Of a stretch of DNA of 64,000 bases, positions 1 to 64,000 are shown piece by piece (position 1 is the first letter of the stretch; each line of letters starts with the position of its first letter). The position numbers and the translations under genes are program-made. Origin of the DNA: Sphingopyxis sp. L1A2A (lineage in GTDB: Bacteria > Pseudomonadota > Alphaproteobacteria > Sphingomonadales > Sphingomonadaceae); the NCBI RefSeq assembly GCF_005502465.1, contig NZ_SCOT01000003.1:124001-188000 (forward strand), in the 5' to 3' direction. A model generated the notes under the pieces. That model saw nothing but the letters and a program-made list of their open reading frames with translations. It was not told the DNA's origin and did no database searches.

Positions 1-1
1 C

Positions 2-574
2 GCGGTGTTCGCCTATGACGAGCGGCTGCGGTTGCTGCCAAGCTATTTGCAACAGCTGGAGATGGAATCGAACGGCAAATCGGTGACCTTCGACGGCAAA
101 CCGCTGGCGCAGAACAGCGCGCCGATCACCTGGGGCGGCGTCGGCACCGACGCGCAGCATGCGGTGTTCCAGCTGCTCCATCAGGGCACCAATCTGGTCC
201 CGGTCGAATTTGTCGTCGCGCGCGAGCCCGATCATCTGCTCGACGAGGCGCATCACGAAACGCTCGTCGCCAACTGCATCGCACAAGGCGCGGCGCTGAT
301 GACCGGGCGCGCCAGCGCCGACGGTGCGCGCAATTACCCGGGCGACCGCCCATCGACGACGATCCTGCTCGATCAGGTCACCCCGCACGCGCTGGGCGCG
401 CTGATCGCCTTTTACGAACATCGCGTGTTCGCCAATGCGGTGTTGCTGGGGATCAATCCGTTCGACCAGTTCGGGGTCGAGCTGGGCAAGGATATGGCGA
501 AGGGGCTGGCCGAGGGGACGGTCGAATTCGACCCCGCCACGCAGGCGTTGAGGGCCGCAGCGCTGGGCGAATGA
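2..574 (+). CDS. pgi: Glucose-6-phosphate isomerase, C-terminal part (5' end outside window)
   Basis: Carboxy-terminal ~190 residues of glucose-6-phosphate isomerase, the cytosolic enzyme interconverting glucose-6-phosphate and fructose-6-phosphate. The frame is open to the left edge, so the start lies outside. The stretch GGVGTDAQHAVFQLLHQG is the family signature around the active-site His, and NPFDQFGVELGK near the end is the other conserved block, with its helix continuing to the C-terminus. The GTG at 5 is an internal Val codon, not a start. The gene is followed by a 109-bp gap and then gor; both feed on or supply NADPH-linked glucose metabolism, but no operon link is evident. Identification is firm; only the length is unknown. 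Confidence 0.93.
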   Translation, partial: AVFAYDERLRLLPSYLQQLEMESNGKSVTFDGKPLAQNSAPITWGGVGTDAQHAVFQLLHQGTNLVPVEFVVAREPDHLLDEAHHETLVANCIAQGAALMTGRASADGARNYPGDRPSTTILLDQVTPHALGALIAFYEHRVFANAVLLGINPFDQFGVELGKDMAKGLAEGTVEFDPATQALRAAALGE

Positions 575-683
575 GACCGCGCCACTGTCTGTGATGGCAA
601 AAATCGATTGGCATCGGGCTGCTGCGTAACCACATATGCGCCGGCTGCGAATGTCAGCCAATCCAAATTCAGGGGTCTCCTTC

Positions 684-2030
684 ATGAGCAATTTCGACTT
701 TGACCTGTTTGTCATCGGCGCCGGGTCGGGCGGGGTCCGCGCCTCGCGCGTCGCCGCCTCGCATGGCGCGCGCGTCGCGGTGGCGGAGGAGCATCGGGTC
801 GGCGGCACCTGTGTCATCCGCGGCTGCGTGCCCAAAAAGCTGCTCGTTTATGGCGCCCATTTTGCCGAGGATCTGAAGGACGCCCGCCATTTCGGGTGGG
901 ACGTTCCCGACTGCAAGTTCGACTGGGATCGGCTGCGCGACAATGTGCTGGCCGAGGTGACGCGGCTCGAGGGGCTCTATGGCCAGACGCTCGACAACCA
1001 CAAGGTTACCTTGTTCAAGACGCGCGCGACGATCGTCGGGCCGCAAAAGATACGGCTGGCCGACGGGCAGGAAATCAGCGCCGAACGCATATTGATCGCG
1101 ACCGGCGGCTGGCCGTTCGTCCCCGAATTTCCGGGCAGCGAACATGCGATCACCTCGAACGAGGTGTTCCATCTCGACAAGCTGCCGAAGCGCGTCGTAA
1201 TCGCGGGTGGCGGTTACATTGCCAACGAGTTTGCCGGCATCTTCAACGAATTCGGCAGCAAAGTGACGATCGTCAACCGCGGCGACACGATCCTGCGCGG
1301 CTATGACGAGCAGATCCGCGACCGCCTGCTGCAAATTTCGATGACCAAGGGCATCGAATTCCGCTTCAACGCGCCGTTCCAGTCGATCGAGAAAAAAGCG
1401 GACGGGTCGCTGACCGTAAATCTGGGCAACACCGACCCGATCGACGCCGACATCGTGCTCGTCGCCGCCGGGCGCGTGCCGAACACGAAGGGACTGGGGC
1501 TGGAAGACGTCGGCGTCGAGCTCGACAAAGAAGGCGCGATCAAGGTTGACGAGACCAACCAGTCGTCGATCCCCAGCATCTATGCCGTCGGCGACGTCAC
1601 CAACCGCATCCAGCTGACCCCGGTGGCGATCCGCGAGGGGCAGGCTTTTGCCGACAGCGTGTTCGGCGGCAAGCCGACGGTCGTCGATTACGCCAATGTC
1701 CCGAGCGCAGTGTTCAGTCACCCGCCGATCGGCGCGGTCGGGATGACCGAGGCCGAGGCGCGCAACAAGCTGGGCACGGTGCGCGTGTACACGAGCGATT
1801 TTCGCGCGATGAAGAATGTCCTCGCGGGCCGCAACGAGCGCGCGTTGTACAAGATGGTGGTCAATGAGGCGACCGACCAGGTGGTCGGGCTGCACATGAT
1901 CGGTCCCGATGCGCCCGAGATTCTACAGGCAGCCGCGGTTGCGGTGAAAGCCGGGCTGACCAAGGCCGATTTCGACGCGACGGTGGCGCTGCATCCGAGC
2001 ATGGCGGAAGAGTTGGTGTTGTTGAAATAG
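684..2030 (+). CDS. gor: Glutathione-disulfide reductase
   Basis: A 448-residue FAD flavoprotein that reduces glutathione disulfide with NADPH in the cytosol. Visible: N-terminal dinucleotide fold VIGAGSGG, redox-active pair Cys43/Cys48 in GGTCVIRGCVPKK (the VxxGCVPKK form is typical of glutathione reductase rather than of lipoamide dehydrogenase), a second Rossmann motif GGGYIANEFAG, the FAD-contact AVGDVTN, and the C-terminal HPSMAEE carrying the catalytic His-Glu of the partner subunit. The ATG at 684 was chosen over the upstream ATG at 636 because it follows an AGGGGT ribosome-binding site and begins exactly where family members begin. A perfect 29-bp inverted repeat lies just downstream, between this gene and the convergent regulator. 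Confidence 0.95.
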   Translation: MSNFDFDLFVIGAGSGGVRASRVAASHGARVAVAEEHRVGGTCVIRGCVPKKLLVYGAHFAEDLKDARHFGWDVPDCKFDWDRLRDNVLAEVTRLEGLYGQTLDNHKVTLFKTRATIVGPQKIRLADGQEISAERILIATGGWPFVPEFPGSEHAITSNEVFHLDKLPKRVVIAGGGYIANEFAGIFNEFGSKVTIVNRGDTILRGYDEQIRDRLLQISMTKGIEFRFNAPFQSIEKKADGSLTVNLGNTDPIDADIVLVAAGRVPNTKGLGLEDVGVELDKEGAIKVDETNQSSIPSIYAVGDVTNRIQLTPVAIREGQAFADSVFGGKPTVVDYANVPSAVFSHPPIGAVGMTEAEARNKLGTVRVYTSDFRAMKNVLAGRNERALYKMVVNEATDQVVGLHMIGPDAPEILQAAAVAVKAGLTKADFDATVALHPSMAEELVLLK

Positions 2031-2051
2031 CGTATCGCAGAATCAACAATT

Positions 2052-2133
2052 CCGTTCGTGTCGAGCGAAGTCGAGACACCCCTCAACCTTGCTCGACCCA
2101 GATGGGTGTCTCGACTTCGCTCGACACGAACGG
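2052..2133. repeat. Palindromic element, family D (copy 1)
   Basis: Arms 2052-2080 and 2105-2133 are exact reverse complements over 29 bp, with a 24-bp loop; the core is TCGAGCGAAGTCGAGACA. It sits between the convergent ends of gor and the ScfR-type regulator. A second, less perfect copy is at 40307-40386, also between convergent genes. It could fold into a strong hairpin and help end transcription on both strands, but there is no T-run. It is a dispersed short palindrome without coding capacity. Confidence 0.9.
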
Positions 2134-2157
2134 GCTTGGGTCCGCTTTTTGTTTCGG

Positions 2158-3567
2158 CTAGCCAATCCGATACGGCACCACATCGCGCCGATCCGGATCG
2201 ACCAAGATCGGTCGATCGCTCGGCGGAAAGGCGCGCTGGTCGCAATCGTCGCGCGGGCAGATGCGGCACGACAGGCCGATGCGCGTCGCCGCTTGCGGCG
2301 CGGTGACATCGACCCCGTCGGCATAGACGAAATCGCCAGCATATTGCGCCTCGCACCCCAGCGCCACGGCATAGCGGCGCGGGCTGCGCGCGTAACTGCC
2401 CGACGGTTTCACCAACCCCTTCGCCATCGAAACATAGCGCAGCCCATCGGGCGTCTCGGCGAGCTGGAACAGGATGCGGTCGGGGATCGCGGCGGCCTCG
2501 TGAACGATCCACAGCGGGCAAGCGCCGCCGAAGCGGGCGAACTGGAGCCGCGTCGCGCTGTGCCGCTTGGTGATATTGCCCGCCATATCGACGCGGCAGA
2601 AAAACATCGGGATGCCGCGCGCCCCGGGGCGCTGGAGGGTCGAGAGGCGGTGGCACGCCTGTTCAAAGCTGACCCCATAGTCCAGCCGCAGCCGGTCGAT
2701 GTCGTGGCGCACCGCGCGCGCGCTGGCGCGGAAGGGGGCGTAGGGCATCAGCACCGCGCCCGCGGCATAGTTGGCGAGGCCGACGTGGAGCAATTGCCGC
2801 GCCGCCGCGGTGCGCAGCGGCGACGCTTCGACGACCGCCGCGATCTCGCGTGCCAGCGCCAGCGCCGCCAGCTGGTGCGCGAGTTGAAAACGGCGGCTTT
2901 CGGCGGGCTGCGACGGGTCGATCACCAGATGCCGCATCGTTGCGTCGAAATCGCGCAGCGTCTGGGTCTGTTGATAGACGATCGAGATGCCCAGCGCGTC
3001 GCGCAGCCGCCGCTCGATCGTTTCGACCGCGGGCGAGGGGTCTTTGCCGCGCAGCTGCCCGGCCAGCGCTTCCGCCGCCCGGTCGATGCTGTCGACATAA
3101 TTGCCCGCATCGTGAAACCAGTCGCGCACCTCTTCCCACGGCAGGCGACTGCCCTCGGCGGTGCCACCGGTCAGCGCCTCGTCGATGATCTGCAGCCGCT
3201 GTCCGGCGCGGCGATAGGCAGCGTGGAGCGCGACGAACTGGTCGGCGAGTTGCGGCTGCTGCAGCGCCGCGCGCTCCAGCTGTTCGGGGGGCAGCGGCGC
3301 GGCGGCGAACAGCGGATCGGCGGCGGCTTCCCGGAGCGCTCCGGCGCGCCGATCGCCCGCGTCGGCGGCGACTTCCTCCCATTCGAGCGGGAACAGGCGC
3401 TGCAGGCGTTCGAGCAGCGCCGGGGTCAGCGGGCGGTCGTCATGCTCGATCTGGCTGAGATAGGAGGGCGAGATGCCGAGCTTTGTCGCGAAGTCCGACT
3501 GGCGGAGGCTGCGGGCTTCCCGAAGTTGGCGAAGTTGCCGCCCAGCGTAGAGTCGGTTGAAGGTCAT
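2158..3567 (-). CDS. pccR: ScfR-family transcriptional regulator (PccR-like), XRE HTH plus ImmA/IrrE-type domain
   Basis: A 469-residue cytosolic regulator. Residues ~5-65 form a Cro/CI-type helix-turn-helix (RQLREARSLRQSDFATKLG, then SPSYLSQIEHDDRPLTP). The middle and C-terminal parts match the short-chain fatty acyl-CoA regulator architecture, ending in a Cys-containing block (CRICPRDDCDQRAFPP). In Rhodobacter sphaeroides the relative PccR activates propionyl-CoA carboxylase in response to acyl-CoA and binds TTTGCAAA-like repeats (recalled). Here the gene is divergent from pccB and such repeats lie between them at 3736-3777, so control of the methylmalonyl-CoA pathway genes is a strong inference. 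RamB/PrpC-type control of other acyl-CoA genes is the alternative. The assigned symbol is by analogy. Confidence 0.85.
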   Translation of the reverse strand: MTFNRLYAGRQLRQLREARSLRQSDFATKLGISPSYLSQIEHDDRPLTPALLERLQRLFPLEWEEVAADAGDRRAGALREAAADPLFAAAPLPPEQLERAALQQPQLADQFVALHAAYRRAGQRLQIIDEALTGGTAEGSRLPWEEVRDWFHDAGNYVDSIDRAAEALAGQLRGKDPSPAVETIERRLRDALGISIVYQQTQTLRDFDATMRHLVIDPSQPAESRRFQLAHQLAALALAREIAAVVEASPLRTAAARQLLHVGLANYAAGAVLMPYAPFRASARAVRHDIDRLRLDYGVSFEQACHRLSTLQRPGARGIPMFFCRVDMAGNITKRHSATRLQFARFGGACPLWIVHEAAAIPDRILFQLAETPDGLRYVSMAKGLVKPSGSYARSPRRYAVALGCEAQYAGDFVYADGVDVTAPQAATRIGLSCRICPRDDCDQRAFPPSDRPILVDPDRRDVVPYRIG

Positions 3568-3579
3568 GGCGCTCCTCTT

Positions 3580-3728
3580 CCTCTCCCCTTGCGGGAGAGG
3601 ATATGGAGGCTTGGCGGCTTTGCCGCCTAGCCGGAATTGGAGAGGGGACGGGGCGTCGGCCCCCTCTCAGGACTTGCTAGCCGGCAAGCCGCCAAGCCAA
3701 GTCTTTCCCTCCCGCAAGGGGAGAGAGG
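3580..3728. repeat. Palindromic element, family A (copy 1)
   Basis: About 149 bp. The outer blocks CCTCTCCCCTTGCGGGAGAG (from 3580) and CCCTCCCGCAAGGGGAGAGA (from 3707) are complementary and each is itself a hairpin. Inner blocks around GGCTTGGCGGC and GCCGCCAAGCC also pair. It lies in the divergent promoter region between the ScfR-type regulator and pccB, directly beside the TTTGCAAA array. Similar elements are at 6203, 8559, 14182, 26212, 29766 and 30211. Confidence 0.9.
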
Positions 3729-3735
3729 TTTGTAC

Positions 3736-3777
3736 TTTGCAAACTTGCACTTTGCAACTTTGCAAATTCGCATTTGC
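3736..3777. promoter_or_regulatory. TTTGCAAA-type repeat array, candidate ScfR/PccR operator
   Basis: TTTGCAAA occurs at 3736-3743 and 3759-3766, TTTGCAAC at 3751-3758, and the related half-sites CTTGCAC (3744-3750) and TTTGC (3773-3777) fill the rest. This stretch is markedly A/T-rich for the region and ends about 54 bp before the pccB start. Established for PccR of Rhodobacter (recalled): it recognises paired TTTGCAAA boxes upstream of pccB. The spacing here (starts 15 and 8 bp apart) is not the same as the spacing I recall, so the exact footprint is uncertain. Confidence 0.65.
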
Positions 3778-3830
3778 CTGCGCGGTTCTATGCGGGCAAA
3801 TGACGCTTTGAAGTGCGTTGGGAGAGCCGA

Positions 3831-5363
3831 ATGTCCGCCAATATCGCCGAAATGGAACGCCGCCGCGCCGCTGCCGCTCTGGGCGGCGGGCAGAAGCGCA
3901 TCGATGCGCAGCACGCCAAGGGCAAGCTGACCGCGCGCGAACGGCTCGACGTCCTGCTCGACGAAGGCTCGTTCGAAGAGCTCGACACCTATGTCGAGCA
4001 TAATTGCACCGATTTTGGCATGGCGGACCAGATCATCCCCGGCGACGGCATCGTCACCGGATCGGGGACGATCAACGGCCGCCTCGTCTATGTCTTCAGC
4101 CAGGATTTCACCGTTTTCGGCGGGTCGCTGTCCGAGCGCCATGCGCAGAAGATGATGAAGGTCATGGACAATGCCATGAAGGTCGGCGCGCCGATCATCG
4201 GGATCAACGACAGCGGCGGCGCGCGCATTCAGGAGGGCGTCGCGTCGCTCGGCGGCTATGCCGAGGTGTTCCAGCGCAACGTGCTGGCCTCTGGGGTGGT
4301 GCCGCAGATCAGCCTGATCATGGGGCCGTGCGCCGGCGGCGCGGTTTACAGCCCCGCGATGACCGACTTCATCTTCATGGTGAAGGACAGCAGTTACATG
4401 TTCGTCACCGGCCCCGATGTGGTCAAGACGGTGACCAACGAGGTGGTGACGCAGGAAGAACTGGGCGGCGCGATCACCCACACGACCAAAAGCTCGGTCG
4501 CCGACATCGCGTTCGAAAATGATATCGAGGCGCTGCTGGCGACGCGCGATTTCTTTGATTATTTGCCTGAAAACAACCGCAGCGGGGTGCCGGTGCGCCC
4601 GACGAGCGATCCATTCGATCGCGCCGAACCCAGCCTCGACACGCTGATCCCGCCCAATGCGAACCAACCCTATGACATGCACGAGCTGATCCGAAAAACG
4701 GTCGACGAGGGCGATTTCTTCGAGGTGCAGCCGGCGCATGCGGGCAACATCATTTGCGGTTTCGGGCGGATCGAGGGGCGGACGATCGGCATCGTCGCGA
4801 ACCAGCCTTTGGTCCTCGCGGGCGTGCTCGACATCAATTCGTCGAAAAAGGCGGCGCGCTTCGTGCGTTTCTGCGACGCGTTCGAAATCCCGATCATCAC
4901 CTTCGTCGACGTCCCCGGCTTCCTGCCCGGCACCGCGCAGGAGTTCAACGGCATCATCAAGCATGGCGCGAAGCTGCTGTTCGCTTATGCCGAGGCGACG
5001 GTGCCCAAGATCACGGTAATCACGCGCAAGGCCTATGGCGGCGCCTATGACGTGATGGCATCAAAGCATCTGCGCGGCGATTTGAACTATGCCTGGCCGA
5101 CCGCCGAGATCGCGGTGATGGGCGCGAAGGGCGCGGTCGAGATCATCTTCCGCAGCGACATCGGCGACCCCGAAAAGATCGCGCAGCGGACGAAGGAATA
5201 TGAGGACCGGTTTGCGAACCCGTTTGTGGCGGCGTCGCGGGGGTATATCGACGAGGTTATCCACCCGCACAATACGCGGAAACGGATCGCATTGGGGCTC
5301 AGGAAGCTGCGGAACAAGCAGTTGGAGAACCCTTGGAAGAAGCACGACAATATTCCGTTGTAG
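3831..5363 (+). CDS. pccB: Propionyl-CoA carboxylase beta subunit (carboxyltransferase)
   Basis: A 510-residue carboxyltransferase subunit that moves CO2 from carboxybiotin on PccA to propionyl-CoA, giving (S)-methylmalonyl-CoA. Family landmarks: [20 protein letters not shown] at the start, the first oxyanion-type loop [12 protein letters not shown], the glycine-rich [11 protein letters not shown], the second loop around [12 protein letters not shown], and VDVPGFLPG. The ATG at 3831 has GGAGAG 4-5 bp upstream; the ORF extends six codons further up without a better site. The length is normal. pccA lies 4.7 kb downstream rather than adjacent, with the epimerase, mutase and bioB in between. Expression is probably controlled from the TTTGCAAA array. 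Confidence 0.96.
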
Positions 5364-5374
5364 GGGGAAGTTTG

Positions 5375-5689
5375 ATGATTAATTTGGGAATGATCGTCGG
5401 CGCGTTCATCGCGACGTTCGTTCTGGGCCTGCTGTTTAATTGGGCCATCTACAAAAGGCTCAAAATATCGGCCCAAACAGCAGTAGTTCTATCTTCTCTT
5501 ACCGCGATCGTCGCGGCGATCGTATTGTACGGTTTCGGGAATGCCGATGGTGGGCCATGGAACCCCGGTGATGGGGTTGTAAGCTACGTGATCGGCGGCT
5601 TGCTTTCCGGCGCCGTCCGCTTCTTCACGGCGGGCCGCGGCACCACAGCGGGCCGCGGCACCACAGCGGATGCCGACACTTTTAAGTAG
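5375..5689 (+). CDS. Small membrane protein of unknown function
   Basis: A 104-residue protein with at least two and probably three hydrophobic spans (about residues 5-25, 33-52 and 68-82) and a polar C-terminal tail. The tail contains a near-exact direct repeat, TAGRGT TAGRGT, from an 18-bp tandem duplication at about 5630-5665. The ATG at 5375 follows a good AGGGGGA site; the upstream in-frame ATG at 5333 lies inside pccB and is rejected. It sits between pccB and the epimerase in the same direction. I do not recognise a family and assign no role. Confidence 0.6.
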   Translation: MINLGMIVGAFIATFVLGLLFNWAIYKRLKISAQTAVVLSSLTAIVAAIVLYGFGNADGGPWNPGDGVVSYVIGGLLSGAVRFFTAGRGTTAGRGTTADADTFK

Positions 5690-5762
5690 CGGAAACTCAC
5701 AAGATGGACGTCGGTGATGGATGTCGGATCAAGTCCGGCATGACGAAGTTAGAGAGTTTGAA

Positions 5763-6200
5763 ATGAAACTAGGCCGCCTCAACCATATCGGCGTCGCGAC
5801 GCCATCGATCGCCGACAGCATCGTCTTTTACCGCGATGTGATGGGGGCGACACAGATTCACGCGCCGTTCGACCTGCCAGAGCAAGGGGTGAAGGTCTGT
5901 TTCGTCGATACGCCGACTGACAGCGGGCTGAACGGCACACAAATCGAGCTGATCGAACCATTGCCGGGCAATGCATCGATCGCCGCTTTCCTGCAGAAGA
6001 ACCCCGCGGGCGGGCAGCATCATCTGTGCTACGAAGTGCCCGACATCCACGCCGCCAAGGCCGCGTTTGAGGCGCTGGGCAAGCGGGTGCTGGGCGAGCC
6101 GCGGATCGGGGCGCATGGGACGTTGATTTTCTTCCTGCATCCCAAGGATATGGGCGGGGTGCTGACCGAGATTATGGAGACGCCGAAGGGGGCGCATTAA
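5763..6200 (+). CDS. mce: Methylmalonyl-CoA epimerase
   Basis: A 145-residue vicinal-oxygen-chelate enzyme that converts (S)- to (R)-methylmalonyl-CoA between propionyl-CoA carboxylase and the mutase. Likely metal ligands are visible in the family pattern: His8 (HIGVATPS), Gln60 (GTQIELIEP), His87 (GGQHHLCYEV) and Glu136 (VLTEIMETP). The ATG at 5763 starts at the conserved N-terminus. The ORF runs upstream to 5721, but those residues are translated from a dispersed-repeat-like sequence (GATCAAGTCCGGCATGACGA) and are very unlikely to belong to the protein. The length is normal. A family A palindrome separates it from the mutase. Confidence 0.95.
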   Translation: MKLGRLNHIGVATPSIADSIVFYRDVMGATQIHAPFDLPEQGVKVCFVDTPTDSGLNGTQIELIEPLPGNASIAAFLQKNPAGGQHHLCYEVPDIHAAKAAFEALGKRVLGEPRIGAHGTLIFFLHPKDMGGVLTEIMETPKGAH

Positions 6201-6202
6201 TT

Positions 6203-6370
6203 GCTCCTCCCCCCTTGCGGGGGAGGAAAGTGGAGGTTGGGGACTTGTCCCCTACCGGAACTTGGAGAGGGGTTGGTTGGCGAGCCTGCGGCTCGCGACC
6301 CCTCTCCCAGCTACGACTAGGCGGCAAAGCCGCCAAGTCTTCGCATCCCTCTCCCGCAAGGGGAGAGGGG
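6203..6370. repeat. Palindromic element, family A (copy 2)
   Basis: About 168 bp between the epimerase and the mutase genes, which point the same way. Outer blocks CTCCTCCCCCCTTGCGGGGG (6204) and CCCTCTCCCGCAAGGGGAGA (6347) are complementary. Inner blocks contain GAGAGGGGT/ACCCCTCTC and a GGCGGCAAAGCCGCC hairpin. It fills nearly the whole intergenic gap, leaving about 20 bp for the mutase ribosome-binding region. Confidence 0.9.
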
Positions 6371-6391
6371 GTTTGGGACTAGAGACTGCAT

Positions 6392-8539
6392 ATGACCAAC
6401 AAACCGACCCTGGACCAATGGGCTGAAGCCGCCGCCAAAGAGGTGAAGGGCAAAGACCTCACCTGGCACACGCCGGAGGGGATTGCCGTCAAGCCGCTCT
6501 ACACCGCGGAGGACGTGCGAGAAGACCCCGGCCTCCCCGGTTTCGCGCCCTTCACCCGCGGCGTGCGCGCCTCGATGTATGCGGGACGGCCATGGACGAT
6601 CCGGCAGTACGCTGGCTTTTCGACCGCCGAGGAATCGAACGCTTTCTATCGCCGCAACCTAGCTGCGGGGCAGAAAGGCCTCAGTGTCGCCTTCGATCTT
6701 GCCACCCACCGCGGCTATGACAGCGACCACCCGCGCGTCACCGGCGACGTCGGCAAGGCGGGGGTCGCGATCGACAGCGTCGAGGATATGAAGATCCTGT
6801 TCGACGGCATCCCGCTTGATCAGATGTCGGTCAGCATGACGATGAACGGCGCAGTGATCCCGATCCTGGCGTTCTTCATCGTCGCGGGGGAGGAGCAGGG
6901 GGTCGATCGCAAGCTGCTCGACGGGACGATCCAGAACGACATTCTGAAGGAGTTCATGGTCCGCAACACGTACATCTATCCGCCCGAACCGAGCATGCGG
7001 ATCATCAGCGACATCTTTGGCTACACATCGCGCGAGATGCCCAAGTTCAACAGCATCTCGATCTCCGGCTATCATATGCAGGAAGCCGGCGCGACGCAGG
7101 TGCAGGAGCTAGCTTTCACCATCGCCGACGGCATGGAATATGTGAAATATGGTGTCGCGTCGGGGCTGGACATCGACAAGTTCGCCGGGCGGCTGAGCTT
7201 CTTTTTCGCGATCGGCATGAATTTCTTCATGGAAATCGCCAAGCTGCGCGCAGCGCGGGTGTTGTGGCACCGCGCGATGACCACGTTAGGAGCGCAGGAC
7301 GAACGGTCGAAGATGCTGCGCACGCATTGTCAGACGTCGGGCGTGTCGCTGACCGAGCAGGATCCCTACAACAATGTGATGCGCACGACGATCGAGGCGA
7401 TGGCGGCGATGCTGGGCGGCACCCAGTCGCTGCACACCAACGCGCTCGACGAAGCGATCGCACTGCCGACCGATTTTTCGGCCCGCATCGCGCGCAACAC
7501 CCAGATCGTGATCCAGGAAGAGACAGGGATGACCAAGGTCGTCGATCCGCTCGGCGGCAGCTATTATGTCGAGGCGCTGACGCAGGAGCTGGTCGATAAG
7601 GCGCAGGAGATCATCGACCGCGTCCAGTCCGAAGGCGGCATGGCGAAGGCGGTCGCGGCAGGCTGGCCCAAGGCGATGATCGAGACCGCGGCGGCGGCGC
7701 GGCAGGCGCGGGTCGATCGCGGCGACGATGTGATCGTCGGAGTGAACAAATATCGCCTGAAGGACGAAGACCTGCTCGAAACGCTCGAGGTCGACAACGC
7801 CAAGGTGCGCGATGGTCAGATCGCGCGGATCAAGAAGACAAAGGCGAACCGCGACGAGGCGGCGTGTCAGGCGGCGCTGACGGCGCTGCGCGATGGCGCG
7901 GCCAAGCCGTCGAGCATCGAGAACAACCTGCTGGCGCTCGCAGTCGAAGCGGCGCGCGCGCGCGCGACGCTGGGCGAGATTTCGTCGGCGATGGAGGAAA
8001 GTTTCGACCGTTACGGCACCCAGCCGACCCCGGTGAAGGGCGTTTATGCCGCGCCTTACGAGGGCGACGCGCGCTGGGCGCAGGTGCTTGACGGGGTCGA
8101 GGCGGTGACGCGGCGGCTCGGTCGCAGGCCCAAGCTGCTCATCGCCAAAATGGGGCAGGACGGCCACGACCGCGGCGCCAATGTCATCGCGTCGGCGTTC
8201 GGCGACATGGGGTTCGACATCGTGTCGGGACCGCTGTTCCAGACCCCCGACGAGACGGTGGTGCTGGCGCTCGACAGCGGCGTCGATGTCGTCGGCGCGT
8301 CGAGCCTGGCGGCGGGGCACAAGACACTTATCCCCGAACTTATCCACAGGCTGCGCGAAGCCGGGCGCACCGACATCAAGGTGATCGCGGGCGGGGTGAT
8401 CCCGCCGCAGGATTATGATTTCCTGCGCGATGCCGGGGTGCAGGGGATTTATGGGCCGGGGTCGAATGTCGTCGAATGCGCCGCCGATGTGCTGCGCTTG
8501 CTGGGGCATAATATGCCGCCGATTGGAGAAGCTGCGTGA
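6392..8539 (+). CDS. scpA: Methylmalonyl-CoA mutase, single-chain (Sbm type)
   Basis: A 715-residue adenosylcobalamin enzyme that isomerises (R)-methylmalonyl-CoA to succinyl-CoA. The N-terminal TIM-barrel substrate domain includes the N-terminal [18 protein letters not shown] and [15 protein letters not shown]. The C-terminal B12-binding domain starts near residue 570 and carries [18 protein letters not shown], whose DxHxxG His is the lower axial cobalt ligand. The length matches the homodimeric form, so no separate small subunit is expected. Its last codons overlap the bioB start (GTGA). The G-protein chaperone MeaB is not present in the window. Function is secure. Confidence 0.97.
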
Positions 8540-9657
8540 CTGAAGAACTGACCAAATCCCCCTCCCGCTTGCGGGAGGGGCTAGGGGAGGGCATGTCTGC
8601 GTCGCTCTCCACTAAACAGGCCCTCCCCCGACCCCTCCCGCAAGCGGGAGGGGAGAGCAGGACCGACTGGACCCGCGAAGAAATCGCCACCCTCTTCGAC
8701 CTCCCATTCGACGAACTGATGTGGGAGGCGCAAAGCGTTCACCGGCGGCATCATGCGCGCGGCGAAATCCAGCTTTGCACCCTGCTCAGCATCAAGACCG
8801 GCGGCTGCGTCGAGGATTGCGGCTATTGCTCGCAGTCCAAGAGCGCCGACAGCGGGCTCAAGGCCACCAAGCTGATGGACGTCCGCGCGGTGCTGCAAGC
8901 CGCGGCGCAGGCGAAGGATTCGGGGTCGCAGCGCTTCTGCATGGGCGCCGCGTGGCGCAACCCCAAGGACCGCGACATGCCCGCGATCGTCGAGATGATC
9001 GAAGGCGTGCGCCAGATGGGCATGGAAACATGCATGACGCTGGGCATGCTGAGCAAGGAGCAGGCGCAGACGCTCGCGGTCGCGGGGCTCGATTATTACA
9101 ACCATAACATTGACACTTCGCCGGAAAATTACGGCAATGTCATCACGACGCGCACGTTTCAGGAACGGCTCGACACGCTGGAGGAAGTACGCAGCGCCGG
9201 GATCAACGTCTGTTCGGGCGGCATCGTCGGCATGGGCGAGACGCGCGCCGACCGCGTCGGCTTCATCCACGCGCTCGCGACGCTGCCCGAACATCCGGGC
9301 AGCGTGCCGATCAACGCGCTGGTGCCGGTGAAGGGGACGGTGCTCGGCGACATGCTGGCCGACACCCCGCTCGCCAAGATCGACGACATCGAATTCGTCC
9401 GCACCGTCGCGGTCGCGCGCATCACGATGCCGCTGAGCATGGTGCGGTTGAGCGCGGGGCGCGAGAGCATGTCGGAGGCGACGCAGGCGCTCTGCTTCAT
9501 GGCGGGCGCGAATAGTATCTTCACCGGCGACAAATTGCTGACAACGGCGAATGCGGGCGACAGCAAGGACGCGGCGTTGTTTGCCAAGCTGGGGCTGCGG
9601 CCGATGGAGAGCGAAGAGCCGATGCGGCAGAGCGCGCAGATGGAGGCTGCGGAGTGA
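8536..9657 (+). CDS. bioB: Biotin synthase with palindrome-encoded N-terminal insertion
   Basis: Radical SAM enzyme inserting sulfur into dethiobiotin. The [4Fe-4S] motif CxxxCxxC is Cys91, Cys95 and Cys98 ([12 protein letters not shown]). The recognisable family sequence starts only at about residue 43 ([15 protein letters not shown]). Residues ~8-40 are encoded by a family A palindrome (8559-8653) read through in frame. No ATG, GTG or TTG lies between the repeat and the conserved part, so at least half of the element must be translated. The GTG at 8536 overlaps the mutase stop (GTGA) and is the natural coupled start; the ATG at 8594 inside the loop is the alternative. Placement in the propionate operon fits biotin supply to PccA. 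Confidence 0.93.
8559..8653. repeat. Family A palindrome inside bioB, in frame
   Basis: Arms 8559-8592 and 8620-8653 (34 bp each) are reverse complements with about three mismatches, and each arm is itself a CCTCCCGCTTGCGGGAGG hairpin. It is translated as part of BioB residues ~8-40 ([12 protein letters not shown] ... PLPQAGGES). Its position close to the start codon places a very stable RNA structure in the initiation region. Confidence 0.92.
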
Positions 9658-10046
9658 TCCTCGCTGCACTCCTGCTGCTTGTCCCGACAGCCGATGATCC
9701 GCCGATCGATTGCGACAATCAGCGCTATCAAGTCGAAATGAACTATTGCGCGCAGAAGGATTATGGTGCCGCCGACGCCGAACTCAACGCGCAGTACAAG
9801 CAGACCGTCGTGGTGCTCAAGGCGCGCGACAAGGATATCGACCGCAGCTACGACACCCAACCGACGCATTACGAAGCATTGCTGGCGGCGCAGCGCGCGT
9901 GGCTGACCTACCGCGATCAGCAATGTCTGGGTGAGAGCTTTGCGGCGCGCGGCGGCAGCATGGCGCCGATGTTGCACAGCGGTTGCATGGCCCGACTGAC
10001 CAAGGCGCGGACCGCCGAACTCCAGGCACTTGTCGAGGAATATTGA
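9654..10046 (+). CDS. DUF1311/LprI-type lysozyme-inhibitor-like secreted protein
   Basis: A 130-residue protein with a short hydrophobic start ([12 protein letters not shown]) that probably serves as a signal peptide, so the product should be periplasmic. The rest matches the DUF1311 pattern: IDCDNQ, a conserved NYCA, an Ala/Leu-rich helix with [16 protein letters not shown], and a C-terminal [14 protein letters not shown] helix. Four Cys residues could form two disulfides. The family is named after mycobacterial LprI, a lysozyme inhibitor, but most members are uncharacterised. The GTG start overlaps the bioB stop and the stop overlaps the pccA start (TGATG), so it is translated within the operon. 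Why it sits between bioB and pccA is unknown. Confidence 0.8.
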
Positions 10047-12052
10047 TGTTCAAGAAAATCCTGATCGCCAACCGCGGCGAAATCGCCTGCCGCGTCATCA
10101 AGACCGCGCGGCGCATGGGCATCGCGACCGTCGCCGTTTATTCGGACGCTGACGCGCGCGCGCCGTTCGTGCAGATGGCCGACGAGGCGGTGCATATCGG
10201 GCCGTCGCCCGCGTCCGAATCCTATCTGGTCGCCGACAAGATCATTGCCGCGTGCAAGGCGACCGGCGCCGAGGCGGTGCATCCGGGCTATGGCTTTCTG
10301 TCCGAACGCACCAGCTTTGCCGAGGCGCTGGCGAAGGAAAATATCGCCTTCATCGGCCCGCCGGTGAACGCAATCGCGGCGATGGGCGACAAGATCGAGT
10401 CGAAGAAGCTGGCGAAGGAAGCGGGGGTTAATGTTGTCCCCGGTTTCGTTGGCGAGATCGACGACACCGAACATGCCGTGAAAATCTCCAACGAGATCGG
10501 CTATCCGGTGATGATGAAGGCGTCGGCGGGCGGCGGCGGCAAGGGCATGCGGCTCGCCTATGACGAAAAGGACGTCCGCGAAGGCTTCGAGAGCGTCAAG
10601 CGCGAGGGGCTCAACAGCTTTGGCGACGACCGCGTCTTCATCGAGAAATTCATCCTCAACCCGCGCCATATCGAGATCCAGATCCTCGGCGATCAGCACG
10701 GCAATGTGCTGTATCTGAACGAGCGCGAATGTTCGATCCAGCGTCGCCATCAGAAGGTCGTAGAAGAAGCGCCGTCGCCGTTCGTGACCGAGAAGATGCG
10801 CAAGGCAATGGGCGAACAGTGCGTCGCGCTGTCGAAGGCGGTCGGCTATTACAGCGCGGGCACCGTCGAGCTGATCGTGTCGGGCGCCGACCCCACGGGC
10901 GAGAGCTTCTACTTCCTCGAAATGAACACGCGGCTGCAGGTCGAGCATCCGGTGACCGAGGCGATTACCGGCATCGACCTGGTCGAGCAGATGATCCGCG
11001 TCGCCGCGGGCGAAAAGCTCGCAATGACGCAGGACGACGTCAAGATCGACGGCTGGGCGATCGAGAACCGCGTCTATGCCGAGGATCCCTATCGCGGCTT
11101 CCTGCCCTCGACCGGGCGGCTCGTACGCTATCGCACGCCGGTTCCGGCGTGGGCGGGCAACGCGCGCGGCGAGGACGGGGTGCGCGTCGATGCGGGGGTC
11201 GAGGAGGGCGGCGAGGTGTCGATCTTTTACGACCCGATGATCGCCAAGCTGGTGACTTGGGGCGAAACGCGCGACGAGGCGGCCGACAAGCAGATCGCGG
11301 CGCTCGACCGCTTCGAGATCGAGGGGCTCGGCCATAATATCGATTTCGTGTCGGCGATCATGCAGCACCCGCGCTTTCGCTCGGGCGAACTGACGACGGG
11401 CTTTATCGCCGAGGAATATCCCGACGGTTTCCACGGCGCCGCGACCGAGGCGCATATCGTCCGCGCGCTGGCGGCGATTGCGGGCTTCATGGCGTCTGCC
11501 GAAGCCGACCGCGCCCGGCGCACCGACGGCCAGCTCGGCGACCGGCTCGATCCGCCGGCCAAATGGCAGGTCACCGTCGGCGGGACCGAGCATAAGGTGA
11601 AGCTGGGCCACAAACACATCAAGGTCGATGACGACAAGATCGACATCGCGCTGGAATATACGCCGGGCGACCGACTGGTGATCGCCGAGATCGACGACAG
11701 CGAGCTGGCGGTCAAGGTTGCGAAGACGCGCACGGGCTGGCGCATGACGACGCGCGGGCGCATCCATGACGTGCGGGTATTGCCGTGGCATGTCGCGCCG
11801 CTGACCCAGCATATGATCGAAAAAATTCCGCCCGATCTGTCGCGCTTTCTGATCTGCCCGATGCCCGGCCTGCTCGTCGCGCTGCATGTCGGCGCGGGCG
11901 ACAAGGTCGAGGCGGGGCAGCCGCTGGCGACGGTCGAGGCGATGAAGATGGAGAATATCCTGCGCGCCGAAAAGACCGGCACGGTGAAGGCCGTCAATGC
12001 CGCGCAGGGCGACAGCCTGGCGGTCGATGCGGTGATTTTGGAGATGGAGTGA
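10046..12052 (+). CDS. pccA: Propionyl-CoA carboxylase alpha subunit (biotin carboxylase + biotin carrier)
   Basis: A 668-residue biotin-dependent subunit that carboxylates its own biotin with ATP and bicarbonate, then donates it to PccB. Domains in order: biotin carboxylase N-terminal domain starting at FKKILIANRGEIACRV, the ATP-grasp with glycine-rich KASAGGGGKGMR, the catalytic block EMNTRLQVEHPVTE, the biotin carboxylase C-terminal domain, a linking BT-type domain, and a C-terminal biotinyl domain with EAMKMEN, whose Lys is biotinylated. The ATG at 10046 overlaps the preceding stop by one base. A distinct family B palindrome follows directly. The length and domain plan are those of PccA rather than of a bare AccC or a 3-methylcrotonyl-CoA carboxylase, which context also disfavours. 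Confidence 0.95.
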   Translation: MFKKILIANRGEIACRVIKTARRMGIATVAVYSDADARAPFVQMADEAVHIGPSPASESYLVADKIIAACKATGAEAVHPGYGFLSERTSFAEALAKENIAFIGPPVNAIAAMGDKIESKKLAKEAGVNVVPGFVGEIDDTEHAVKISNEIGYPVMMKASAGGGGKGMRLAYDEKDVREGFESVKREGLNSFGDDRVFIEKFILNPRHIEIQILGDQHGNVLYLNERECSIQRRHQKVVEEAPSPFVTEKMRKAMGEQCVALSKAVGYYSAGTVELIVSGADPTGESFYFLEMNTRLQVEHPVTEAITGIDLVEQMIRVAAGEKLAMTQDDVKIDGWAIENRVYAEDPYRGFLPSTGRLVRYRTPVPAWAGNARGEDGVRVDAGVEEGGEVSIFYDPMIAKLVTWGETRDEAADKQIAALDRFEIEGLGHNIDFVSAIMQHPRFRSGELTTGFIAEEYPDGFHGAATEAHIVRALAAIAGFMASAEADRARRTDGQLGDRLDPPAKWQVTVGGTEHKVKLGHKHIKVDDDKIDIALEYTPGDRLVIAEIDDSELAVKVAKTRTGWRMTTRGRIHDVRVLPWHVAPLTQHMIEKIPPDLSRFLICPMPGLLVALHVGAGDKVEAGQPLATVEAMKMENILRAEKTGTVKAVNAAQGDSLAVDAVILEME

Positions 12053-12065
12053 GACTGAAGCTCCT

Positions 12066-12142
12066 CGTCATTGCGAGCGTAGCGAAGCAATCCAGAGCGG
12101 TTTACGCCTAGTCTGGATTGCTTCGCTACGCTCGCAATGACG
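12066..12142. repeat. Palindromic element, family B (copy 1)
   Basis: Arms 12066-12096 and 12112-12142 are perfect 31-bp reverse complements around a 15-bp loop; the core is GAGCGTAGCGAAGCAATCCA. It lies between pccA and csaA, both on the plus strand. Six codons at the start of the longer csaA ORF would come from its right arm, which argues for the downstream ATG. A second copy with less perfect arms is at 27656-27753. Confidence 0.92.
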
Positions 12143-12154
12143 GAGTTTGTTGGA

Positions 12155-12526
12155 ATGCACATAAATCATGACGCCGACGCGGTCGCGGCACCCGAAATCA
12201 CCTTCGACGACTTCCTCCGGGTCGACATTCGCATCGGCACCATCGTCGAGGCCGAACCCTTCCCCGAAGCCCGCAAACCGGCGTTCAAGCTGAAGATCGA
12301 TTTCGGTCCCGCCATTGGCATCAAGAAAAGCAGCGCGCAGATCGTTGATCGCTATGCCATCGAAGACTTGCCGGGGCGACAGGTCGCCGCGGTGGTCAAT
12401 TTCCCGCCGCGCCAGATCGGCAAGTTCCTGTCCGAAGTGCTGACGCTCGGCTTTGCTGACGAGGACGGCGCGGTGATCCTGTTTGCGCCCGACGTGCCGG
12501 TCCCGAACGGATCGCGGCTGTTCTGA
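12155..12526 (+). CDS. csaA: CsaA-type tRNA-binding/chaperone protein
   Basis: A 123-residue single-domain protein with the OB-fold tRNA-binding domain found at the C-terminus of some aminoacyl-tRNA synthetases. Family-diagnostic segments: FLRVDIRIGTIVEAEPFPEA, KLKIDFGPAIGIKKSSAQI and VVNFPPRQIGKFLSEVL. CsaA was first described as a chaperone helping protein export in Bacillus and works as a dimer that can bind tRNA; its role in alphaproteobacteria is unclear. The ATG at 12155 is preferred over 12137, whose first codons are repeat DNA. It is in the same direction as pccA but separated by the repeat. Confidence 0.9.
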   Translation: MHINHDADAVAAPEITFDDFLRVDIRIGTIVEAEPFPEARKPAFKLKIDFGPAIGIKKSSAQIVDRYAIEDLPGRQVAAVVNFPPRQIGKFLSEVLTLGFADEDGAVILFAPDVPVPNGSRLF

Positions 12527-12654
12527 TCGCCCCGGCGGACTAGCTCATTTGCGGTGCAGCGCGGCGGCGCGCGAGCGGTTAGCTAGCCCCCACTTGTCGA
12601 GCCCCGCCCGAATGGCATAGGCTTGGCGCAAAAGACAATCAGGGGAGATCGGCA

Positions 12655-13661
12655 ATGGCGTTTCGGGCAGTGATGATCGCGGCGGCGATCACGATCGCGT
12701 TGGCGGCGCCGACCGTGGCGGCGCAGGAACCGGCCAAGCGCGCCTATGATGTCATGGTGACGCGCGATGTCGTTTACGGCCGCGCTCCGGTCGGGGTGGC
12801 GACCGACGGTGCCAAGGCCCGCGACCTGCTGCTCGATGCCTATCGCCCGGCGGCAGACGGCAAGCCGCTGACCGATCGTCCCGCGATCGTCATGGCGTTC
12901 GGCGGCGCGTCCACCGCGGCAGCAAAGGCGATTTTGTCTTTACGTCAGAGGGCGCGCAGGACAGTTCGATGGCCGATTATTGCCGCACCTTCGCGCGCGC
13001 AGGCTATGCCTGTTTTTCGATCGATTACCGCCTGATCCACGAAGTGCCGGGCCTCGTCCGCCCGCTCGACGACAAACGCATCGTGCCCAGGGCGATGAAC
13101 CTCGCGCCGCAGAATATCGAGCGGATCGAGGAGGTGCGGCGGCTGATGGCATTGCCGCCATTCGACGAGACGACGCTGACCCATTATTGGCACACCACCT
13201 TTGCCGCTGCCGACGACATGGCGATGGCGGCGAATTTCGTGCGCACCCGCGCCGCCGAATATGGCGTCGATGGCGAGCGACTGGCGCTCGGCGGCTTTTC
13301 GGCGGGGGCGATCACCGCGCTCAACACCGCTTATGGCATCGGCGTTCCGGCCAAAGCGGTGGTGTCGCTGTCGGGCGGGATCAGCGGCTATAATCTGTAC
13401 GAAACGACGCAGAGCGGCAGGGCGCCGGCGCTGCTGATCCTGGGGCAGAATGACTTTGCGGGGGTGCTGAACGGCACCCGGCATACTGCTGCGGCGCTGG
13501 CGGGCAAGGGCGTCGCCGCCGAGATCGCCTGGGTACCGGGGTTCGGGCACTTCTATCCGATGGGATCGGTCAGCCTGGGCGACAAGGTCAGCCGCGGCCC
13601 GGTGTCGGAGCGGATCCTGCAATTCCTCGATACCGAGCTGAACAAAAAGCCACGCGAATAG
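12655..13661 (+). pseudogene. Secreted alpha/beta hydrolase interrupted by a one-base frameshift
   Basis: Two frames join into one esterase/dienelactone-hydrolase-like protein of about 335 residues. Frame 1 (from ATG 12655, signal peptide ALAAPTVAAQE) runs through RPAIVMAFGGA, and the sequence then continues in frame 3 as HRGSKGDFVFTSEG into MADYCRTFARAG. Adding one T near 12910 (GCGTCCACC to GCGTTCCACC) restores the expected oxyanion motif GGAFHRGSK. The rest is intact: nucleophile elbow GGFSAG, acid in LGQND, and His in PGFGHFYP. As the remainder is unscathed, this is either a very recent pseudogene or a base-calling error. Similar damage affects the next gene. Confidence 0.85.
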
Positions 13662-13733
13662 GAGCGATTGGTCGTGCCAAGCGGCGCCGGGTCGGTTAGG
13701 CTGTCGGGCAGGATCATTGGGGGGAGACAGAAT

Positions 13734-14140
13734 ATGACCTTGCCGGTAACCGCCTTTGTCGGCGCCGTTTGCGCGCTGCTCTTGTTGTTCACCGCGATGC
13801 TGACGGTGCGCCAGCGGCTGCGCCTCAAAGCTGCGTTCGGCGATCATGGCGACGCCAAGCTGATCGCCGCCAGCCGCAGTCATGGCAATCTGGCCGAACA
13901 TGCACCGATCGTCGTCATCCTGCTCGGCCTGCTCGAAACCGCGCGCGCCAATCATATGGCGCTGATGGTGATCGGCGCGCTGTTCCTGATCGGCCGCGTC
14001 GCGATATCGCGGGGCTGCATGCTCCGGTCGAGCCTGGCAAGCCGCCGGTCACGCGGCAGATCGGGGTGGCGGCGACCTGGATTACCTTGCTGGCGCTCGG
14101 CGGGTGGACGTTGTCGATGCTAGCGACGGTGAATTTGTAA
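13734..14140 (+). pseudogene. MAPEG-family membrane protein interrupted by a one-base frameshift
   Basis: A ~135-residue integral membrane protein of the MAPEG (eicosanoid/glutathione metabolism) type. Frame 1 starts at ATG 13734 after GGGGAG and gives LPVTAFVGAVCALLLLFTAM, then SRSHGNLAEHAPIVVILLGLLE, which is a MAPEG-like block. After LFLIGRVA it loses frame near 14003. The frame that continues gives HIAGLHAPVEPGKPPVTRQI, then GVAATWITLLALGGW to the stop at 14140. Inserting one C (GCG-CAT-ATC) heals it. The spacing and direction suggest it was cotranscribed with the hydrolase upstream. Confidence 0.82.
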
Positions 14141-14181
14141 TCGGCCTTAAAGGCGGATTTGGGGTGGGAAGTGGCCATGAT

Positions 14182-14341
14182 ATCCTCTCCCCTTGAGGGA
14201 GAGGATAGCGCAGCTTGCTCCGCAAGGAGCTAGCGAAGCTTGGTGAGGGGGTGGACCGCCCGCGGGGTAGACCCCCTCTCAACTGCGGCTAGGCAGCAAA
14301 GCTGCCAAGCCTTCGTATCTCTCCCTCAAGGGGAGGGAGGA
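14182..14341. repeat. Palindromic element, family A (copy 4)
   Basis: About 160 bp between the convergent ends of the MAPEG gene and the cyclase gene. Outer blocks TCCTCTCCCCTTGAGGGAGA (14183) and TCTCTCCCTCAAGGGGAGGG (14318) are complementary; inner blocks include GCTTGGTGAGGGGGT and a GGCAGCAAAGCTGCC hairpin. The loop bases TTGAG differ from TTGCG in the other copies and differ in a matched way on both arms. Confidence 0.9.
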
Positions 14342-14408
14342 AGAATGGGCTATGTCCGCAATCGGTCGATTTCGGTCATTCGACAACGCCTAAAAAGGCG
14401 CCCGAACC

Positions 14409-15179
14409 TCAATCCTCGACAAACGCCACCGCCCGGATCCACCCGGCGCTCGCGCGTTCGATTTTTACCGGAAAGCAGCTGAAGGTGAAACCCGTCGCCG
14501 GGATCGCCGCCAGGTTGGTGAGCTTTTCGATCTGGTAATAGGGCCGGATGCGCCCTGCCTTATGCCCCTCCCAGATGATCGCGGGGTCGCGTGTTTCGGC
14601 CCAGCGCCGCGCGGTGTGGCTGAACGGCGCGTCCCAGCTCCACGCATCGGTGCCGACGACCTGGACGCCGCGCTCCGTCAGGTACAGCGTCGCTTCGGCG
14701 CCCATGCCGCAGCCCTGATCGGTGAAATTGTCGGTGCCGTACACGGCGCCCGACTGGACAAGGACGATATCGAGCGGTTGCAGGTCGTGACTGATGCGCG
14801 CGAGTTCGGCTGCAACCTCGGCGCCGCTGATGACATGGCCGTGCGGGCGGTCGGAGAAGTCGAGCTTCACCCCGGGACGAAAGAACAGGTCAAGCGGTGC
14901 TTCGTCGATCGACGGGGCAGGGGTCGCGCCGCTGTCGGTGGTCGAATGATAATGCCATGGCGCGTCCATATGGGTGCCATTGTGGGTGCTGAGCGTCAGG
15001 CTCTCGACCGCCCAGCCTTCGCCATCGGGCAGGTCGGCCTTGGTCAGGCCGGGGAAAAACATCGCGATCTGCTCCCACGTGTTTTCGTGGGTCATATAGG
15101 TGATGTTCGGCCGCATCACCGGCGGGTCAGAGATGACGTCGTTGGTGATCGGAATCGACAGGTCGATAAAGCGCGTCAT
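14409..15179 (-). CDS. Cyclase family protein (kynurenine-formamidase-like metal hydrolase)
   Basis: A 256-residue protein of the cyclase/formamidase family, which contains bacterial kynurenine formamidase and isatin hydrolase. The metal-binding signature is HNGTHMDAPWHY, with a third metal or catalytic His further along (DAPFSHTARRWAE). The start at 15179 gives the usual opening TRFIDLSIPITNDV; the much longer ORF above it is antisense to the transporter. It is divergent from the transporter gene, with 93 bp between starts, and the two may form an uptake-and-hydrolysis pair. The substrate cannot be told from sequence. Confidence 0.85.
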   Translation of the reverse strand: MTRFIDLSIPITNDVISDPPVMRPNITYMTHENTWEQIAMFFPGLTKADLPDGEGWAVESLTLSTHNGTHMDAPWHYHSTTDSGATPAPSIDEAPLDLFFRPGVKLDFSDRPHGHVISGAEVAAELARISHDLQPLDIVLVQSGAVYGTDNFTDQGCGMGAEATLYLTERGVQVVGTDAWSWDAPFSHTARRWAETRDPAIIWEGHKAGRIRPYYQIEKLTNLAAIPATGFTFSCFPVKIERASAGWIRAVAFVED

Positions 15180-15272
15180 GGCGTCGATGCTGCGCCCAAG
15201 CGCATGCTTGTGCAAGGCCGAACAGTGGCTATTACAGTCGCAGAACAAAGCGGGCGGGGGAGCCAAAATTAC

Positions 15273-16907
15273 ATGACCGAAGCCAGTGCCGCGGGCGCCA
15301 TCTACGAACCGACCCAGAAAGAAATCCGCATGGTCATCGCCGCCTCGTCGGCGGGCACGGTGTTCGAATGGTATGATTTCTTCATCTACGGCACGCTCGC
15401 CGCGATCATCGGCAAGGCGTTTTTCCCCAGCGACAATGCGACGCTGGAAACCTTGCTCGTCTGGGCGGGGTTTGCGGTCGGCTTCGGCTTTCGTCCGCTC
15501 GGCGCGGTGCTGTTCGGCTTCCTCGGCGACCGGCTGGGGCGCAAATATACGTTTCTGGTCACCGTCACCCTGATGGGCGTCGCGACCGCGGGGGTCGGCA
15601 TGATCCCGTCGGCGGCGACGATCGGCATCGCGGCGCCGATCATCGTCATCCTGCTGCGTATTTTGCAAGGGCTGGCGCTCGGCGGCGAATATGGCGGCGC
15701 GGCTGTCTATGTCGCCGAACATTCGCCGCCCGGAAAGCGCGGCTTCTACACCAGCTTTATCCAGGCGAGCGTCGTCGGCGGCTTTGTGCTCAGCCTGATC
15801 GTGGTGCTGGGGTGCAAGGCGCTGATGCCCGATGCGGTGTGGCAAAGCTGGGGCTGGCGGGTGCCGTTCCTGTTGTCGCTGATCCTGCTCGCCATTTCGC
15901 TGTGGATGCGGCTCAAACTGTCCGAAAGCCCGGTGTTTCAGGCGATGAAGGCGCAGGGTGAACTCGCGAAGAACCCGCTCAAGGAAAGTTTCACCTATCC
16001 GGGCAATCCGCGCCGCATCTTTATCGCGCTGTTCGGGATCGCCGCCGGCCTGACCGTCATCTGGTACACCGCGATGTTCTCGGGCCTGTCCTTCCTGAAA
16101 GGCCCGATGAAGGTCGAGGACACCGCCGCCGAAATCATCGTCGGATTCGCCGCCGCGGTCGGCATGGGCTTTTTCATCTGGGCTGGACATCTGTCCGATC
16201 GCCTGGGGCGCAAAAAGCCGATTGTGTGGGGCTATGCGGCGACGCTGGTGCTATTGTTTCCGCTGTTCTGGTGGATGGGTAGCGTCGCCAACCCGTCGTT
16301 GCAGGCCGCCGCCGCACGCGCTCCGGTGACCGTCGCCGGATCGCAGTGCAGTTTCGATCCTTTTGCCCAGAAACAAGAAACCGCGTGCGGCAAGACGCTG
16401 GGCGAGCTCACCAAGCTGGGCGTGCCATACACCGTCGCCCAGACCGACAGCGGCTTCGACAGCGTCAAAATCCGCATCGGCGACCGCGAGGTGGCGAGCG
16501 AAGACCCGGCGCTGCTGCAACCCGCGCTGGAGGCAAGCGGCTATGATTTCGCCAAGCAGATCCCCGGCTGGGGCAGCATCGCGGTGATCTTTCTCGCGCT
16601 GCTCGGGCTCAGCGCGCTGTCGGGCTTTACCTATGGCCCGGTCGCGGCGCTGCTGTCGGAGATGTTCCCGCCGCATGTCCGCTATTCGTCGCTGTCGATC
16701 CCCTATCATATCGGCACCGGCTATTTCGGCGGTTTCCTGCCGCTGATCGCCAGCTTCATCATCGCCAAGACCGGCGATGCCTATGCCGGGCTGTGGTACA
16801 CCTGGTTCGTGGTGCTGGTCGCGTTTCTGGTGACCGCCTTCATGCTGAAGGATCCGGTCGAGGGGCAATGGGACAAACGGCCGTCCGCGCCGCCGCCCGC
16901 GGCCTGA
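15273..16907 (+). CDS. MHS-family MFS transporter with large periplasmic insertion
   Basis: A 544-residue inner-membrane symporter of the major facilitator superfamily, metabolite:H+ symporter branch (ShiA/KgtP/ProP relatives). Visible: first helix with SAGTVFEWYDFFIYGTLA, loop 2-3 motif GFLGDRLGRK, the branch-typical GLALGGEYGGAAVYVAEHSP, and a second GHLSDRLGRKKP. Residues ~338-430, between two late helices, form an extra soluble loop with two Cys (SQCSFDPF and ETACGK) that ordinary members lack or have much shorter. The ATG at 15273 follows GGGGGAG; the longer ORF upstream is antisense to the cyclase gene. The substrate is unknown, perhaps an organic acid given the neighbour. Confidence 0.87.
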   Translation: MTEASAAGAIYEPTQKEIRMVIAASSAGTVFEWYDFFIYGTLAAIIGKAFFPSDNATLETLLVWAGFAVGFGFRPLGAVLFGFLGDRLGRKYTFLVTVTLMGVATAGVGMIPSAATIGIAAPIIVILLRILQGLALGGEYGGAAVYVAEHSPPGKRGFYTSFIQASVVGGFVLSLIVVLGCKALMPDAVWQSWGWRVPFLLSLILLAISLWMRLKLSESPVFQAMKAQGELAKNPLKESFTYPGNPRRIFIALFGIAAGLTVIWYTAMFSGLSFLKGPMKVEDTAAEIIVGFAAAVGMGFFIWAGHLSDRLGRKKPIVWGYAATLVLLFPLFWWMGSVANPSLQAAAARAPVTVAGSQCSFDPFAQKQETACGKTLGELTKLGVPYTVAQTDSGFDSVKIRIGDREVASEDPALLQPALEASGYDFAKQIPGWGSIAVIFLALLGLSALSGFTYGPVAALLSEMFPPHVRYSSLSIPYHIGTGYFGGFLPLIASFIIAKTGDAYAGLWYTWFVVLVAFLVTAFMLKDPVEGQWDKRPSAPPPAA

Positions 16908-16952
16908 TCCAGCCCATTGGCGCCATCTGCGAACCCGTATAAGGGCACGGGC

Positions 16953-17999
16953 ATGATTGACGTGCCGTCACCGCTTCGCCTGCGCCTTTCGTCCGACGCG
17001 CTCGTCGCCAACTGGCGCTGGCTGGCGGCACAGGGCGGCGCGGCGGCGTGCGGCGCGGCGCTCAAGGCCGATGGTTATGGCCTTGGCGCGCGCGACGTGA
17101 TGCGGCAGCTGGTCGGCGCGGGCTGCCGCGATTTTTTCGTCGCCACTTGGGGCGAGGCCGCGGCGCTGATGCCGCTGCCCGCGGGGGTGTCGCTGTCGGT
17201 TCTGCATGGCGTGGGTGAGGGCGATATGGTCGCCGCGCGCCTGCTTCCGGCGCGTCCGGTGCTGAACAGCGTCGAACAGGTGCGGCGCTGGCGCGCGGCG
17301 GGCGAGGGACGGCCGTGCGACGTCATGGTCGACACCGGGATGAACCGGCTCGGCTTGCGGATCGACGAGGCGACGGGCGGCGCGCTCGACGGCCTCGCGA
17401 TCGAAACGCTGCTCAGCCATTTGGTGTCGGCGGACGAGGATAGCGATCAGAACGCGCGGCAACTTGCGGCCTTTCGCACGCTCCGCGACCAGATTCCAGC
17501 GCGGCGCTACAGCCTTGCGAACAGTGCGGGCATCTGTCTGGGCGCCGACTATGGTTTCGATCTGACCCGGCCCGGGCTTGCCCTTTATGGGGGAACACCG
17601 CGCGCCGAGGCGGCAGGGCATATCCGGCAGGTCGTCTTTCCCGAGGCGCGGGTGCTGCAAGTGCGGACAGTCCCGGCGGGCGAGACGGTTGGCTATGGTG
17701 CGACATGGACCGCGCCGCGCGACAGCCGGATCGCGGTGGTGAATATGGGCTATGCCGACGGCTATCTGCGCTGCCACGCGGGCAACGGGGGTGCGACGTG
17801 GCAAGGGCAGGCGCTGCCGCTCGTTGGCCGCGTGTCGATGGACCTGACCGCTTTCGATGCCAGCGAAGCACGAGGGCTGAACGAGGGCCACTGGCTGACG
17901 ATCGATTACGACCTTGCTGCCATCGCCGCGCGCAGCGGGCTGTCGCAGTATGAGCTGCTGACGGGGCTGCGGATGCGGTTCGAGCGGGGCTGGTCCTAA
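16953..17999 (+). CDS. alr: Alanine racemase
   Basis: A 348-residue PLP enzyme making D-alanine for peptidoglycan. The PLP lysine is Lys38 in ALKADGYGLG. Other family blocks: MVDTGMNRLG, LSHLVSADED, NSAGICLG, RPGLALYG, the catalytic-Tyr region around TVGYGATWTAP and MGYADGYLR, and GRVSMDL. The ATG at 16953 starts eight residues before the first conserved strand (LRLRLSSDALVANW); no strong ribosome-binding site is visible, only GGGCACGGGC. It lies 45 bp after the transporter gene in the same direction. The length is slightly short but complete. Confidence 0.93.
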   Translation: MIDVPSPLRLRLSSDALVANWRWLAAQGGAAACGAALKADGYGLGARDVMRQLVGAGCRDFFVATWGEAAALMPLPAGVSLSVLHGVGEGDMVAARLLPARPVLNSVEQVRRWRAAGEGRPCDVMVDTGMNRLGLRIDEATGGALDGLAIETLLSHLVSADEDSDQNARQLAAFRTLRDQIPARRYSLANSAGICLGADYGFDLTRPGLALYGGTPRAEAAGHIRQVVFPEARVLQVRTVPAGETVGYGATWTAPRDSRIAVVNMGYADGYLRCHAGNGGATWQGQALPLVGRVSMDLTAFDASEARGLNEGHWLTIDYDLAAIAARSGLSQYELLTGLRMRFERGWS

Positions 18000-18021
18000 A
18001 TAGGTCTGACGACCGATGGCC

Positions 18022-18052
18022 AAAAAAAGGGGCGCCCCGAAAGGCGCCCCTT
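18022..18052 (-). terminator. Rho-independent terminator of the TonB receptor gene
   Basis: A 10-bp perfect stem (18027-18036 with 18043-18052; AAGGGGCGCC) and 6-base loop. Read on the minus strand it is followed by a run of seven T (18028 down to 18022), the classic arrangement, 24 bp past the receptor stop codon. On the plus strand, after alr, only a weak TTCTTGGTTT tail follows, so it may act poorly in that direction. Confidence 0.85.
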
Positions 18053-18075
18053 CTTGGTTTCCGCGGTGTTCAGCC

Positions 18076-21000
18076 TCAGAACTTAGCGCGTGCGCTGATC
18101 TGGAAGCGGCGGCCGAGCGTATCGTTGAAGCTGGCAGGGATCAGCTCACCAAAATAGCTTTCGCCCTGGCGATCGAACAAATTGGTCACCGACAGCGTCA
18201 GCCGGAAATCATCGACCGGATCGAAGAAGATCCCAGCGCTGACCACGACATAATCTTTCAGCTTGTCGATTTCACGCGCATCCGGACCCGATCCGGCCAC
18301 CCCGGTCGCGCGATTCAAACGGTTGAAAAGCTGCTCGCCGGTATAAGTAACCGTTAGCGTAGTGCCGAAGTCTTCTTGCGCATAGCGAAGGCGGGCCTGA
18401 CCCGAAAATTCCGGATCGCCGATAATTCCATCGGTCCGGCTCGGTGCCACGCCCGTTATGTCGACCAGGCGGCGGCGCACATAGAGCATGTCGCCACCGA
18501 GCGAGAGCGTGCCTGAGAAGAGCGGCACATTATAGTCGATCGTTCCCTGGATGCCGCTGAACTTGATCTGGTTGCCGTTGACGAACCCGCTGATCACCGC
18601 CGGGTTCTGCGGATCGCCTTGTACGCGACCATTTGGCCCATAATTGATCTGCGAGCAGAAGCTGTTTCCGTTGGCCGGGTCCGAGGCATCAAAATTCGCA
18701 TTGTCGAAACAGCCCGACGCAATCTGGGCGATGGTAAGGTTCGCAATAGGATCATTCAGCGTGATGTCGATATAGTCGGCGGTGATCGAAAGGCGCGGAA
18801 TGAAGCGCGGGCGCAAGATCACGCCAAAGCTGTAGCTGTCCGCCTGTTCGTTCTTGAGGTTCGGGTTCCCGCCCGACTGGGCCGGAACGCTGGCTGTCGA
18901 TGCAGGATCGGGCGAATTGAAGTCTGTCCCAGGAAACGCAGCGATGAACGCCGCGCAGTTGGCGGCACGGATCGCCGGCGCCGGGCCGGCATTTCGGGCA
19001 GACGGCTGGCACAGGTCAGGCACGAAAGCGAAGGTGTTGACCGTCGGCAAAAACAGTTCGGTGATTGCCGGCGAACGGAACGACTTGGTCAGGTTCCCTC
19101 GGAACTCGATATCCGGAATGGGGGCAATATTGCCGCCAACGGTGTAGGAGAAGAATCCGCCGTTCACGGTGTTGTCCGAATAGCGGCCGCGGCCGATAAT
19201 CGATGCACTGTGAATGACCGGAACATCATTCTCTTCGCTGACCAGCGGGATCGAGAGTTCGCCAAACACCTCATTGAGGGTATACGAACCTGCCAACGCC
19301 GTAATCGGCACCGAGCGGCCACGGCCCGCTTGCTGGAAATCGCTGGGCGTGAAGCTCGCAAATTCCTTGCGATACTCGTAACCGAGGTTGAAGCCGACCG
19401 GCCCCGCCCACAGGTCGAACAGGGAGCCACCGAGGTTGGCCTGGAACACCGTCTGGCGCTGCTCGCTGACGGTCACGAAATCCTCGATGATATAGTCACG
19501 CGCGGCTTGCGAGGCACGCCCCTCGCCGAAGACGTTGAGCGGCACGCAGTTCGGATCGGCAATCGGGGTGCCGCCCGGAGCAGCAAAACCACCGGGTCGT
19601 GTTTGTGCGGTGGTGCAAACAATCTGACCGTTCACGGTGGTCACATTGGTTGCGTTGATGAAATTCTGAGCATTCAGATCCTGCCCGAAATCGCGGCTCT
19701 TGGTGCTGCCGTGGCCGAGATAGGTTTCGAAATTCAGCGACTTGCCGAAAATACTGAAGTCGCCCTTGAAGCCCCCGACAAGGTTGTAAAGCCGGGTCTT
19801 GTTGAACCCGGTCAGGTCGGCATAATCATCCGATGCGCGCGAGACACTGAATGTTGTGACCCCGCGCGACACCAGCGCGTTCCGCGCCTGCGTGGTCAGG
19901 AACGGATTGTCGACCGAGAAAGTCAGCGCGCCGCTGAGGCCGCCGAACAGCGAGCTGTTGAACGTCGGCTGCTGCGTCAGTTCGTCGGCACGCGACCGGT
20001 AATATGTGCCTTCGAAAAAGAACTGGACATTCGGGGTCAGGTCGAACGTCAGGAAAGCGTTGCCGGTGGTGCGGTTCAGGTCCGACGTGATCTGGGTGTA
20101 GTCGGCGAAGGTGAAGCCATCGCCGCCCGAACCCGATGTGCCGGGGAAAACAATGCCCTGGTTGAACGGAACAAGGTTGCCGTTGGTGTCAAACTGCAAA
20201 CCAAACGCCGTGCGAACGCCGAAAGGAACCGCCGGGTTGAGCGGATTGGTCCCCGCGCCGGCCAAATTGGTGCCGGTGATCAGGCCGCCGGGCGTCAGGA
20301 AGGGGATATTGACTTCGCGGATCAGGACGACGCCGGGATTGCCGTCGGTCGCGCTGTTGTTGAAACCGATACCCGTGTTCAGGCGGCCATCGTTGGTGGA
20401 GTTGATGCCGGGGAAGCGCAGCGAGCCATTTTGCGCGGTCGACGGGTTGGTTGCACCGCCGATGCGACGACGCAAAAATTCGCGGTCGTTGAACACCACG
20501 CCGTCAACCTCGTCATGCGAAAACGCCAAGGTGACGTTCAGCCGGTCATCGAGGAAATTTTTGCCGACGATACCGGAGAAGTTATAATTCCCGTTGTCGC
20601 CTTCTTCCGTAACGCCCGCTTTGACCGCAAACTCGGCTCCGGTCATCCGTGTCCGCAGGATGACGTTTACGACACCCGAAATAGCGTCAGAACCATAGGT
20701 CGGCGCACCGCCGACGCTCAGCGTTTCGACGCGGTCAGTCAAGATGCTTGGCAGCACGTTGAGATCGACCTGCGTACCGGCACCGGCGTTCGCAAAGATC
20801 GTCGCGACGTTCGAGCTGACGAAACGGCGGCCATTGAACAGTGTCAGGGTGCGGTTGGAGCCCAAGCCGTAGCTGTTGACGAAATTGACCCCCTGGCCAA
20901 AGCCCTGGGCGCCTTGCGGCGTCACGCTGCCGCGAAAGTTGGGCAATTCGTTCAATGCATCAGCGACGTTGGTAAAATTGCGCTCGCGAAGCTGGCGATT

Positions 21001-21234
21001 GTCGAGAGTCGTGGTCGGCTCGATCGACTCCAGATTGCGAAGACGAATGCGCGTGCCGGTCACCACGATGGTGCCACGGTCATCGTCATTGGCTTCGGAA
21101 TCGCAGACACCGTCGTTGTTGGCATCGACGCACGCAGCCGTGTCGGCTGCCGCATCTTGCGCAAACGCAGGCTGGCTTACAGAAATCGCTACTGCAAAGG
21201 CAGCAGCACCCAGAAACAGGTGCGACTTGGTCAT
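18076..21234 (-). CDS. TonB-dependent outer-membrane receptor
   Basis: A 1052-residue outer-membrane active transporter. Signal peptide ends near QPAFA-QDA. It is followed by an acidic Cys-bounded stretch, CVDANNDGVCDSEANDDD, that looks like a calcium-binding loop. Next comes a plug domain (GTIVVTGTRIRLRNLESIEP, VADALNELPNFRGS, TLTLFNGRRFV, DRVETLSVGGAPTYGSDAIS) and a long 22-strand-type barrel ending in the typical terminal Phe (FQISARAKF). The ATG at 21234 follows GGGGAG; the ORF runs upstream to 21309 without a good site. It belongs to the sphingomonad-expanded receptor group whose ligands (plant or aromatic compounds, peptides, sugars) are mostly unknown. No partner enzymes are adjacent, so no substrate is proposed. 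Confidence 0.92.
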   Translation of the reverse strand: MTKSHLFLGAAAFAVAISVSQPAFAQDAAADTAACVDANNDGVCDSEANDDDRGTIVVTGTRIRLRNLESIEPTTTLDNRQLRERNFTNVADALNELPNFRGSVTPQGAQGFGQGVNFVNSYGLGSNRTLTLFNGRRFVSSNVATIFANAGAGTQVDLNVLPSILTDRVETLSVGGAPTYGSDAISGVVNVILRTRMTGAEFAVKAGVTEEGDNGNYNFSGIVGKNFLDDRLNVTLAFSHDEVDGVVFNDREFLRRRIGGATNPSTAQNGSLRFPGINSTNDGRLNTGIGFNNSATDGNPGVVLIREVNIPFLTPGGLITGTNLAGAGTNPLNPAVPFGVRTAFGLQFDTNGNLVPFNQGIVFPGTSGSGGDGFTFADYTQITSDLNRTTGNAFLTFDLTPNVQFFFEGTYYRSRADELTQQPTFNSSLFGGLSGALTFSVDNPFLTTQARNALVSRGVTTFSVSRASDDYADLTGFNKTRLYNLVGGFKGDFSIFGKSLNFETYLGHGSTKSRDFGQDLNAQNFINATNVTTVNGQIVCTTAQTRPGGFAAPGGTPIADPNCVPLNVFGEGRASQAARDYIIEDFVTVSEQRQTVFQANLGGSLFDLWAGPVGFNLGYEYRKEFASFTPSDFQQAGRGRSVPITALAGSYTLNEVFGELSIPLVSEENDVPVIHSASIIGRGRYSDNTVNGGFFSYTVGGNIAPIPDIEFRGNLTKSFRSPAITELFLPTVNTFAFVPDLCQPSARNAGPAPAIRAANCAAFIAAFPGTDFNSPDPASTASVPAQSGGNPNLKNEQADSYSFGVILRPRFIPRLSITADYIDITLNDPIANLTIAQIASGCFDNANFDASDPANGNSFCSQINYGPNGRVQGDPQNPAVISGFVNGNQIKFSGIQGTIDYNVPLFSGTLSLGGDMLYVRRRLVDITGVAPSRTDGIIGDPEFSGQARLRYAQEDFGTTLTVTYTGEQLFNRLNRATGVAGSGPDAREIDKLKDYVVVSAGIFFDPVDDFRLTLSVTNLFDRQGESYFGELIPASFNDTLGRRFQISARAKF

Positions 21235-21738
21235 TATATACTCCCCGGTTGGCCGTCCGACAAAGCAGGACGGCTTGGCGACAAGAAAGCGTGAAAGTGG
21301 CGGCCGCACAAGAGTTTGATGGCATAAATCTTACACCGGTACGCTTAGCGTCTGCCGCTGTGCCATTTTTGCAACAAGCCGCCGGACGCGGGCGCGCCGG
21401 GGAGGCGGGGCGGTTTGATCGCGCGGTGAAATGAATGGCTTGTCACGAACTATTCATGCCTTCGTTTATGTCGATCAATCGGTTTCATGGGAAACGATCT
21501 TGCTTAAACGCCAGAAAACTGCCGAGGCACGGGCGAGGGTCGCCAGACGCGCCGCCAATCGATGCAGGACGCTGCGATCCGGGCGCGCGGGCTGGAACCC
21601 GCCGAATCGGGCAGCGCTCGCGGGGCCATCGCGACGCCATGTTGCGATGCATCATAAATTGATGCTATTGACCGGCTATACGGTTACGCCCGACGCGACG
21701 AAGTCGATTGTCTCACGGGCCATGGGAGCAAAACAGAC
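21235..21738. other. Divergent intergenic region (504 bp) between the TonB receptor and phaR
   Basis: No ORF here looks like a gene; the short open frames overlap phaR out of frame. It must hold the promoters of both flanking genes. The phaR-proximal end has an A/T-richer patch with GATGCATCATAAATTGATGC (21644-21663), an imperfect inverted repeat of GATGC half-sites. PhaR proteins repress their own genes through TGC-rich palindromes (recalled), so this is a weak operator candidate. I see no hairpin terminator, tRNA or known regulatory RNA. Confidence 0.5.
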
Positions 21739-22275
21739 ATGGCGAAGTCCAAGACGGCAGCAGATGATGGCGTCGTCACGATCAAGAAATATGCCAACCG
21801 ACGGCTCTATGATACCGAGCGCAGCTGTTACATCACGCTCGAGGATCTCGGCACGATGGTCCGCGACGGCCGCGAGTTTCGTGTCGTCGATGCCAAGAGC
21901 GGCGAAGACATCACCCACAATGTCCTGACCCAAATCATCATGGACGAGGAAACGCGCGGCGAAACGCTGTTGCCGGTCAATTTTCTGCGCCACCTGATCG
22001 GCATGTACGGCGACAAGATGCAATCGATGGTCCCGCAATATCTGGAAGCATCGATGACCGCGTTCCGCAAGAACCAGCAGGATGTCCGTGCCGCCTTTGA
22101 CGGCGTGCTGGGGTCGAACCCGCTCGCCGAATTGACCCGGCGCAATATGGAAATGTTCCAGCAGGCGGCGGGTGCCTTCATTCCAGGCGCGGGCGGCAGC
22201 AAAGCCAAGGACGCCGAGATTGCCGCGCTCAAGGCCGAAGTGGCCGCGCTCAAGGCGGAACTCGCAAACAAGTAA
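21739..22275 (+). CDS. phaR: Polyhydroxyalkanoate synthesis repressor
   Basis: A 178-residue regulator that senses polyhydroxyalkanoate granules and controls phasin and its own synthesis. The N-terminal DNA-binding accumulation-regulator domain is unmistakable (VTIKKYANRRLYDTE, then SCYITLEDL, residues ~12-45), followed by the PHB-accumulation region (DITHNVLTQIIMDEE). The C-terminal third ends in a Lys/Glu/Ala helix (AEIAALKAEVAALKAELANK), probably a coiled coil with heptad leucines. The ATG at 21739 follows a GGGAGC-like site. No phaA, phaB, phaC or phasin gene lies in the window. The next gene, proS, is 47 bp downstream but unrelated in function. Confidence 0.95.
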   Translation: MAKSKTAADDGVVTIKKYANRRLYDTERSCYITLEDLGTMVRDGREFRVVDAKSGEDITHNVLTQIIMDEETRGETLLPVNFLRHLIGMYGDKMQSMVPQYLEASMTAFRKNQQDVRAAFDGVLGSNPLAELTRRNMEMFQQAAGAFIPGAGGSKAKDAEIAALKAEVAALKAELANK

Positions 22276-22322
22276 ACGCCGGGCGGTTCCCCGCCCGCCA
22301 CGACAGATATAACGGATATTCC

Positions 22323-23849
22323 ATGGTCAAGCATGCGCTCAGCGTAACCCGGCAGGCCGATTTCGCGGCCTGGTATCAGGATGTCATTGCCGAAGCCGAT
22401 CTGGCCGAGGAATCGGGGGTGCGCGGTTGCATGGTGATCAAGCCATGGGGCTATGGCATCTGGGAACGCATCCAGACGGTGATGGACGCCGCGATCAAGG
22501 ATGCCGGGGTCCAGAATTGCTATTTCCCGCTGTTCATCCCCTTGAGCTTCTTTGAGAAGGAAGCCGACCATGTCGATGGTTTTGCCAAGGAAATGGCGGT
22601 CGTCACCCATCACCGCCTGATCGGTGACGGCAAAGGCAAGCTGATCCCCGATCCCGAAGCCAGGCTGGAAGAACCGCTGATCGTCCGCCCGACATCGGAG
22701 ACGGTGATCGGCGCCGCGATGAGCCGCTGGGTGCAGAGCTGGCGCGACCTGCCGCTGAAGGTCAACCAGTGGGCCAACGTCGTCCGCTGGGAAATGCGCA
22801 CCCGCATGTTCCTGCGGACCAGCGAATTCCTGTGGCAGGAGGGGCATACGGCGCACGCCGACAAGGATGACGCGATGGCCGAAACGCTGCGCGCGCTCGA
22901 AATGTATCGCGCCTTTGCCGAAGGCGTGCTGGCGATGCCGGTGATCGCGGGCGAAAAGCCCGAGAATGAGCGTTTTCCGGGCGCCGTCGCCACCTATTCG
23001 ATCGAAGCGATGATGCAGGATGGCAAGGCGCTGCAGGCCGGCACCTCGCATTATCTCGGCACCGGTTTCGCCGAGGCCGCAGGCATCCGCTATCAGGACA
23101 GGGACGGCGGCCATTCGCTGTGCCACACGACGAGCTGGGGCGTGTCGACGCGGATGATCGGCGGCGTGATCATGACCCATGGCGACGACGACGGCCTGCG
23201 CTGTCCGCCGCGCATCGCGCCGCACCAGATCGTCATCGTGCCGATGCTGCGCGACAATGAGGAGGATCAGGCGATCCTCGACTATTGCCGCGGCATCGAA
23301 ACCGAGTTGAAGGCGCTCGACGCCTTCCGCGAACCGCTGCGCGTCCATCTCGACGCGGGAGCGAACAAGGCGCAGACCAAGCGCTGGGGCTGGGTCAAGA
23401 AGGGAGCACCGATCATTCTGGAAATCGGCCCGCGCGACGTCGCGGGCGGCAATGTCGCGGTGATCCGCCGCGACCGGCTGTACAAGGACGATGGCAAGCT
23501 CAATTCGGCTTTCGTCGCGAAGGGCGATTTTGTTGCCGAAGCGGTCGCGACGCTGGAGGATATCCAGACGAGCCTGCACGCCGAGGCGAAACAGCGTCTC
23601 GACGCCAATATCCGCCGCGACGTCACCGACCTTGCCGCGCATTTCAAGGGCGACGACAAGTTCGTCGGCTGGGTCGAGGTGCAATGGTCGCGCCCGACCG
23701 GCGCCGCGCTCGACAAGATCGTCGAGCAGCTCAAGGCGCTCAAGCTGACGATGCGCAACACCCCGCTGGGCGCCGCGCCCGCGGACGGCACCTGCTTCTT
23801 CACCGGCGAACCCGCGGTCGAGCGCGTGCTGATCGGGCGGACCTATTAA
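22323..23849 (+). CDS. proS: Prolyl-tRNA synthetase, eukaryote/archaeal-like (type 3)
   Basis: A 508-residue class II synthetase charging tRNA-Pro. It has the eukaryote/archaeal-like N-terminus (FAAWYQDVIAEADLAEESGV, MVIKPWGYGIWERIQ) and lacks the ~180-residue editing insertion of most bacterial ProRS. Class II motif 2 is visible in QWANVVRWEMRTRMFLRTSEF, substrate loops in RPTSETVIG and HTTSWGVSTRMIGG, and an anticodon-binding domain and C-terminal zinc-like domain follow (TCFFTGEPAVERVLIGRTY, ending in Tyr as in this class). Many alphaproteobacteria instead carry a short bacterial form. The start ATG follows a weak site. rnr begins immediately after the stop. Confidence 0.94.
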   Translation: MVKHALSVTRQADFAAWYQDVIAEADLAEESGVRGCMVIKPWGYGIWERIQTVMDAAIKDAGVQNCYFPLFIPLSFFEKEADHVDGFAKEMAVVTHHRLIGDGKGKLIPDPEARLEEPLIVRPTSETVIGAAMSRWVQSWRDLPLKVNQWANVVRWEMRTRMFLRTSEFLWQEGHTAHADKDDAMAETLRALEMYRAFAEGVLAMPVIAGEKPENERFPGAVATYSIEAMMQDGKALQAGTSHYLGTGFAEAAGIRYQDRDGGHSLCHTTSWGVSTRMIGGVIMTHGDDDGLRCPPRIAPHQIVIVPMLRDNEEDQAILDYCRGIETELKALDAFREPLRVHLDAGANKAQTKRWGWVKKGAPIILEIGPRDVAGGNVAVIRRDRLYKDDGKLNSAFVAKGDFVAEAVATLEDIQTSLHAEAKQRLDANIRRDVTDLAAHFKGDDKFVGWVEVQWSRPTGAALDKIVEQLKALKLTMRNTPLGAAPADGTCFFTGEPAVERVLIGRTY

Positions 23850-26204
23850 TTGGCGAAACGGCAACAGCCTGCTGGTCTTCCCAGCCCGGATCAGATCCTG
23901 CGCTTTATCGAAGAGAGCAAGGAGGCCGTCGGCAAGCGAGAGATCGCCAAGCATTTTGCGCTGCACGGCAATGACAAGATCGCGCTGAAGGCGCTGCTCA
24001 AGGACATGACCGACGAGGGGCTGGTCGATCTGGCGCCGGGCCGCGCGTTCCACAAACATGGCGGATTGCCGCGCGTGACGGTGCTCCGTGTGGCGTCGAT
24101 CGATGGCAGCACGGTCTGGGCGGTGCCGGAACATTGGGAAGCCGCCGGCCCGGCACCGCGGCTTCGCGTCATGGAGCAGGGCCGCAAGGGCGCTTTGGGT
24201 GTCGGCGACCGCATCCTCGCACGCACCGAGGAACGCGGCAGCGGCCATGCCGCATATCCGATGAAAAAGCTGCAATCGGGCGGCGAAACGGTGATCGGCG
24301 TCCTCGTCGAGGATATGGGGCCGGGCGGCAAGCCGATGCTGTGGCTGCGCCCCGCCGACAAGCGCGCGCGCTATGATTTTGCCGTCGCCGACAAGGGCGA
24401 TGCCAATATCGGCGACCTCGTGCGCGCCGAACTGACCGGGCGCGGCCCCGCAATCAAGGCGAAAGTCGTCGAACGCCTCGGCGATCCCTTCGCGCCCAAG
24501 TCGCTGAGCATGATTGCGATCGCGCGCCACGAAATCCCGCACGTCTTTGGCGCGGAAACGCTCGCCGAGGCCGAAGTGGCAGCGAAATTGCCGCTCACTG
24601 CCGATGGCCGCGAGGATTTGCGCGACCTGCCGATCGTCGCGATCGACCCGATCGACGCGCGCGACCATGACGATGCGGTGTGGGCCGAACCCGATCTGGA
24701 CGGCCCGAACAAGGGCGGCTTCCGGGCGATCGTCGCGATTGCCGATGTCAGCTATTACGTTCGCCCCGACGGCGCGCTCGACCGCGAGGCGCGGCGGCGC
24801 GGCAACAGCGTCTATTTCCCCGACCAGGTCGTCCCGATGCTGCCCGAAACCTTGTCGGCGGGCGTCTGTTCGCTGAAAGCCGGGCAGGACCGCGCGGCGA
24901 TGGCGTGCCATCTGGTCATCGACAAACAGGGTAAAGTGACGTCATGGCGGTTCAGCCGCGCGCTGGTGCGGCTGCGGGCGAACATCGCGTATGAGCACGC
25001 GCAGGCGGCGTATGATAGATCCACGTCGCCCCAGCGAAAGCTGGGGCCGCAGGAGGCCGGGCAGGACGCCAGCGATCCCAGCATTCGCTGGGATGACGAC
25101 ATAATTCCGGCCCTCCAGAACCTCTGGGCCTGCTGGGCGCTGCTCGCCAAGGCGCGCGCCGCCCGCGCGCCGCTCGACCTCGACCTGCCCGAACGGCAGG
25201 TAATCCTCGACGAGCAGGGCGGCATCGCCGAAATCCGCGTCCGCGACCGGCTCGATTCGATGCGACTGATCGAGGATTATATGATCGCGGCGAACGTCGC
25301 GGCGGCCAAGGCGCTCGAGGCGAAGAAATCGCCGGTGATGTACCGCATCCACGAACCGCCGAGCCGCGAGAAACTGGTCAGCCTGAAAGATTATCTCGAA
25401 ACCTTTGAGCAGAGCTTTGCACTGGGGCAGGTGATCACCCCCGCGGTGTTCAACCGCCTGATCGACGGTTTTTCCGAAGACGACCGGCTACCCGAGATCA
25501 TGCAGGCGATCCTGCGCAGCCAGACGCAGGCCTATTATGGCCCCGCCAATGCGGGCCATTTCGGCCTCGCGCTGGGCAGCTACGCGCATTTCACTTCGCC
25601 GATCCGCCGCTACGCCGATCTGATCGTCCACCGCGCGCTCGTCGATGGCTACAAACTCGAAGTGCCGGGCAAGCCCAAGGGATTGCCCGAACGCACCGGG
25701 CTGGGCGAAGCCGACGCCAAAGGATTGTCGCGCATCGGCGAGGCGATCAGCGCGCTCGAACGCCGCGCGATGGAGGCCGAGCGCGAGACGGTCGATCGTT
25801 ATGTCGCGGCCTATCTGTCGGCCAAAAAGGGCGAGATCGTCCAGGCGCGCATCACCGGGGTGCAGCCGTTCGGCTTTTTTGCGACGGTCGACGGGCTTGG
25901 CGGCGACGGGCTGGTGCCGGTGTCGACCTTGGGCAGCGAACGCTTTTTCTATGACGAAAAGGCGCGGACGCTAGATAGCGAGCATGGCCGGGTCAGCTTC
26001 ACCACCGGCGAGCGGCTCGACCTGCGGCTGATCGACGCCAATCCGATCAGCGGCGCACTGCGCTTTGAACTGCCCGATGCGCCGGAGGGCGGATACCGCA
26101 ATCGCGGGCCGCGGCGTGACGGGATGAAGGACAAGGCGGGCAAGCATGTCGTCGGCAAGCGTGGGCGGCCGGCGAACATCAAGCACAAGGGGCGGCGACG
26201 CTGA
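23850..26204 (+). CDS. rnr: Ribonuclease R with palindrome-encoded insertion
   Basis: A 784-residue 3'-5' exoribonuclease of the RNB family. N-terminal winged-helix region (FIEESKEAVGKREIAKHFAL), cold-shock domains, catalytic RNB domain with the Asp cluster IVAIDPIDARDHDDAV, then DRLPEIMQAILRSQTQAYY and HFTSPIRRYADLIVHR, a C-terminal S1 domain (GEIVQARITGVQPFGFFATV) and a basic tail. It uses a TTG start directly abutting the proS stop, with GGGCGG upstream. Residues ~391-417, between IAYEHAQAAYD and PALQNLWACWALL, are translated from a family C palindrome (25021-25100) in frame; this falls in a surface linker of the RNB domain, so activity may be kept. Confidence 0.95.
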   Translation: MAKRQQPAGLPSPDQILRFIEESKEAVGKREIAKHFALHGNDKIALKALLKDMTDEGLVDLAPGRAFHKHGGLPRVTVLRVASIDGSTVWAVPEHWEAAGPAPRLRVMEQGRKGALGVGDRILARTEERGSGHAAYPMKKLQSGGETVIGVLVEDMGPGGKPMLWLRPADKRARYDFAVADKGDANIGDLVRAELTGRGPAIKAKVVERLGDPFAPKSLSMIAIARHEIPHVFGAETLAEAEVAAKLPLTADGREDLRDLPIVAIDPIDARDHDDAVWAEPDLDGPNKGGFRAIVAIADVSYYVRPDGALDREARRRGNSVYFPDQVVPMLPETLSAGVCSLKAGQDRAAMACHLVIDKQGKVTSWRFSRALVRLRANIAYEHAQAAYDRSTSPQRKLGPQEAGQDASDPSIRWDDDIIPALQNLWACWALLAKARAARAPLDLDLPERQVILDEQGGIAEIRVRDRLDSMRLIEDYMIAANVAAAKALEAKKSPVMYRIHEPPSREKLVSLKDYLETFEQSFALGQVITPAVFNRLIDGFSEDDRLPEIMQAILRSQTQAYYGPANAGHFGLALGSYAHFTSPIRRYADLIVHRALVDGYKLEVPGKPKGLPERTGLGEADAKGLSRIGEAISALERRAMEAERETVDRYVAAYLSAKKGEIVQARITGVQPFGFFATVDGLGGDGLVPVSTLGSERFFYDEKARTLDSEHGRVSFTTGERLDLRLIDANPISGALRFELPDAPEGGYRNRGPRRDGMKDKAGKHVVGKRGRPANIKHKGRRR
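25021..25100. repeat. Family C palindrome inside rnr, in frame
   Basis: Left arm 25022-25048 (core CGCCCCAGCGAAAGCTGGGG) and right arm 25074-25100 (core CCCAGCATTCGCTGGGATGA) are imperfect reverse complements with a central spacer. Translated as RSTSPQRKLGPQ ... SIRWDDD. Related copies are at 28726-28804 (inside pdhC) and 36722-36816 (intergenic). The spacing keeps the reading frame. Confidence 0.88.
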
Positions 26205-26211
26205 CCTGATT

Positions 26212-26338
26212 TCCCTCCCTTCTAGGGAGGGGTTAGGGGTGGGTCGCCGCAGGCGTTGTTTCCGGCCGCTTACCCACCCCGCTGCGACTAGGCAGCAAGC
26301 TGCCAAGTCTCCACACCCCTCCCTTTCAGGGAGGGGAG
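26212..26338. repeat. Palindromic element, family A (copy 5)
   Basis: About 127 bp between the convergent ends of rnr and the XRE regulator. Outer blocks CCTCCCTTCTAGGGAGGGG (26214) and CCCCTCCCTTTCAGGGAGGG (26316) are complementary, with inner TAGGGGTGGGT/ACCCACCCC pairing and a GGCAGCAAGCTGCC hairpin. Loop bases diverge from the TTGCG consensus. Confidence 0.88.
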
Positions 26339-26339
26339 A

Positions 26340-27134
26340 TCATTTCCCCGCCAGCTTCGCTAACAACACGGCACTCTCTGCATCGGCCGGAAAAAACGCT
26401 TCGATCGCCAGCTCTGACAGCGTGATATCGACCGGCGTGCCGAAAATCGTCACCGTCGATACGAACGAAATCCGCCCGGCGTCGGTGTCGAGCACCAGCG
26501 GCACCGCAATGCTGCTGGCATGGCTGTCGCGCTGCTCGCCGCTGTGGTCGTCGCTTCGCACCGCATAGCCCGCCAGTTCATCACGCAGCGCGATCAGCCC
26601 CGCATCACCGCTCGCCGCAATCTGGACGTCGATCCGCTCCAATATATGCGCGCGCCATTCGCCATGGTTGACGATCTGCGGCGCCAGCCCGTCGGGATGC
26701 AACGCGATCCGCAGCACATTGACCGGCGGCGCGAGCAGGGCAGGGGCCACCTGCGCGATCAGGATCTCAATCGCGGCGTTCGCGGCGATCATGTTCCAGT
26801 GGCGGTCGACCGCCAGCGCCGGGTAAGGCTCATGACCCTTCAGCACATGCTCCACAATCGCGCGGACTCCGGCCATTTCGGGGCTGTCGAGCGGGCGTTC
26901 CTGATAGTCGGGGGCGTAGCCGGCGGCGAGCAGCAGCGCGTTGCGCGCGCGGTGCGGGACTTCCAAGCAGTCGGCGATCCGCTGCAGCATCTGCGCGCTC
27001 GGTTTCGACCGGCCCGTTTCGATAAAGCTCAGGTGCCGGGTCGACATGTCGGTATCGAGCGCCAAGTCCATCTGGCTCATCCGGCGGCGGCTGCGCCATT
27101 CGCGGAGTTGGGTACCGAGCGGTGCGGGTTGCAT
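26340..27134 (-). CDS. XRE-family regulator with MmyB-like C-terminal domain
   Basis: A 264-residue transcription factor. Residues ~6-65 form an HTH (LGTQLREWRSRRRMSQMDLA, then STRHLSFIETGRSKPS). The C-terminal part matches the MmyB-like ligand-binding domain of the PAS-like type (NALLLAAGYAPDYQER, PYPALAVDRHWNMIAANAA, NVLRIALHPDGLAP, AVPLVLDTDAGRISFVSTVT, FGTPVDITLSELAIEAFFPAD). That domain binds fatty-acid-like ligands in a solved Streptomyces/Chloroflexus-type member (recalled). The start at 27134 is preceded by AGGAG on the minus strand. It is divergent from a small membrane protein gene 122 bp away, which is its likeliest target. Confidence 0.85.
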   Translation of the reverse strand: MQPAPLGTQLREWRSRRRMSQMDLALDTDMSTRHLSFIETGRSKPSAQMLQRIADCLEVPHRARNALLLAAGYAPDYQERPLDSPEMAGVRAIVEHVLKGHEPYPALAVDRHWNMIAANAAIEILIAQVAPALLAPPVNVLRIALHPDGLAPQIVNHGEWRAHILERIDVQIAASGDAGLIALRDELAGYAVRSDDHSGEQRDSHASSIAVPLVLDTDAGRISFVSTVTIFGTPVDITLSELAIEAFFPADAESAVLLAKLAGK

Positions 27135-27256
27135 GATCGTCTCCTTTGCCGCGAGAGCTATACCCCGGCTTTCTGCTTTTCCATTACCTCGCGCGTAATC
27201 GACTGGCCGCATTTTCGGCGGCAAATGGAGCGGGTCATCCAAACAGGAGAACCCCA

Positions 27257-27649
27257 ATGCCCCTCTTCAACCTCAAAAACACCCTGCTCATCGACGCCGT
27301 CACCTGCACCGGATTGTTCGTCTTTTGCGTCTTTGCGACTGCGACGGTCGCCGCGCTGCTCGGCCTCCCCTCCGAAGTGGTGACCGTCGCGGGCTGGATC
27401 GGGCTGCCGTCGGCGCTGCTGATGCTGTTCGTCGCGAACCAGAAGATGCCGAGCAAGGGGCTGGCCAATTTGATCGCGGTCGGCAACCTCGGCTGGGTCA
27501 TCGCCAGCTTTGCGGTGCTGGCCATGTTTGCCGGTCAGATGACCGCACTCGGCATCGCGGTCGTCGTCGCCCAGGCGATCGGCGTGCTGGTTTTCGCGAT
27601 CTATGAAGCCAAGGGCGCTGCCACTTTGCCCCGAGCAGTTACGTTCTGA
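27257..27649 (+). CDS. Four-helix small membrane protein, unknown function
   Basis: A 130-residue hydrophobic protein with four predicted spans (about residues 10-35, 40-58, 70-90 and 95-112) and short loops. The opening LFNLKNTLLIDAVTCTGLFV and the overall length resemble uncharacterised sphingomonad membrane proteins; I do not know a function. The ATG at 27257 follows CAGGAGA. It is the divergent neighbour of the MmyB-like regulator, so its expression is probably controlled by it. Confidence 0.65.
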   Translation: MPLFNLKNTLLIDAVTCTGLFVFCVFATATVAALLGLPSEVVTVAGWIGLPSALLMLFVANQKMPSKGLANLIAVGNLGWVIASFAVLAMFAGQMTALGIAVVVAQAIGVLVFAIYEAKGAATLPRAVTF

Positions 27650-27655
27650 GCAAAC

Positions 27656-27753
27656 CCCGTCATTGCGAGGAGCCGAAGGCGACGCGGCAATCTCCAGCTA
27701 TCGCCGCTGATGAACGATGGCTGGAGATTGCTTCGCTTCGCTCGCAATGACGG
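27656..27753. repeat. Palindromic element, family B (copy 2)
   Basis: Outer arms CCCGTCATTGCGAG (27656) and CTCGCAATGACGGG (27740) are exact complements. Inner blocks GGCAATCTCCAGC and GCTGGAGATTGC also pair, while the segment between (GGAGCCGAAGGCGACGC against GCTTCGCTTCG) has diverged. It lies between the convergent ends of the membrane protein gene and usp. Confidence 0.88.
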
Positions 27754-27774
27754 GCGATAAGATGAGGCTAGGAC

Positions 27775-28230
27775 TTAACTCAGTGCGTCGAGCCGGGCGA
27801 GGTCGATCGCGCCCGGCACCAGCATCACCGGACAGGGCAGCGTCCCCGCATCCGGTCCGGTGAAATACGCGACCAGCGGCCCGGGCGCGCCCGACGCCGC
27901 GGTCGCCAGCACCAGCGCGGCAATTTCGTCGCTGGCGCCGATCACCTCGCGCACGACTTCGGCCGGCTTGCCCGCCTTGATCAGGATCTGCGGCGTCACC
28001 CCCGCTTCCTGCACCACCGCTTCGGCAGCGGCAGCAACCAGTTCTTCGGCATGTTCGCGCGCTTCTGCCTCGATCGTCGCCTGGACCCCGCCAAACGCGA
28101 CAAAGTCCTGCGGCGGGATGATCGCCAGCACGATGACGCCGCCGCCGGTGCGCCCGGCGCGCCGCGCGGCAAAGCGCAGCGCCAGACTCGCTTCGGGACT
28201 GTCGTCGATCACCACCAGATATGTCCGCAT
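27775..28230 (-). CDS. Universal stress protein (UspA family)
   Basis: A 151-residue single-domain UspA protein: opening strand YLVVIDDSPEASLALRFAAR, a helix-rich middle, and ILIKAGKPAEVVREVI. The ATP-binding glycine pattern G-2x-G-9x-G(S/T) is poorly kept in the final section (ATAASGAPGPLVAYFTG, CPVMLVPG), so nucleotide binding is doubtful. The start at 28230 begins at the first conserved strand. It stands alone on the minus strand, divergent from pdhC. Cytosolic, role in stress survival inferred from family only. Confidence 0.83.
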   Translation of the reverse strand: MRTYLVVIDDSPEASLALRFAARRAGRTGGGVIVLAIIPPQDFVAFGGVQATIEAEAREHAEELVAAAAEAVVQEAGVTPQILIKAGKPAEVVREVIGASDEIAALVLATAASGAPGPLVAYFTGPDAGTLPCPVMLVPGAIDLARLDALS

Positions 28231-28404
28231 CGCCCCGACCCCTCGCTATGCTTTTTGTGCGTGGAGATTGCGTCACATTCGTATGAAAGGCAAGTTTGCC
28301 CCGATGGACGTTGACGAACGATGCTCTTATGACGAGGGAGAAACCGTAGCGGCAGGCCCGTCCTGCAAGACTCGCGCCCCAGGTAAAAAGGGACAAAAAA
28401 GACG

Positions 28405-29748
28405 ATGCCGATCGAACTCAAAATGCCCGCCCTTTCGCCGACGATGGAGGAAGGGACGCTCGCCAAATGGCTGGTCAAGGAAGGGGACGCGGTCAAATCG
28501 GGCGACCTGCTCGCCGAGATCGAGACCGACAAAGCGACGATGGAGTTTGAAGCGATCGACGAAGGCGTCGTCAGCCAGATTCTCGTCGCCGAAGGCACCG
28601 ACAATGTAAAGGTCGGTACCGTCATCGCGGTAATTGCGGGCGAGGGTGAGGATGCGAGGAGCGCGAAGGCTGCTCCGGCGCCTGCTGCGGCGCCCGCGCC
28701 CGCGCCCGCACCGGCTGCGGTAAAAGACGTCGCCCCAGCGCAAGCTGGAGCCGCTCCCGTCAGTGCGCCCACGCCAACGGCGCCAGCTTCCGCCGGGACG
28801 ACGGACAAGGGCGATCGCATCAAGGCCAGCCCGCTCGCCAAACGCCTCGCCGCCGAACGCGGCATCGACCTGGCGACGATCACCGGCACCGGTCCCGGCG
28901 GCCGCATCGTCAAGGACGACCTCGACGGCGCCCCGGCAGGCGCCGCGGCACCCGCCGCCACCGCCAGCGCCGCCGCACCCGCAGCCGCAGCGCCTGCAGC
29001 CGCAGCGCCTGCAGCAGCCTCCGCTCCCGCCGCCGCAGGTCCGATCCCCGATTTCGGTATCCCGCACGAGGACACCAAGCTCAGCGGCATGCGCAAGACC
29101 ATTGCGCGCCGCCTGACCCAGTCGATGCAGGAAGCGCCGCACATCTACCTGACCGTCGACATCCGCCTCGACGCGCTGCTCAAGCTGCGCGGCGAGCTTA
29201 ACGCCAGCCTCGAAAGCCGCGGGGTCAAGCTGAGCGTCAACGACATGCTGATCAAGGCGCTTGCGGTCGCGCTCGAACGCGTCCCCGCGTGCAACGTCAG
29301 CTTCGGCGGCGATGTGATGCGCCAGTACAGCCGCGCCGACATCTCGGTCGCGGTCAGCATCCCGGGTGGGCTGATCACCCCGATCATCACCGACGCGGGC
29401 GGCAAGTCGATGTCGAAAATCTCGACCGAAATGGCCGAACTCGCCGCGAAGGCGAAGGAGGGCAAGCTCCAGCCCAGCGAATATCAGGGCGGCACCGCCA
29501 GCATCTCGAACATGGGCATGATGGGGATCAAGCAGTTCACCGCGGTGATCAACCCGCCGCAGGCGATGATCATGGCGATCGGCGCGGGCGAGAAGCGGCC
29601 CTATGTCGTCGACGACGCGCTCGCGATCGCGACCGTCATGTCGGCGACCGGCAGCTTCGACCACCGCGCGATCGACGGCGCCGACGGCGCGCTGCTGATG
29701 AAGACGTTCAAGGAACTGGTGGAGAACCCGCTGGGGCTGGTGGCGTAA
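28405..29748 (+). CDS. pdhC: Dihydrolipoamide acetyltransferase, pyruvate dehydrogenase E2
   Basis: A 447-residue E2 core of the pyruvate dehydrogenase complex, moving the acetyl group from lipoamide to CoA. Domains: one lipoyl domain (residues ~3-78) with the lipoylated Lys in [10 protein letters not shown]; a Pro/Ala linker; a peripheral-subunit-binding domain ([33 protein letters not shown]); a long Ala/Pro linker; and a catalytic domain ending in the HxxxDG motif [12 protein letters not shown]. Residues ~108-133 of the first linker come from a family C palindrome. The E1 genes are not nearby in this window. lpd follows after a DUF559 cassette. The [11 protein letters not shown] opening and context favour pyruvate over 2-oxoglutarate dehydrogenase. 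Confidence 0.93.
28726..28804. repeat. Family C palindrome inside pdhC linker, in frame
   Basis: Left arm 28726-28752 (core CGCCCCAGCGCAAGCTGGAG) and right arm 28778-28804 (core GCCAGCTTCCGCCGGGACGA) are degenerate reverse complements and match the rnr copy. Translated as DVAPAQAGA ... PASAGTTD within an Ala/Pro-rich linker, where extra length would be tolerated. Confidence 0.75.
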
Positions 29749-29749
29749 A

Positions 29750-30277
29750 ATGCCCGTGAGGGGCCAAAGCCCCTCTCCCCTTGCGGGAGAGGGGTTGGGG
29801 AGTGGGGTCCGCGCCGCGTCTGCGGCGCATAAGACAGTAACCGACGTTCTCGCCCGCAAGGCACTGTTGCGGGAACGCGCCCGCGAGATGCGGTCGCATC
29901 CAACTGACGCTGAACGTCGGCCCTGGTCGATCCTGCGCGCGAAGCGATTGGCCGACCTTCGATGGCGGCGCCAGGTCATCATCGACGATCGCTATATCGC
30001 CGATTTTGTCTGTTTTGAGCATCGATTGATCGTTGAAGCAGACGGTGGGCAGCATGCAGAAAGCCCCTATGATGCCGACCGCGATTCCTATCTTGCAGCG
30101 CAAGGCTTTCATATTCTGCGCTTCTGGAACAACGATGTGCTGATCAACAGCGACGGTATTGCCGAAGCGATACTGGACGCCATCGATTCTTCTGGCGCGC
30201 CGACGCGCGCCGACCCCACACCCCAACCCCTCTCCCGCAAGGGGAGAGGGGCTTTTGAAGGAGCCCATAATGGCTGA
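29750..30277 (+). CDS. DUF559 endonuclease-like protein inside an inverted-repeat cassette
   Basis: Core of about 100 residues (from Met at 29889, RSHPTDAERRPWSILRAKRL, to about 30186) matches DUF559, a Vsr-like PD-(D/E)XK nuclease fold: WRRQVIIDDRYIADFVCFEH carries the Asp, and LIVEADGGQH the E-x-D/GGQ block, followed by FHILRFWNNDVL. The larger ORF (175 residues) reads through the flanking repeats, giving SPSPLAGEGLGSG at the start and PTPQPLSRKGRG at the end, so its true start may be at 29889 or a non-ATG codon just upstream. It lies between pdhC and lpd, overlapping the lpd start by 8 bp. The DUF559 family has no settled function. Confidence 0.85.
   Translation: MPVRGQSPSPLAGEGLGSGVRAASAAHKTVTDVLARKALLRERAREMRSHPTDAERRPWSILRAKRLADLRWRRQVIIDDRYIADFVCFEHRLIVEADGGQHAESPYDADRDSYLAAQGFHILRFWNNDVLINSDGIAEAILDAIDSSGAPTRADPTPQPLSRKGRGAFEGAHNG
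29766..29810 (+). repeat. Left inverted terminus of DUF559 cassette (family A)
   Basis: Begins AAAGCCCCTCTCCCCTTGCG; itself contains the CCTCTCCCCTTGCGGGAGAGG hairpin-type core. Pairs with 30211-30255. Confidence 0.9.
30211..30255 (-). repeat. Right inverted terminus of DUF559 cassette (family A)
   Basis: Reverse complement begins AAAGCCCCTCTCCCCTTGCG, matching the left terminus. It ends 15 bp before the lpd start codon. Confidence 0.9.
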
Positions 30278-31667
30278 CACCAACTACGACCTCATCGTCC
30301 TCGGCTCCGGACCCGGCGGCTATGTCGCGGCGATCCGCGCGGCGCAGCTTGGGCTCAAGACCGCAATCGTCGAGCGCGAGAATCTGGGCGGCATCTGCCT
30401 CAACTGGGGCTGCATCCCGACCAAGGCGCTGCTGCGTTCGGCCGAGATCTATCATTATATGCAGCATGCGGGCGATTACGGCCTGATCGCGCAGCAGATC
30501 AGCGCCGACATCGACGCGGTGGTGAAGCGCAGCCGCGGGGTCGCGAAACAGCTCAGCCAAGGCGTCGCGTTCCTGATGAAGAAGCACAAGATCGCCGTCC
30601 ATATGGGCGAGGGCAAGCTGACCGCACCGGGTAAGATGGAAGTCAAAGGCGAGAAGGGGAGCGAAACCCTGACCGCCAAGAATATCATCGTCGCGACCGG
30701 CGCCCGCGCCCGCGACCTGCCGTTCGCGCCCGCCGACGGCAAGCGCATCTGGACCTACCGCCACGCGCTCGTCCCGCCCGAAATGCCGAAAAAGTTGCTC
30801 GTCATCGGATCGGGCGCGATCGGGATCGAATTTGCGAGCTTCTACAGCGACATGGGCGCCGAGGTCACCGTCGTCGAAATGCTCGACCGCGTTGTTCCGG
30901 TCGAGGATGCCGATGTCTCGGCTTTCCTCGAAAAGGCGCTCAAGAAGCAAGGCATGACGATCTTCACCGGCGCCGGGGTCGAGGAACTGAAGGCGACCGC
31001 GACCGGGGTCACCGCCAAGATCAAGACCAAGGACGGCAAGACCGAAAGCGCCGAATTCAGCCACGCGATCGTTGCGATCGGCATCGTCCCGAACACCGAG
31101 AATATCGGGCTCGAAGCATTGGGCGTGAAAACGACCAAGGGCCATATCGACACCGACGCGATGTGCCGCACCAACGTCCCCGGCATCTGGGCGATCGGCG
31201 ACGTCACCGCGCCGCCGTGGCTCGCGCACAAGGCGATGCACGAATCGGTGATTTCGGTCGAAGCGATCGCGGGGGGCCACCCGCACGCGATGGATCCGCG
31301 CAACATCCCCGGCTGCACCTATTGCCGCCCGCAGATCGCCAGCGTCGGGCTGACCGAGGCCAAGGCGAAGGAGCTGGGCTATGAGGTCAAGGCCGGTACC
31401 TTCCCCTTCATCGGCAACGGCAAGGCGATCGCGCTGGGCGAGGCCGAGGGCTTCACCAAGACCGTGTTCGACGCGAAGACCGGCGAATTGCTCGGCGCGC
31501 ACATGATCGGCGCCGAGGTCACCGAACTGATCCAGGGCTATACGATCGGCAAGACCGCCGAACTGGTCGAGGATGATTTCATCGGCACCGTCTTCCCGCA
31601 TCCAACGCTCAGCGAGACGATGCACGAGGGCGTGTTGGCGGCATTCGGACGGCCGCTGCATATCTGA
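30270..31667 (+). CDS. lpdA: Dihydrolipoyl dehydrogenase (E3)
   Basis: A 465-residue FAD enzyme reoxidising dihydrolipoamide for the 2-oxoacid dehydrogenase complexes. FAD fold LIVLGSGPGGYVAA, redox disulfide in NLGGICLNWGCIPTK (the CLNxGCIPTK form specific to lipoamide dehydrogenase), NAD fold VIGSGAIGIEFASFY, FAD contact GIWAIGDVTAPPWLAHKA, and the C-terminal catalytic HPTLSETMHE. The ATG at 30270 follows GAAGGAG; the longer ORF above would start in cassette DNA. Its location after pdhC supports a pyruvate dehydrogenase role; the DUF559 cassette between them may have separated a former pdhC-lpd operon. Confidence 0.95.
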   Translation: MADTNYDLIVLGSGPGGYVAAIRAAQLGLKTAIVERENLGGICLNWGCIPTKALLRSAEIYHYMQHAGDYGLIAQQISADIDAVVKRSRGVAKQLSQGVAFLMKKHKIAVHMGEGKLTAPGKMEVKGEKGSETLTAKNIIVATGARARDLPFAPADGKRIWTYRHALVPPEMPKKLLVIGSGAIGIEFASFYSDMGAEVTVVEMLDRVVPVEDADVSAFLEKALKKQGMTIFTGAGVEELKATATGVTAKIKTKDGKTESAEFSHAIVAIGIVPNTENIGLEALGVKTTKGHIDTDAMCRTNVPGIWAIGDVTAPPWLAHKAMHESVISVEAIAGGHPHAMDPRNIPGCTYCRPQIASVGLTEAKAKELGYEVKAGTFPFIGNGKAIALGEAEGFTKTVFDAKTGELLGAHMIGAEVTELIQGYTIGKTAELVEDDFIGTVFPHPTLSETMHEGVLAAFGRPLHI

Positions 31668-31778
31668 CCAAGAGCGAGGGGTCGCGGGGAAGGGGATGGA
31701 CCGGTGCGTTGCCGGGCTTGCGTCCATTCGCCGCGCCCCTCATTCCACTGGCTGTTGACGCAGCACAGGCGGTACGCC

Positions 31779-32408
31779 GTGAATCCCACGATCCTTCATT
31801 TTTCGCGCACCGGCAACGCGATGAAGATGCTGCTCTTTCTGGGGTTCGCGGTCCTCGCCTTCGGCTTGGCTTATCTGCTGCTCGAAGAAAGGCAGGCAGT
31901 GGCGCCGCTGACCCAGACGCTGCCCGGCGGACTGGTGCTGCCGATGCCGACGCCGCGGCCCGATCCGTTTGCGCCGGTGAAAATACCGCTGCTGCTCGCC
32001 GCGGGCGGGGTCAGCCTGTTCTATGTCTGGCGCCATGGCGTGCGGCTGATGACCCGCGAGGTCGCGGTGACGATTGCGACGGGGCAGCTCCATTTTCACC
32101 CAAGCTACAACATGCTCTCGTCAATCATGCCGATCGCGAACGTCACCGAAGCGATCTTCGATCGCGCCGACCGGCTGCCCGAAGGCAAATGGGAATCGGT
32201 GGCGAGCGCCTTTTCCTGGTCAGCGAACCGTGCGGCGCGATCGGGCGCCACGCTGCGTCATGGCCTGTATCTGCGTTACCGGTCAGGGGCGTCGACCGGC
32301 GAGGTGCGGCTGATCGACAATGACTTCGACGGCGGCGCCGAACAGTTGCGGCGCTTTGCCGCGCAGATCGAGATGTGGCGCGGGTCGCGCCCGCCCGGCC
32401 ATCGCTGA
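31779..32408 (+). CDS. Membrane protein with two N-terminal spans, unknown function
   Basis: A ~209-residue protein with two hydrophobic spans (around LLFLGFAVLAFGLAYLLLEE and IPLLLAAGGVSLFYVW) joined by a Pro-rich loop, and a cytosolic or periplasmic C-terminal domain (REVAVTIATGQLHFHPSYNM to the end) that I do not recognise; its strand-rich look is reminiscent of a PH-like domain, not proven. A GTG start at 31779 is preferred; the ATG at 31821 is possible. It lies 111 bp after lpd and 45 bp before the PAP2 gene. Confidence 0.6.
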   Translation: MNPTILHFSRTGNAMKMLLFLGFAVLAFGLAYLLLEERQAVAPLTQTLPGGLVLPMPTPRPDPFAPVKIPLLLAAGGVSLFYVWRHGVRLMTREVAVTIATGQLHFHPSYNMLSSIMPIANVTEAIFDRADRLPEGKWESVASAFSWSANRAARSGATLRHGLYLRYRSGASTGEVRLIDNDFDGGAEQLRRFAAQIEMWRGSRPPGHR

Positions 32409-32453
32409 TCGCAACCGATTGCGCCCCCCGCGTGCCTTCGCCATAGGAGGCGC

Positions 32454-33104
32454 GTGCCAACCAATCCCACCCGCATCGCTTTTTTTCAGCGCGCCCTGAT
32501 CGCGGCGCTGCTGCTGTTCGCCCTCGTCAGCGCGGTGACCGCCGCTGGCCTGTTCGACTGCCTTGACCGCCAGATCGGCGCCGCGCTGGCGATGACCGCC
32601 GACACGTCGCCGCGCCGGGCGATCCTGTTCATGCAGGCGATCAGCTGGATCGGCGGCGGTTTGCCGCGCTGGGGGATCGTCATCCTGCTGTGTGCGCTGG
32701 TCTGGCACTGGTGCGGGCCGCGCTGTGCGGTGGCGCTGGGCGGGGCGTCGTTGCTGGCGAACCTGGCCTCGACGCTGCTCAAAATCGCATTCGGCCGGCC
32801 GCGTCCCGATCTGGTGCCGCATCTTGACCATGTCACCAGCGCCTCCTACCCCAGCGGCCATGCGACGAGCGCGGCCGTGGTCTATCTGCTGCTCGCCTGG
32901 CTCGCGCCGCGGCGCTGGCGGGGCGCGGCCTGGGCGCTGGCCGCGGCGATGGTCATCCTCAACGCCTTGTCGCGCATGATGCTGGGCGTGCATTGGGCCA
33001 GCGACATTGTCGGCGGGACGTTGCTCGGGCTGGCCTTTGCGCTCGCCGCGGCGTGGTGGGCCGGAACGCGCAGCGGCGCGCCGGACGCACTAAGAAAATC
33101 GTAA
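32454..33104 (+). CDS. PAP2-family membrane phosphatase
   Basis: A 216-residue integral membrane phosphatase of the PAP2 superfamily (phosphatidic acid, undecaprenyl-diphosphate or related lipid phosphates). All three active-site motifs are visible: K-IAFGR-RPD (motif 1, KIAFGRPRP), YPSGHAT (motif 2) and SRMMLGVHWASD (motif 3, with the nucleophile-assisting His and Asp). Six or so membrane spans. The GTG at 32454 follows AGGAGG at close spacing. The substrate cannot be decided from sequence. Confidence 0.88.
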   Translation: MPTNPTRIAFFQRALIAALLLFALVSAVTAAGLFDCLDRQIGAALAMTADTSPRRAILFMQAISWIGGGLPRWGIVILLCALVWHWCGPRCAVALGGASLLANLASTLLKIAFGRPRPDLVPHLDHVTSASYPSGHATSAAVVYLLLAWLAPRRWRGAAWALAAAMVILNALSRMMLGVHWASDIVGGTLLGLAFALAAAWWAGTRSGAPDALRKS

Positions 33105-33147
33105 GCTCTCGCTGCTATCAACGCCCCGGAATCACGGGAGCTTCGGC

Positions 33148-33576
33148 ATGAACAATTCCCTCGGCAAAGTGCTTGGCATCATCGGCGGGCTCATTCCGCT
33201 CGTCTGGATCGGCTGGCTGCTCTATCATTTCGTCGGCGTCGGCGGCGGCACCGCCGAAGGCGTCGCCGGGATCGGGCTGGGCCCGACGGTGATCGGGCTT
33301 TCGATCGTCGGCCTGTTGTTCGCGCTGCCGCTGATCATCAAATTGCTGCGCGCCACGACGGGGGTGAACCGCGTGCCCGGCGCCAGCTTTGACGCCAAGC
33401 TCAAACCTGGCGAAGTGGCGGTCGAGCCGGCATTCGACGCCGATGCGGCGTTCGCCAACTATATGCGCAAACGCGACGCGGGCGTGACCGGCGATGTCTC
33501 GATCGACCCTGTAGAGAGCGAGCCGTCGGCACCCTTTGCGCCGCGCCCCGGCGGTTTTGGCCGCAAGACGGTTTAG
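33148..33576 (+). CDS. Two-span membrane protein, unknown function
   Basis: A 142-residue protein with two hydrophobic spans (LGIIGGLIPLVWIGWLLYHF and TVIGLSIVGLLFALPLIIKL) flanking a Gly/Ala loop, then a charged, probably cytosolic C-terminal domain of about 75 residues. The ATG at 33148 follows CGGGAG. It lies between the PAP2 gene and the aminotransferase gene in the same direction. I do not recognise a family. Confidence 0.6.
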   Translation: MNNSLGKVLGIIGGLIPLVWIGWLLYHFVGVGGGTAEGVAGIGLGPTVIGLSIVGLLFALPLIIKLLRATTGVNRVPGASFDAKLKPGEVAVEPAFDADAAFANYMRKRDAGVTGDVSIDPVESEPSAPFAPRPGGFGRKTV

Positions 33577-33624
33577 CCACCGCTTCGCTCTCGACAGCCG
33601 CGCGCCAGCGGCTACCAATGGGGC

Positions 33625-34545
33625 ATGGCACAAGGCACCCATGATTTCGTCCCCGATCCGCGCAACGACGCGATTCTGATCAACGTCAACGGCACGCTGG
33701 TGCCGCGTGCTCAGGCCAGCGTGTCGGTGTTCGACAGCGGCTTCATGCTCGGCGATGGGGTGTGGGAGGGCATCCGCGTCCATGAAGGGCGCATGGCGTT
33801 CCTCGACCAGCATCTCGATCGGCTGTGGGAGGGCGCCAAGGCGATCGCGATGGATATCGGGATCGACCGCGCCGCGCTCACCCAGCGGCTCTACGATACG
33901 ATCGACGGTAATGGCATGGACACCTGTCATATCCGGTTGATGGTGACGCGCGGTATCCGCTCGACCCCTTATCAGGATCCGCGCGTCGTCATTTCGCCCG
34001 CGACGATCGTGATCATCGCCGAATATAAGGATCCGCTGCCCGCGACCGTCGAAAGGGGGCTGTCGCTGTTCACCGTCCATGTACGCCGCGGCGATCCGGC
34101 GGTGCAGGATCCAAAGCTCAACTCGCACAGCAAGCTGAACTGCATCACCGCGTGCATCCAGGCGGCGCAGGCGGGCGCCGACGAGGCGCTGATGCTCGAT
34201 CCGCACGGCTTTGTCGCGACGTGCAATTCGACCCATTTCTTCATCGTCCGCAAGGGCGAGGTGTGGACGTCGAGCGGCGATTATTGCCTCGCCGGGATCA
34301 CCCGCAACAACGTCATCCGCATTTGCCGCGAGAATGATATTCCGGTGTTCGAGAAGAATTTCTCGCTGACCGACGTCTATGGCGCCGACGAGGCGTTCGT
34401 CACTGGCACCTTTGCCGGGGTCGTCCCCGCGCACACGATCGACGGGCGCGTGCTGACCGACGGCCGCGGGCCGATGGTCGAGCGGTTGCAAGGATTGTAC
34501 AAGGCTTTGATCGAGCGGGATATTGCGGGGCGCGACCGTCCGTGA
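33625..34545 (+). CDS. Class IV PLP aminotransferase (D-amino-acid/branched-chain type)
   Basis: A 306-residue fold-type IV PLP enzyme. Hallmarks: VSVFDSGFMLGDGVWEGIRV, the PLP lysine Lys170 in LNSHSKLNCITACIQA, the phosphate-binding EALMLDPHGFVATCNST, and CLAGITRNNVIRIC. Members include branched-chain aminotransferase, D-alanine aminotransferase and aminodeoxychorismate lyase; sequence alone does not choose. The last bases overlap the next gene (GTGA), which encodes a P-loop sulfotransferase-like protein, so the two products are made together and may work together. Confidence 0.85.
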   Translation: MAQGTHDFVPDPRNDAILINVNGTLVPRAQASVSVFDSGFMLGDGVWEGIRVHEGRMAFLDQHLDRLWEGAKAIAMDIGIDRAALTQRLYDTIDGNGMDTCHIRLMVTRGIRSTPYQDPRVVISPATIVIIAEYKDPLPATVERGLSLFTVHVRRGDPAVQDPKLNSHSKLNCITACIQAAQAGADEALMLDPHGFVATCNSTHFFIVRKGEVWTSSGDYCLAGITRNNVIRICRENDIPVFEKNFSLTDVYGADEAFVTGTFAGVVPAHTIDGRVLTDGRGPMVERLQGLYKALIERDIAGRDRP

Positions 34546-35279
34546 CCGACTCCGTTCGTATCGCCATGTGGTCGGGGCCGCGCAATCTGTCGACGGCGAT
34601 GATGCGCAGCTTCGGCAGCCGCGCCGACACGCATGTGACCGACGAACCTTTCTACGGCGCCTATCTGAGGCAGACCGGCGATCCGCAGCCGATGGCGGAT
34701 GACGTCATGGCGTCGATGGATTGCGACTGGCACGGCGTCGCGCGCAGCATGACCGGCCCGAACCCGGCGGGTACGCCGATCTGGTACCAAAAGCATATGG
34801 CGCACCATATGGTCGGGCCGATCGCGCATCACGACCTGCCGGGGCTGCGCCACGCCTTTCTGATCCGCGATCCGGCGCGCGTTGTCGCCAGCTATGCCGC
34901 CAAGCGCGTCGCGGTGCGGCCCGACCATCTGGGCACCGACAAGCAGGTCGAATTCTTCGACCGCGAGGCCGATCGCCTGGGGCATGCGCCGCCGGTGATC
35001 GACAGCGCCGACGTCCTGCGCGACCCGGCAGCGATGCTTCAGAAATTGTGCGTCGCGCTGGCCATCGCATGGGATCCGGCGATGCTGTCCTGGCAGGCGG
35101 GGCTGCACCCGACCGACGGCGTCTGGGGCACGCACTGGTATGATGCGGTGGCCGCCAGCACCAGCTTTGGCGCGCCCGACAAATCACAACCCGACCTGAC
35201 GCGCGACGAACGGGCGGTCGCCGACGCATGCCGCGCGGATTATCACCATCTGGCGCAGCATAAGATAGCAGCCTCTTAA
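34542..35279 (+). CDS. P-loop sulfotransferase-like protein
   Basis: A 245-residue protein with sulfotransferase-type P-loop features: the N-terminal strand-loop-helix IAMWSGPRNLSTAMMRSF (residues 6-24) at the PAPS 5'-phosphosulfate-loop position, and HAFLIRDPARVVASYAAKR at the 3'-phosphate-binding strand-helix of that fold. A sulfotransferase reaction is not certain; the fold is also used by kinase-like enzymes. The GTG start overlaps the aminotransferase stop, an arrangement that implies coupled translation. From memory, plants have proteins fusing a domain like this to a class IV aminotransferase. Confidence 0.75.
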   Translation: MTDSVRIAMWSGPRNLSTAMMRSFGSRADTHVTDEPFYGAYLRQTGDPQPMADDVMASMDCDWHGVARSMTGPNPAGTPIWYQKHMAHHMVGPIAHHDLPGLRHAFLIRDPARVVASYAAKRVAVRPDHLGTDKQVEFFDREADRLGHAPPVIDSADVLRDPAAMLQKLCVALAIAWDPAMLSWQAGLHPTDGVWGTHWYDAVAASTSFGAPDKSQPDLTRDERAVADACRADYHHLAQHKIAAS

Positions 35280-35280
35280 G

Positions 35281-35301
35281 CCTCTCCCGTGAAGGGGAGG
35301 G
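35281..35301. repeat. Family A half-element (solo hairpin)
   Basis: CCTCTCCCGTGAAGGGGAGGG: a single short hairpin of the family A core with loop GTGAA, just after the sulfotransferase-like gene stop. No partner arm is visible nearby, so this is a remnant or a single-arm copy. It could also help end transcription. Confidence 0.6.
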
Positions 35302-35387
35302 ATTGTGAGCCAACGCAATTTTCCGCTGTCCTAACAAGTCCTGTTTTGCCATCAATTGGATGGGCACCCACAACAGGCGGATCAAAT

Positions 35388-36713
35388 ATGCAATCGCGAG
35401 TGAAGTTCGGCAGTTTTCTGCGGGGAATCGCATTGGGCTCGGTGGCGCTTTTCGCCGTCCCCGCGCTCGGCCAGGAGCCAGCGGGCCAGACGGTCATCAC
35501 CGCCGCGCGTTATGTCGATGTGCTGACCGGTAAAACGGTCGAATTCCCGGCGATCTTTGTCGGCGCCGACGGCCGCATCACCAATATCGCCGATGCGCGC
35601 ACGGTGCGCTGGGGCAGCGACGTCAAGCATATCGATCTGGGCGACAAGACGCTGGTTCCCGGGCTGATCGACATGCACGTCCACCTCGACGGGCCCGCCG
35701 ACATCGGTGGGTATCGCGGGCTGGAGTTCACCGACAGTTTCTGGGGCATGACCGCGGTCAAAAATGCCCGCGACATGCTCGATGCCGGGTTCACGACCGT
35801 GCGCAACGTCGGATCGGGCGACCGCAACGACATCGGCCTGAAACAGGCGATCGACGCCGGTTATGCGGTCGGGCCGCGGATCGTCCCTGCGGGTTACGCG
35901 CTGGGCGCGACCGGCGGTCATTGCGACAGCACCTACCTGCCGCCCAGCCTGGAAAAGAAGGACGGCAAGGAAGAGGGGATCGGCGACAGCCCCGACGAGC
36001 TGCGCTATCAGGTCCGCCGCCAGCGCAAGTTCGGCGCCGAGGTGATCAAGGTGTGCGCGACCGGCGGGGTGTTCTCCCGCAACACCGAACCGGGCCAGCT
36101 GCAGGTGCCCGAGGCCGAATTGCGCGCGATCGCCGACGAGGCGCATCAATGGGGGCTGCGCGTCGCCGCCCACGCGCATGGCGGCGCAGGCATCCGCGCC
36201 GCGATCGCCGCCGGGATCGACACGATCGAACATGCCAGTCTGGTCGACGACGAGGGCATCCGCATGGCGGTGGCGCGCAAGCAGCCGGTGTGGTTCGCGA
36301 TGGACATCTTCAACACCGAATATACCCAGGCCGAGGGCGCCAAGAACGGCGTGCTCGAGGATAATCTGCGCAAAGACCGCGAGATTGCGCAGATCCAGCG
36401 CGACAATTTCCGCAAGGCGCACCGCGCCGGGGTGCGGATGGTGTTCGCGTCCGATGCCGGGGTGATGCCGCATGGACAGGTCGGCGGCCAGTTCCGCGTC
36501 ATGGTCGAATATGGCATGACCCCGTTGCAGGCGATCCAGGCGGCGACGAAGAACGCCGCCGAGGCGCTGGGGCGCGAAAAGGATGTCGGGGCGATCGCGA
36601 TCGGCCGCTATGCCGACATCGTCGCGGTCGACGGCAATCCGCTGACCGATGTGCGCCAGCTGGAAAGCGTCGACGCGGTGGTCAAGGGCGGAGTGGTGGT
36701 GAAGGGCGAGTAA
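35388..36713 (+). CDS. Secreted amidohydrolase (imidazolonepropionase/Xaa-Pro dipeptidase-like)
   Basis: A 441-residue metal hydrolase of the amidohydrolase superfamily. Signal peptide ends near AVPALG-QEP, so it is periplasmic or secreted. Metal site features: first pair in GLIDMHVHLDG, Lys in GAEVIKVCATGGVF (likely carbamylated), later His residues in VAAHAHGGAGIRAAI and DTIEHASLVDD, and the final Asp in VFASDAGVMPHGQ. The C-terminal IAIGRYADIVAVDGNPL is family-typical. Substrates for this group include prolyl dipeptides and N-acyl compounds. The ATG at 35388 gives a proper signal peptide; the ORF extends 33 codons upstream through repeat-like DNA. It stands alone between a half-repeat and a family C palindrome. 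Confidence 0.9.
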   Translation: MQSRVKFGSFLRGIALGSVALFAVPALGQEPAGQTVITAARYVDVLTGKTVEFPAIFVGADGRITNIADARTVRWGSDVKHIDLGDKTLVPGLIDMHVHLDGPADIGGYRGLEFTDSFWGMTAVKNARDMLDAGFTTVRNVGSGDRNDIGLKQAIDAGYAVGPRIVPAGYALGATGGHCDSTYLPPSLEKKDGKEEGIGDSPDELRYQVRRQRKFGAEVIKVCATGGVFSRNTEPGQLQVPEAELRAIADEAHQWGLRVAAHAHGGAGIRAAIAAGIDTIEHASLVDDEGIRMAVARKQPVWFAMDIFNTEYTQAEGAKNGVLEDNLRKDREIAQIQRDNFRKAHRAGVRMVFASDAGVMPHGQVGGQFRVMVEYGMTPLQAIQAATKNAAEALGREKDVGAIAIGRYADIVAVDGNPLTDVRQLESVDAVVKGGVVVKGE

Positions 36714-36721
36714 GCCTTACA

Positions 36722-36816
36722 ATCGTCGCCCCCGCGAAGGCGGGGGCCGCTGGAGGCCTGTGCCGACATGGCAGGATAAAACGACGGCGGCCCCCACCTT
36801 CGCGGGGGCGACGGAT
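36722..36816. repeat. Palindromic element, family C (intergenic copy)
   Basis: Left arm 36722-36748 (core CGTCGCCCCCGCGAAGGCGG) and right arm 36789-36816 are near-perfect reverse complements. It is the intergenic relative of the elements inside rnr and pdhC and lies between the convergent amidohydrolase and phosphatase genes. Confidence 0.9.
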
Positions 36817-36819
36817 GCC

Positions 36820-37608
36820 TCAATATACCACCAGCTTGTCCACGATCGCATCGCGCATTTCGGGCGTGAAGTTCAGCACCGCCTCGGCGTAAGTCGCCAC
36901 ATCGCCATGGTCGCGGCGCACCGTCGCCAGCGCGGCGTCGAGAAAAATCGGGTTCACCGACATCAGGGTGCGGATCGCGTCGTCGTGGATCTCGGAATTG
37001 TAGCGGGCGCGGATGTGGTCGCCGCCCTGCGCAATGCGTTCCTCGATGTTGCCCGCGCTGTTGGTCAGCAGATAGTCGTGCATCAGGTCATCCTCATGCA
37101 CTCCAAGCAGCCGGTGGACGACCGCGACCGCAAAGCCGGTGCGGTCCTTGCCCGCGACGCAGTGGACCAGGCTTGGCGCGTCATATTCGGCGAGTGCCGC
37201 GAGATAGAGCCGCAGGGTGTTCACCAGCACCGGACGATAGGGCATCCCGGCATAGACATCGATCATCCGCGACCGCGCCGTCTCGTTGTCGATGGTGCCG
37301 CCCGCGGCCTGCAAATGGGGAGCGAGGCCCGCCGTATTGCCCTCGGCATATAAGACGCGCGCCGCAAAACCTTCGGGTCGCCGGCAGGGATGGAGCGCGC
37401 GTTCGTCGTCGCCGCGCAAATCGATGATCGTCTCGATCCCCAGCTTGTCGATTGCCGCCAGATCGTCGTCGTTCGCGTCCTGATGATGCGCCGAACGCCA
37501 CAACATCCCGCTGCGCAGCCGCCCGCCGCCCTCGACTGCATAGCCGCCATAATCGCGGAAATTATGGATGCCGGTCAGGGGCAGGACGCGCTCGGCAATC
37601 ATGGTCAT
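36820..37608 (-). CDS. Tyrosine/serine protein-phosphatase-like protein
   Basis: A 262-residue phosphatase with the Cys-based P-loop HCVAGKDRTG (Cys150, Arg156) and a general-acid-region upstream (FRDYGGY near residue 17; SGMLWRSAH), the pattern of the PTP/lipid-phosphatase (IphP/MptpB) family. It may act on phosphotyrosine, phosphoinositide or other small phosphates. The start at 37608 makes an ATGA overlap with the upstream hydratase gene; Met3 at 37602 has the better-spaced AGGAG and may be the real start. Its place at the end of an enoyl-CoA hydratase operon is unexplained. Confidence 0.85.
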   Translation of the reverse strand: MTMIAERVLPLTGIHNFRDYGGYAVEGGGRLRSGMLWRSAHHQDANDDDLAAIDKLGIETIIDLRGDDERALHPCRRPEGFAARVLYAEGNTAGLAPHLQAAGGTIDNETARSRMIDVYAGMPYRPVLVNTLRLYLAALAEYDAPSLVHCVAGKDRTGFAVAVVHRLLGVHEDDLMHDYLLTNSAGNIEERIAQGGDHIRARYNSEIHDDAIRTLMSVNPIFLDAALATVRRDHGDVATYAEAVLNFTPEMRDAIVDKLVVY

Positions 37609-38408
37609 TCTCCTGTAAACACCGGCGGGCGTTTTTCGACAAAGGCATTGATCGCCTCCCGGTTATCGGCCGTTTCGTGCACGATTGCCTGATAGGCGGC
37701 GCTGAGCTCCAATATGTCGCTCATCCGGCTATGCTGCGCCTCGCGCAGCAGCCTTTTGGTCAGGCGCAGCGCGCGGGGTGGATTGCACACGATCCGTTCG
37801 GCAATCGCGACCGCGCGGTCGAGCAGTTCCGCGTCGGGGACGACGTCCGTGACCAGACCATATTCCTTTGCCTGGGCCGCGTCAAAACGGTCGCCGGTCA
37901 GGAACAGTTCGGCGGCGCGGGGATAGCCAAGAACGTTCTGGAGCAGCCAGGCGCCGCCGTCGCCGGGGACGATACCGACCTTGATGAAACTGCACGCGAA
38001 TTTGGCACTTTCGGCGGCGATACGGATGTCGCAGGTGCAGGCAAGGTCGCAGCCGAGGCCGATGGCGTGGCCATTGACCGCGGCGATCATCGGCACTTCG
38101 CAATCCATCAGCGCGCGGATCACTGCCTGCACGCCCTTGCGATAGTTGCTGCGGGTCGAATCGGGCTGGTCGAGGACGCCGATGCCGGTGCGATCCTGCA
38201 TGCCCTTCAGATTGCCGCCGGCGCTGAACGCCTTGCCGCTGCCGGTCAGGATGATCGCGCTGACGCTACGGTCGTCGCCAAGGGTGCGCAGAGTGCCGAT
38301 GATGTCCTGGCAGTCTTCGTGGGTGCCGATCGCATTCATGCTTTCGGGCTTGATCATGGTCAGGATCGCGATCTTGCCCCGCCGCTCGACACTCAGAAAC
38401 TCGCCCAT
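37605..38408 (-). CDS. Enoyl-CoA hydratase/isomerase family protein
   Basis: A 267-residue crotonase-fold enzyme that hydrates or isomerises enoyl-CoA. Oxyanion-hole elements KAFSAGGNLKGM and NGHAIGLGCDLACTCDIRIA are plain. Of the two catalytic Glu positions of classic hydratase, the first is not obvious (the region reads GLGCDLACTCD). The second site reads GIVPGDGGAWLL, with Asp rather than Glu. A non-hydratase crotonase reaction (isomerase or hydrolase) is thus possible. ATG 38408 follows AAAGGA; the TTG two codons up is rejected. It is divergent from the acyl-CoA dehydrogenase pair and overlaps the phosphatase gene. Confidence 0.87.
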   Translation of the reverse strand: MGEFLSVERRGKIAILTMIKPESMNAIGTHEDCQDIIGTLRTLGDDRSVSAIILTGSGKAFSAGGNLKGMQDRTGIGVLDQPDSTRSNYRKGVQAVIRALMDCEVPMIAAVNGHAIGLGCDLACTCDIRIAAESAKFACSFIKVGIVPGDGGAWLLQNVLGYPRAAELFLTGDRFDAAQAKEYGLVTDVVPDAELLDRAVAIAERIVCNPPRALRLTKRLLREAQHSRMSDILELSAAYQAIVHETADNREAINAFVEKRPPVFTGE

Positions 38409-38459
38409 CTTCAATTATCCTTTGCTGCCTTTACAAAGCTATTGCATGGCTGGGCGGAC

Positions 38460-39599
38460 ATGCAAGGCTTTGCGCTCTATCCCTTCGATCCACCCGGCGA
38501 CATTGCAGCACTGCGCGCCGAGTTGCGGGCATGGCTCGCGGTGAACCAGCCGCAGGGTGACATCGTCGCGCGTGCCAATTGCTGGGCGAGCTTCGATGCC
38601 GATTTCAGCCGCGCGCTTGGCGCCGCGGGCTATGTCGGGATGACCTTACCGACCCGCTATGGTGGTGGCGACCGGCATCCGCTGGAACGCTATGTGGTGA
38701 TCGAGGAATTGCTGGCGGCGGGCGCTCCGGTCGGTGCGCACTGGATCGCCGACCGCCAGACCGGCCCGCTGATCCTGCGCTACGGCAGCGAGGAGCAGCG
38801 GCAGCGTTATCTGCCGGGCATCGCGAAGGGCGAGCTCTTTGCGTGCATAGGCCTGTCCGAACCCGGTGCCGGGTCCGATCTGGCGGCGGTGCGGACCACC
38901 GCGCGCGAAACGGCCGAGGGCTGGCGCATCAACGGCCAGAAAATCTGGACCACCGGCGCGCATTTTTCGCACATCATGCTGGCGCTCGTCCGCACCGAAG
39001 ATGGCAGCGAACGCAATGCGGGGCTCAGCCAGCTGCTGATCGATCTCGACACCCCCGGTATCACGATCCGCCCGATCATCGACATGGCGGGCCACCATGA
39101 TTTCAACGAGGTGTTTTTCGACGATGTCCTCGTCCCGCACGGCGCGCTGGTCGGGACACGCGGACAGGGGTGGCAACAGGTCACTGCCGAACTCGGGCTC
39201 GAACGATCGGGGCCGGAACGCTATCTGTCGAGCCATGCCCTGCTCGCCGCGCTGATCGATGCGGCGGGCGCCGATCCCGATCCGGCGGTGGCGGCGCTGA
39301 TCGGCGAACTCACCGCCGAACTGTGGACGCTGCGCCAGCTGTCGATGTCGACCGCGGCAAAGCTGGCGGCGGGCGAGGATCCGATGGTCGAGGCGTCGGT
39401 GGTCAAGGAATTGGGCAACGCATTCGAGCAGGACATGCCGCGCCGGGTGCAGGCGATCGTAACAAGCGGCTGGGACGATGCGGACGATCTGGCGCGGCTG
39501 CTTCGCGCATTGCTCATCGCCTCGCCCAGCTTTTCGCTGCGCGGCGGGACGCGCGAGGTGATCCGCGGGATTATCGCGCGCGGATTGGGCCTGCGATGA
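38460..39599 (+). CDS. Acyl-CoA dehydrogenase, larger member of pair 1
   Basis: A 379-residue FAD dehydrogenase. Family blocks: IGLSEPGAGSDLAAVRTTAR, RINGQKIWTTGAHFSHIMLA, FNEVFFDDVLVP, and a C-terminal GGTREVIRGIIARGLGL, which holds the catalytic-region Glu seen in the ...GTxE.. block. Start ATG 38460 begins just before the first helix; no clear ribosome-binding site beyond GGGCGG. The stop overlaps the start of the small partner gene (ATGA). Substrate unknown; the short sequence between helices suggests a bulky or branched acyl chain, but this is only a guess. It is transcribed away from the hydratase. Confidence 0.9.
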   Translation: MQGFALYPFDPPGDIAALRAELRAWLAVNQPQGDIVARANCWASFDADFSRALGAAGYVGMTLPTRYGGGDRHPLERYVVIEELLAAGAPVGAHWIADRQTGPLILRYGSEEQRQRYLPGIAKGELFACIGLSEPGAGSDLAAVRTTARETAEGWRINGQKIWTTGAHFSHIMLALVRTEDGSERNAGLSQLLIDLDTPGITIRPIIDMAGHHDFNEVFFDDVLVPHGALVGTRGQGWQQVTAELGLERSGPERYLSSHALLAALIDAAGADPDPAVAALIGELTAELWTLRQLSMSTAAKLAAGEDPMVEASVVKELGNAFEQDMPRRVQAIVTSGWDDADDLARLLRALLIASPSFSLRGGTREVIRGIIARGLGLR

Positions 39600-40291
39600 G
39601 CGCGGCGCGCGAGATGCTGTGCGACACCGCGCGGGCGGTGTTTGCAGAGGCGGCAACGGTGGGGATGGCGCCCATCGACAATGCTGGCTTCGGCCTGCTG
39701 CTTGTTCCCGAAGAACAGGGCGGGTTCGGTGGCGATTGGGGCGATGTGAACGCCGTGCTGCAAATCTCCGGCGTGCTCGTGCCTGGTCTCCCGGTTGCGG
39801 CGCTGATCGCCAACGCGTCGCTCCAGCCTGCCGCGGCGGTCAGCCTAATGGCGGGGGCGATGGGGCATTCTCTGGCGCTGTCGATCGAGCATGTGAACAC
39901 GCGCCAGCAATTCGGGCGGCCGCTGGGCAAGTTTCAGGCGGTGCAGCAATCGCTGGCGGTGATGGCGTGCGAAGTACGTGCGGTCGAAGCCGCGGCGGCG
40001 GTGCTGGCCGCCCGGCTGGATGCTGTGGGTCTGGACCCGTTAGCCGCCGACTTTGAAATCGCCGCGGCGAAACTGCGCGCCAATCGAGCGGTCGGGGTCG
40101 TCACATCGGTCGCGCATCAGGTGCATGGCGCGATTGGCTTTACCCGCGAATATGATCTCAGCCGGGTGACGATCCCGCTGATGCGCTGGCGTGGGGAGCA
40201 TGGGAATGATGCTTATTGGGCGCAGATACTAGGGCGGCAGGTGGCGGGGTTTGGTGGGCGTGGGCTGTGGGAAGCGCTGACGGCGCGTTGA
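39596..40291 (+). CDS. Short acyl-CoA dehydrogenase-like protein, partner of pair 1
   Basis: A 231-residue protein, roughly 60% of normal acyl-CoA dehydrogenase length. It keeps the beginning (MLVPEEQGGFGGDWGDVN-like helix) and the C-terminal FAD domain (RQQFGRPLGKFQAVQQSLAV, QVHGAIGFTREYDLSRVTIP) but lacks most of the middle beta-domain, and no SEPGAGSD-like segment is present. It overlaps the full-size gene by ATGA. In steroid-degrading actinobacteria acyl-CoA dehydrogenases form alpha2-beta2 heterotetramers from adjacent genes, one with the active Glu; this pair may be such a complex with a reduced non-catalytic subunit. Alternatively it is a decaying gene. Confidence 0.8.
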   Translation: MSAAREMLCDTARAVFAEAATVGMAPIDNAGFGLLLVPEEQGGFGGDWGDVNAVLQISGVLVPGLPVAALIANASLQPAAAVSLMAGAMGHSLALSIEHVNTRQQFGRPLGKFQAVQQSLAVMACEVRAVEAAAAVLAARLDAVGLDPLAADFEIAAAKLRANRAVGVVTSVAHQVHGAIGFTREYDLSRVTIPLMRWRGEHGNDAYWAQILGRQVAGFGGRGLWEALTAR

Positions 40292-40306
40292 GTTCCTCCC
40301 TGTATT

Positions 40307-40386
40307 CCGTTCGCATCGAGCGAAGTCGAGATGCCTTTCGGCCATGCGCGACTTCACCGTGTCTCGACTTCGCTCGACACGAACGG
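40307..40386. repeat. Palindromic element, family D (copy 2)
   Basis: Arms 40307-40334 and 40359-40386 share the core TCGAGCGAAGTCGAGA and are reverse complements with a few mismatches (CGCATCG against CGTGTCG). It lies between the convergent short acyl-CoA dehydrogenase gene and the CoA-transferase gene. Related to 2052-2133. Confidence 0.88.
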
Positions 40387-40397
40387 AGGTCGGAGAA

Positions 40398-41528
40398 TTA
40401 GCGCACCGCACCACCCTCACGCAGCGCCGCGATCTTGCCCACGTCATAACCAAGTCCCGCCAGCACCGCATCGCGATCGGCGCCCACGGCGGGGGCGGCG
40501 CGCGGGGTGTCGTTGACGGTTGCCGAATAGCGCGGCGCGGGCGCGGGCTGCACCGTACCGCCGACGGTCACAAACGTCTCACGCGCCACATTGTGCGGAT
40601 GTCGCGGTGCTTCGGCTAGCGACAGGATCGGCGCGAAGCAGACGTCGGTCATCTCCATGATCGCGCACCACTCGTCGCGGGTCTTCGTGAGGAACAGAGC
40701 GGTCAACTTGTCCTTCAGCGATCCCCATTTCGACGGGTCCATCTGCGCGTTGAAATCGGGATCGTCGGTCAGCCCGGTCTTCTCGCGCAGCAGCGCATAG
40801 AATTGCGACTCGATCGACCCGATCGAGATGAACTTGCCGTCGGCGCAGGCATAGCTGTCATAGAAATGCGCCCCGCCGTCGAGCATGTTGACCCCGGCTT
40901 CGTCCTTGAGCCGACCCGCGGCGCTGAAGCCCCAGGTCATCCCCGCGAGCAACGCCGAACCGTCGGTCATCGCGCAATCGATCACCTGGCCCTCGCCGGT
41001 GCGCGACGCATGGACAAGCGCGCTCGCCATGCCGAACGCCAGCATCATGCCGCCGCCGCCAAAATCGCCGACATAATTGACCGGCGGCACCGGCTTTTCA
41101 CCGGCGCGGCCGATGCCGTGGAGGACACCCGACAGCGAGATATAGTTGATGTCGTGCCCGGCGGCATGGGCGTAGGGGCCGAACTGCCCCCAGCCGGTCA
41201 TGCGCCCGTAGATCAGCTTTGGATTGTCAGCGAGGAGCACGTCCGGCCCAAGCCCGAGCCGCTCCATTACGCCCGGCCGATAGCCCTCGATGATCCCGTC
41301 GGCGCTTTTGCAAAGGTCACGCGCGATCTGCACCGCATCCGGGTTCTTCATGTCGAGCGCGATCGAGGTCCGGTTGCGGCTCAGCGGATCGCGCGGGTCC
41401 ATGAACCCGCCGGGGCGGTCGATGCGGATCACCTCGGCACCATGGTCGGCAAGCATCATGCCGCAGAAGGGACCGGGACCGATCCCGGCAAATTCGACGA
41501 TCCTGATGCCTTTGAGCGGTCCGGTCAT
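40398..41528 (-). CDS. CaiB/BaiF CoA-transferase family, alpha-methylacyl-CoA racemase-like
   Basis: A 376-residue class III CoA-transferase-family protein. Opening MTGPLKGIRIVEFAGIGPGP, FCGMMLADHGAEVIRIDRP and the later GYRPGVMERLGLGPD are those of alpha-methylacyl-CoA racemase (AMACR), which interconverts R- and S-2-methylacyl-CoA. The middle NYVGDFGGGGMMLAFG and DSYACADGKFISIGSIE are also AMACR-like. AMACR in bacteria serves breakdown of methyl-branched chains such as sterol side chains or isoprenoids. Last gene of a five-gene minus-strand operon, separated from the thiolase gene by a few bases. Confidence 0.87.
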   Translation of the reverse strand: MTGPLKGIRIVEFAGIGPGPFCGMMLADHGAEVIRIDRPGGFMDPRDPLSRNRTSIALDMKNPDAVQIARDLCKSADGIIEGYRPGVMERLGLGPDVLLADNPKLIYGRMTGWGQFGPYAHAAGHDINYISLSGVLHGIGRAGEKPVPPVNYVGDFGGGGMMLAFGMASALVHASRTGEGQVIDCAMTDGSALLAGMTWGFSAAGRLKDEAGVNMLDGGAHFYDSYACADGKFISIGSIESQFYALLREKTGLTDDPDFNAQMDPSKWGSLKDKLTALFLTKTRDEWCAIMEMTDVCFAPILSLAEAPRHPHNVARETFVTVGGTVQPAPAPRYSATVNDTPRAAPAVGADRDAVLAGLGYDVGKIAALREGGAVR

Positions 41529-41532
41529 GCCG

Positions 41533-42783
41533 TCAGATCCGTTCTATGATGATCGCGGGTGCCATGCCGCCTGCGGCACACATGGTGACGAGACCATAAC
41601 GACCGCCCGAGCGTTCGAGCTCGTCGAGCGCGGTGCCGATCAGGATCGAACCCGTCGCGCCGATCGGATGGCCGAGCGCCATCGCGCCGCCGTTGATGTT
41701 GACCTTGTCGCGATCGAGATCGAGATCGCGGATGAACTTTTCGGCGACAACGGCAAAGGCTTCGTTGATTTCCCAGACGTCGATGTCGTCTTTGGTCAGC
41801 CCGGCTTTTTCGAGCACCTTCTTTGCCGCCGGAACGGGGGCGTTGAGCATCAGCGTGGGATCGTCACCGATATTGGCATAGGCGACGACGCGGGCGCGGG
41901 GTTTCAGGCCATGCTTGTCGGCATAGTCCTTCGACGCGAGCAGGATTGCCGCGGCGCCGTCGACGACGCCCGAGCTGTTGCCCGCGTGATGGAAATTCTG
42001 GATCTCGACGTCGGGATAGCGGCGATTGATTTGCTTGCGGAAGGTGAAGCCGCCGCCGAGGTCGAAATCGGCAAGGCCGGTGAAGGCGGGCTTCAGCGAC
42101 GCCAGCCCTTCGGCGGTGGTTTCGGGGCGCGGAAACTCCTCATGGTCGAGCGCGACGCTGCCGTCGGGGTTAAGCACGGGGACGACCGACTTGGCAAAGC
42201 GGCCTTCCTTGATCGCGCGATCGGCGCGTTGCTGGCTGACTAGCGCCAGCGCGTCGAGCGCCTCGCGGCTGATGCCTTCAATCGTTGCAATCGCATCGCC
42301 GCAGACGCCCTGATGCGATTGCGGGTGCATTTCGTCGAGCGCCTCATGGCCCGATCCCATCAGCCGCGGCGGAAGCCCGGCGTTCGCCTGTTCAGCGGCG
42401 AAAGCGGTGGTGTAGCTCATCATTTCGGTGCCGCCGGCGATGACGCAATCTTCCATTCCGCTCATCACGCTCGCTGCGGCCAGATTGACCGAGGTGATGC
42501 CGCCGCCGCAGAAGCGATCGAGCGTCGTCCCCGATGCCTTGGTGTCATAGCCCGCCGACAGCGCCGCCATGCGGCCCAGGTCGCCGCCCTGCTTGCCGTT
42601 CTGGCTTGAGGTAGACCAGATGATGTCGTCGACCGTCGCAGTGTCGAGGTCGTTGCGATCCTTGATCGCCTGCAGGACGGTGGCGGCAAGATGCTGCGGG
42701 TGGAGGTGCGACAAAGCACCCTTGCCGGGCTTGCCAATCCCGCGGGGGGTGCGGACGGCGTCGATGATATAGGCTTCGGCCAT
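41533..42783 (-). CDS. Acetyl-CoA acetyltransferase family thiolase
   Basis: A 416-residue thiolase. The acyl-carrying Cys92 is in TLDRFCGGGITSVNLAA; the other catalytic parts are WEINEAFAVVAEKF, NINGGAMALGHPIGATGSIL and the C-terminal Cys in VTMCAAGGMAPA. It would cleave a 3-ketoacyl-CoA with CoA. DRFCGGG and the length indicate a FadA/FadA6-like catabolic thiolase rather than a biosynthetic acetoacetyl-CoA enzyme, but this cannot be settled. Start at 42783 (MAEAYIIDAVRTPRG) is canonical. It lies between the SDR and the racemase genes. Confidence 0.9.
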   Translation of the reverse strand: MAEAYIIDAVRTPRGIGKPGKGALSHLHPQHLAATVLQAIKDRNDLDTATVDDIIWSTSSQNGKQGGDLGRMAALSAGYDTKASGTTLDRFCGGGITSVNLAAASVMSGMEDCVIAGGTEMMSYTTAFAAEQANAGLPPRLMGSGHEALDEMHPQSHQGVCGDAIATIEGISREALDALALVSQQRADRAIKEGRFAKSVVPVLNPDGSVALDHEEFPRPETTAEGLASLKPAFTGLADFDLGGGFTFRKQINRRYPDVEIQNFHHAGNSSGVVDGAAAILLASKDYADKHGLKPRARVVAYANIGDDPTLMLNAPVPAAKKVLEKAGLTKDDIDVWEINEAFAVVAEKFIRDLDLDRDKVNINGGAMALGHPIGATGSILIGTALDELERSGGRYGLVTMCAAGGMAPAIIIERI

Positions 42784-42807
42784 GGGATATTCCTTTCGGT
42801 CGGGGCG

Positions 42808-43590
42808 TTAGCGGGGGGCCATGCGGATCGCGCCGTCGAGGCGGACCGCCTGGCCGTTGAAATAGGTATTGCGAACCATCTCCATCGCGAGGCTCGCATA
42901 TTCCTCGGCCTTGCCGAGGCGCTTGGGGAAGGGGACCGAGGCTTCGAGGCTCTCCTTCACCTTCGGGTTCATATTGCCGAGCAAGGGCGTGCCGAACACG
43001 CCGGGCATGATCGAATTGACGCGAATGCCCAGATCCATCAGGTCGCGCGCCATCGGCAGCACCAAGCCATTCACGCCCGCTTTCGCCGAGCCATAGATGA
43101 CCTGGCCGATCTGCGCGTCCTGCGCCGCGACCGACGCAGTGAAGATGATTGCGCCGCGTTCGCCGTCGTCCAGCTCGGGCAGCGTCGCCATGCCCTCGGC
43201 GGCGATCGAGCCGATGCGATAGCTTGCGGTCAAAATGCCCGCTACGCCATAGGCATAATCTTCGGTCGGGGTGCGGCGGAAGGTGCGGGTTTCCTTGTCA
43301 TAGGCGAGCGTTTTGCCGCGGCGCGAGGTCATCGCGCAATGGACGCAAATCCGTTCCTGGCCATGCGCCGCGCGTGCCTTTGCATAGCCGTCCAGCACCG
43401 ATTGTTCGTCGGTGATGTCGACCTTGCAGAACAGCCCGCCGATCGCCGCGGCGACCTCTTCGCCCAGCGCTTCATTGATATCGAAAATCGCGACCTTGAC
43501 GCCCGCCGCCGCCAGCGCTTCGGCGGTCGCGCGGCCAAGGCCCGAGGCGCCGCCGGTGACGACGGCTGCGGTGGTCGAATCGAACTTCAT
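42808..43590 (-). CDS. SDR-family 3-hydroxyacyl-CoA dehydrogenase-like (HSD10 type)
   Basis: A 260-residue short-chain dehydrogenase close to type II 3-hydroxyacyl-CoA dehydrogenase (HSD17B10): VVTGGASGLGRATAEALAAAG, IIFTASVAAQDAQIGQVIYG with catalytic Ser and Tyr-x-x-x-Lys (YGSAKAG), and the group-specific ending GVFGTPLLGNMNPKVK, PFPKRLGKAEEYA, YFNGQAVRLDGAIRMAPR. The usual NAG motif after beta-4 is replaced by VHCAMTSRRG, an oddity. Start at 43590 (MKFDSTTAAVVTGG). It would oxidise the hydroxyacyl-CoA before the thiolase. Confidence 0.88.
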   Translation of the reverse strand: MKFDSTTAAVVTGGASGLGRATAEALAAAGVKVAIFDINEALGEEVAAAIGGLFCKVDITDEQSVLDGYAKARAAHGQERICVHCAMTSRRGKTLAYDKETRTFRRTPTEDYAYGVAGILTASYRIGSIAAEGMATLPELDDGERGAIIFTASVAAQDAQIGQVIYGSAKAGVNGLVLPMARDLMDLGIRVNSIMPGVFGTPLLGNMNPKVKESLEASVPFPKRLGKAEEYASLAMEMVRNTYFNGQAVRLDGAIRMAPR

Positions 43591-43603
43591 GGACTGCGCC
43601 TCC

Positions 43604-44809
43604 TCAGGCCGGAATCTGGTTGAACGGGATGCCCTTGTCGGGGCGATGATCCTGCGGCAGGCCGAGCACCTTCTCGGCGATCGTGTTGAGCAACGTCTCG
43701 TCCGACCCGCCGGCGATGCGGCCGGTCGGGGCGTTGATCCAGCTCGACGCCCAATCCTCCTTTTGCGAAGCATGTTCGTCGAAGGCGAAGCCGCCGGTGC
43801 CCTGCAGGTCGATCGCGAGTTCGGACAGTTTCTGGCGCGAGCGCACCGCGACGAGCTTGTTGAGCGATCCTTCGGCGCCCGGGATCATCCCGGCCTGCAT
43901 CATCAGCCGCGCCCGGACGTTGATCGAATCGAGCCCCGACCGCATCGCATAGTTGCGCGCAATCTGTTGCCGGATGCGGCCGTCCGCGATCGCGGGTTTG
44001 CCATTCAGTTGGGTGTCTTTGGCCAGATCGACAAACAGGTCGAGATGCGGCCCGAACCCAGCGCTGTCGGTCGCGACATAGCGTTCGATCATCAGCGTCG
44101 CGATCGCGACTGCAAAGCCGCCGCCGACCGGCGACATGCGATGATCATCGCTGATCTTCACATCGTCGAAGAACACTTCGTTGACGTGGCTGTCGCCGCC
44201 CGCGAGCCTGATCGGGCGCACGGTTACCCCCGGCGCTTTCATATCGACCCAGAAATAGGTCAGCCCCTTGTGCTTGGCGACCGTCGGGTCAGTGCGCACG
44301 ACGATGACGCCATAGTCGCTATAATGCGCCCAGCTCGTCCACACCTTCTGTCCGTTGATCTTCCACCCGTTGCCGTCGGGTTCGGCTTTGGTGCGCAGGC
44401 CCGCGAGGTCGGAGCCGCCCGAGGGTTCGGAAAACAGCTGGCACCAGATTTCCTCGCCCTGCAGCGCTTTGAGCACCCGTTCCTTGACGAAGTCCCGGTC
44501 GCTGCCGAACTGCATCAGCACCGGCACCGGCATGCCGAGCGAAATGCCGAAATAGAAGCTGGGGAAGCCGTGCTTCATCTCTTCGGCGTCGAAGGTGACC
44601 TTTTCGAGGTGGGTCAGCCCTTGACCGCCATATTCGGTCGGCCAGTTGATCCCGGCATAGCCCGCGTCGAACTTTGCTTTTTGATAGCGGCGCCCGAGTG
44701 CGAGGTCGTCGGCCTCGGCCAGTCCTTTGCGCGCATCGCGGCCGAAGGTCGGCGCCATCGAGGCGAGCCACGCCGCCGCCTTGGCGCGATAGGTTTCAAG
44801 ATTGCTCAT
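43604..44809 (-). CDS. Acyl-CoA dehydrogenase, larger member of pair 2
   Basis: A 401-residue acyl-CoA dehydrogenase: YAGINWPTEYGGQGLTHLEK, QLFSEPSGGSDLAGLRTKAE, KINGQKVWTSWAHYSDYGVI, EVFFDDVKISDDHRM and a C-terminal RIAGGSDETLLNTIAEKVLG (catalytic Glu region). Start at 44809 (MSNLETYRAKAAAWLASM) overlaps the end of the partner gene by ATGA. A run of Gly-Gly-x near the end and a long middle helix pair are normal for the FadE group linked to steroid or terpenoid ring and side-chain breakdown, but the substrate is not defined. Confidence 0.9.
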   Translation of the reverse strand: MSNLETYRAKAAAWLASMAPTFGRDARKGLAEADDLALGRRYQKAKFDAGYAGINWPTEYGGQGLTHLEKVTFDAEEMKHGFPSFYFGISLGMPVPVLMQFGSDRDFVKERVLKALQGEEIWCQLFSEPSGGSDLAGLRTKAEPDGNGWKINGQKVWTSWAHYSDYGVIVVRTDPTVAKHKGLTYFWVDMKAPGVTVRPIRLAGGDSHVNEVFFDDVKISDDHRMSPVGGGFAVAIATLMIERYVATDSAGFGPHLDLFVDLAKDTQLNGKPAIADGRIRQQIARNYAMRSGLDSINVRARLMMQAGMIPGAEGSLNKLVAVRSRQKLSELAIDLQGTGGFAFDEHASQKEDWASSWINAPTGRIAGGSDETLLNTIAEKVLGLPQDHRPDKGIPFNQIPA

Positions 44810-45900
44810 GCCGCTTCTCCTGCCAGCCGGTCGACGAGGACATCTTCCCAGAACAGGCTGCTGCCCTGTTCGATCGCGAGGCTGCGTGCGCGGCGCATGT
44901 GCAGATGCAACCCGATCTCCCACGTCACGCCGATGCCGCCGTGAATCTGGATGCAATCGCGCGCCGCGGTATCGTAGGCCTCGGTCGCCGACAGCCGCGC
45001 CGCCGCGGCGGCGGTGATGAAATCGGCGGCGCCTTCGCGCGCGGCGGCGTGGATACAATTCGCGCGCGCCAGTTCGACCAGCCCGTAAAGCTCGGCAATC
45101 CGGTGCTTCACCGACTGGAAGGCGCCGATCGGCTGGCCAAAGGCGCGGCGGGTCAGCGCATAGTCGCGCGCAATCTCCATCAGCATTTCGGCGCCGCCGG
45201 TCTGCTCGTGCGCAGTGACGACCGCTTGAAGCGCCAGAATATGGAGCGCCGCATCGCGCGCGGCATGCCCCACCGCCAGCGTCTCAGCGGGCGTCGCGGC
45301 AAAGCCAAGGTCGGCCAGGCAGCGGCTGTTGTCGAAGCTGGCGACGGCGGTGCGCTCTACCCCAGCCAGATCGACCAGCGTCAGGACGGGCATGCCGGGG
45401 CCATGGGCGAGGACGATCGCCACATCGGCGGCCAGACCGCCCGGAACAGCGCGCGCGGCGCCGTCGAGCAGGTCACCGGTCAGCGTGACGTCGGGCCGGG
45501 AGGGGAGGGCGTCGGGTCCGGCCGCGAAAGCGATCGCACCAATGGTTTCACCCGAGGCCAGCCGTGGCAGCCAGCGCGCCTTTTGCGCGGCGGAGCCATA
45601 AATCTCAATCGCCTTGGCGGCACCGAAACTTGACGTCAGAAACGGCGCGCCGCTGAGCGAGCGGCCGGCCTGATGGGCAATCAGCCCGAGTTCGACCAGG
45701 CGGAGTCCCAGTCCGCCCTGATCTTCGGGAAGCGCGAGCGCGGTCCAGCCCTGTTCCTTCGCGGTGTCCCAAAAGGGACGGTGATAGTCACCGACCGATT
45801 CGAGCAACGGCAACAACGCCTCGGTGCTGGTGCGCGCCTCGAGCACCCGCCGCGATTCGGTCGCGATCGCCTGTTGGCCTTCGTCATAGAGGATGGTCAT
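44806..45900 (-). CDS. Acyl-CoA dehydrogenase, second member of pair 2
   Basis: A 364-residue acyl-CoA dehydrogenase-like protein. LPEDQGGLGLRLVELGLIAH and YALTRRAFGQPIGAFQSVKH with DCIQIHGGIGVTWEIGLHLH are the FAD and dimer segments. The SEPGxGSD-type loop is not evident; instead FAAGPDALPSRPD is found, and there is no clear catalytic Glu block at the end. It may be the structural partner of the 401-residue enzyme in a heterotetramer. The start at 45900 (MTILYDEGQQAIATES) is the first gene of the minus-strand operon and lies 51 bp from the palindrome at 45951. Confidence 0.88.
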   Translation of the reverse strand: MTILYDEGQQAIATESRRVLEARTSTEALLPLLESVGDYHRPFWDTAKEQGWTALALPEDQGGLGLRLVELGLIAHQAGRSLSGAPFLTSSFGAAKAIEIYGSAAQKARWLPRLASGETIGAIAFAAGPDALPSRPDVTLTGDLLDGAARAVPGGLAADVAIVLAHGPGMPVLTLVDLAGVERTAVASFDNSRCLADLGFAATPAETLAVGHAARDAALHILALQAVVTAHEQTGGAEMLMEIARDYALTRRAFGQPIGAFQSVKHRIAELYGLVELARANCIHAAAREGAADFITAAAAARLSATEAYDTAARDCIQIHGGIGVTWEIGLHLHMRRARSLAIEQGSSLFWEDVLVDRLAGEAA

Positions 45901-45950
45901 GATGCCATTCGTCCCGCTCCCATTATCTTGTCTTGCCAATGAACCGGACG

Positions 45951-45966
45951 TTGACGTAAACGTCAA
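45951..45966. promoter_or_regulatory. 16-bp palindrome, candidate operator of the acyl-CoA cluster
   Basis: TTGACGTAAACGTCAA: 7-bp arms around two central bases, both arms exact. It sits in the 133-bp divergent space between the acyl-CoA dehydrogenase operon start (45900) and the flavin oxidoreductase start (46034). It resembles the ACGTxxACGT palindromes recalled for MerR-type LiuR regulators of branched-chain acyl-CoA breakdown; TetR-type palindromes are also possible. No such regulator gene lies within the window. Confidence 0.65.
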
Positions 45967-46033
45967 GCCAATTCCGGCGCGGCGGCGACGTAGCGTCAAT
46001 TTGTCGCGACCGAACATGGGGAAGGACTGTACG

Positions 46034-47014
46034 ATGGCTTTCAAGACACGCATCACCGAAATGCTGGGGATCGAACATCCTATCGTCCAGGGCGGGATGC
46101 AGAGCGTCGGCTATGCCGAACTGGCGAGCGCGGTGTCGAACGCCGGCGGCCTGGGCATCATCACCGCGCTGACCCAGCCCAGCCCTGAGGCGCTGCGCGA
46201 TGAGATCGAGCGTTGCCGCGCGATGACCGACAAGCCGTTCGGGGTGAACATGACGGTGTTCCCGACAATCAACGCCCCTGATTACAAGGCCTATGCGCAG
46301 GCGATCATCGATGGCGGGGTCAAGATCGTCGAGACCGCGGGGACGCAGGCGGTGCGCGAAATCTGGGAGATGCTGAAACCCCATGGCATCGCCATCCTGC
46401 ATAAGTGTACCGCAGTGCGCCACGCTTTGTCGGCCGAACGCGCGGGCTGTGACATCATCTCGATCGACGGTTTCGAATGTGCGGGACATCCCGGCGAGGA
46501 CGATATTCCCGGGCTGATTCTGATCCCCGCCGCCGCCGACAAGGTGAAGATCCCGATGCTGGCGTCGGGTGGGTTCGGCGACGGGCGCGGCCTTGTGGCG
46601 GCGCTGGCGCTGGGCGCCGAGGGTATCAATATGGGCACGCGTTTCTGCGCGACGGTCGAGGCGCCGATCCACGACAATGTGAAGCAGGCCTATGTCGATA
46701 ATGACGAGCGCGGCTCCTACCTGATCTTCCGCAGCCTCAAGAACACCGCGCGCGTCGGCAAGAGCGAAGTCAGCGAGGAGGTCGTGCGCCGGTTGGCGCA
46801 GCCCGACGCGACCTTTGCCGATGTGGCCGAACTGGTGAACGGCAAGGCCGGGCGCGAACTGCTCGAAACCGGCGACCTGACCAAGGGGGTGTTCTGGGCC
46901 GGCATGGTGCAGGGGCTGATCCACGACGTTCCGACCTGTCAGCAACTGATCGACCGTATCATCGCTGACGCGGATGCGATCGTCGATCAGCGGCTGGCTT
47001 CCATGCGCGGATAG
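46034..47014 (+). CDS. Nitronate-monooxygenase-family flavin oxidoreductase (IpdC-like)
   Basis: A 326-residue FMN TIM-barrel protein of the 2-nitropropane-dioxygenase family: IEHPIVQGGMQSVGYAELAS at the start, GLGIITALT, GGVKIVETAGTQAVREI, SIDGFECAGHPGEDDIP, and the phosphate-binding ASGGFGDGRGLVAALALGAE, GINMGTRFCATVEAP. The family ranges from nitronate monooxygenase to reductases; one group (IpdC) works in bacterial steroid ring breakdown next to CoA-thioester enzymes, as here. The start ATG 46034 gives the family N-terminus (MAFKTRITEMLG). It is divergent from the acyl-CoA dehydrogenase operon. Confidence 0.88.
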   Translation: MAFKTRITEMLGIEHPIVQGGMQSVGYAELASAVSNAGGLGIITALTQPSPEALRDEIERCRAMTDKPFGVNMTVFPTINAPDYKAYAQAIIDGGVKIVETAGTQAVREIWEMLKPHGIAILHKCTAVRHALSAERAGCDIISIDGFECAGHPGEDDIPGLILIPAAADKVKIPMLASGGFGDGRGLVAALALGAEGINMGTRFCATVEAPIHDNVKQAYVDNDERGSYLIFRSLKNTARVGKSEVSEEVVRRLAQPDATFADVAELVNGKAGRELLETGDLTKGVFWAGMVQGLIHDVPTCQQLIDRIIADADAIVDQRLASMRG

Positions 47015-47055
47015 TCCGGCACGCCGTTGAGGCGCTGGCGCGGCGCGCGCGCTTT

Positions 47056-47091
47056 CGATATGATCCGATTCTTCGCAATTTGATCATATCG
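47056..47091. promoter_or_regulatory. Inverted repeat upstream of the hydrolase/flavin-reductase fusion
   Basis: CGATATGATC (47056-47065) and GATCATATCG (47082-47091) are exact complements 16 bp apart, A/T-rich in a GC-rich setting, 45 bp before the fusion gene. It may be an operator or promoter region; without a T-run it is a weak terminator for the oxidoreductase gene. Confidence 0.5.
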
Positions 47092-47135
47092 GAACCCGTC
47101 GGCGTCCTCGCCCGCCGGTGCGCCAAGGGGGATGT

Positions 47136-48227
47136 TTGAGCCTCATCGAATATAAGGGTTTCGGCGGCGCCCTGCTGCCCGCCGATGTGCTGGGCGATGA
47201 CAATGACCCCGCGGTGCTGCTGATCCCCGACATCGGGCAGGATCGCGGCGCGTGGCGCGCGGTCGCCGAGGGGCTGGTGCTGTCAGGTCGCCGGGTGGTA
47301 AATCTTGATCTGCGCGAAGCCGGTGGACCGGATCAACTGGCGGCGCATATCGAAGATTTACGCCTCGTCCTTGCGCAAATGGGGTCGCGCCCCGTCGTCG
47401 TTGCGGCGCGGCACGGCGGTTGGATCGCAACGCGCGCGCTGGCAACCGACGGCGTATTGCTCGCCGGTGGACTTGTGCTGGTCGATATGCCCGAGGATGC
47501 CGACGCCATCGCGAGCGGCATCGCGGCGCGCCAGATGGTGCCGACGCTGGTCGTGCGCGGCGGCTTTGCCCCCGCGCAATGCAGCGCCGCAAGCGATGCG
47601 TTCAGCGCCGCGCTGCCGATCGGCGAAAGCGCCGACATTGACGAAGCCGATCTGGCACTCGACGCCGACCGGACCGAGGCTTTGCTCGGCCAACTGCTCG
47701 AATTTCTTGAGCGGCGTCAGCCGCGCGAAGCGACCGAGTTTCAGGCGGGATCGGACCCACGAACGCTGCGCGATGCGATGGGCTGCTTTGCCACCGGGGT
47801 GACGATCGTCACCGCGCTCGATACGACGGGGGTGCCGGTGGGGCTGACCGCGAACAGCTTTACCTCGGTCTCGCTCGATCCGCCGCTGCTTCTGGTGTGC
47901 ATCGCCAATTCCGCCGGAACCGCAGCCGCGCTGCGCGGGGCGGAGCATTTCGGGGTCAATGTGCTGCAAATCGGCCAGCAACCCGCATCAAACCGTTTCG
48001 CGACGCGCGGCGAAGACCGGTTCGCCAACCTGCCATGGGCGCCGGGCCAGACTGGCGTGCCGCTGCTTGGCAGCTCGCTGGTATCGTTTGAATGCGCCCG
48101 CGAATCGCTCCACGAGGCCGGCGACCATTTCATCCTGGTCGGCCGCGTCGTGCGCGCGCAATTCGAACCGCACCGCGATCCTTTGCTCTATTTTCGCGGC
48201 AAATATCGCCGACTGCATTTCGCGTGA
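47136..48227 (+). CDS. Fusion: alpha/beta-hydrolase-like domain + flavin reductase (FMN split barrel)
   Basis: A 363-residue protein from TTG 47136, which follows AGGGGGA (the ORF goes six codons further up). Residues ~1-195 look like an alpha/beta hydrolase (VLLIPDIGQDRGAWRAVAEG, VVNLDLREAGG, LVLVDMPEDAD), but the nucleophile elbow reads VVVAARHGGWIATRA, with no Ser at the G-x-S-x-G position, so catalysis by this half is doubtful. Residues ~205-360 are a flavin reductase: LRDAMGCFATGVTIVTALDT, VGLTANSFTSVSLDPPLLLV, GEDRFANLPW, and HFILVGRVVRAQFE, DPLLYFRGKYRRL. It would supply reduced flavin to an oxygenase. The pair of domains in one chain is unusual. Confidence 0.8.
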   Translation: MSLIEYKGFGGALLPADVLGDDNDPAVLLIPDIGQDRGAWRAVAEGLVLSGRRVVNLDLREAGGPDQLAAHIEDLRLVLAQMGSRPVVVAARHGGWIATRALATDGVLLAGGLVLVDMPEDADAIASGIAARQMVPTLVVRGGFAPAQCSAASDAFSAALPIGESADIDEADLALDADRTEALLGQLLEFLERRQPREATEFQAGSDPRTLRDAMGCFATGVTIVTALDTTGVPVGLTANSFTSVSLDPPLLLVCIANSAGTAAALRGAEHFGVNVLQIGQQPASNRFATRGEDRFANLPWAPGQTGVPLLGSSLVSFECARESLHEAGDHFILVGRVVRAQFEPHRDPLLYFRGKYRRLHFA

Positions 48228-48249
48228 TCGGGGTCTGAGGCTCGGCTGG

Positions 48250-48264
48250 TGGCGGGCAGGGTGG
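48250..48264. repeat. Partial copy of the tRNA-Ser 3' end (candidate att site, distal)
   Basis: TGGCGGGCAGGGTGG matches TGGCGGACAGGGTGG at 52765-52779 (the complement of the tRNA-Ser acceptor end with CCA) at 14 of 15 positions, same orientation. Between them lie only the ABC exporter and the DJ-1-type genes. No integrase is seen, and the T-loop part of the tRNA is not repeated, so this remains tentative. Confidence 0.4.
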
Positions 48265-48287
48265 TTTGGCGCACAAGGCGTTCCGGT

Positions 48288-50762
48288 CTATGTCGCCATC
48301 AGGGTCCGGACCGAGACTTTGAGGCTCTGACGGCAGGCCAGGTAACCCACCAGGCATACGGTCGCCACCATGGCAAAAACCATTGCTGCCACCCAAAGAA
48401 TGTTGGGGTTGTAGGTCAGATTGAACTGGGCCTGATAGATCAATAGTCCCGCGCTCCAGGTGCCCGCGATAGCCCCAGCGGCGGCGATCAGGGCGGTAAC
48501 GCCCCAATCATAGAAATTCAGCCTCAGGCAATCCGTATCCCTAAGCCCCATGCTTATCAGCAGGCCATTTTTCTGGCGATCATCGGCGCTGAAGCCGCTC
48601 ACCGATGCCGCGAGCACGAAGAGCGCCAGCAAAAGCACCATGGCGGCATAGCCGCTCGTTACTTTCGTGACGATGCCAAGCGTCTGGTCGAACCGTTCGG
48701 TCAGTTCCTGAAGCGGGACCAGCGAGAGGGTGGGATATTGTTGCCACAGGCCCGCCAACGCACCCCATGCCGGTTCCGGCAATTCCATGCTGCCCATATA
48801 GCGGGTCGGGGCATCAATATGCGCCCTCGCCGACAATGGAACCTGGAACCAGAAGGTGATCGATCCAGCGCCCGGTTGGTAGGCGTGGCTTGCCACCAGG
48901 GTAAAGTCATAGGCTTTGCCACCGATCTGGTAGCTGAGCGTGTCGCCATAGTCGAACCCCATGTCGGTCATGACTTCGGGTTCGGCGGAAATCTGCCGCC
49001 AGTTGTCCGTGCCTGCCGGCCACCAGTCACCGCCGACGAGACGGTTGTTCTTAGGGATGGTGTCGGTCCAGCTCAGCCGGATCGGATCTTTGAGCGTGGC
49101 CAAGGTGTCGCTGGGTTTCTGGATGTCTGCAAGGGCTTTGCCGTTCACGGCAACCAGCTGTGCAGACACAAATGGGCGCAGGGATCGCACGCTGCTGCCC
49201 GTCTCCCCGGCCCAGCGATGGATCGCGTCAATCTGGTCTGTCTGGGCTTCGGCGATCATCAGATTGCCATCATGGCTACGGCCATAGCCTTCCATGGTTG
49301 TGCCCAGGTCCCGCATCAGCATCAGCGAAAACAGCAGGAGAAACCCGCACAATCCCAGTCCCATCACCTGCGCCGATTTGGCAAACAGCCGCTGCCGCAT
49401 CATGAAAAAGGCGAAGGGCAGCAGGCCCGCGCGGCGGCGGCCCCAGTGATCGCCCAGCCGGATGACGGACCACGTCAGCACCACCATCAGCGCGAGCGCT
49501 GCGGCGATGGCCGCCAGCGTCATGCCGGTCAGCAGTATATTGTCGGAATAGGCGGCGGCGAGCAACGTTATCGATGCGATGCTCCAGAACAGCCGCTGCC
49601 ACACATAACTGCTTTCGGCCGGATTGCGGATGAGCGAAAGCAGCGACGCGCGGGACAGCTGGATGAAGCTGGGAACCTGAAGCGCGAGCAGCAGCAGGAA
49701 GAAAAGGCCGATGGTCTTCACGGCCGGTGCCACATGCCATGCGGCGCTAAGCCCGGGGAAATATCCTTGCAGTTCGGCGACGATCAGCCCGTATGCAAAT
49801 ATGGTCAGCGTGCTGGCGATGGCGATGGACAGAATGAAACCGGCCAGCCATTCGCCCAGCGCCATCAGCATGGCGGTGCGGGTGCGCGTGCCAAAGCTCG
49901 CGTAAATCGCAAGCCGATAGCGCATTTTTGCAAGCCAGCGGCGATTGGTCATATCAAGGGCCACGGCGCCCATGAAAAACAGGATCACCGATGCCAGGCC
50001 GAGAAAATTTTCGGTCCGTTGCCAGAAACTGGCCAGCGGGTGCTGGCCACCGAATTTCTTGATCACGCTGGCGCCAGGCAGGGTCTTGCGCGACCATGTT
50101 TCAATCGCCTGCTGCTGGTTTTCATCCGCAGCGACCAGATAGCGCGTGCGGTCCTTACTGCTCTTGATTGATGCGCCCTTGAAGCTCTCGCTGTGCACCA
50201 TGGCGCGCAGGGCCGTGCTATGGCCTTCCATGATGCGGTCGGGTTCATGAAACAGGATGGCACTGAGGCGTAAGTCTGTGCCGCCGATGGTGAGGATGTC
50301 ACCCACCCGCGTCCCCAGCTTGATGGCGAGCCGCGAATCGATCCAGATCTCGCCGACCCCCGGACCTCGGCTGACGGCGCGCTGCGTGGCGGCCGGGGTG
50401 TTGCCAATCTGGAGATTGCCCTGCAACGGATAGGCGTCATCGACCAGCTTCAGCTGAACGCGCGCCCATTCATCCTTGTGGGTAAGGGTGATGTCGGCCA
50501 ACTGCGTCACCGACAGCCCCGCCGCTAGGGATTTGAATGCGGCTTCCTCACCCTTTGTCAGGGGAGAATGGCTTTCAATCACCAGGTCGGAGCCCAGCAT
50601 CTGGTCGAGATTGTCGGCCAGATAGCTTTGGATCGACGCGCTGGTGAGCGTCAGCGTCATGAGGAAAAACAGCAGGGCGGTTTGCGTGGCCAGGCTGATG
50701 CGCCCGTCGCCGCCCTTGAGATCACGCAAGCCATTCTCGAGGATCAGTTTGACTCTGTTCAT
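48288..50762 (-). CDS. FtsX-family ABC exporter permease (YbbP-like)
   Basis: An 824-residue integral membrane permease of the MacB/FtsX type. N-terminal span (ATQTALLFFLMTLTLTSASI), a large periplasmic MacB-like domain (~residues 50-260), FtsX block 1 (three to four spans), two more central spans, a second periplasmic domain, and a C-terminal FtsX block. That doubling resembles E. coli YbbP. Such complexes export lipophilic or peptide substrates or move lipoproteins. Start at 50762 overlaps the ATPase gene by ATGA. The gene is visibly less GC-rich than most neighbours (by eye). Confidence 0.82.
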   Translation of the reverse strand: MNRVKLILENGLRDLKGGDGRISLATQTALLFFLMTLTLTSASIQSYLADNLDQMLGSDLVIESHSPLTKGEEAAFKSLAAGLSVTQLADITLTHKDEWARVQLKLVDDAYPLQGNLQIGNTPAATQRAVSRGPGVGEIWIDSRLAIKLGTRVGDILTIGGTDLRLSAILFHEPDRIMEGHSTALRAMVHSESFKGASIKSSKDRTRYLVAADENQQQAIETWSRKTLPGASVIKKFGGQHPLASFWQRTENFLGLASVILFFMGAVALDMTNRRWLAKMRYRLAIYASFGTRTRTAMLMALGEWLAGFILSIAIASTLTIFAYGLIVAELQGYFPGLSAAWHVAPAVKTIGLFFLLLLALQVPSFIQLSRASLLSLIRNPAESSYVWQRLFWSIASITLLAAAYSDNILLTGMTLAAIAAALALMVVLTWSVIRLGDHWGRRRAGLLPFAFFMMRQRLFAKSAQVMGLGLCGFLLLFSLMLMRDLGTTMEGYGRSHDGNLMIAEAQTDQIDAIHRWAGETGSSVRSLRPFVSAQLVAVNGKALADIQKPSDTLATLKDPIRLSWTDTIPKNNRLVGGDWWPAGTDNWRQISAEPEVMTDMGFDYGDTLSYQIGGKAYDFTLVASHAYQPGAGSITFWFQVPLSARAHIDAPTRYMGSMELPEPAWGALAGLWQQYPTLSLVPLQELTERFDQTLGIVTKVTSGYAAMVLLLALFVLAASVSGFSADDRQKNGLLISMGLRDTDCLRLNFYDWGVTALIAAAGAIAGTWSAGLLIYQAQFNLTYNPNILWVAAMVFAMVATVCLVGYLACRQSLKVSVRTLMAT

Positions 50763-51418
50763 GCCGTTGCCTTCAGCTGTCCGCTCTCCAGAAGCAGGCT
50801 TGCGTCGGCACGCATGGCCAACTGTCGGCTGTGGGTCACGATCACGAGGCCGCACCCCGTCTCGCGGGCGCAATCGAACATCAGCCCGGCCACAGCTTCG
50901 GATGTGTGCATGTCCAGATTGCCGGTGGGCTCGTCGGCGAAGATAAACCGCGGGGCGGTAACAAAGGCCCGCGCCACCGCAATGCGCTGTTGCTCGCCGC
51001 CACTCAATTGGTGGGGGCGGTGCCGGGCACGATCTTTCAGCCCCACCTTTTCAAGCCAGAGGGCGGCGATGTCGAACGCGTCCCGATAGCCCTTCAGGCG
51101 AAGCGGCAACGCCAAATTGCCGATGGCATAGAGCTCCGGCATCAGATGGAATTGCTGGAAAATGAAACCGGAATTGGCGCGCATCGTCAGTGCGTCCACC
51201 GGAACACCGTCGATGGTGAAGCAAACATCGCCCCCCGCCGGCATCTCCAGCCCCGCGGCGATCGACAGCAGGCTGGACTTTCCCGCGCCCGAAGGGCCGA
51301 TGATGGCCAGCGTTTTGTCCGCACGGATCGTGTATGAAAGGCTATGGAACAGCTCGATCCGTTCGCTGGCCGTATCAAAATGGTGGCTGATGCTGTTTAG
51401 TTCGATCGAATCCCGCAT
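50759..51418 (-). CDS. ABC transporter ATPase (LolD/MacB/YbbA type)
   Basis: A 219-residue cytosolic ATPase: Walker A GPSGAGKSSLLS, Q-loop NSGFIFQQFHLMPE, signature LSGGEQQRIAVARAF, Walker B RFIFADEPTGNLD, switch His in VIVTHSRQLA. These spacings and LSGGEQQR are typical of the LolD/MacB class that pairs with FtsX permeases. Start at 51418 follows AGGAG on the minus strand; the longer ORF above is not supported. First gene of the pair, translated before the permease. Confidence 0.9.
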   Translation of the reverse strand: MRDSIELNSISHHFDTASERIELFHSLSYTIRADKTLAIIGPSGAGKSSLLSIAAGLEMPAGGDVCFTIDGVPVDALTMRANSGFIFQQFHLMPELYAIGNLALPLRLKGYRDAFDIAALWLEKVGLKDRARHRPHQLSGGEQQRIAVARAFVTAPRFIFADEPTGNLDMHTSEAVAGLMFDCARETGCGLVIVTHSRQLAMRADASLLLESGQLKATA

Positions 51419-51525
51419 AATCTGCTCCTGTCGATCGGTTGCGGCAATCACCGCCTGCGAAAACGCAATCTGGTGCCCGTTTGAGGCGGCAGACGCATTG
51501 GAACAACGCGCCTGCCGATCGTCGA

Positions 51526-52569
51526 TCATTGCATTTTTGCGAGCTTGCCGCGGGCTTCGGCGATGGCCGTGGTCAGTTCCGGCCGTTTGAAATGCGGCGA
51601 GGTCAATTCCATCACTTCGACCGCATGCGTCAGCGCGTCGCGATCCGACCCCGCCGATTGCGCCCGGAAAAAACCCCACATGGCAATCAGCGGGACATCA
51701 TATTGCGAAGGGTCGGCGTTAAACGACGCCCGCGCTTTCGCGTTGTCGTCGCCTAGCATCTGGGAAAGCAGCGCCATGCTCCGTTCATCGGCCCATGGCT
51801 GGCGCGGCGCAAGCGGGCGTCCCATCGCCTTGATCACGGCTTCTGCCGCAGCCGCAGTGGAAGAGGGATTTTGTCCCGTCACCAGCCGGCCATCGGTCAC
51901 CACATGACTCAACATCATCGGCGCCTCGCTGAATTTTGCACCCGAGCCGCGCAATCCGCTTTCCAGAAGCACGGGAAATGACGGGGCCCAGCCCTTGCCG
52001 AACAGGGCCTCTTCCTCGTTGGAAAAGCCGGTTACGGACCGCCCTTCCAACAGCGATGCGCCACCTTTAAGTGGCACATTCATGAACACGGCCGGGCCAT
52101 GGCAGACGGCACCGACGACACCACCGGCCTGATATGTTTCGGCCAGCATCGTTTTCAGATTGGCGTTCACCGGCAAATCAAACATCGCGCCTTTGCCGCC
52201 AATGATGAAGATCGCTGCATATTTCTCATTGCCTACGCTTGCGATCGCGCGGGTGCTGGTCAGTTTCGCTGCGGCCTCGGGGTCGGCCAGGAAACGACTA
52301 TTATAGGGCTTGTTGGGATTGAATCGGTCGGCCACGACCGCCCCGCCGGATGGACTTGCAATATCGACCTGAAGGCCATTGTCCGCGAACACAACATAGG
52401 CCTGTGACAGCTCGTCCATTTCGAATCCAGGGCGCGCCTTGCCTTCATCCAATCCATGACCGCTGACGACGAGCAGGACGCGATTGTTGGCTTCGGGTGT
52501 GGCGTTGGCGGGTGCCGCGACAAGCAAACCAAGCGCGCATGACAGCATCATTGTTATCCGGAATTGCAT
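51526..52569 (-). CDS. Secreted DJ-1/PfpI-family protein with C-terminal extension
   Basis: A 347-residue protein. Signal peptide MQFRITMMLSCALGLLVAAP with cleavage near ANA-TPE. Residues ~30-235 form the class I glutamine-amidotransferase-like DJ-1 domain: nucleophile-elbow Cys156 in VVGAVCHGPAVF, the supporting Glu near residue 50 (GFEMDEL), and FIIGGKGAMFDLP. This is the Hsp31/glyoxalase III arrangement (DxxxHGP-like GPAVF). The last ~110 residues, after VIKAMGRPLAPRQ, are an extra helical domain I do not recognise. Secretion to the periplasm is unusual for a glyoxalase. It may help handle aldehydes or proteins there; function not proven. It lies next to the exporter, 107 bp away. Confidence 0.82.
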   Translation of the reverse strand: MQFRITMMLSCALGLLVAAPANATPEANNRVLLVVSGHGLDEGKARPGFEMDELSQAYVVFADNGLQVDIASPSGGAVVADRFNPNKPYNSRFLADPEAAAKLTSTRAIASVGNEKYAAIFIIGGKGAMFDLPVNANLKTMLAETYQAGGVVGAVCHGPAVFMNVPLKGGASLLEGRSVTGFSNEEEALFGKGWAPSFPVLLESGLRGSGAKFSEAPMMLSHVVTDGRLVTGQNPSSTAAAAEAVIKAMGRPLAPRQPWADERSMALLSQMLGDDNAKARASFNADPSQYDVPLIAMWGFFRAQSAGSDRDALTHAVEVMELTSPHFKRPELTTAIAEARGKLAKMQ

Positions 52570-52764
52570 CTTCTGCCTTTCACATGTTTTATGATGCTGG
52601 TGGCTGTCGCGCAGAGCACGTCATAACAATGTGAAATTTCTTTCCCACTTTGGCAAAAATGTCGGACTGGATATTGTGGGACACTCAGGGATCCGAATCG
52701 CTTCTCGAACCCGCAGCAACGCAAACGGGCCAGAAACGGTTCGGGAAAATGTGGGATTAGAGTT

Positions 52765-52779
52765 TGGCGGACAGGGTGG
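52765..52779. repeat. tRNA-Ser 3' end repeated at 48250 (candidate att site, proximal)
   Basis: TGGCGGACAGGGTGG, the 3' acceptor end plus CCA of the tRNA-Ser gene on the complementary strand. See 48250-48264 for its partner with one mismatch. Confidence 0.4.
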
Positions 52780-52854
52780 GATTCGAACCCACGGTGAGCT
52801 TGCACCCACGGCGGTTTTCAAGACCGCTGCCTTAAACCACTCGGCCACCTGTCC
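52765..52854 (-). tRNA. tRNA-Ser (anticodon UGA)
   Basis: Read on the minus strand from 52854: 7-bp acceptor stem GGACAGG/CCTGTCC, D-arm GGCCGAGTGG, anticodon arm with loop CTTGAAA giving anticodon TGA, a long variable arm (GGGTGCAAGCTC region) as expected for a class II tRNA-Ser, T-arm GGGTTCGAATCCC, discriminator G and an encoded CCA (52765-52767). Complete and not split. It reads UCA and related Ser codons. Confidence 0.96.
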
Positions 52855-53002
52855 GCACGGTCGCCGCCATAGCGCGATGCGGCTTTGCGGCAAGAAAAAC
52901 CTTGCCGGCTCGGCCCGCCGTGCGAATGACTCGGCTCGTCCCGCCATCGCCTAGCCAAGCCGCTCGCATCTGTGCGAGACACGCCTTATGGGTGGGAACA
53001 TC

Positions 53003-54064
53003 ATGCACGCTATCAGTTTAAAAATCGGACGCCTTTTCGCTCTCACCGCTGCCCTTCTGTCGGCATGGCTGCTCACCGCATCGGCCCCGCTCCATGCGCA
53101 GAGCAGCGACAGCGGCTTTGACGCCTATGTCCAGTCGCTGTGGCCCAAGGCGCAGGCGCGCGGCGTGTCGCGGCAGGTGTTTGATCGCGTCACCGCAGGG
53201 CTGCGCTATAATCCGCGGGTGATCGCGCTCGACCGCGACAATCTGGGCAGCCCGCCAACCAGCGACACCCCGATCCCGAATTTTGCGCCGTATAGGGCCA
53301 AGCATGTCGATGCGGCGCGGATCGGCGGCGGACGCCGCGTTCATGACCGCCTGCTGCCCTTGCTGTCGCGTATCGAGGCGCGCACCGGGGTGCCGACGAG
53401 CATCATGATCGCGATCTATGGCCATGAGACCGCTTATGGTCAGGTCACCGGAAGTTTCGACCTGCCCGAAGCGTTGGCGACGCTGGCCTATGAAGGACGC
53501 CGCCGCAGCCTGTTCGAACCCGAATTCATTGCGACGCTGGAGATGGTCCAGCGCGGGGTGCCGCGCGAAGTATTGAAGGGCAGCTGGGCCGGCGCCTTTG
53601 GTTATCCGCAGTTTCTGCCGTCGGTGTATCTAGCGGTTGCCGAGGACGGCGACGGCGACGGGCGCGCCAACATCTGGTCGAGCGAAGCCGACGCGATTGA
53701 ATCGATCGGCGCTTACCTGCGCCGCGCCGGCTGGCGTGCGGGGCAGCCATGGGGCGTGGCCGTGACCGTGCCGAGCAGCTTTGACCGCAATCGTTTTGCC
53801 AGCCGCCTCGCGCCCACCCGCTGCGCCCGCGTTTTCGCTCGTCATAGCCGCTGGCGCACGATGGCCGAATGGCGCGCCGACGGCATCCAGCCGATCGGCG
53901 GGCGCTGGCCCGACGGGCAGGTTCAGGCGGTGTTGCTCGAACCCGACGGCCCTGGACGGACCGCATATTTGCTGACCGGTAACTATCGTGCGATATTGGA
54001 CTATAATTGTTCCAACTTTTACGCACTGTCTGTGGGGTTGCTGGCGGATGAAATCGATCGGTAG
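53003..54064 (+). CDS. mltB: Lytic murein transglycosylase B family
   Basis: A 353-residue peptidoglycan lytic transglycosylase of the MltB/SLT2 type. Signal peptide ends near APLHA-QSS; no lipobox Cys, so it is periplasmic. Catalytic Glu in IMIAIYGHETAYGQVTGSF, then ALATLAYEGRRRSLFEPEF, GSWAGAFGYPQFLPSVYL (with a Ca-loop-like DGDGDGRANIW segment following) and the C-terminal LTGNYRAILDYNCSNFYAL. The ATG at 53003 has GGGA upstream; 52988 has no site. It overlaps the next gene by 17 bases. Works with RlpA and DacA downstream in cell-wall turnover. Confidence 0.9.
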   Translation: MHAISLKIGRLFALTAALLSAWLLTASAPLHAQSSDSGFDAYVQSLWPKAQARGVSRQVFDRVTAGLRYNPRVIALDRDNLGSPPTSDTPIPNFAPYRAKHVDAARIGGGRRVHDRLLPLLSRIEARTGVPTSIMIAIYGHETAYGQVTGSFDLPEALATLAYEGRRRSLFEPEFIATLEMVQRGVPREVLKGSWAGAFGYPQFLPSVYLAVAEDGDGDGRANIWSSEADAIESIGAYLRRAGWRAGQPWGVAVTVPSSFDRNRFASRLAPTRCARVFARHSRWRTMAEWRADGIQPIGGRWPDGQVQAVLLEPDGPGRTAYLLTGNYRAILDYNCSNFYALSVGLLADEIDR

Positions 54065-55019
54065 AAAAACGGGGCTGATGGCCGGGGCGGTGCTGCTGCT
54101 CGCCGGCTGCGGCAGTTTTGGCGGCGAGCGCGAAGGCGGGCCGACCGCCAGCCCGACGCCGGCCCAATCGGCGGGCGGTGTCAGCGATACGCCGGTCAAG
54201 ATCGGCGATCCTTATACGATCGGCGGCACGACCTACACCCCGTCGGACATCGCCGATTATGACGATGTCGGCTATGCGAGCTGGTACGGCGAGGAACTTG
54301 CCGGAAGACCGACCGCCAATGGCGAGACATTCGATCCCGCCGGGATCAGCGCCGCGCACAAGACGCTGCCGCTGCCCAGCTATGTCGAAGTGACCGCGCT
54401 CGATACCGGGCGCACGATCCTGGTGCGGGTCAACGACCGCGGGCCGATGGTCGGCGATCGGTTGATCGATCTGTCGCGCGGCGCCGCCGAGCAACTGGGC
54501 CTGACCGACGGCGTGTCCGCCGTGCGCGTCCGCCGCACGAACCCGCCCGCCGCCGAACGCGTGCAGTTGCGTAGCGGCCGGGCAGTCCCCGAACGGATCG
54601 CGACCCCCGATTCGCTGCTGTCGATCCTGCGCACGAAGCTGAAGGCCATGCCGGTGCCGAAAGTGCTGGCCGCGACGCCGCCGGTCGAGGCGCAGCCCGC
54701 GGCGCCGATCGCGTCGGCGAAGGCCAAGCCCGGCGACGACCGCCTGGTGGTTGAAAAGCCCAAGCCCACCACCAAACCGGCCGCGATGGCCAAGCCCGCT
54801 CCGGCGGTTGCTGGCAAATATGTCGTCCAGGTCGGCGCGTTCAGCAGCGAAAGCCGCGCTGATGCGGCGGCGAAGTCGGTGGATGGCACGGTCAGCAAGG
54901 TCGGCAATCTCTGGCGGGTGCGGATTGGCCCCTTCGCGAGCGACGCCGACGCACACGGCGCGCTGGGCAAGGCCAAGGCCAAGGGCTTCCGCGACGCGGT
55001 GGTTCAGCGCGACCGCTGA
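54048..55019 (+). CDS. rlpA: Rare lipoprotein A with SPOR domain
   Basis: A 323-residue septal outer-membrane lipoprotein and lytic transglycosylase. Lipobox LLLAGC (Cys near residue 21), a double-psi beta-barrel from YASWYGEELAGRPTANGETF to RVNDRGPMVGDRLIDLS, a long Pro/Ala/Lys linker, and a C-terminal SPOR domain (KYVVQVGAFSSESRADAAAK ... RVRIGPFASDADAHGALGKA) that binds denuded glycan strands at the septum. The ATG at 54048 lies inside the mltB gene, with GGCGG upstream; overlapped genes of one pathway suggest an operon. Confidence 0.92.
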   Translation: MKSIGRKTGLMAGAVLLLAGCGSFGGEREGGPTASPTPAQSAGGVSDTPVKIGDPYTIGGTTYTPSDIADYDDVGYASWYGEELAGRPTANGETFDPAGISAAHKTLPLPSYVEVTALDTGRTILVRVNDRGPMVGDRLIDLSRGAAEQLGLTDGVSAVRVRRTNPPAAERVQLRSGRAVPERIATPDSLLSILRTKLKAMPVPKVLAATPPVEAQPAAPIASAKAKPGDDRLVVEKPKPTTKPAAMAKPAPAVAGKYVVQVGAFSSESRADAAAKSVDGTVSKVGNLWRVRIGPFASDADAHGALGKAKAKGFRDAVVQRDR

Positions 55020-55030
55020 CGGATGACTCT

Positions 55031-55996
55031 GTGATAGAAATCGCAAGGATTACAAGACAAAGCGCCGCGGTTTTCGCAGGGTTTGCGCTGGTCTTTGCGG
55101 CGCCTGCGTCGGCGGTGAACGACACGCGCCCCAAAAGCGCCACCACAGCCCGTCCGCTTTACACCACCCAAGCGCCGATCGTGATGCTCAAGGATCTCGA
55201 TTCGGGCGAGATCCTCTATTCGCGCGGCGCCGACAAGCGGTTTGCCCCGGCGTCGATGGCAAAGGTGATGACCGCCTATGTCGTGCTCGACCTGATCAAG
55301 AAAGGCGAATTGTCGCGCGACAAGCAATTCACCGTCAGCGAAGCGACGTGGAAGAAGTGGAAGGGCGGCAACGGAGGATCGACGATGTTCCTGAGCCCTG
55401 GCGAAAAGGTTTCGGTCGATGACCTGCTCAAAGGCCTGATCACCGTGTCGGGCAATGATGCAGCGGCCGTGCTGGCGGTCGGGATCGACGGCAGCGAAGA
55501 CGCTTTCGTTAAAAGAATGAATGCGATAGCAGGCAGTATAGGGATGAAATCGAGTGTTTTCGGGACACCGAGCGGCTGGCCCGATGGCGGAGTGACGAAA
55601 GTCAGCGCCGCCGACCTGATCACGCTCGCCGATCGGCTGATCCGCGATCATCCCGGCGGCTATTCCCGCTATTTCTCGCTACCCAGGCTTCAGTACGGCA
55701 CGTCGCCCGAAGGCAAGCCGATCGTTCAGGCGAACCGCAATCCGATCCTCGGCCGCTTTGTCGGCGCCGACGGCCTGAAAACCGGGCACACCTCCGAGGC
55801 CGGCTATTGCTTCCTGGGGTCGGCGAAACGCGACGGGCGCCGCCTGATCATGGTTGTTGCCGGCCTGCCGAGCGACAAGGCGCGCCGTGACGAGGCCGAA
55901 CGGCTGATGACTTGGGGTTTTGGGGTGCCGATGCCGTCGATTGACGGCAGCAAAGGCAAGAAGACCGCAAGTGGCAGTGGCCGCGCAGCGCCGTGA
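55031..55996 (+). CDS. dacA: D-alanyl-D-alanine carboxypeptidase (PBP5/6 family)
   Basis: A 321-residue serine DD-carboxypeptidase of the S11 family, trimming the fifth D-Ala of peptidoglycan stems. Signal peptide ends near FAAPASA-VND. Catalytic motifs: S75-M-A-K78 (SMAK), SGN (SGNDAAA), KTG (GLKTGHTSEAG). The protein ends soon after, with a Lys/Gly/Ser-rich tail, and lacks the C-terminal beta domain and amphipathic anchor typical of PBP5, so it is a short, probably soluble form. It uses a GTG start (55031), 11 bp after rlpA. Confidence 0.9.
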   Translation: MIEIARITRQSAAVFAGFALVFAAPASAVNDTRPKSATTARPLYTTQAPIVMLKDLDSGEILYSRGADKRFAPASMAKVMTAYVVLDLIKKGELSRDKQFTVSEATWKKWKGGNGGSTMFLSPGEKVSVDDLLKGLITVSGNDAAAVLAVGIDGSEDAFVKRMNAIAGSIGMKSSVFGTPSGWPDGGVTKVSAADLITLADRLIRDHPGGYSRYFSLPRLQYGTSPEGKPIVQANRNPILGRFVGADGLKTGHTSEAGYCFLGSAKRDGRRLIMVVAGLPSDKARRDEAERLMTWGFGVPMPSIDGSKGKKTASGSGRAAP

Positions 55997-56003
55997 TGAC
56001 AAA

Positions 56004-56050
56004 GCGCGTGCTGGCGGCTACCGCCGCATGATGCACGCGCGCTTCTTCTT
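56004..56050 (+). terminator. Possible transcription terminator after dacA
   Basis: Outer stem 56004-56011/56033-56040 (GCGCGTGC with GCACGCGC) and inner stem 56013-56017/56021-56025 (GGCGG with CCGCC), followed by GCTTCTTCTT, a T-rich but interrupted tail. It lies 8 bp past the dacA stop and before tmk, so it may only weaken read-through. Confidence 0.4.
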
Positions 56051-56074
56051 TCTCCATCTTTTCAGGCTGGCGGC

Positions 56075-56695
56075 ATGACGCGCGGGCGCTTCATCACGCT
56101 TGAGGGCGGCGAGGGGGTCGGCAAATCGACACAGATCGGGGGGCTGGCAGCGGCGCTCGCGGCGCGCGGCATTGAAACCGTCGCGACGCGCGAGCCCGGC
56201 GGCAGCACAGGCGCCGAAGCGATCCGGACGTTGTTGATGGAAGGCAGCGACGACCGCTGGGATGCGCGCAGCGAGGCGTTGTTGTTCGCCGCCGCGCGCG
56301 CCGACCATGTCGCGCGCACGATTCGCCCGGCACTGGCGCGCGGTGCGTGGGTGCTGTGCGACCGCTTCGTCGATTCGAGCCGCGCCTATCAGGGCGGCGG
56401 TGGCGGGATCACCGACACCGATATCATGACGCTGCACGGCGTGGGGTCCGAGGGCCTGCTGCCCGACCGTACCTTCCTGCTCACCGTCAGCCCCAACGAA
56501 GCCGCACGGCGCCTGACCGCACGCGGCGGCAGCGACCGCATGGGCAGCAAACCCGCCGACTATCAAGCGCGGCTGGCCGCGCGTTTCGTCGAAATGGCCA
56601 AGGCTGAGCCCGATCGCTGGCGGATCGTCGACGCCGACGCGCCCGCCGAAAAGGTCACCGCGGCGATCATGAGTGGGCTTGCCGAATGGCTGTGA
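56075..56695 (+). CDS. tmk: Thymidylate kinase
   Basis: A 206-residue P-loop kinase phosphorylating dTMP to dTDP. Walker A is LEGGEGVGKST (residues ~9-19), the DRX motif is in VLCDRFVDSSRAYQGGG, the acceptor-binding TREPGGSTGAEAIRTLL precedes it, and LLPDRTFLLTVSPNEAARRL and the C-terminal helix are normal. ATG 56075; the stop overlaps the holB start by 10 bases (transcribed together). Confidence 0.96.
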   Translation: MTRGRFITLEGGEGVGKSTQIGGLAAALAARGIETVATREPGGSTGAEAIRTLLMEGSDDRWDARSEALLFAAARADHVARTIRPALARGAWVLCDRFVDSSRAYQGGGGGITDTDIMTLHGVGSEGLLPDRTFLLTVSPNEAARRLTARGGSDRMGSKPADYQARLAARFVEMAKAEPDRWRIVDADAPAEKVTAAIMSGLAEWL

Positions 56696-57672
56696 TCGGC
56701 CATCAGGACGCCGAGGCTGCCTTTCTCGAGGGCTGGCAGGGGGGCAGGCTGCACCACGCCTGGTTGCTCGCCGGGCCGCAGGGGATGGGGAAGGGGGCTT
56801 TTGCCGCGCGCGTCGCGCGCTTCCTCGTCACCCATGGCCGCGGCGGCGATGGGCAGGCTGTTGCGCTCGATGATCCGGGCGATAGCGCCGCGGGTCGGCT
56901 GGTCGAGGCGGGCAACCACCCCGAAATTCTCCACCTGACACGCCAGCTCAAGGACAAGAGCAAAGACCTCGCGCGGAACATCACGATCGATCAGGTGCGG
57001 ACGATGATCCGCCGCCTGCATCTGTCGCTATCGCTCGGGGAGTGGCGCGTCATCATCGTCGACGCGATCGATGATCTGGAGACCGATGCCGCCAACGCCT
57101 TGCTCAAGACGCTCGAGGAACCGCCAGCAAAAACGCTGTTCCTGCTCGTCAGCCATTCGCCGGGGCGCTTGTTGCCGACGATCCGGTCGCGGTGCAGAAC
57201 GCTGCGTTTTCAACCAGTTGATCGTGACGTCATGACCGCATGGCTGCATAATCTGCGCCCGATGCTCGAGATCGCCGAGGTGCGCGCGATCGTCGCCGCG
57301 TCGGGCGGCGTGCCGGGCAAGGCGCTCGCGTTGATCGACAGCGATGTCGCCGCGATGGAGAAAAAACTGCTCGCGATTGCCGCGACCGGCGATCCCGAGA
57401 ACCGGCTACGTGAGGCGCTGGCGCGCGAGGTCGGCGGCACCAGCAATCGCACGAAGCTCGAACTCGTCATCGATATCGTGCCCGGACTGCTCGCGCAGCT
57501 GGCGCGCGAGCGTTCAGTGGCCGAGATTGCGCCGATCCTCGCGCAATGGGACCGCGTCCAGCGGACCGCGCGCGATGCGATCCGCGGCTCGTATGACGGC
57601 ACCATGGTAGGGTTCGAAATCGGCAACTGCCTTGCCGAACTGGCGCCGCGCTCGGCGCAAGCGGTACGCTGA
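56686..57672 (+). CDS. holB: DNA polymerase III subunit delta'
   Basis: A 328-residue clamp-loader subunit. AAA+ ATPase fold with a P-loop-like LAGPQGMGKGAFAARVARFL (residues ~22-42) in which the family-typical Thr/Ser after GK is Gly. The Walker B-like strand and sensor region are VIIVDAIDDLETDAANALLKTLEEPPAKTLFLLVSH, and a sensor 1-type SHSPGRLLPTIRSRCRTLRF is complete. The C-terminal three-helix region follows. This matches delta', which does not hydrolyse ATP. It overlaps tmk, as in many bacteria. Confidence 0.93.
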   Translation: MAVIGHQDAEAAFLEGWQGGRLHHAWLLAGPQGMGKGAFAARVARFLVTHGRGGDGQAVALDDPGDSAAGRLVEAGNHPEILHLTRQLKDKSKDLARNITIDQVRTMIRRLHLSLSLGEWRVIIVDAIDDLETDAANALLKTLEEPPAKTLFLLVSHSPGRLLPTIRSRCRTLRFQPVDRDVMTAWLHNLRPMLEIAEVRAIVAASGGVPGKALALIDSDVAAMEKKLLAIAATGDPENRLREALAREVGGTSNRTKLELVIDIVPGLLAQLARERSVAEIAPILAQWDRVQRTARDAIRGSYDGTMVGFEIGNCLAELAPRSAQAVR

Positions 57673-57710
57673 CGCTTTCCCTCGCGCGCGCCAGCGGCTA
57701 AGGCGCGCCC

Positions 57711-59285
57711 ATGTCCGAAAACAGCGCCCCTTTCTACATCACCACCGCGATCAGCTACCCCAATGGGCGCCCGCATATCGGCCACGCCTATGAAGCGATC
57801 GCCACCGACGTGATGGCGCGGTTCCAGCGCGCGCGCGGCCGCGACGTGCGGCTGATCACCGGCACCGACGAACATGGGCTGAAAATGTTTCAGACGGCGC
57901 GCGACCAAGGCCGCGAAACCATCGATTTAGCTGACGAAATGTCGTCTTATTTCCGTGATATGTACGCCAAACTGAACATAAGCTATGATAATTTCATGCG
58001 CACGTCGGACGCGGCGCATCACGCGGCGTCGCAGGCGATCTGGCGCGCGATGGAGGCCAATGGCGACCTCTATCTCGACCGCTATGAAGGCTGGTATTCG
58101 GTCCGCGACGAGGCTTATTACGACGAAAGCGAACTCGTAGACGGGGAAGGGGATAGCCGCCTGTCACCGCAGGGCACCCCGGTCGAATGGACCGTCGAGG
58201 AAAGCTGGTTCTTCCGACTGTCAAACTATCAGGACAAGCTGCTTGCGCTGTACAACGACCAGCCGGATTTCATTCGCCCCGAAAGCCGCCGCAACGAAGT
58301 GATGCGCTTCGTCGAAGGCGGGCTCAAGGATCTCAGCGTCTCGCGCACCAGTTTCGACTGGGGCGTGCCGGTGCCCGGATCGCCGGGGCATGTGATGTAT
58401 GTGTGGGTCGACGCGCTCACCACCTATCTCTCGGGGCTGGGCTATCCCGATCTCGACGGCGATTTCGGCAAATTCTGGCCCGCGAATATCCATATGATCG
58501 GCAAGGATATTGTGCGTTTTCATACGGTTTACTGGCCGGCCTTCCTGATGAGTGCCGGTCTGCCGCTGCCGCAGCAGGTGTTCGGCCACGGTTTCCTGCT
58601 CAACCGCGGTGAGAAGATGTCGAAGTCGCTCGGCAATGTCGTCGACCCGATGGCGCTTGCCGATACCTTCGGGGTCGATCCGCTGCGCTATTATCTGCTG
58701 CGCGAAGTCAGTTTCGGGCAGGACGGTACCTATTCGGCGGAAGCGATCGTGCGCACCGCCAATGCCGATCTGGCGAACAGCTTCGGCAATCTCGCCCAGC
58801 GCAGCTTGTCGATGATTTTCAAGAATTTGGATGGCAAAATTGAAAGGTTTTCTTCCGCCGCGCCCGATGATGAACTGGCTGCCAAGGTTGCGATAGCGAC
58901 GCGAACCGAATTGCCGCGAGAGTTTGAGAACCTGAATTTCTCGGTCGGTATCGAAGCGTGGATGCGCGCCGTGTTCGCCTGCAACCAATATGTGGATGAA
59001 CAAGCCCCTTGGGCGCTCAAGAAGACCGACCCTGATCGTATGACCGCGGTGCTGATGACGTTGTTTATGGTCGTCCGCGATCTCGCGATTGCGATACGTC
59101 CCGTCGTTCCGGCAGCGGCTGATAATCTGCTCGATCAAATGGGCATCGCGGCGGAGGAGCGGGATTTTGCGGCGCTGGCCGATGCGGATTGGTTCGTAAA
59201 ACTTGCCGACAGCGGCTTTTCACTCGGCCAGCCAACCCCCCTCTTCCCGCGCCTCGACCTGCCAGAAGGGGAAGGGGAGGCCTAA
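57711..59285 (+). CDS. metG: Methionyl-tRNA synthetase
   Basis: A 524-residue class I synthetase. HIGH motif in YPNGRPHIGHAYEAIATDV (~residues 13-31), KMSKS motif in RGEKMSKSLGNVVDPM, the connecting domain with MYVWVDALTTYLSGLGYPD, and the Met-specific C-terminal half (ADLANSFGNLAQRSLSMIF, AEERDFAALADADWF). No C-terminal tRNA-binding (Arc1p-like) domain is attached, the shorter form of the family. It ends FPRLDLPEGEGEA. The stop overlaps the tatD start by one base (TAATG). It lies 38 bp after holB; holB-metG-tatD is a common order. Confidence 0.97.
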   Translation: MSENSAPFYITTAISYPNGRPHIGHAYEAIATDVMARFQRARGRDVRLITGTDEHGLKMFQTARDQGRETIDLADEMSSYFRDMYAKLNISYDNFMRTSDAAHHAASQAIWRAMEANGDLYLDRYEGWYSVRDEAYYDESELVDGEGDSRLSPQGTPVEWTVEESWFFRLSNYQDKLLALYNDQPDFIRPESRRNEVMRFVEGGLKDLSVSRTSFDWGVPVPGSPGHVMYVWVDALTTYLSGLGYPDLDGDFGKFWPANIHMIGKDIVRFHTVYWPAFLMSAGLPLPQQVFGHGFLLNRGEKMSKSLGNVVDPMALADTFGVDPLRYYLLREVSFGQDGTYSAEAIVRTANADLANSFGNLAQRSLSMIFKNLDGKIERFSSAAPDDELAAKVAIATRTELPREFENLNFSVGIEAWMRAVFACNQYVDEQAPWALKKTDPDRMTAVLMTLFMVVRDLAIAIRPVVPAAADNLLDQMGIAAEERDFAALADADWFVKLADSGFSLGQPTPLFPRLDLPEGEGEA

Positions 59286-60061
59286 TGCTCGTCGATTCGC
59301 ACTGCCACCTCAATTACAAGGGGCTTGCCGAGCAGCAGAGCGAGGTGCTGGACCGCGCCCGCGCCCGCGGCGTCACCGCGATGCTCAACATCGCGACGCG
59401 CGAAAGCGAATGGGACGATGTGCTGGCCGCGGCCGAGGCCAATCCCGACGTGTGGGCCAGCGTCGGCATCCATCCGCACGACGCTGACCATCATCCCGAC
59501 ATCGATACCGCCAAGCTGGTCGAGCGCGCTGTGCACCCGCGCGTGATCGGCATCGGCGAAACCGGGCTTGATTATTATTACGACAAGAGCGACCGCGTTC
59601 GGCAGCAAGACAGCTTCCGCCGCCATATCCATGCGGCGCAGCAGACGGGGCTACCGATCATCGTCCATACGCGCGACGCTGAAGACGACACACTGTCGTT
59701 GCTTGGCGAGGAGATGGGCAGGGCGGCCTTTCCCGGCGTCATCCATTGTTTCACCGCCAGCGACGATTTCGCGCGCCGGGCGCTCGACCTGGGGCTGTTC
59801 ATTTCGATTTCGGGCATCGTGACGTTCAAGAACGCCGCCGATCTTCAGGCGACCGCGAAATGGCTGCCGCAGGACCGGCTGCTGATTGAAACCGACTCCC
59901 CTTTCCTCGCCCCCGTCCCGCACCGCGGCAAGACCGGCGAACCGGCGTTCGTTGCAGACACGCTGGCGTTTCTGGCAACCCTGCGGGGCGAGGACGAAGC
60001 GGCGTTGGCGGCGGCAACCAGCGCCAATTTCTATGCGCTTTTCAACAAGGCCGCGCCATAA
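59285..60061 (+). CDS. tatD: TatD family DNase
   Basis: A 258-residue metal-dependent DNase of the TatD group, a TIM-barrel hydrolase acting as a 3'-5' exonuclease. Metal ligands: DSHCHLN at the start, Glu in IGETGLDYYY, His in IIVHTRDAEDD, the second His in VIHCFTASDDFARRAL, and the closing Asp in LLIETDSPFLAPVPHRG. The ATG at 59285 overlaps the metG stop; the longer ORF upstream runs through metG. Standard length. Downstream lies the MBL hydrolase 13 bp away in the same direction. Confidence 0.95.
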   Translation: MLVDSHCHLNYKGLAEQQSEVLDRARARGVTAMLNIATRESEWDDVLAAAEANPDVWASVGIHPHDADHHPDIDTAKLVERAVHPRVIGIGETGLDYYYDKSDRVRQQDSFRRHIHAAQQTGLPIIVHTRDAEDDTLSLLGEEMGRAAFPGVIHCFTASDDFARRALDLGLFISISGIVTFKNAADLQATAKWLPQDRLLIETDSPFLAPVPHRGKTGEPAFVADTLAFLATLRGEDEAALAAATSANFYALFNKAAP

Positions 60062-60074
60062 TGTCACACCGCGT

Positions 60075-60839
60075 ATGAAGGTCCGGATCCTCGGCTGCGG
60101 CACCTCGTCGGGGGTGCCGCGGATCGGCAACGACTGGGGGCAATGCGACCCCGACAATCCGCGCAACCTGCGCAGCCGCGCCTCGATCCTGATCTCGCTG
60201 GGCGGCTTTCGCCTGCTCGTCGACACCAGCCCCGACATGCGGCTGCAATTGCTCGATGCCGAGGTCGGCGCCGTCGATGGTATTATCTGGACCCACGAGC
60301 ATGCCGACCATTGCCACGGCCTCGACGATCTTCGCCAGATCATGCACCTGCGCGGCTCGCTCGTGCCGGCCTATGCCCGCGACCATGTACTCGACACGCT
60401 CAAATGGCGCTTCACCTATGCCTTTGCCGGAAACGCCGGCTATCCGGCATTGGTCGATCCGATCGATTTGCTGGATCACCAATCGATCGGGCCGATCGAG
60501 GTTTCGGCAATCGAGATGCCGCACGGGCCGATCAAGGCCAGCGGCCTGATCTTCAGCGATGGTGTTCACAAGATTGGCTATGCCACAGATTTTTCTAAAT
60601 TTACCGACGAAATGGTCGACTTCTTCCAAGGGGTCGATCTGTTCGTCATCGACGCGCTCCGCCGCTATCCGCATCCGACGCATCCGCATCTGGCGATGAC
60701 GCTGGCGGCGCTTGAAAAATGCGGCAGTCCGCGCGCGATCATCACTCATATGGACAATACGATGGACTATGACGATCTGGCGGCCGAATTGCCGCCGGGT
60801 GTCGAGCCGGGCTATGACGGGCTGGAGGTACAGCTATGA
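60075..60839 (+). CDS. MBL-fold metal hydrolase (PhnP-like)
   Basis: A 254-residue metallo-beta-lactamase-fold phosphodiesterase-type protein: RILGCGTSSGVPRIGNDWG with a likely structural Cys pair region, metal motif TSPDMRLQLL followed by THEHADHCHGLDD (HxHxDH), the acid IGYATDFSKF and the final HPHLAMTLAALE His with IITHMDNTMDYDD. It resembles PhnP-type cyclic phosphodiesterases. Such genes follow tatD in many alphaproteobacteria; the cellular substrate there is unknown. The ATG at 60075 is 13 bp after tatD. Its stop overlaps the small ORF behind it. Confidence 0.88.
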   Translation: MKVRILGCGTSSGVPRIGNDWGQCDPDNPRNLRSRASILISLGGFRLLVDTSPDMRLQLLDAEVGAVDGIIWTHEHADHCHGLDDLRQIMHLRGSLVPAYARDHVLDTLKWRFTYAFAGNAGYPALVDPIDLLDHQSIGPIEVSAIEMPHGPIKASGLIFSDGVHKIGYATDFSKFTDEMVDFFQGVDLFVIDALRRYPHPTHPHLAMTLAALEKCGSPRAIITHMDNTMDYDDLAAELPPGVEPGYDGLEVQL

Positions 60840-61012
60840 ACGGCGATACGGGGGTGCAACTGGTCTGGTTCTTCGGCGCGCTGGCGCTGGTGGTCAGTTC
60901 GTTGTTGGCGAGGCGGCTGCCCGCGGCTGACTGGGTCAAGATGGCGCTGGCGTGGGCGGCCATCTTTGGGTTGGTGTTCCTCGTGATCCGCACATGGCAG
61001 ATGGTCACCTGA
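60836..61012 (+). CDS. 58-residue membrane protein, possible anchor remnant
   Basis: Too short for usual gene finders: MNGDTGVQLVWFFGALALVV at the start, then LLARRLPAADWVKMALAWAA and IFGLVFLVIRTWQMVT, stop at 61010-61012. Two membrane spans. The ATG overlaps the preceding stop (ATGA). This resembles the membrane anchor that heads the TIGR02281-type aspartic-protease-like proteins found at this position in other alphaproteobacteria (recalled), but the protease domain is missing here. Either a separate small protein or the truncated start of such a gene. Confidence 0.6.
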   Translation: MNGDTGVQLVWFFGALALVVSSLLARRLPAADWVKMALAWAAIFGLVFLVIRTWQMVT

Positions 61013-61127
61013 TGAAGCTGCGCCAAATCGACGCGGCGTAGAAAATCATCAGATATCAATGGCAGGGGGGTCAATCTCTGCCCGGTTATCTATAAATTTA
61101 ACATAATATATATTATCGGATAAATAT

Positions 61128-61904
61128 ATGCCCGACGCGATCTCCCAGTCCCCCATCGATCGCATGCTCGCCGTGATGGCCAAATTGCGCGATCCCGACG
61201 GCGGGTGCGAATGGGATCTCGCACAAAACTTCGCGACCATTGCACCCTACACGATCGAGGAAGCCTATGAGGTCGCCGATGCGATTACTGGTGGCGATCC
61301 GGCCGCAATCTGCGACGAACTTGGCGACCTGTTGCTTCAGGTCGTGTTCCACAGCCAGATCGCGGCCGATGCAGGCCTGTTTAAGTTTGACGATGTCGCC
61401 ACCGCGATCAGCGACAAGATGGAGCGTCGCCACCCCCATATTTTTGGCGGCAGCCAGACGGACGATGTTCGCGAGCAATGGGAACAGATCAAGGCCGATG
61501 AGCGTGCGGCCGATGGCCCCAAAGGCGCGCTGTCGGGTGTAGCGTTATCCTTGCCCGCCTTGCTGCGCGCCCAAAAGCTCCAGTCCCGCGCGGCGCGCGT
61601 CGGTTTCGACTGGCCTGACGATACTGGTCCACGCGACAAGATCAGCGAGGAACTGGCCGAGGTCGCGGTCGCCGACAATGACGCGGCGCGCCACGAAGAG
61701 GTTGGCGACTTGCTGTTCGCCGTCGTCAATTACGCGCGCCACCTGGGCGTCGATGCCGAAACCGCGCTTCGCGATGCCAATATCAAATTCGCCCGGCGCT
61801 TTGCGGCGATGGAAGATCGCGCGGGCGGCAGTCTGGCGGGCCTGTCGCTCGACGCGCAGGAAGCCCATTGGTTGGCGGTCAAGGCGTCGGAGCGCCTTTC
61901 TTAG
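61128..61904 (+). CDS. mazG: Nucleoside triphosphate pyrophosphohydrolase
   Basis: A 258-residue house-cleaning enzyme hydrolysing NTPs to NMP and PPi. Two tandem MazG domains: the first from DPDGGCEWDLAQNF, with EEAYEVADAITGGD and CDELGDLLLQVVFHSQIA (the ExxE-12x-ExxD metal pattern), the second with ISEELAEVAVADNDAARHEE, VGDLLFAVVNYARHLGVDAE. Normal length. The start ATG is preceded by an unusually A/T-rich patch (61085-61125). It is convergent with hflX, and their 3' ends overlap by 26 bp. Confidence 0.95.
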   Translation: MPDAISQSPIDRMLAVMAKLRDPDGGCEWDLAQNFATIAPYTIEEAYEVADAITGGDPAAICDELGDLLLQVVFHSQIAADAGLFKFDDVATAISDKMERRHPHIFGGSQTDDVREQWEQIKADERAADGPKGALSGVALSLPALLRAQKLQSRAARVGFDWPDDTGPRDKISEELAEVAVADNDAARHEEVGDLLFAVVNYARHLGVDAETALRDANIKFARRFAAMEDRAGGSLAGLSLDAQEAHWLAVKASERLS

Positions 61905-63168
61905 GCCACAGCCGCTCGAACCGCGCGCTGTCGGCGGGATCAAGCCGGACGGTCAGCACATGCCCCTCACCCTCGGGCTCGTCGGCTAGCACCTCGCCGC
62001 GCGCGTGCAGCCACGCGGCGGCTTCGCCGTCCTGATAGCCGAGATAAATCCGCTGGACCTTGTGCAGCGCGGTCAGTTGCGCCGCCATCAGCACGCGCGC
62101 GGCTTCGACGCCCTCGCCGGTCACCGCGGAGATGACTGCGACGTCGGAGCGGCGCGCTGCCATCTCCTCAATCGCGGCGCGACCGTCGGCGTCTGCCGTG
62201 TCGATCTTGTTCCAGATTTCGATCTGCGGGATCGCGGGCGGTGCATCGCCCTCACCGCCGTCTTGCGCCCCATTGACGCCGAGCGAGCTCAGGATGGCGC
62301 GGACATCGTCATATTGCGCGTCGCTGTCAGGATGGACGATGTCGCGGACATGGACGATCAGATCGGCCGTCGTGACCTCCTCCAGCGTGGCGCGAAAGGC
62401 GGCGACCAATTCGGTGGGCAGGTCGGACACGAAGCCCACGGTGTCGGACAGGATCGCCTTGTCGATTCCGGGCAGCCGGATTTCGCGCATTGTCGGGTCG
62501 AGCGTCGCGAACAACATGTCTTCCGCCATGACGTCACTTCCCGTCAAGCGGTTGAAAAACGTCGATTTACCGGCGTTGGTATAGCCGACGAGCGCGACCA
62601 CCGGCCATGGCGCGCGCTGGCGTTTCGATCGCTGGAGCTGGCGGGTGCGCCGCGCATCGTCGAGCGACCGGCGGATGCGCGCCATGCGGTTACGGATCAT
62701 CCGCCGGTCGGCCTCGATCTGCGTTTCGCCCGGACCACCGAGGAAACCAAAACCGCCGCGCTGGCGTTCGAGGTGGGTCCAGCTGCGTACCAGCCGCCCC
62801 GCCTGATAATCGAGATGCGCCAGCTCAACCTGTAACCGTCCCTCGGCGGTCGCAGCGCGCTCGCCAAAGATTTCGAGGATCAGACCGGTGCGGTCGATCA
62901 CCTTGGTGCCGAATGCGGTTTCCAGATTGCGCTGCTGGATCGGACTCAGCGCGGCATCGACGACCACCAACTGTACATTCTTCGCCGCGATGTCGGGCGT
63001 AATCGCTTCGATCTGCCCGACGCCGAGCAGCGTGGCTGCGCGCGTCTGGCGCAGCCGGAGCGTATGCACCGCGACCACATCCAGCCCGATCGCCAGCGCA
63101 AGCCCCCTTGCCTCCTCGGCGCGCGCGTCCAGGTCGCGCGCCAGGCGCTGGCTATGCCATTCGGGCAC
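61879..63168 (-). CDS. hflX: GTPase HflX (ribosome-associated)
   Basis: A ~429-residue GTPase that splits 100S or stalled ribosomes. N-terminal nucleotide-binding-like domain (VGQIEAITPDIAAKNVQLVV), glycine-rich linker (RGGFGFLGGPGETQIEADRR), G-domain with P-loop VALVGYTNAGKSTFFNRLTG, DTVGFVSDLP switch II, and NKID-like IWNKIDTADAD. The GTG at 63168 is the first conventional start codon, but residues encoded just upstream (DEVTRGAAALLVVP) look like the missing first beta-strand of the family. The only other candidate is a CTG at 63229-63231 that overlaps the hfq stop. The start is therefore unsure. It follows hfq, as is usual. Confidence 0.93.
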   Translation of the reverse strand: MPEWHSQRLARDLDARAEEARGLALAIGLDVVAVHTLRLRQTRAATLLGVGQIEAITPDIAAKNVQLVVVDAALSPIQQRNLETAFGTKVIDRTGLILEIFGERAATAEGRLQVELAHLDYQAGRLVRSWTHLERQRGGFGFLGGPGETQIEADRRMIRNRMARIRRSLDDARRTRQLQRSKRQRAPWPVVALVGYTNAGKSTFFNRLTGSDVMAEDMLFATLDPTMREIRLPGIDKAILSDTVGFVSDLPTELVAAFRATLEEVTTADLIVHVRDIVHPDSDAQYDDVRAILSSLGVNGAQDGGEGDAPPAIPQIEIWNKIDTADADGRAAIEEMAARRSDVAVISAVTGEGVEAARVLMAAQLTALHKVQRIYLGYQDGEAAAWLHARGEVLADEPEGEGHVLTVRLDPADSARFERLWPKKGAPTP

Positions 63169-63227
63169 GACAAGGAGTGCCGCGGCGCCGCGGGTTACCT
63201 CGTCTTCATTGTCGATTATCGGGTCGA

Positions 63228-63728
63228 TCAGGCGTTGTCCGCTTCTGCGTCGGGCTCGCTGTCGGTCAGGTTGATCGGCCCGTTCGGCTGCACCGTCGAG
63301 ATCGCGTGCTTATAGACCAGCTGCACCTGCCGCTCGCGCTCAAGCAGCATGCAGAACAGGTCGAACGCGACGATGTCACCCTGTAACATCACGCCGTTGA
63401 CCAGAAACATCGTCACCGATTCATCGGATTTGCGCACTGCGTTCAGGAACACATCCTGCAAAGCCTTGCCCTTGCTGGCCGGCGCATCGCGCAAATTGCC
63501 GCCAAGCAGCGACAGGTCGAAGTCGTGCGACGGCATCACCGTCGAGATCGCATGTTTATAAACGAGCTGGGACTGTCCATCGCGGCGCAGCAGCAACGAG
63601 AAATTGTCGAACCAGGTGATGATGCCCTGAAGCTTCACACCCTTGACGAGAAACATCGTCACGGGCGTTTTACTTTTGCGTAGCGCGTTTAGGAAAATAT
63701 CCTGGAGATTCTGATTTTTATCGGACAC
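63228..63728 (-). CDS. hfq: Tandem double-domain Hfq RNA chaperone
   Basis: A 166-residue protein holding two complete Hfq (Sm-like) domains. Domain 1 (~2-72): [40 protein letters not shown] and YKHAISTV. Domain 2 (~87-154): [42 protein letters not shown] and YKHAISTV. Normal Hfq is about 80 residues and hexameric, so three of these would make a ring. Domain 2 has changed the rim (RKSD for RKSK) and a distal-side Lys (GVMLQG for GVKLQG), which suggests functional asymmetry. GTG 63728 follows AGGAGG. A 14-residue linker joins the two. It sits between ntrX and hflX, the normal place. Confidence 0.95.
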
Positions 63729-63846
63729 ATTTGCCTCCTGTTTTTGGCGGTATAACCGCGGGTACAACACCGGTTTTCCGGCTTTCAAGACCTTCTTCTG
63801 TCCAACAATATGCGGCAAAGCATACGCAAGGTCTAGCGCAAAGCCT

Positions 63847-63999
63847 TTACCCCTCGCCCTCCGAACTCTCGGTAAGCCCCAAAAGTTTCAGTTTTCGATG
63901 CAAGGCCGAGCGTTCCATGCCGATAAAAGTCGCGGTGCGCGAAATATTGCCCGAAAAGCGGTTGATCTGGATCCGCAGATACTCGCGTTCGAAATTCTC
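63847..63999 (-). CDS. ntrX: NtrX-type sigma-54 response regulator, C-terminal end (partial)
   Basis: Only the last 50 residues lie in the window: the Fis-type DNA-binding domain [20 protein letters not shown], then [20 protein letters not shown], stop TAA at 63847-63849. This matches the C-terminus of NtrX, the nitrogen-assimilation regulator that usually precedes hfq-hflX in alphaproteobacteria. The ATPase and receiver domains are outside the window. Assignment rests on this short segment plus gene order. Confidence 0.85.
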
Positions 64000-64000
64000 G

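Follow-up and report, generated by a model that had tools for sequence, protein, structure and literature searches.

Among the described populations of short palindromic repeats, the REP/REPIN-RAYT systems offer the nearest model: palindromes in inverse pairs, an enzyme gene lodged between two of them, many short pairs that are gene-less and few copies of the enzyme. The REP palindromes are tagged by GTAG, and MITEs and the IS200/IS605 elements are likewise known for short gene-less copies with shared ends and for hairpin ends. Yet another class comprises the TM/PIT intrastrand triplex repeats of E. coli and other bacteria, with the consensus CCCTCNCCCN3-6GGGNGAGGGN3GGGNGAGGG (PMC4666352). According to the text of that paper, mobility activities around such sites had never been found, triplex formation in vitro was reported for TMECO, and the five pairs in E. 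coli always consist of one type A and one type B motif; no word beginning with 'nuclease' occurs in its main text. No report of a link between DUF559 and palindromic repeats was found in the literature searched, i.e., titles and the beginnings of abstracts. Here we describe a unit of Sphingopyxis sp. L1A2A in which palindromes enclose a DUF559 gene, and its counterparts in other bacteria.

The window, i.e., the whole stretch of 64,000 nucleotides that was analysed, holds between pdhC (stop at 29748) and lpd (start at 30270) two inverted arms that are 96 % complementary, lie 392 nt apart and form its longest inverted pair when arms up to 1500 nt apart are considered (Table 1). The sole gene between them is an open frame with a DUF559 domain (PF04480, E 9.5e-36), which runs through both palindromes, just as the preliminary description had it when it spoke of inverted termini around a single DUF559 gene. 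No transposase of the DDE, HUH or serine type is present in the enclosed frame, which yields only DUF559 and a sub-threshold MTES_1575 match, and the DUF559 protein itself has no Y1 match. Each end is built of the same outer hairpin, a gene-facing G-rich tail and an inner hairpin, with the inner hairpins of the two ends differing in sequence; the flank GGGAGAGGGGTTGGGG has no perfect match other than at these two ends. As a measure of such flanks, 250 nt upstream were locally aligned with the reverse complement of 250 nt downstream, with a cut-off of 36. The pdhC-lpd locus scores 99, and in a sliding control of 447 same-size intervals across the remainder of the window 2 score at least 36, both of them mapping to another palindrome pair near 3.3-3.5 kb. 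The ends resemble the TM/PIT repeats, as these are set out in the text of PMC4666352, in the arrangement CCCTCTCCC-loop-GGGAGAGGG followed by a G-rich tail; they differ in the third purine block, which in the window ends is off the consensus (GGGGAGTGGGG), with the first two blocks matching.

Table 1. Coordinates of the pdhC-lpd unit, of gene-less pairs in the window and of the GIY-YIG-enclosing pairs
Feature	Position	Strand	Remark
Left end, 49-nt arm	29766..29814	+	outer hairpin 29770-29794 (CCCCTCTCCC-CTTGC-GGGAGAGGGG), G-rich tail toward gene
Left end, inner hairpin GCGCCGC-GTCT-GCGGCGC	29811..29828	+	read from sequence
DUF559 (Vsr-like PD-(D/E)XK) gene, open frame	29750..30277	+	domain at 29870-30184
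Right end, inner hairpin GGCGCGC-CGAC-GCGCGCC	30194..30211	-	read from sequence
Right end, inverted copy of the left arm	30207..30255	-	outer hairpin 30227-30251
Gene-less inverted pair, type-b subfamily	8559..8653	.	in frame within bioB 5' part
Gene-less inverted pair, CTCTCCCCTTGCGGGAGAG subfamily, inner hairpin	3581..3725	.	80 % complementary
Gene-less palindrome pair	6206..6368	.	hairpins 6204-6228 and 6346-6370
GIY-YIG-enclosing pairs, outside the window	C69:66682-67183, C55:173-658, C55:125736-126235, C22:82284-82681		loci L345, L350, L356, L394

Palindromes related to these ends are scattered through the genome. The motif CTCCCN{1,2}TTGCGGGAG has 33 matches there and its reversed control none; CTCCC/GGGAG hairpins with a stem of 9 or more number 56 in 1.65 Mb (44 % of the genome), against 2 in a shuffled copy. 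Within these 1.65 Mb, the hairpins resolve into 18 singles and 19 neighbour pairs less than 700 nt apart, and the pairs fall into two size classes: in 15 short pairs the hairpins are separated by 48-132 nt, in 4 long pairs by 405-431 nt, and each of these long pairs contains a DUF559 gene. Both tails are callable in 11 pairs, and in 10 of these they face inward; among the short pairs, both orientations are callable in 8/15, and 7 of these 8 are inverted. Two of the gene-less pairs in the window deserve a remark: the second hairpin of the pair at 3581 is too short for the hairpin scan, and the pair at 6206 is inverted by repeat search, with the tail call giving both of its hairpins one direction. 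Further short inverted pairs, of the TCGAGCGAAGTCGA, GCAATGACG and CCCGCGAAGGCGGGG types, are seen at window positions 2047-2138, 12066-12142, 36724-36813 and 40306-40387. At the place occupied by the pair in the 5' part of bioB (window 8536-8660), relatives carry in-frame pairs of quite different palindrome families, or none.

The seven readable gene-less pairs of the type-b subfamily each combine one YCGGGGG end with one YTAGGGG end. The same combination is found in 7 of 11 type-b DUF559 units, 3 others having two YCGGGGG ends and 1 another form, and these two end types recall the pairing of A and B motifs in E. coli as given in the text of PMC4666352. The genome has 7 DUF559 matches, none of them seen to be type-b, though type-b gene-less pairs are present. 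Four of the 7 genes lie within a CTCCC/GGGAG pair, two have other palindromes and one lies at a contig edge; the palindromes vary from gene to gene. Inverted flanks scoring at least 36 are found at 5 of the 6 loci with flanks long enough, and at the sixth, on contig C69, the gene stands between two CTCCC/GGGAG hairpins. The preliminary description had assigned the termini to one family dispersed in the genome; the dispersal is borne out by the motif matches and the hairpins, but the exact flank is confined to the two ends of the unit, and the scattered copies are related subfamilies of it. The suggestion that the palindromes elsewhere are non-autonomous copies agrees with the short pairs, which look like gene-less versions of the unit. 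A RAYT partner enzyme was sought in the genome and not found, the Y1 transposase (PF01797) being absent at E-values up to 0.001.

The association is not peculiar to this genome. In all, 176 DUF559 loci were collected, 5 of which have flanks too short to score, and 131 of the remaining 171 reach 36 (5/6 in the own genome, 75/86 in relatives, and 51/79 in named genomes, a multi-phylum sample made up of the best 80 of 242 matches and biased toward close relatives of the query). Scores below 30 are found at 31/171 loci, 23 of which belong to the named sample. The same score is reached by 1 of 332 intervals displaced from these loci, by 0/855 shuffled flanks and by 4/3000 random intervals of the own genome; together with the sliding control, these lead us to reject chance pairing. 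In a search of 60 genomes, the own included, there were 110 DUF559 matches, of which 105 could be scored (4 of the others lie at contig edges and the fifth, in G037, at a contig start), and 86/105 reach 36, confirming the expectation that DUF559 genes elsewhere usually have such flanks. Even among its 13 weakest matches 6 score at least 60, and of the 7 lacking flanks, 6 are partial matches or lie within long frames. Beyond Alphaproteobacteria, named loci score, with 300-nt flanks, 70 in Acidovorax, 64 in Halopseudomonas, 56 in a Desulfuromonadales MAG and 47 in a Flavobacteriales MAG, and two Nitrospira loci, again with 300-nt flanks, stay under the cut-off at 33 and 24. Hairpins flank both sides at 114/173 DUF559 loci and at 0/332 displaced intervals. 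A relaxed TM consensus in the expected orientation is present at 49/80 named loci, 13/93 loci of the own genome and relatives, and 2/332 displaced intervals; TM-like motifs in the expected orientation occur upstream of 43 and downstream of 38 of 173 loci, and reversed ones upstream of 15 and downstream of 14 of 176. When ends were cross-paired between different loci, 468/2000 pairings scored at least 36, which indicates that ends are common within subfamilies and is no argument against the link between DUF559 and the palindromes.

Hairpin abundance and DUF559 also go together at the level of whole genomes, by counts carried over by hand from per-genome tables. Across 192 alphaproteobacterial genomes, DUF559 (matches of 50 bits or more) is found in 26/29 of those with at least 3 CCCTCTCCC/GGGAGAGGG hairpins versus 20/163 of the others (odds ratio 62, p 1.4e-16), and a second test, restricted to 186 genomes of the phylum outside Alphaproteobacteria (E up to 1e-12), gave 20/29 of the hairpin-rich versus 7/157 of the others (p 1.7e-14). 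The match is missing in 3/29 and 9/29 of the respective hairpin-rich genomes; counter-examples having no listed DUF559 match include G485 with 141 hairpins, G305 with 57 and G416 with 32. The recurrence of this pairing across many bacteria suggests that the repeats may be spread by a nuclease.

The extent of the units can be read where related ones occupy different sites, as do L187 and L188 within a single genome (G004). In 30 of 33 such pairs, DNA homology starts at most 12 nt from the left hairpin, and in 27 it stops at most 16 nt from the right one; the border medians are -3 and +3, and both borders are at most 12 nt away in 16/33. The similarity of the ends tracks the identity of the DUF559 proteins, also within genomes. 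Most related units, however, share their site: 104 Sphingomonadales DUF559 loci fall into 26 sites, and both flanks are common to 197/260 locus pairs with a protein identity of at least 0.6, implying that movement of the unit is rare or old. There are also 118 same-site pairs with identity below 0.6, short-overlap fragments included.

Presence and absence are clearest at pdhC-lpd itself. The preliminary description had asked for empty sites there, and in 45 Sphingopyxis genomes the cassette proves to be variable. A DUF559 unit, always with two hairpins, is present in 13 of them; the site is empty in 10, with a gap of 0-8 nt, and another 22 have other sequence, one of which (G068) keeps a single right-end hairpin. 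By our own reading of the sequences, three unit types appear to be present at this junction in Sphingopyxis. On the lpd tree of the 45 genomes, 15/42 inner branches of which have less than 80 % support, the state of the junction changes 10 times, and an empty (G021), a filled (G004) and an other junction (G034) group together at 97 %. As to target duplications, which had also been envisaged, none could be read at pdhC-lpd between empty and filled sites, whose flanks are diverged. At fabI-aroC, the own genome has DUF559, as do four further genomes with loci bearing these flanks; most of the 29 readable loci of relatives and the own genome have a GNAT-like gene, three have a VOC-like gene (by translation) and two a gap of zero. 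The Sphingopyxis operon junctions pdhC-lpd and fabI-aroC thus hold various small genes or none, depending on the species.

A recurrent partner enzyme makes the mobility of the TM/PIT repeats a testable question, including in E. coli K-12, where a DUF559 gene, ycjD, lies beside 1 of the 23 TMECO copies. This copy, number 9, is situated at 1351204-1351239, between fabI and ycjD (1351407-1351760), and a second hairpin, in our reading, partly overlaps the ycjD stop codon. Both hairpins are thus on the 3' side of ycjD, which is therefore no clean enclosed unit. Between the two hairpins, again by our reading, the 3' end of ycjD is repeated in degenerate form beside TMECO 9 (NC_000913.3 1351040-1351407, L245). 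The fabI-ycjD-sapF stretch is covered to at least 80 % in 3333/5426 complete E. coli genomes; as a clean case of insertion, ycjD failed, with three strains that lack it having transporter genes adjoining sapF. The E. coli of the control set has no DUF559 match. Of the five E. coli pairs, lldD-trmL is the fifth, and the other four were compared between strains. At fepB-entC (L412, L417), a 186-nt stretch with the hairpin pair is missing from one strain, the filled region being covered to at least 80 % in 2752/5426 genomes, and hrpB-mrcB has alleles of about 117 nt and 15 nt, neither difference implying a polarity. At alx-sstT an internal loss leaves one hairpin, and there is a third, longer allele; for the ygfF-gcvP pair, neither of the strains compared (two) offered a clean empty allele, because the neighbour gene differs.

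The DUF559 gene is under purifying selection, and its protein is predicted, from an alignment of 54 of the 80 named loci with conserved D68 and H72 (alignment numbering), to adopt the fold of Vsr and of a homing endonuclease. By this prediction it would share the Vsr fold with the Vsr repair endonuclease, an enzyme for T:G mismatches of a cognate cytosine methyltransferase, and the homing-nuclease fold with homing endonucleases, which cut alleles lacking their gene; the Vsr-like homing endonuclease I-Bth0305I, however, is named a mobile intron protein, whereas DUF559 here stands alone between palindromes. We know of no strand-transfer step performed by PD-(D/E)XK nucleases by themselves. The reading that we favour, at a probability of roughly 0.6, is that of a compact palindrome-nuclease unit that resembles RAYT, has short non-autonomous copies and is propagated through cutting and host repair. 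In such a unit, the DUF559 protein would recognise its own family of ends, which are hairpins and possibly triplexes, probably while these are single-stranded in replication, and would cut or nick at the ends or at a target; host repair might then place a copy of the unit, or of two ends without a gene, at a new site, and the short pairs elsewhere would be non-autonomous copies served in trans.

A parallel may be struck with other nucleases of the genome. Inverted pairs of gene size (250-1500 nt, score at least 36) number 20 in the scanned part, in a scan whose E-value limit loses weak pairs on long contigs and which picked up 4 of this genome's 7 DUF559 genes. Besides the 4 with DUF559, 4/20 pairs, formed by other palindrome families, have GIY-YIG genes inside (PF01541, E 8e-18 to 3e-11). 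In our reading, two of the remaining 12 are palindrome pairs with a spacing of over 1.3 kb, and the others resemble coding sequence. As the GIY-YIG profile derives from the four enclosed proteins themselves, the share of GIY-YIG genes having no palindromes is not deducible from it. Tentatively, and at somewhat less than even odds, these units may exemplify a general class of mobile palindromes driven by small homing-type nucleases and not by transposases, in which every family of palindromes would have a nuclease to itself, with DUF559 serving the CTCCC/GGGAG (TM/PIT-like) families and GIY-YIG several others, and with the scattered palindromes, hundreds of them in many genomes, as their non-autonomous copies.

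The main rival explanation is plain homing, in which the nuclease would cut a preferred gene junction, such as pdhC-lpd, where the unit is absent, and recombination between the flanks would then bring in a copy; the palindromes would be mere edges and no substrate of the enzyme. The predicted homing-endonuclease fold would suit this, as would the empty sites, the state changes on the lpd tree and the recurrence of related and unrelated unit types at the same junctions, the low-identity same-site pairs among them. Homing has no need, however, of scattered gene-less pairs of the same palindromes, of hairpin numbers that track DUF559 across the phylum, or of related units that occupy different sites and are bordered by the hairpins, and we regard it as unlikely. 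A poorer candidate still is that the palindromes owe their spread to a different enzyme or to replication slippage, with DUF559 as a passenger trapped between two of them. Hairpin-rich genomes such as G485 that lack DUF559 are what this would lead one to expect, and triplex repeats by themselves have been linked to instability in the text of PMC4666352; against it stand the DUF559 gene in all 4 long hairpin pairs (under 700 nt) of the 1.65 Mb, the same flanks at DUF559 loci of several phyla and the lack of a Y1 transposase in the own genome.

It is more improbable again that DUF559 has a resident function as a Vsr-like mismatch-repair enzyme and that the palindromes are terminators or insulators. 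This would leave unexplained the inverse orientation, the two size classes, the co-occurrence, the borders at hairpins and the empty sites, and earlier studies, cited in the text of PMC4666352, saw neither promoter nor terminator activity in PIT motifs. Chance or an annotation artefact deserves hardly any credence in view of the shuffled and displaced controls. The RAYT-like unit thus remains the preferred explanation. The preliminary description had proposed such a role for DUF559 in sphingomonads: the flanks and the empty sites support it, but the distribution is wider than sphingomonads, and the activity and movement of the protein belong to what we infer. Similarly, of the undescribed palindrome-nuclease mobile unit that it had envisaged, the link with DUF559 stands, but the palindromes resemble the known TM/PIT class and most related units sit at shared sites. 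A widespread, TM/PIT-like family of repeats with no known mover may be spread by a nuclease and not by a transposase. If this holds, populations of REPIN-like repeats would have more than one origin, involving unrelated enzymes, and a role would be at hand for DUF559, whose name still marks it as a domain of unknown function.

In terms of known systems, the unit recalls REP/REPIN-RAYT in having its enzyme gene enclosed by inverted palindromes, in the 15 short pairs, devoid of a DUF559 gene, found across 1.65 Mb of its genome, and in the numbers seen in five genomes (G309, G313, G451, G467 and G510), where 203 to 322 hairpins accompany one or two DUF559 matches each, much as REPINs outnumber RAYTs. 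It differs in the enzyme, a DUF559 PD-(D/E)XK protein of the Vsr/homing type in place of the Y1/HUH enzyme of RAYT, and in the palindromes, whose G/C-rich purine-pyrimidine hairpins carry a G-rich tail instead of a GTAG tag. With MITEs and the IS200/IS605 elements, the family has in common its gene-less short copies and shared hairpin ends; unlike these, the unit holds only DUF559 in place of a transposase, with no target duplication read. Membership in REP/REPIN-RAYT fails on the enzyme, and a RAYT-like manner of working is still the best reading of this unit.
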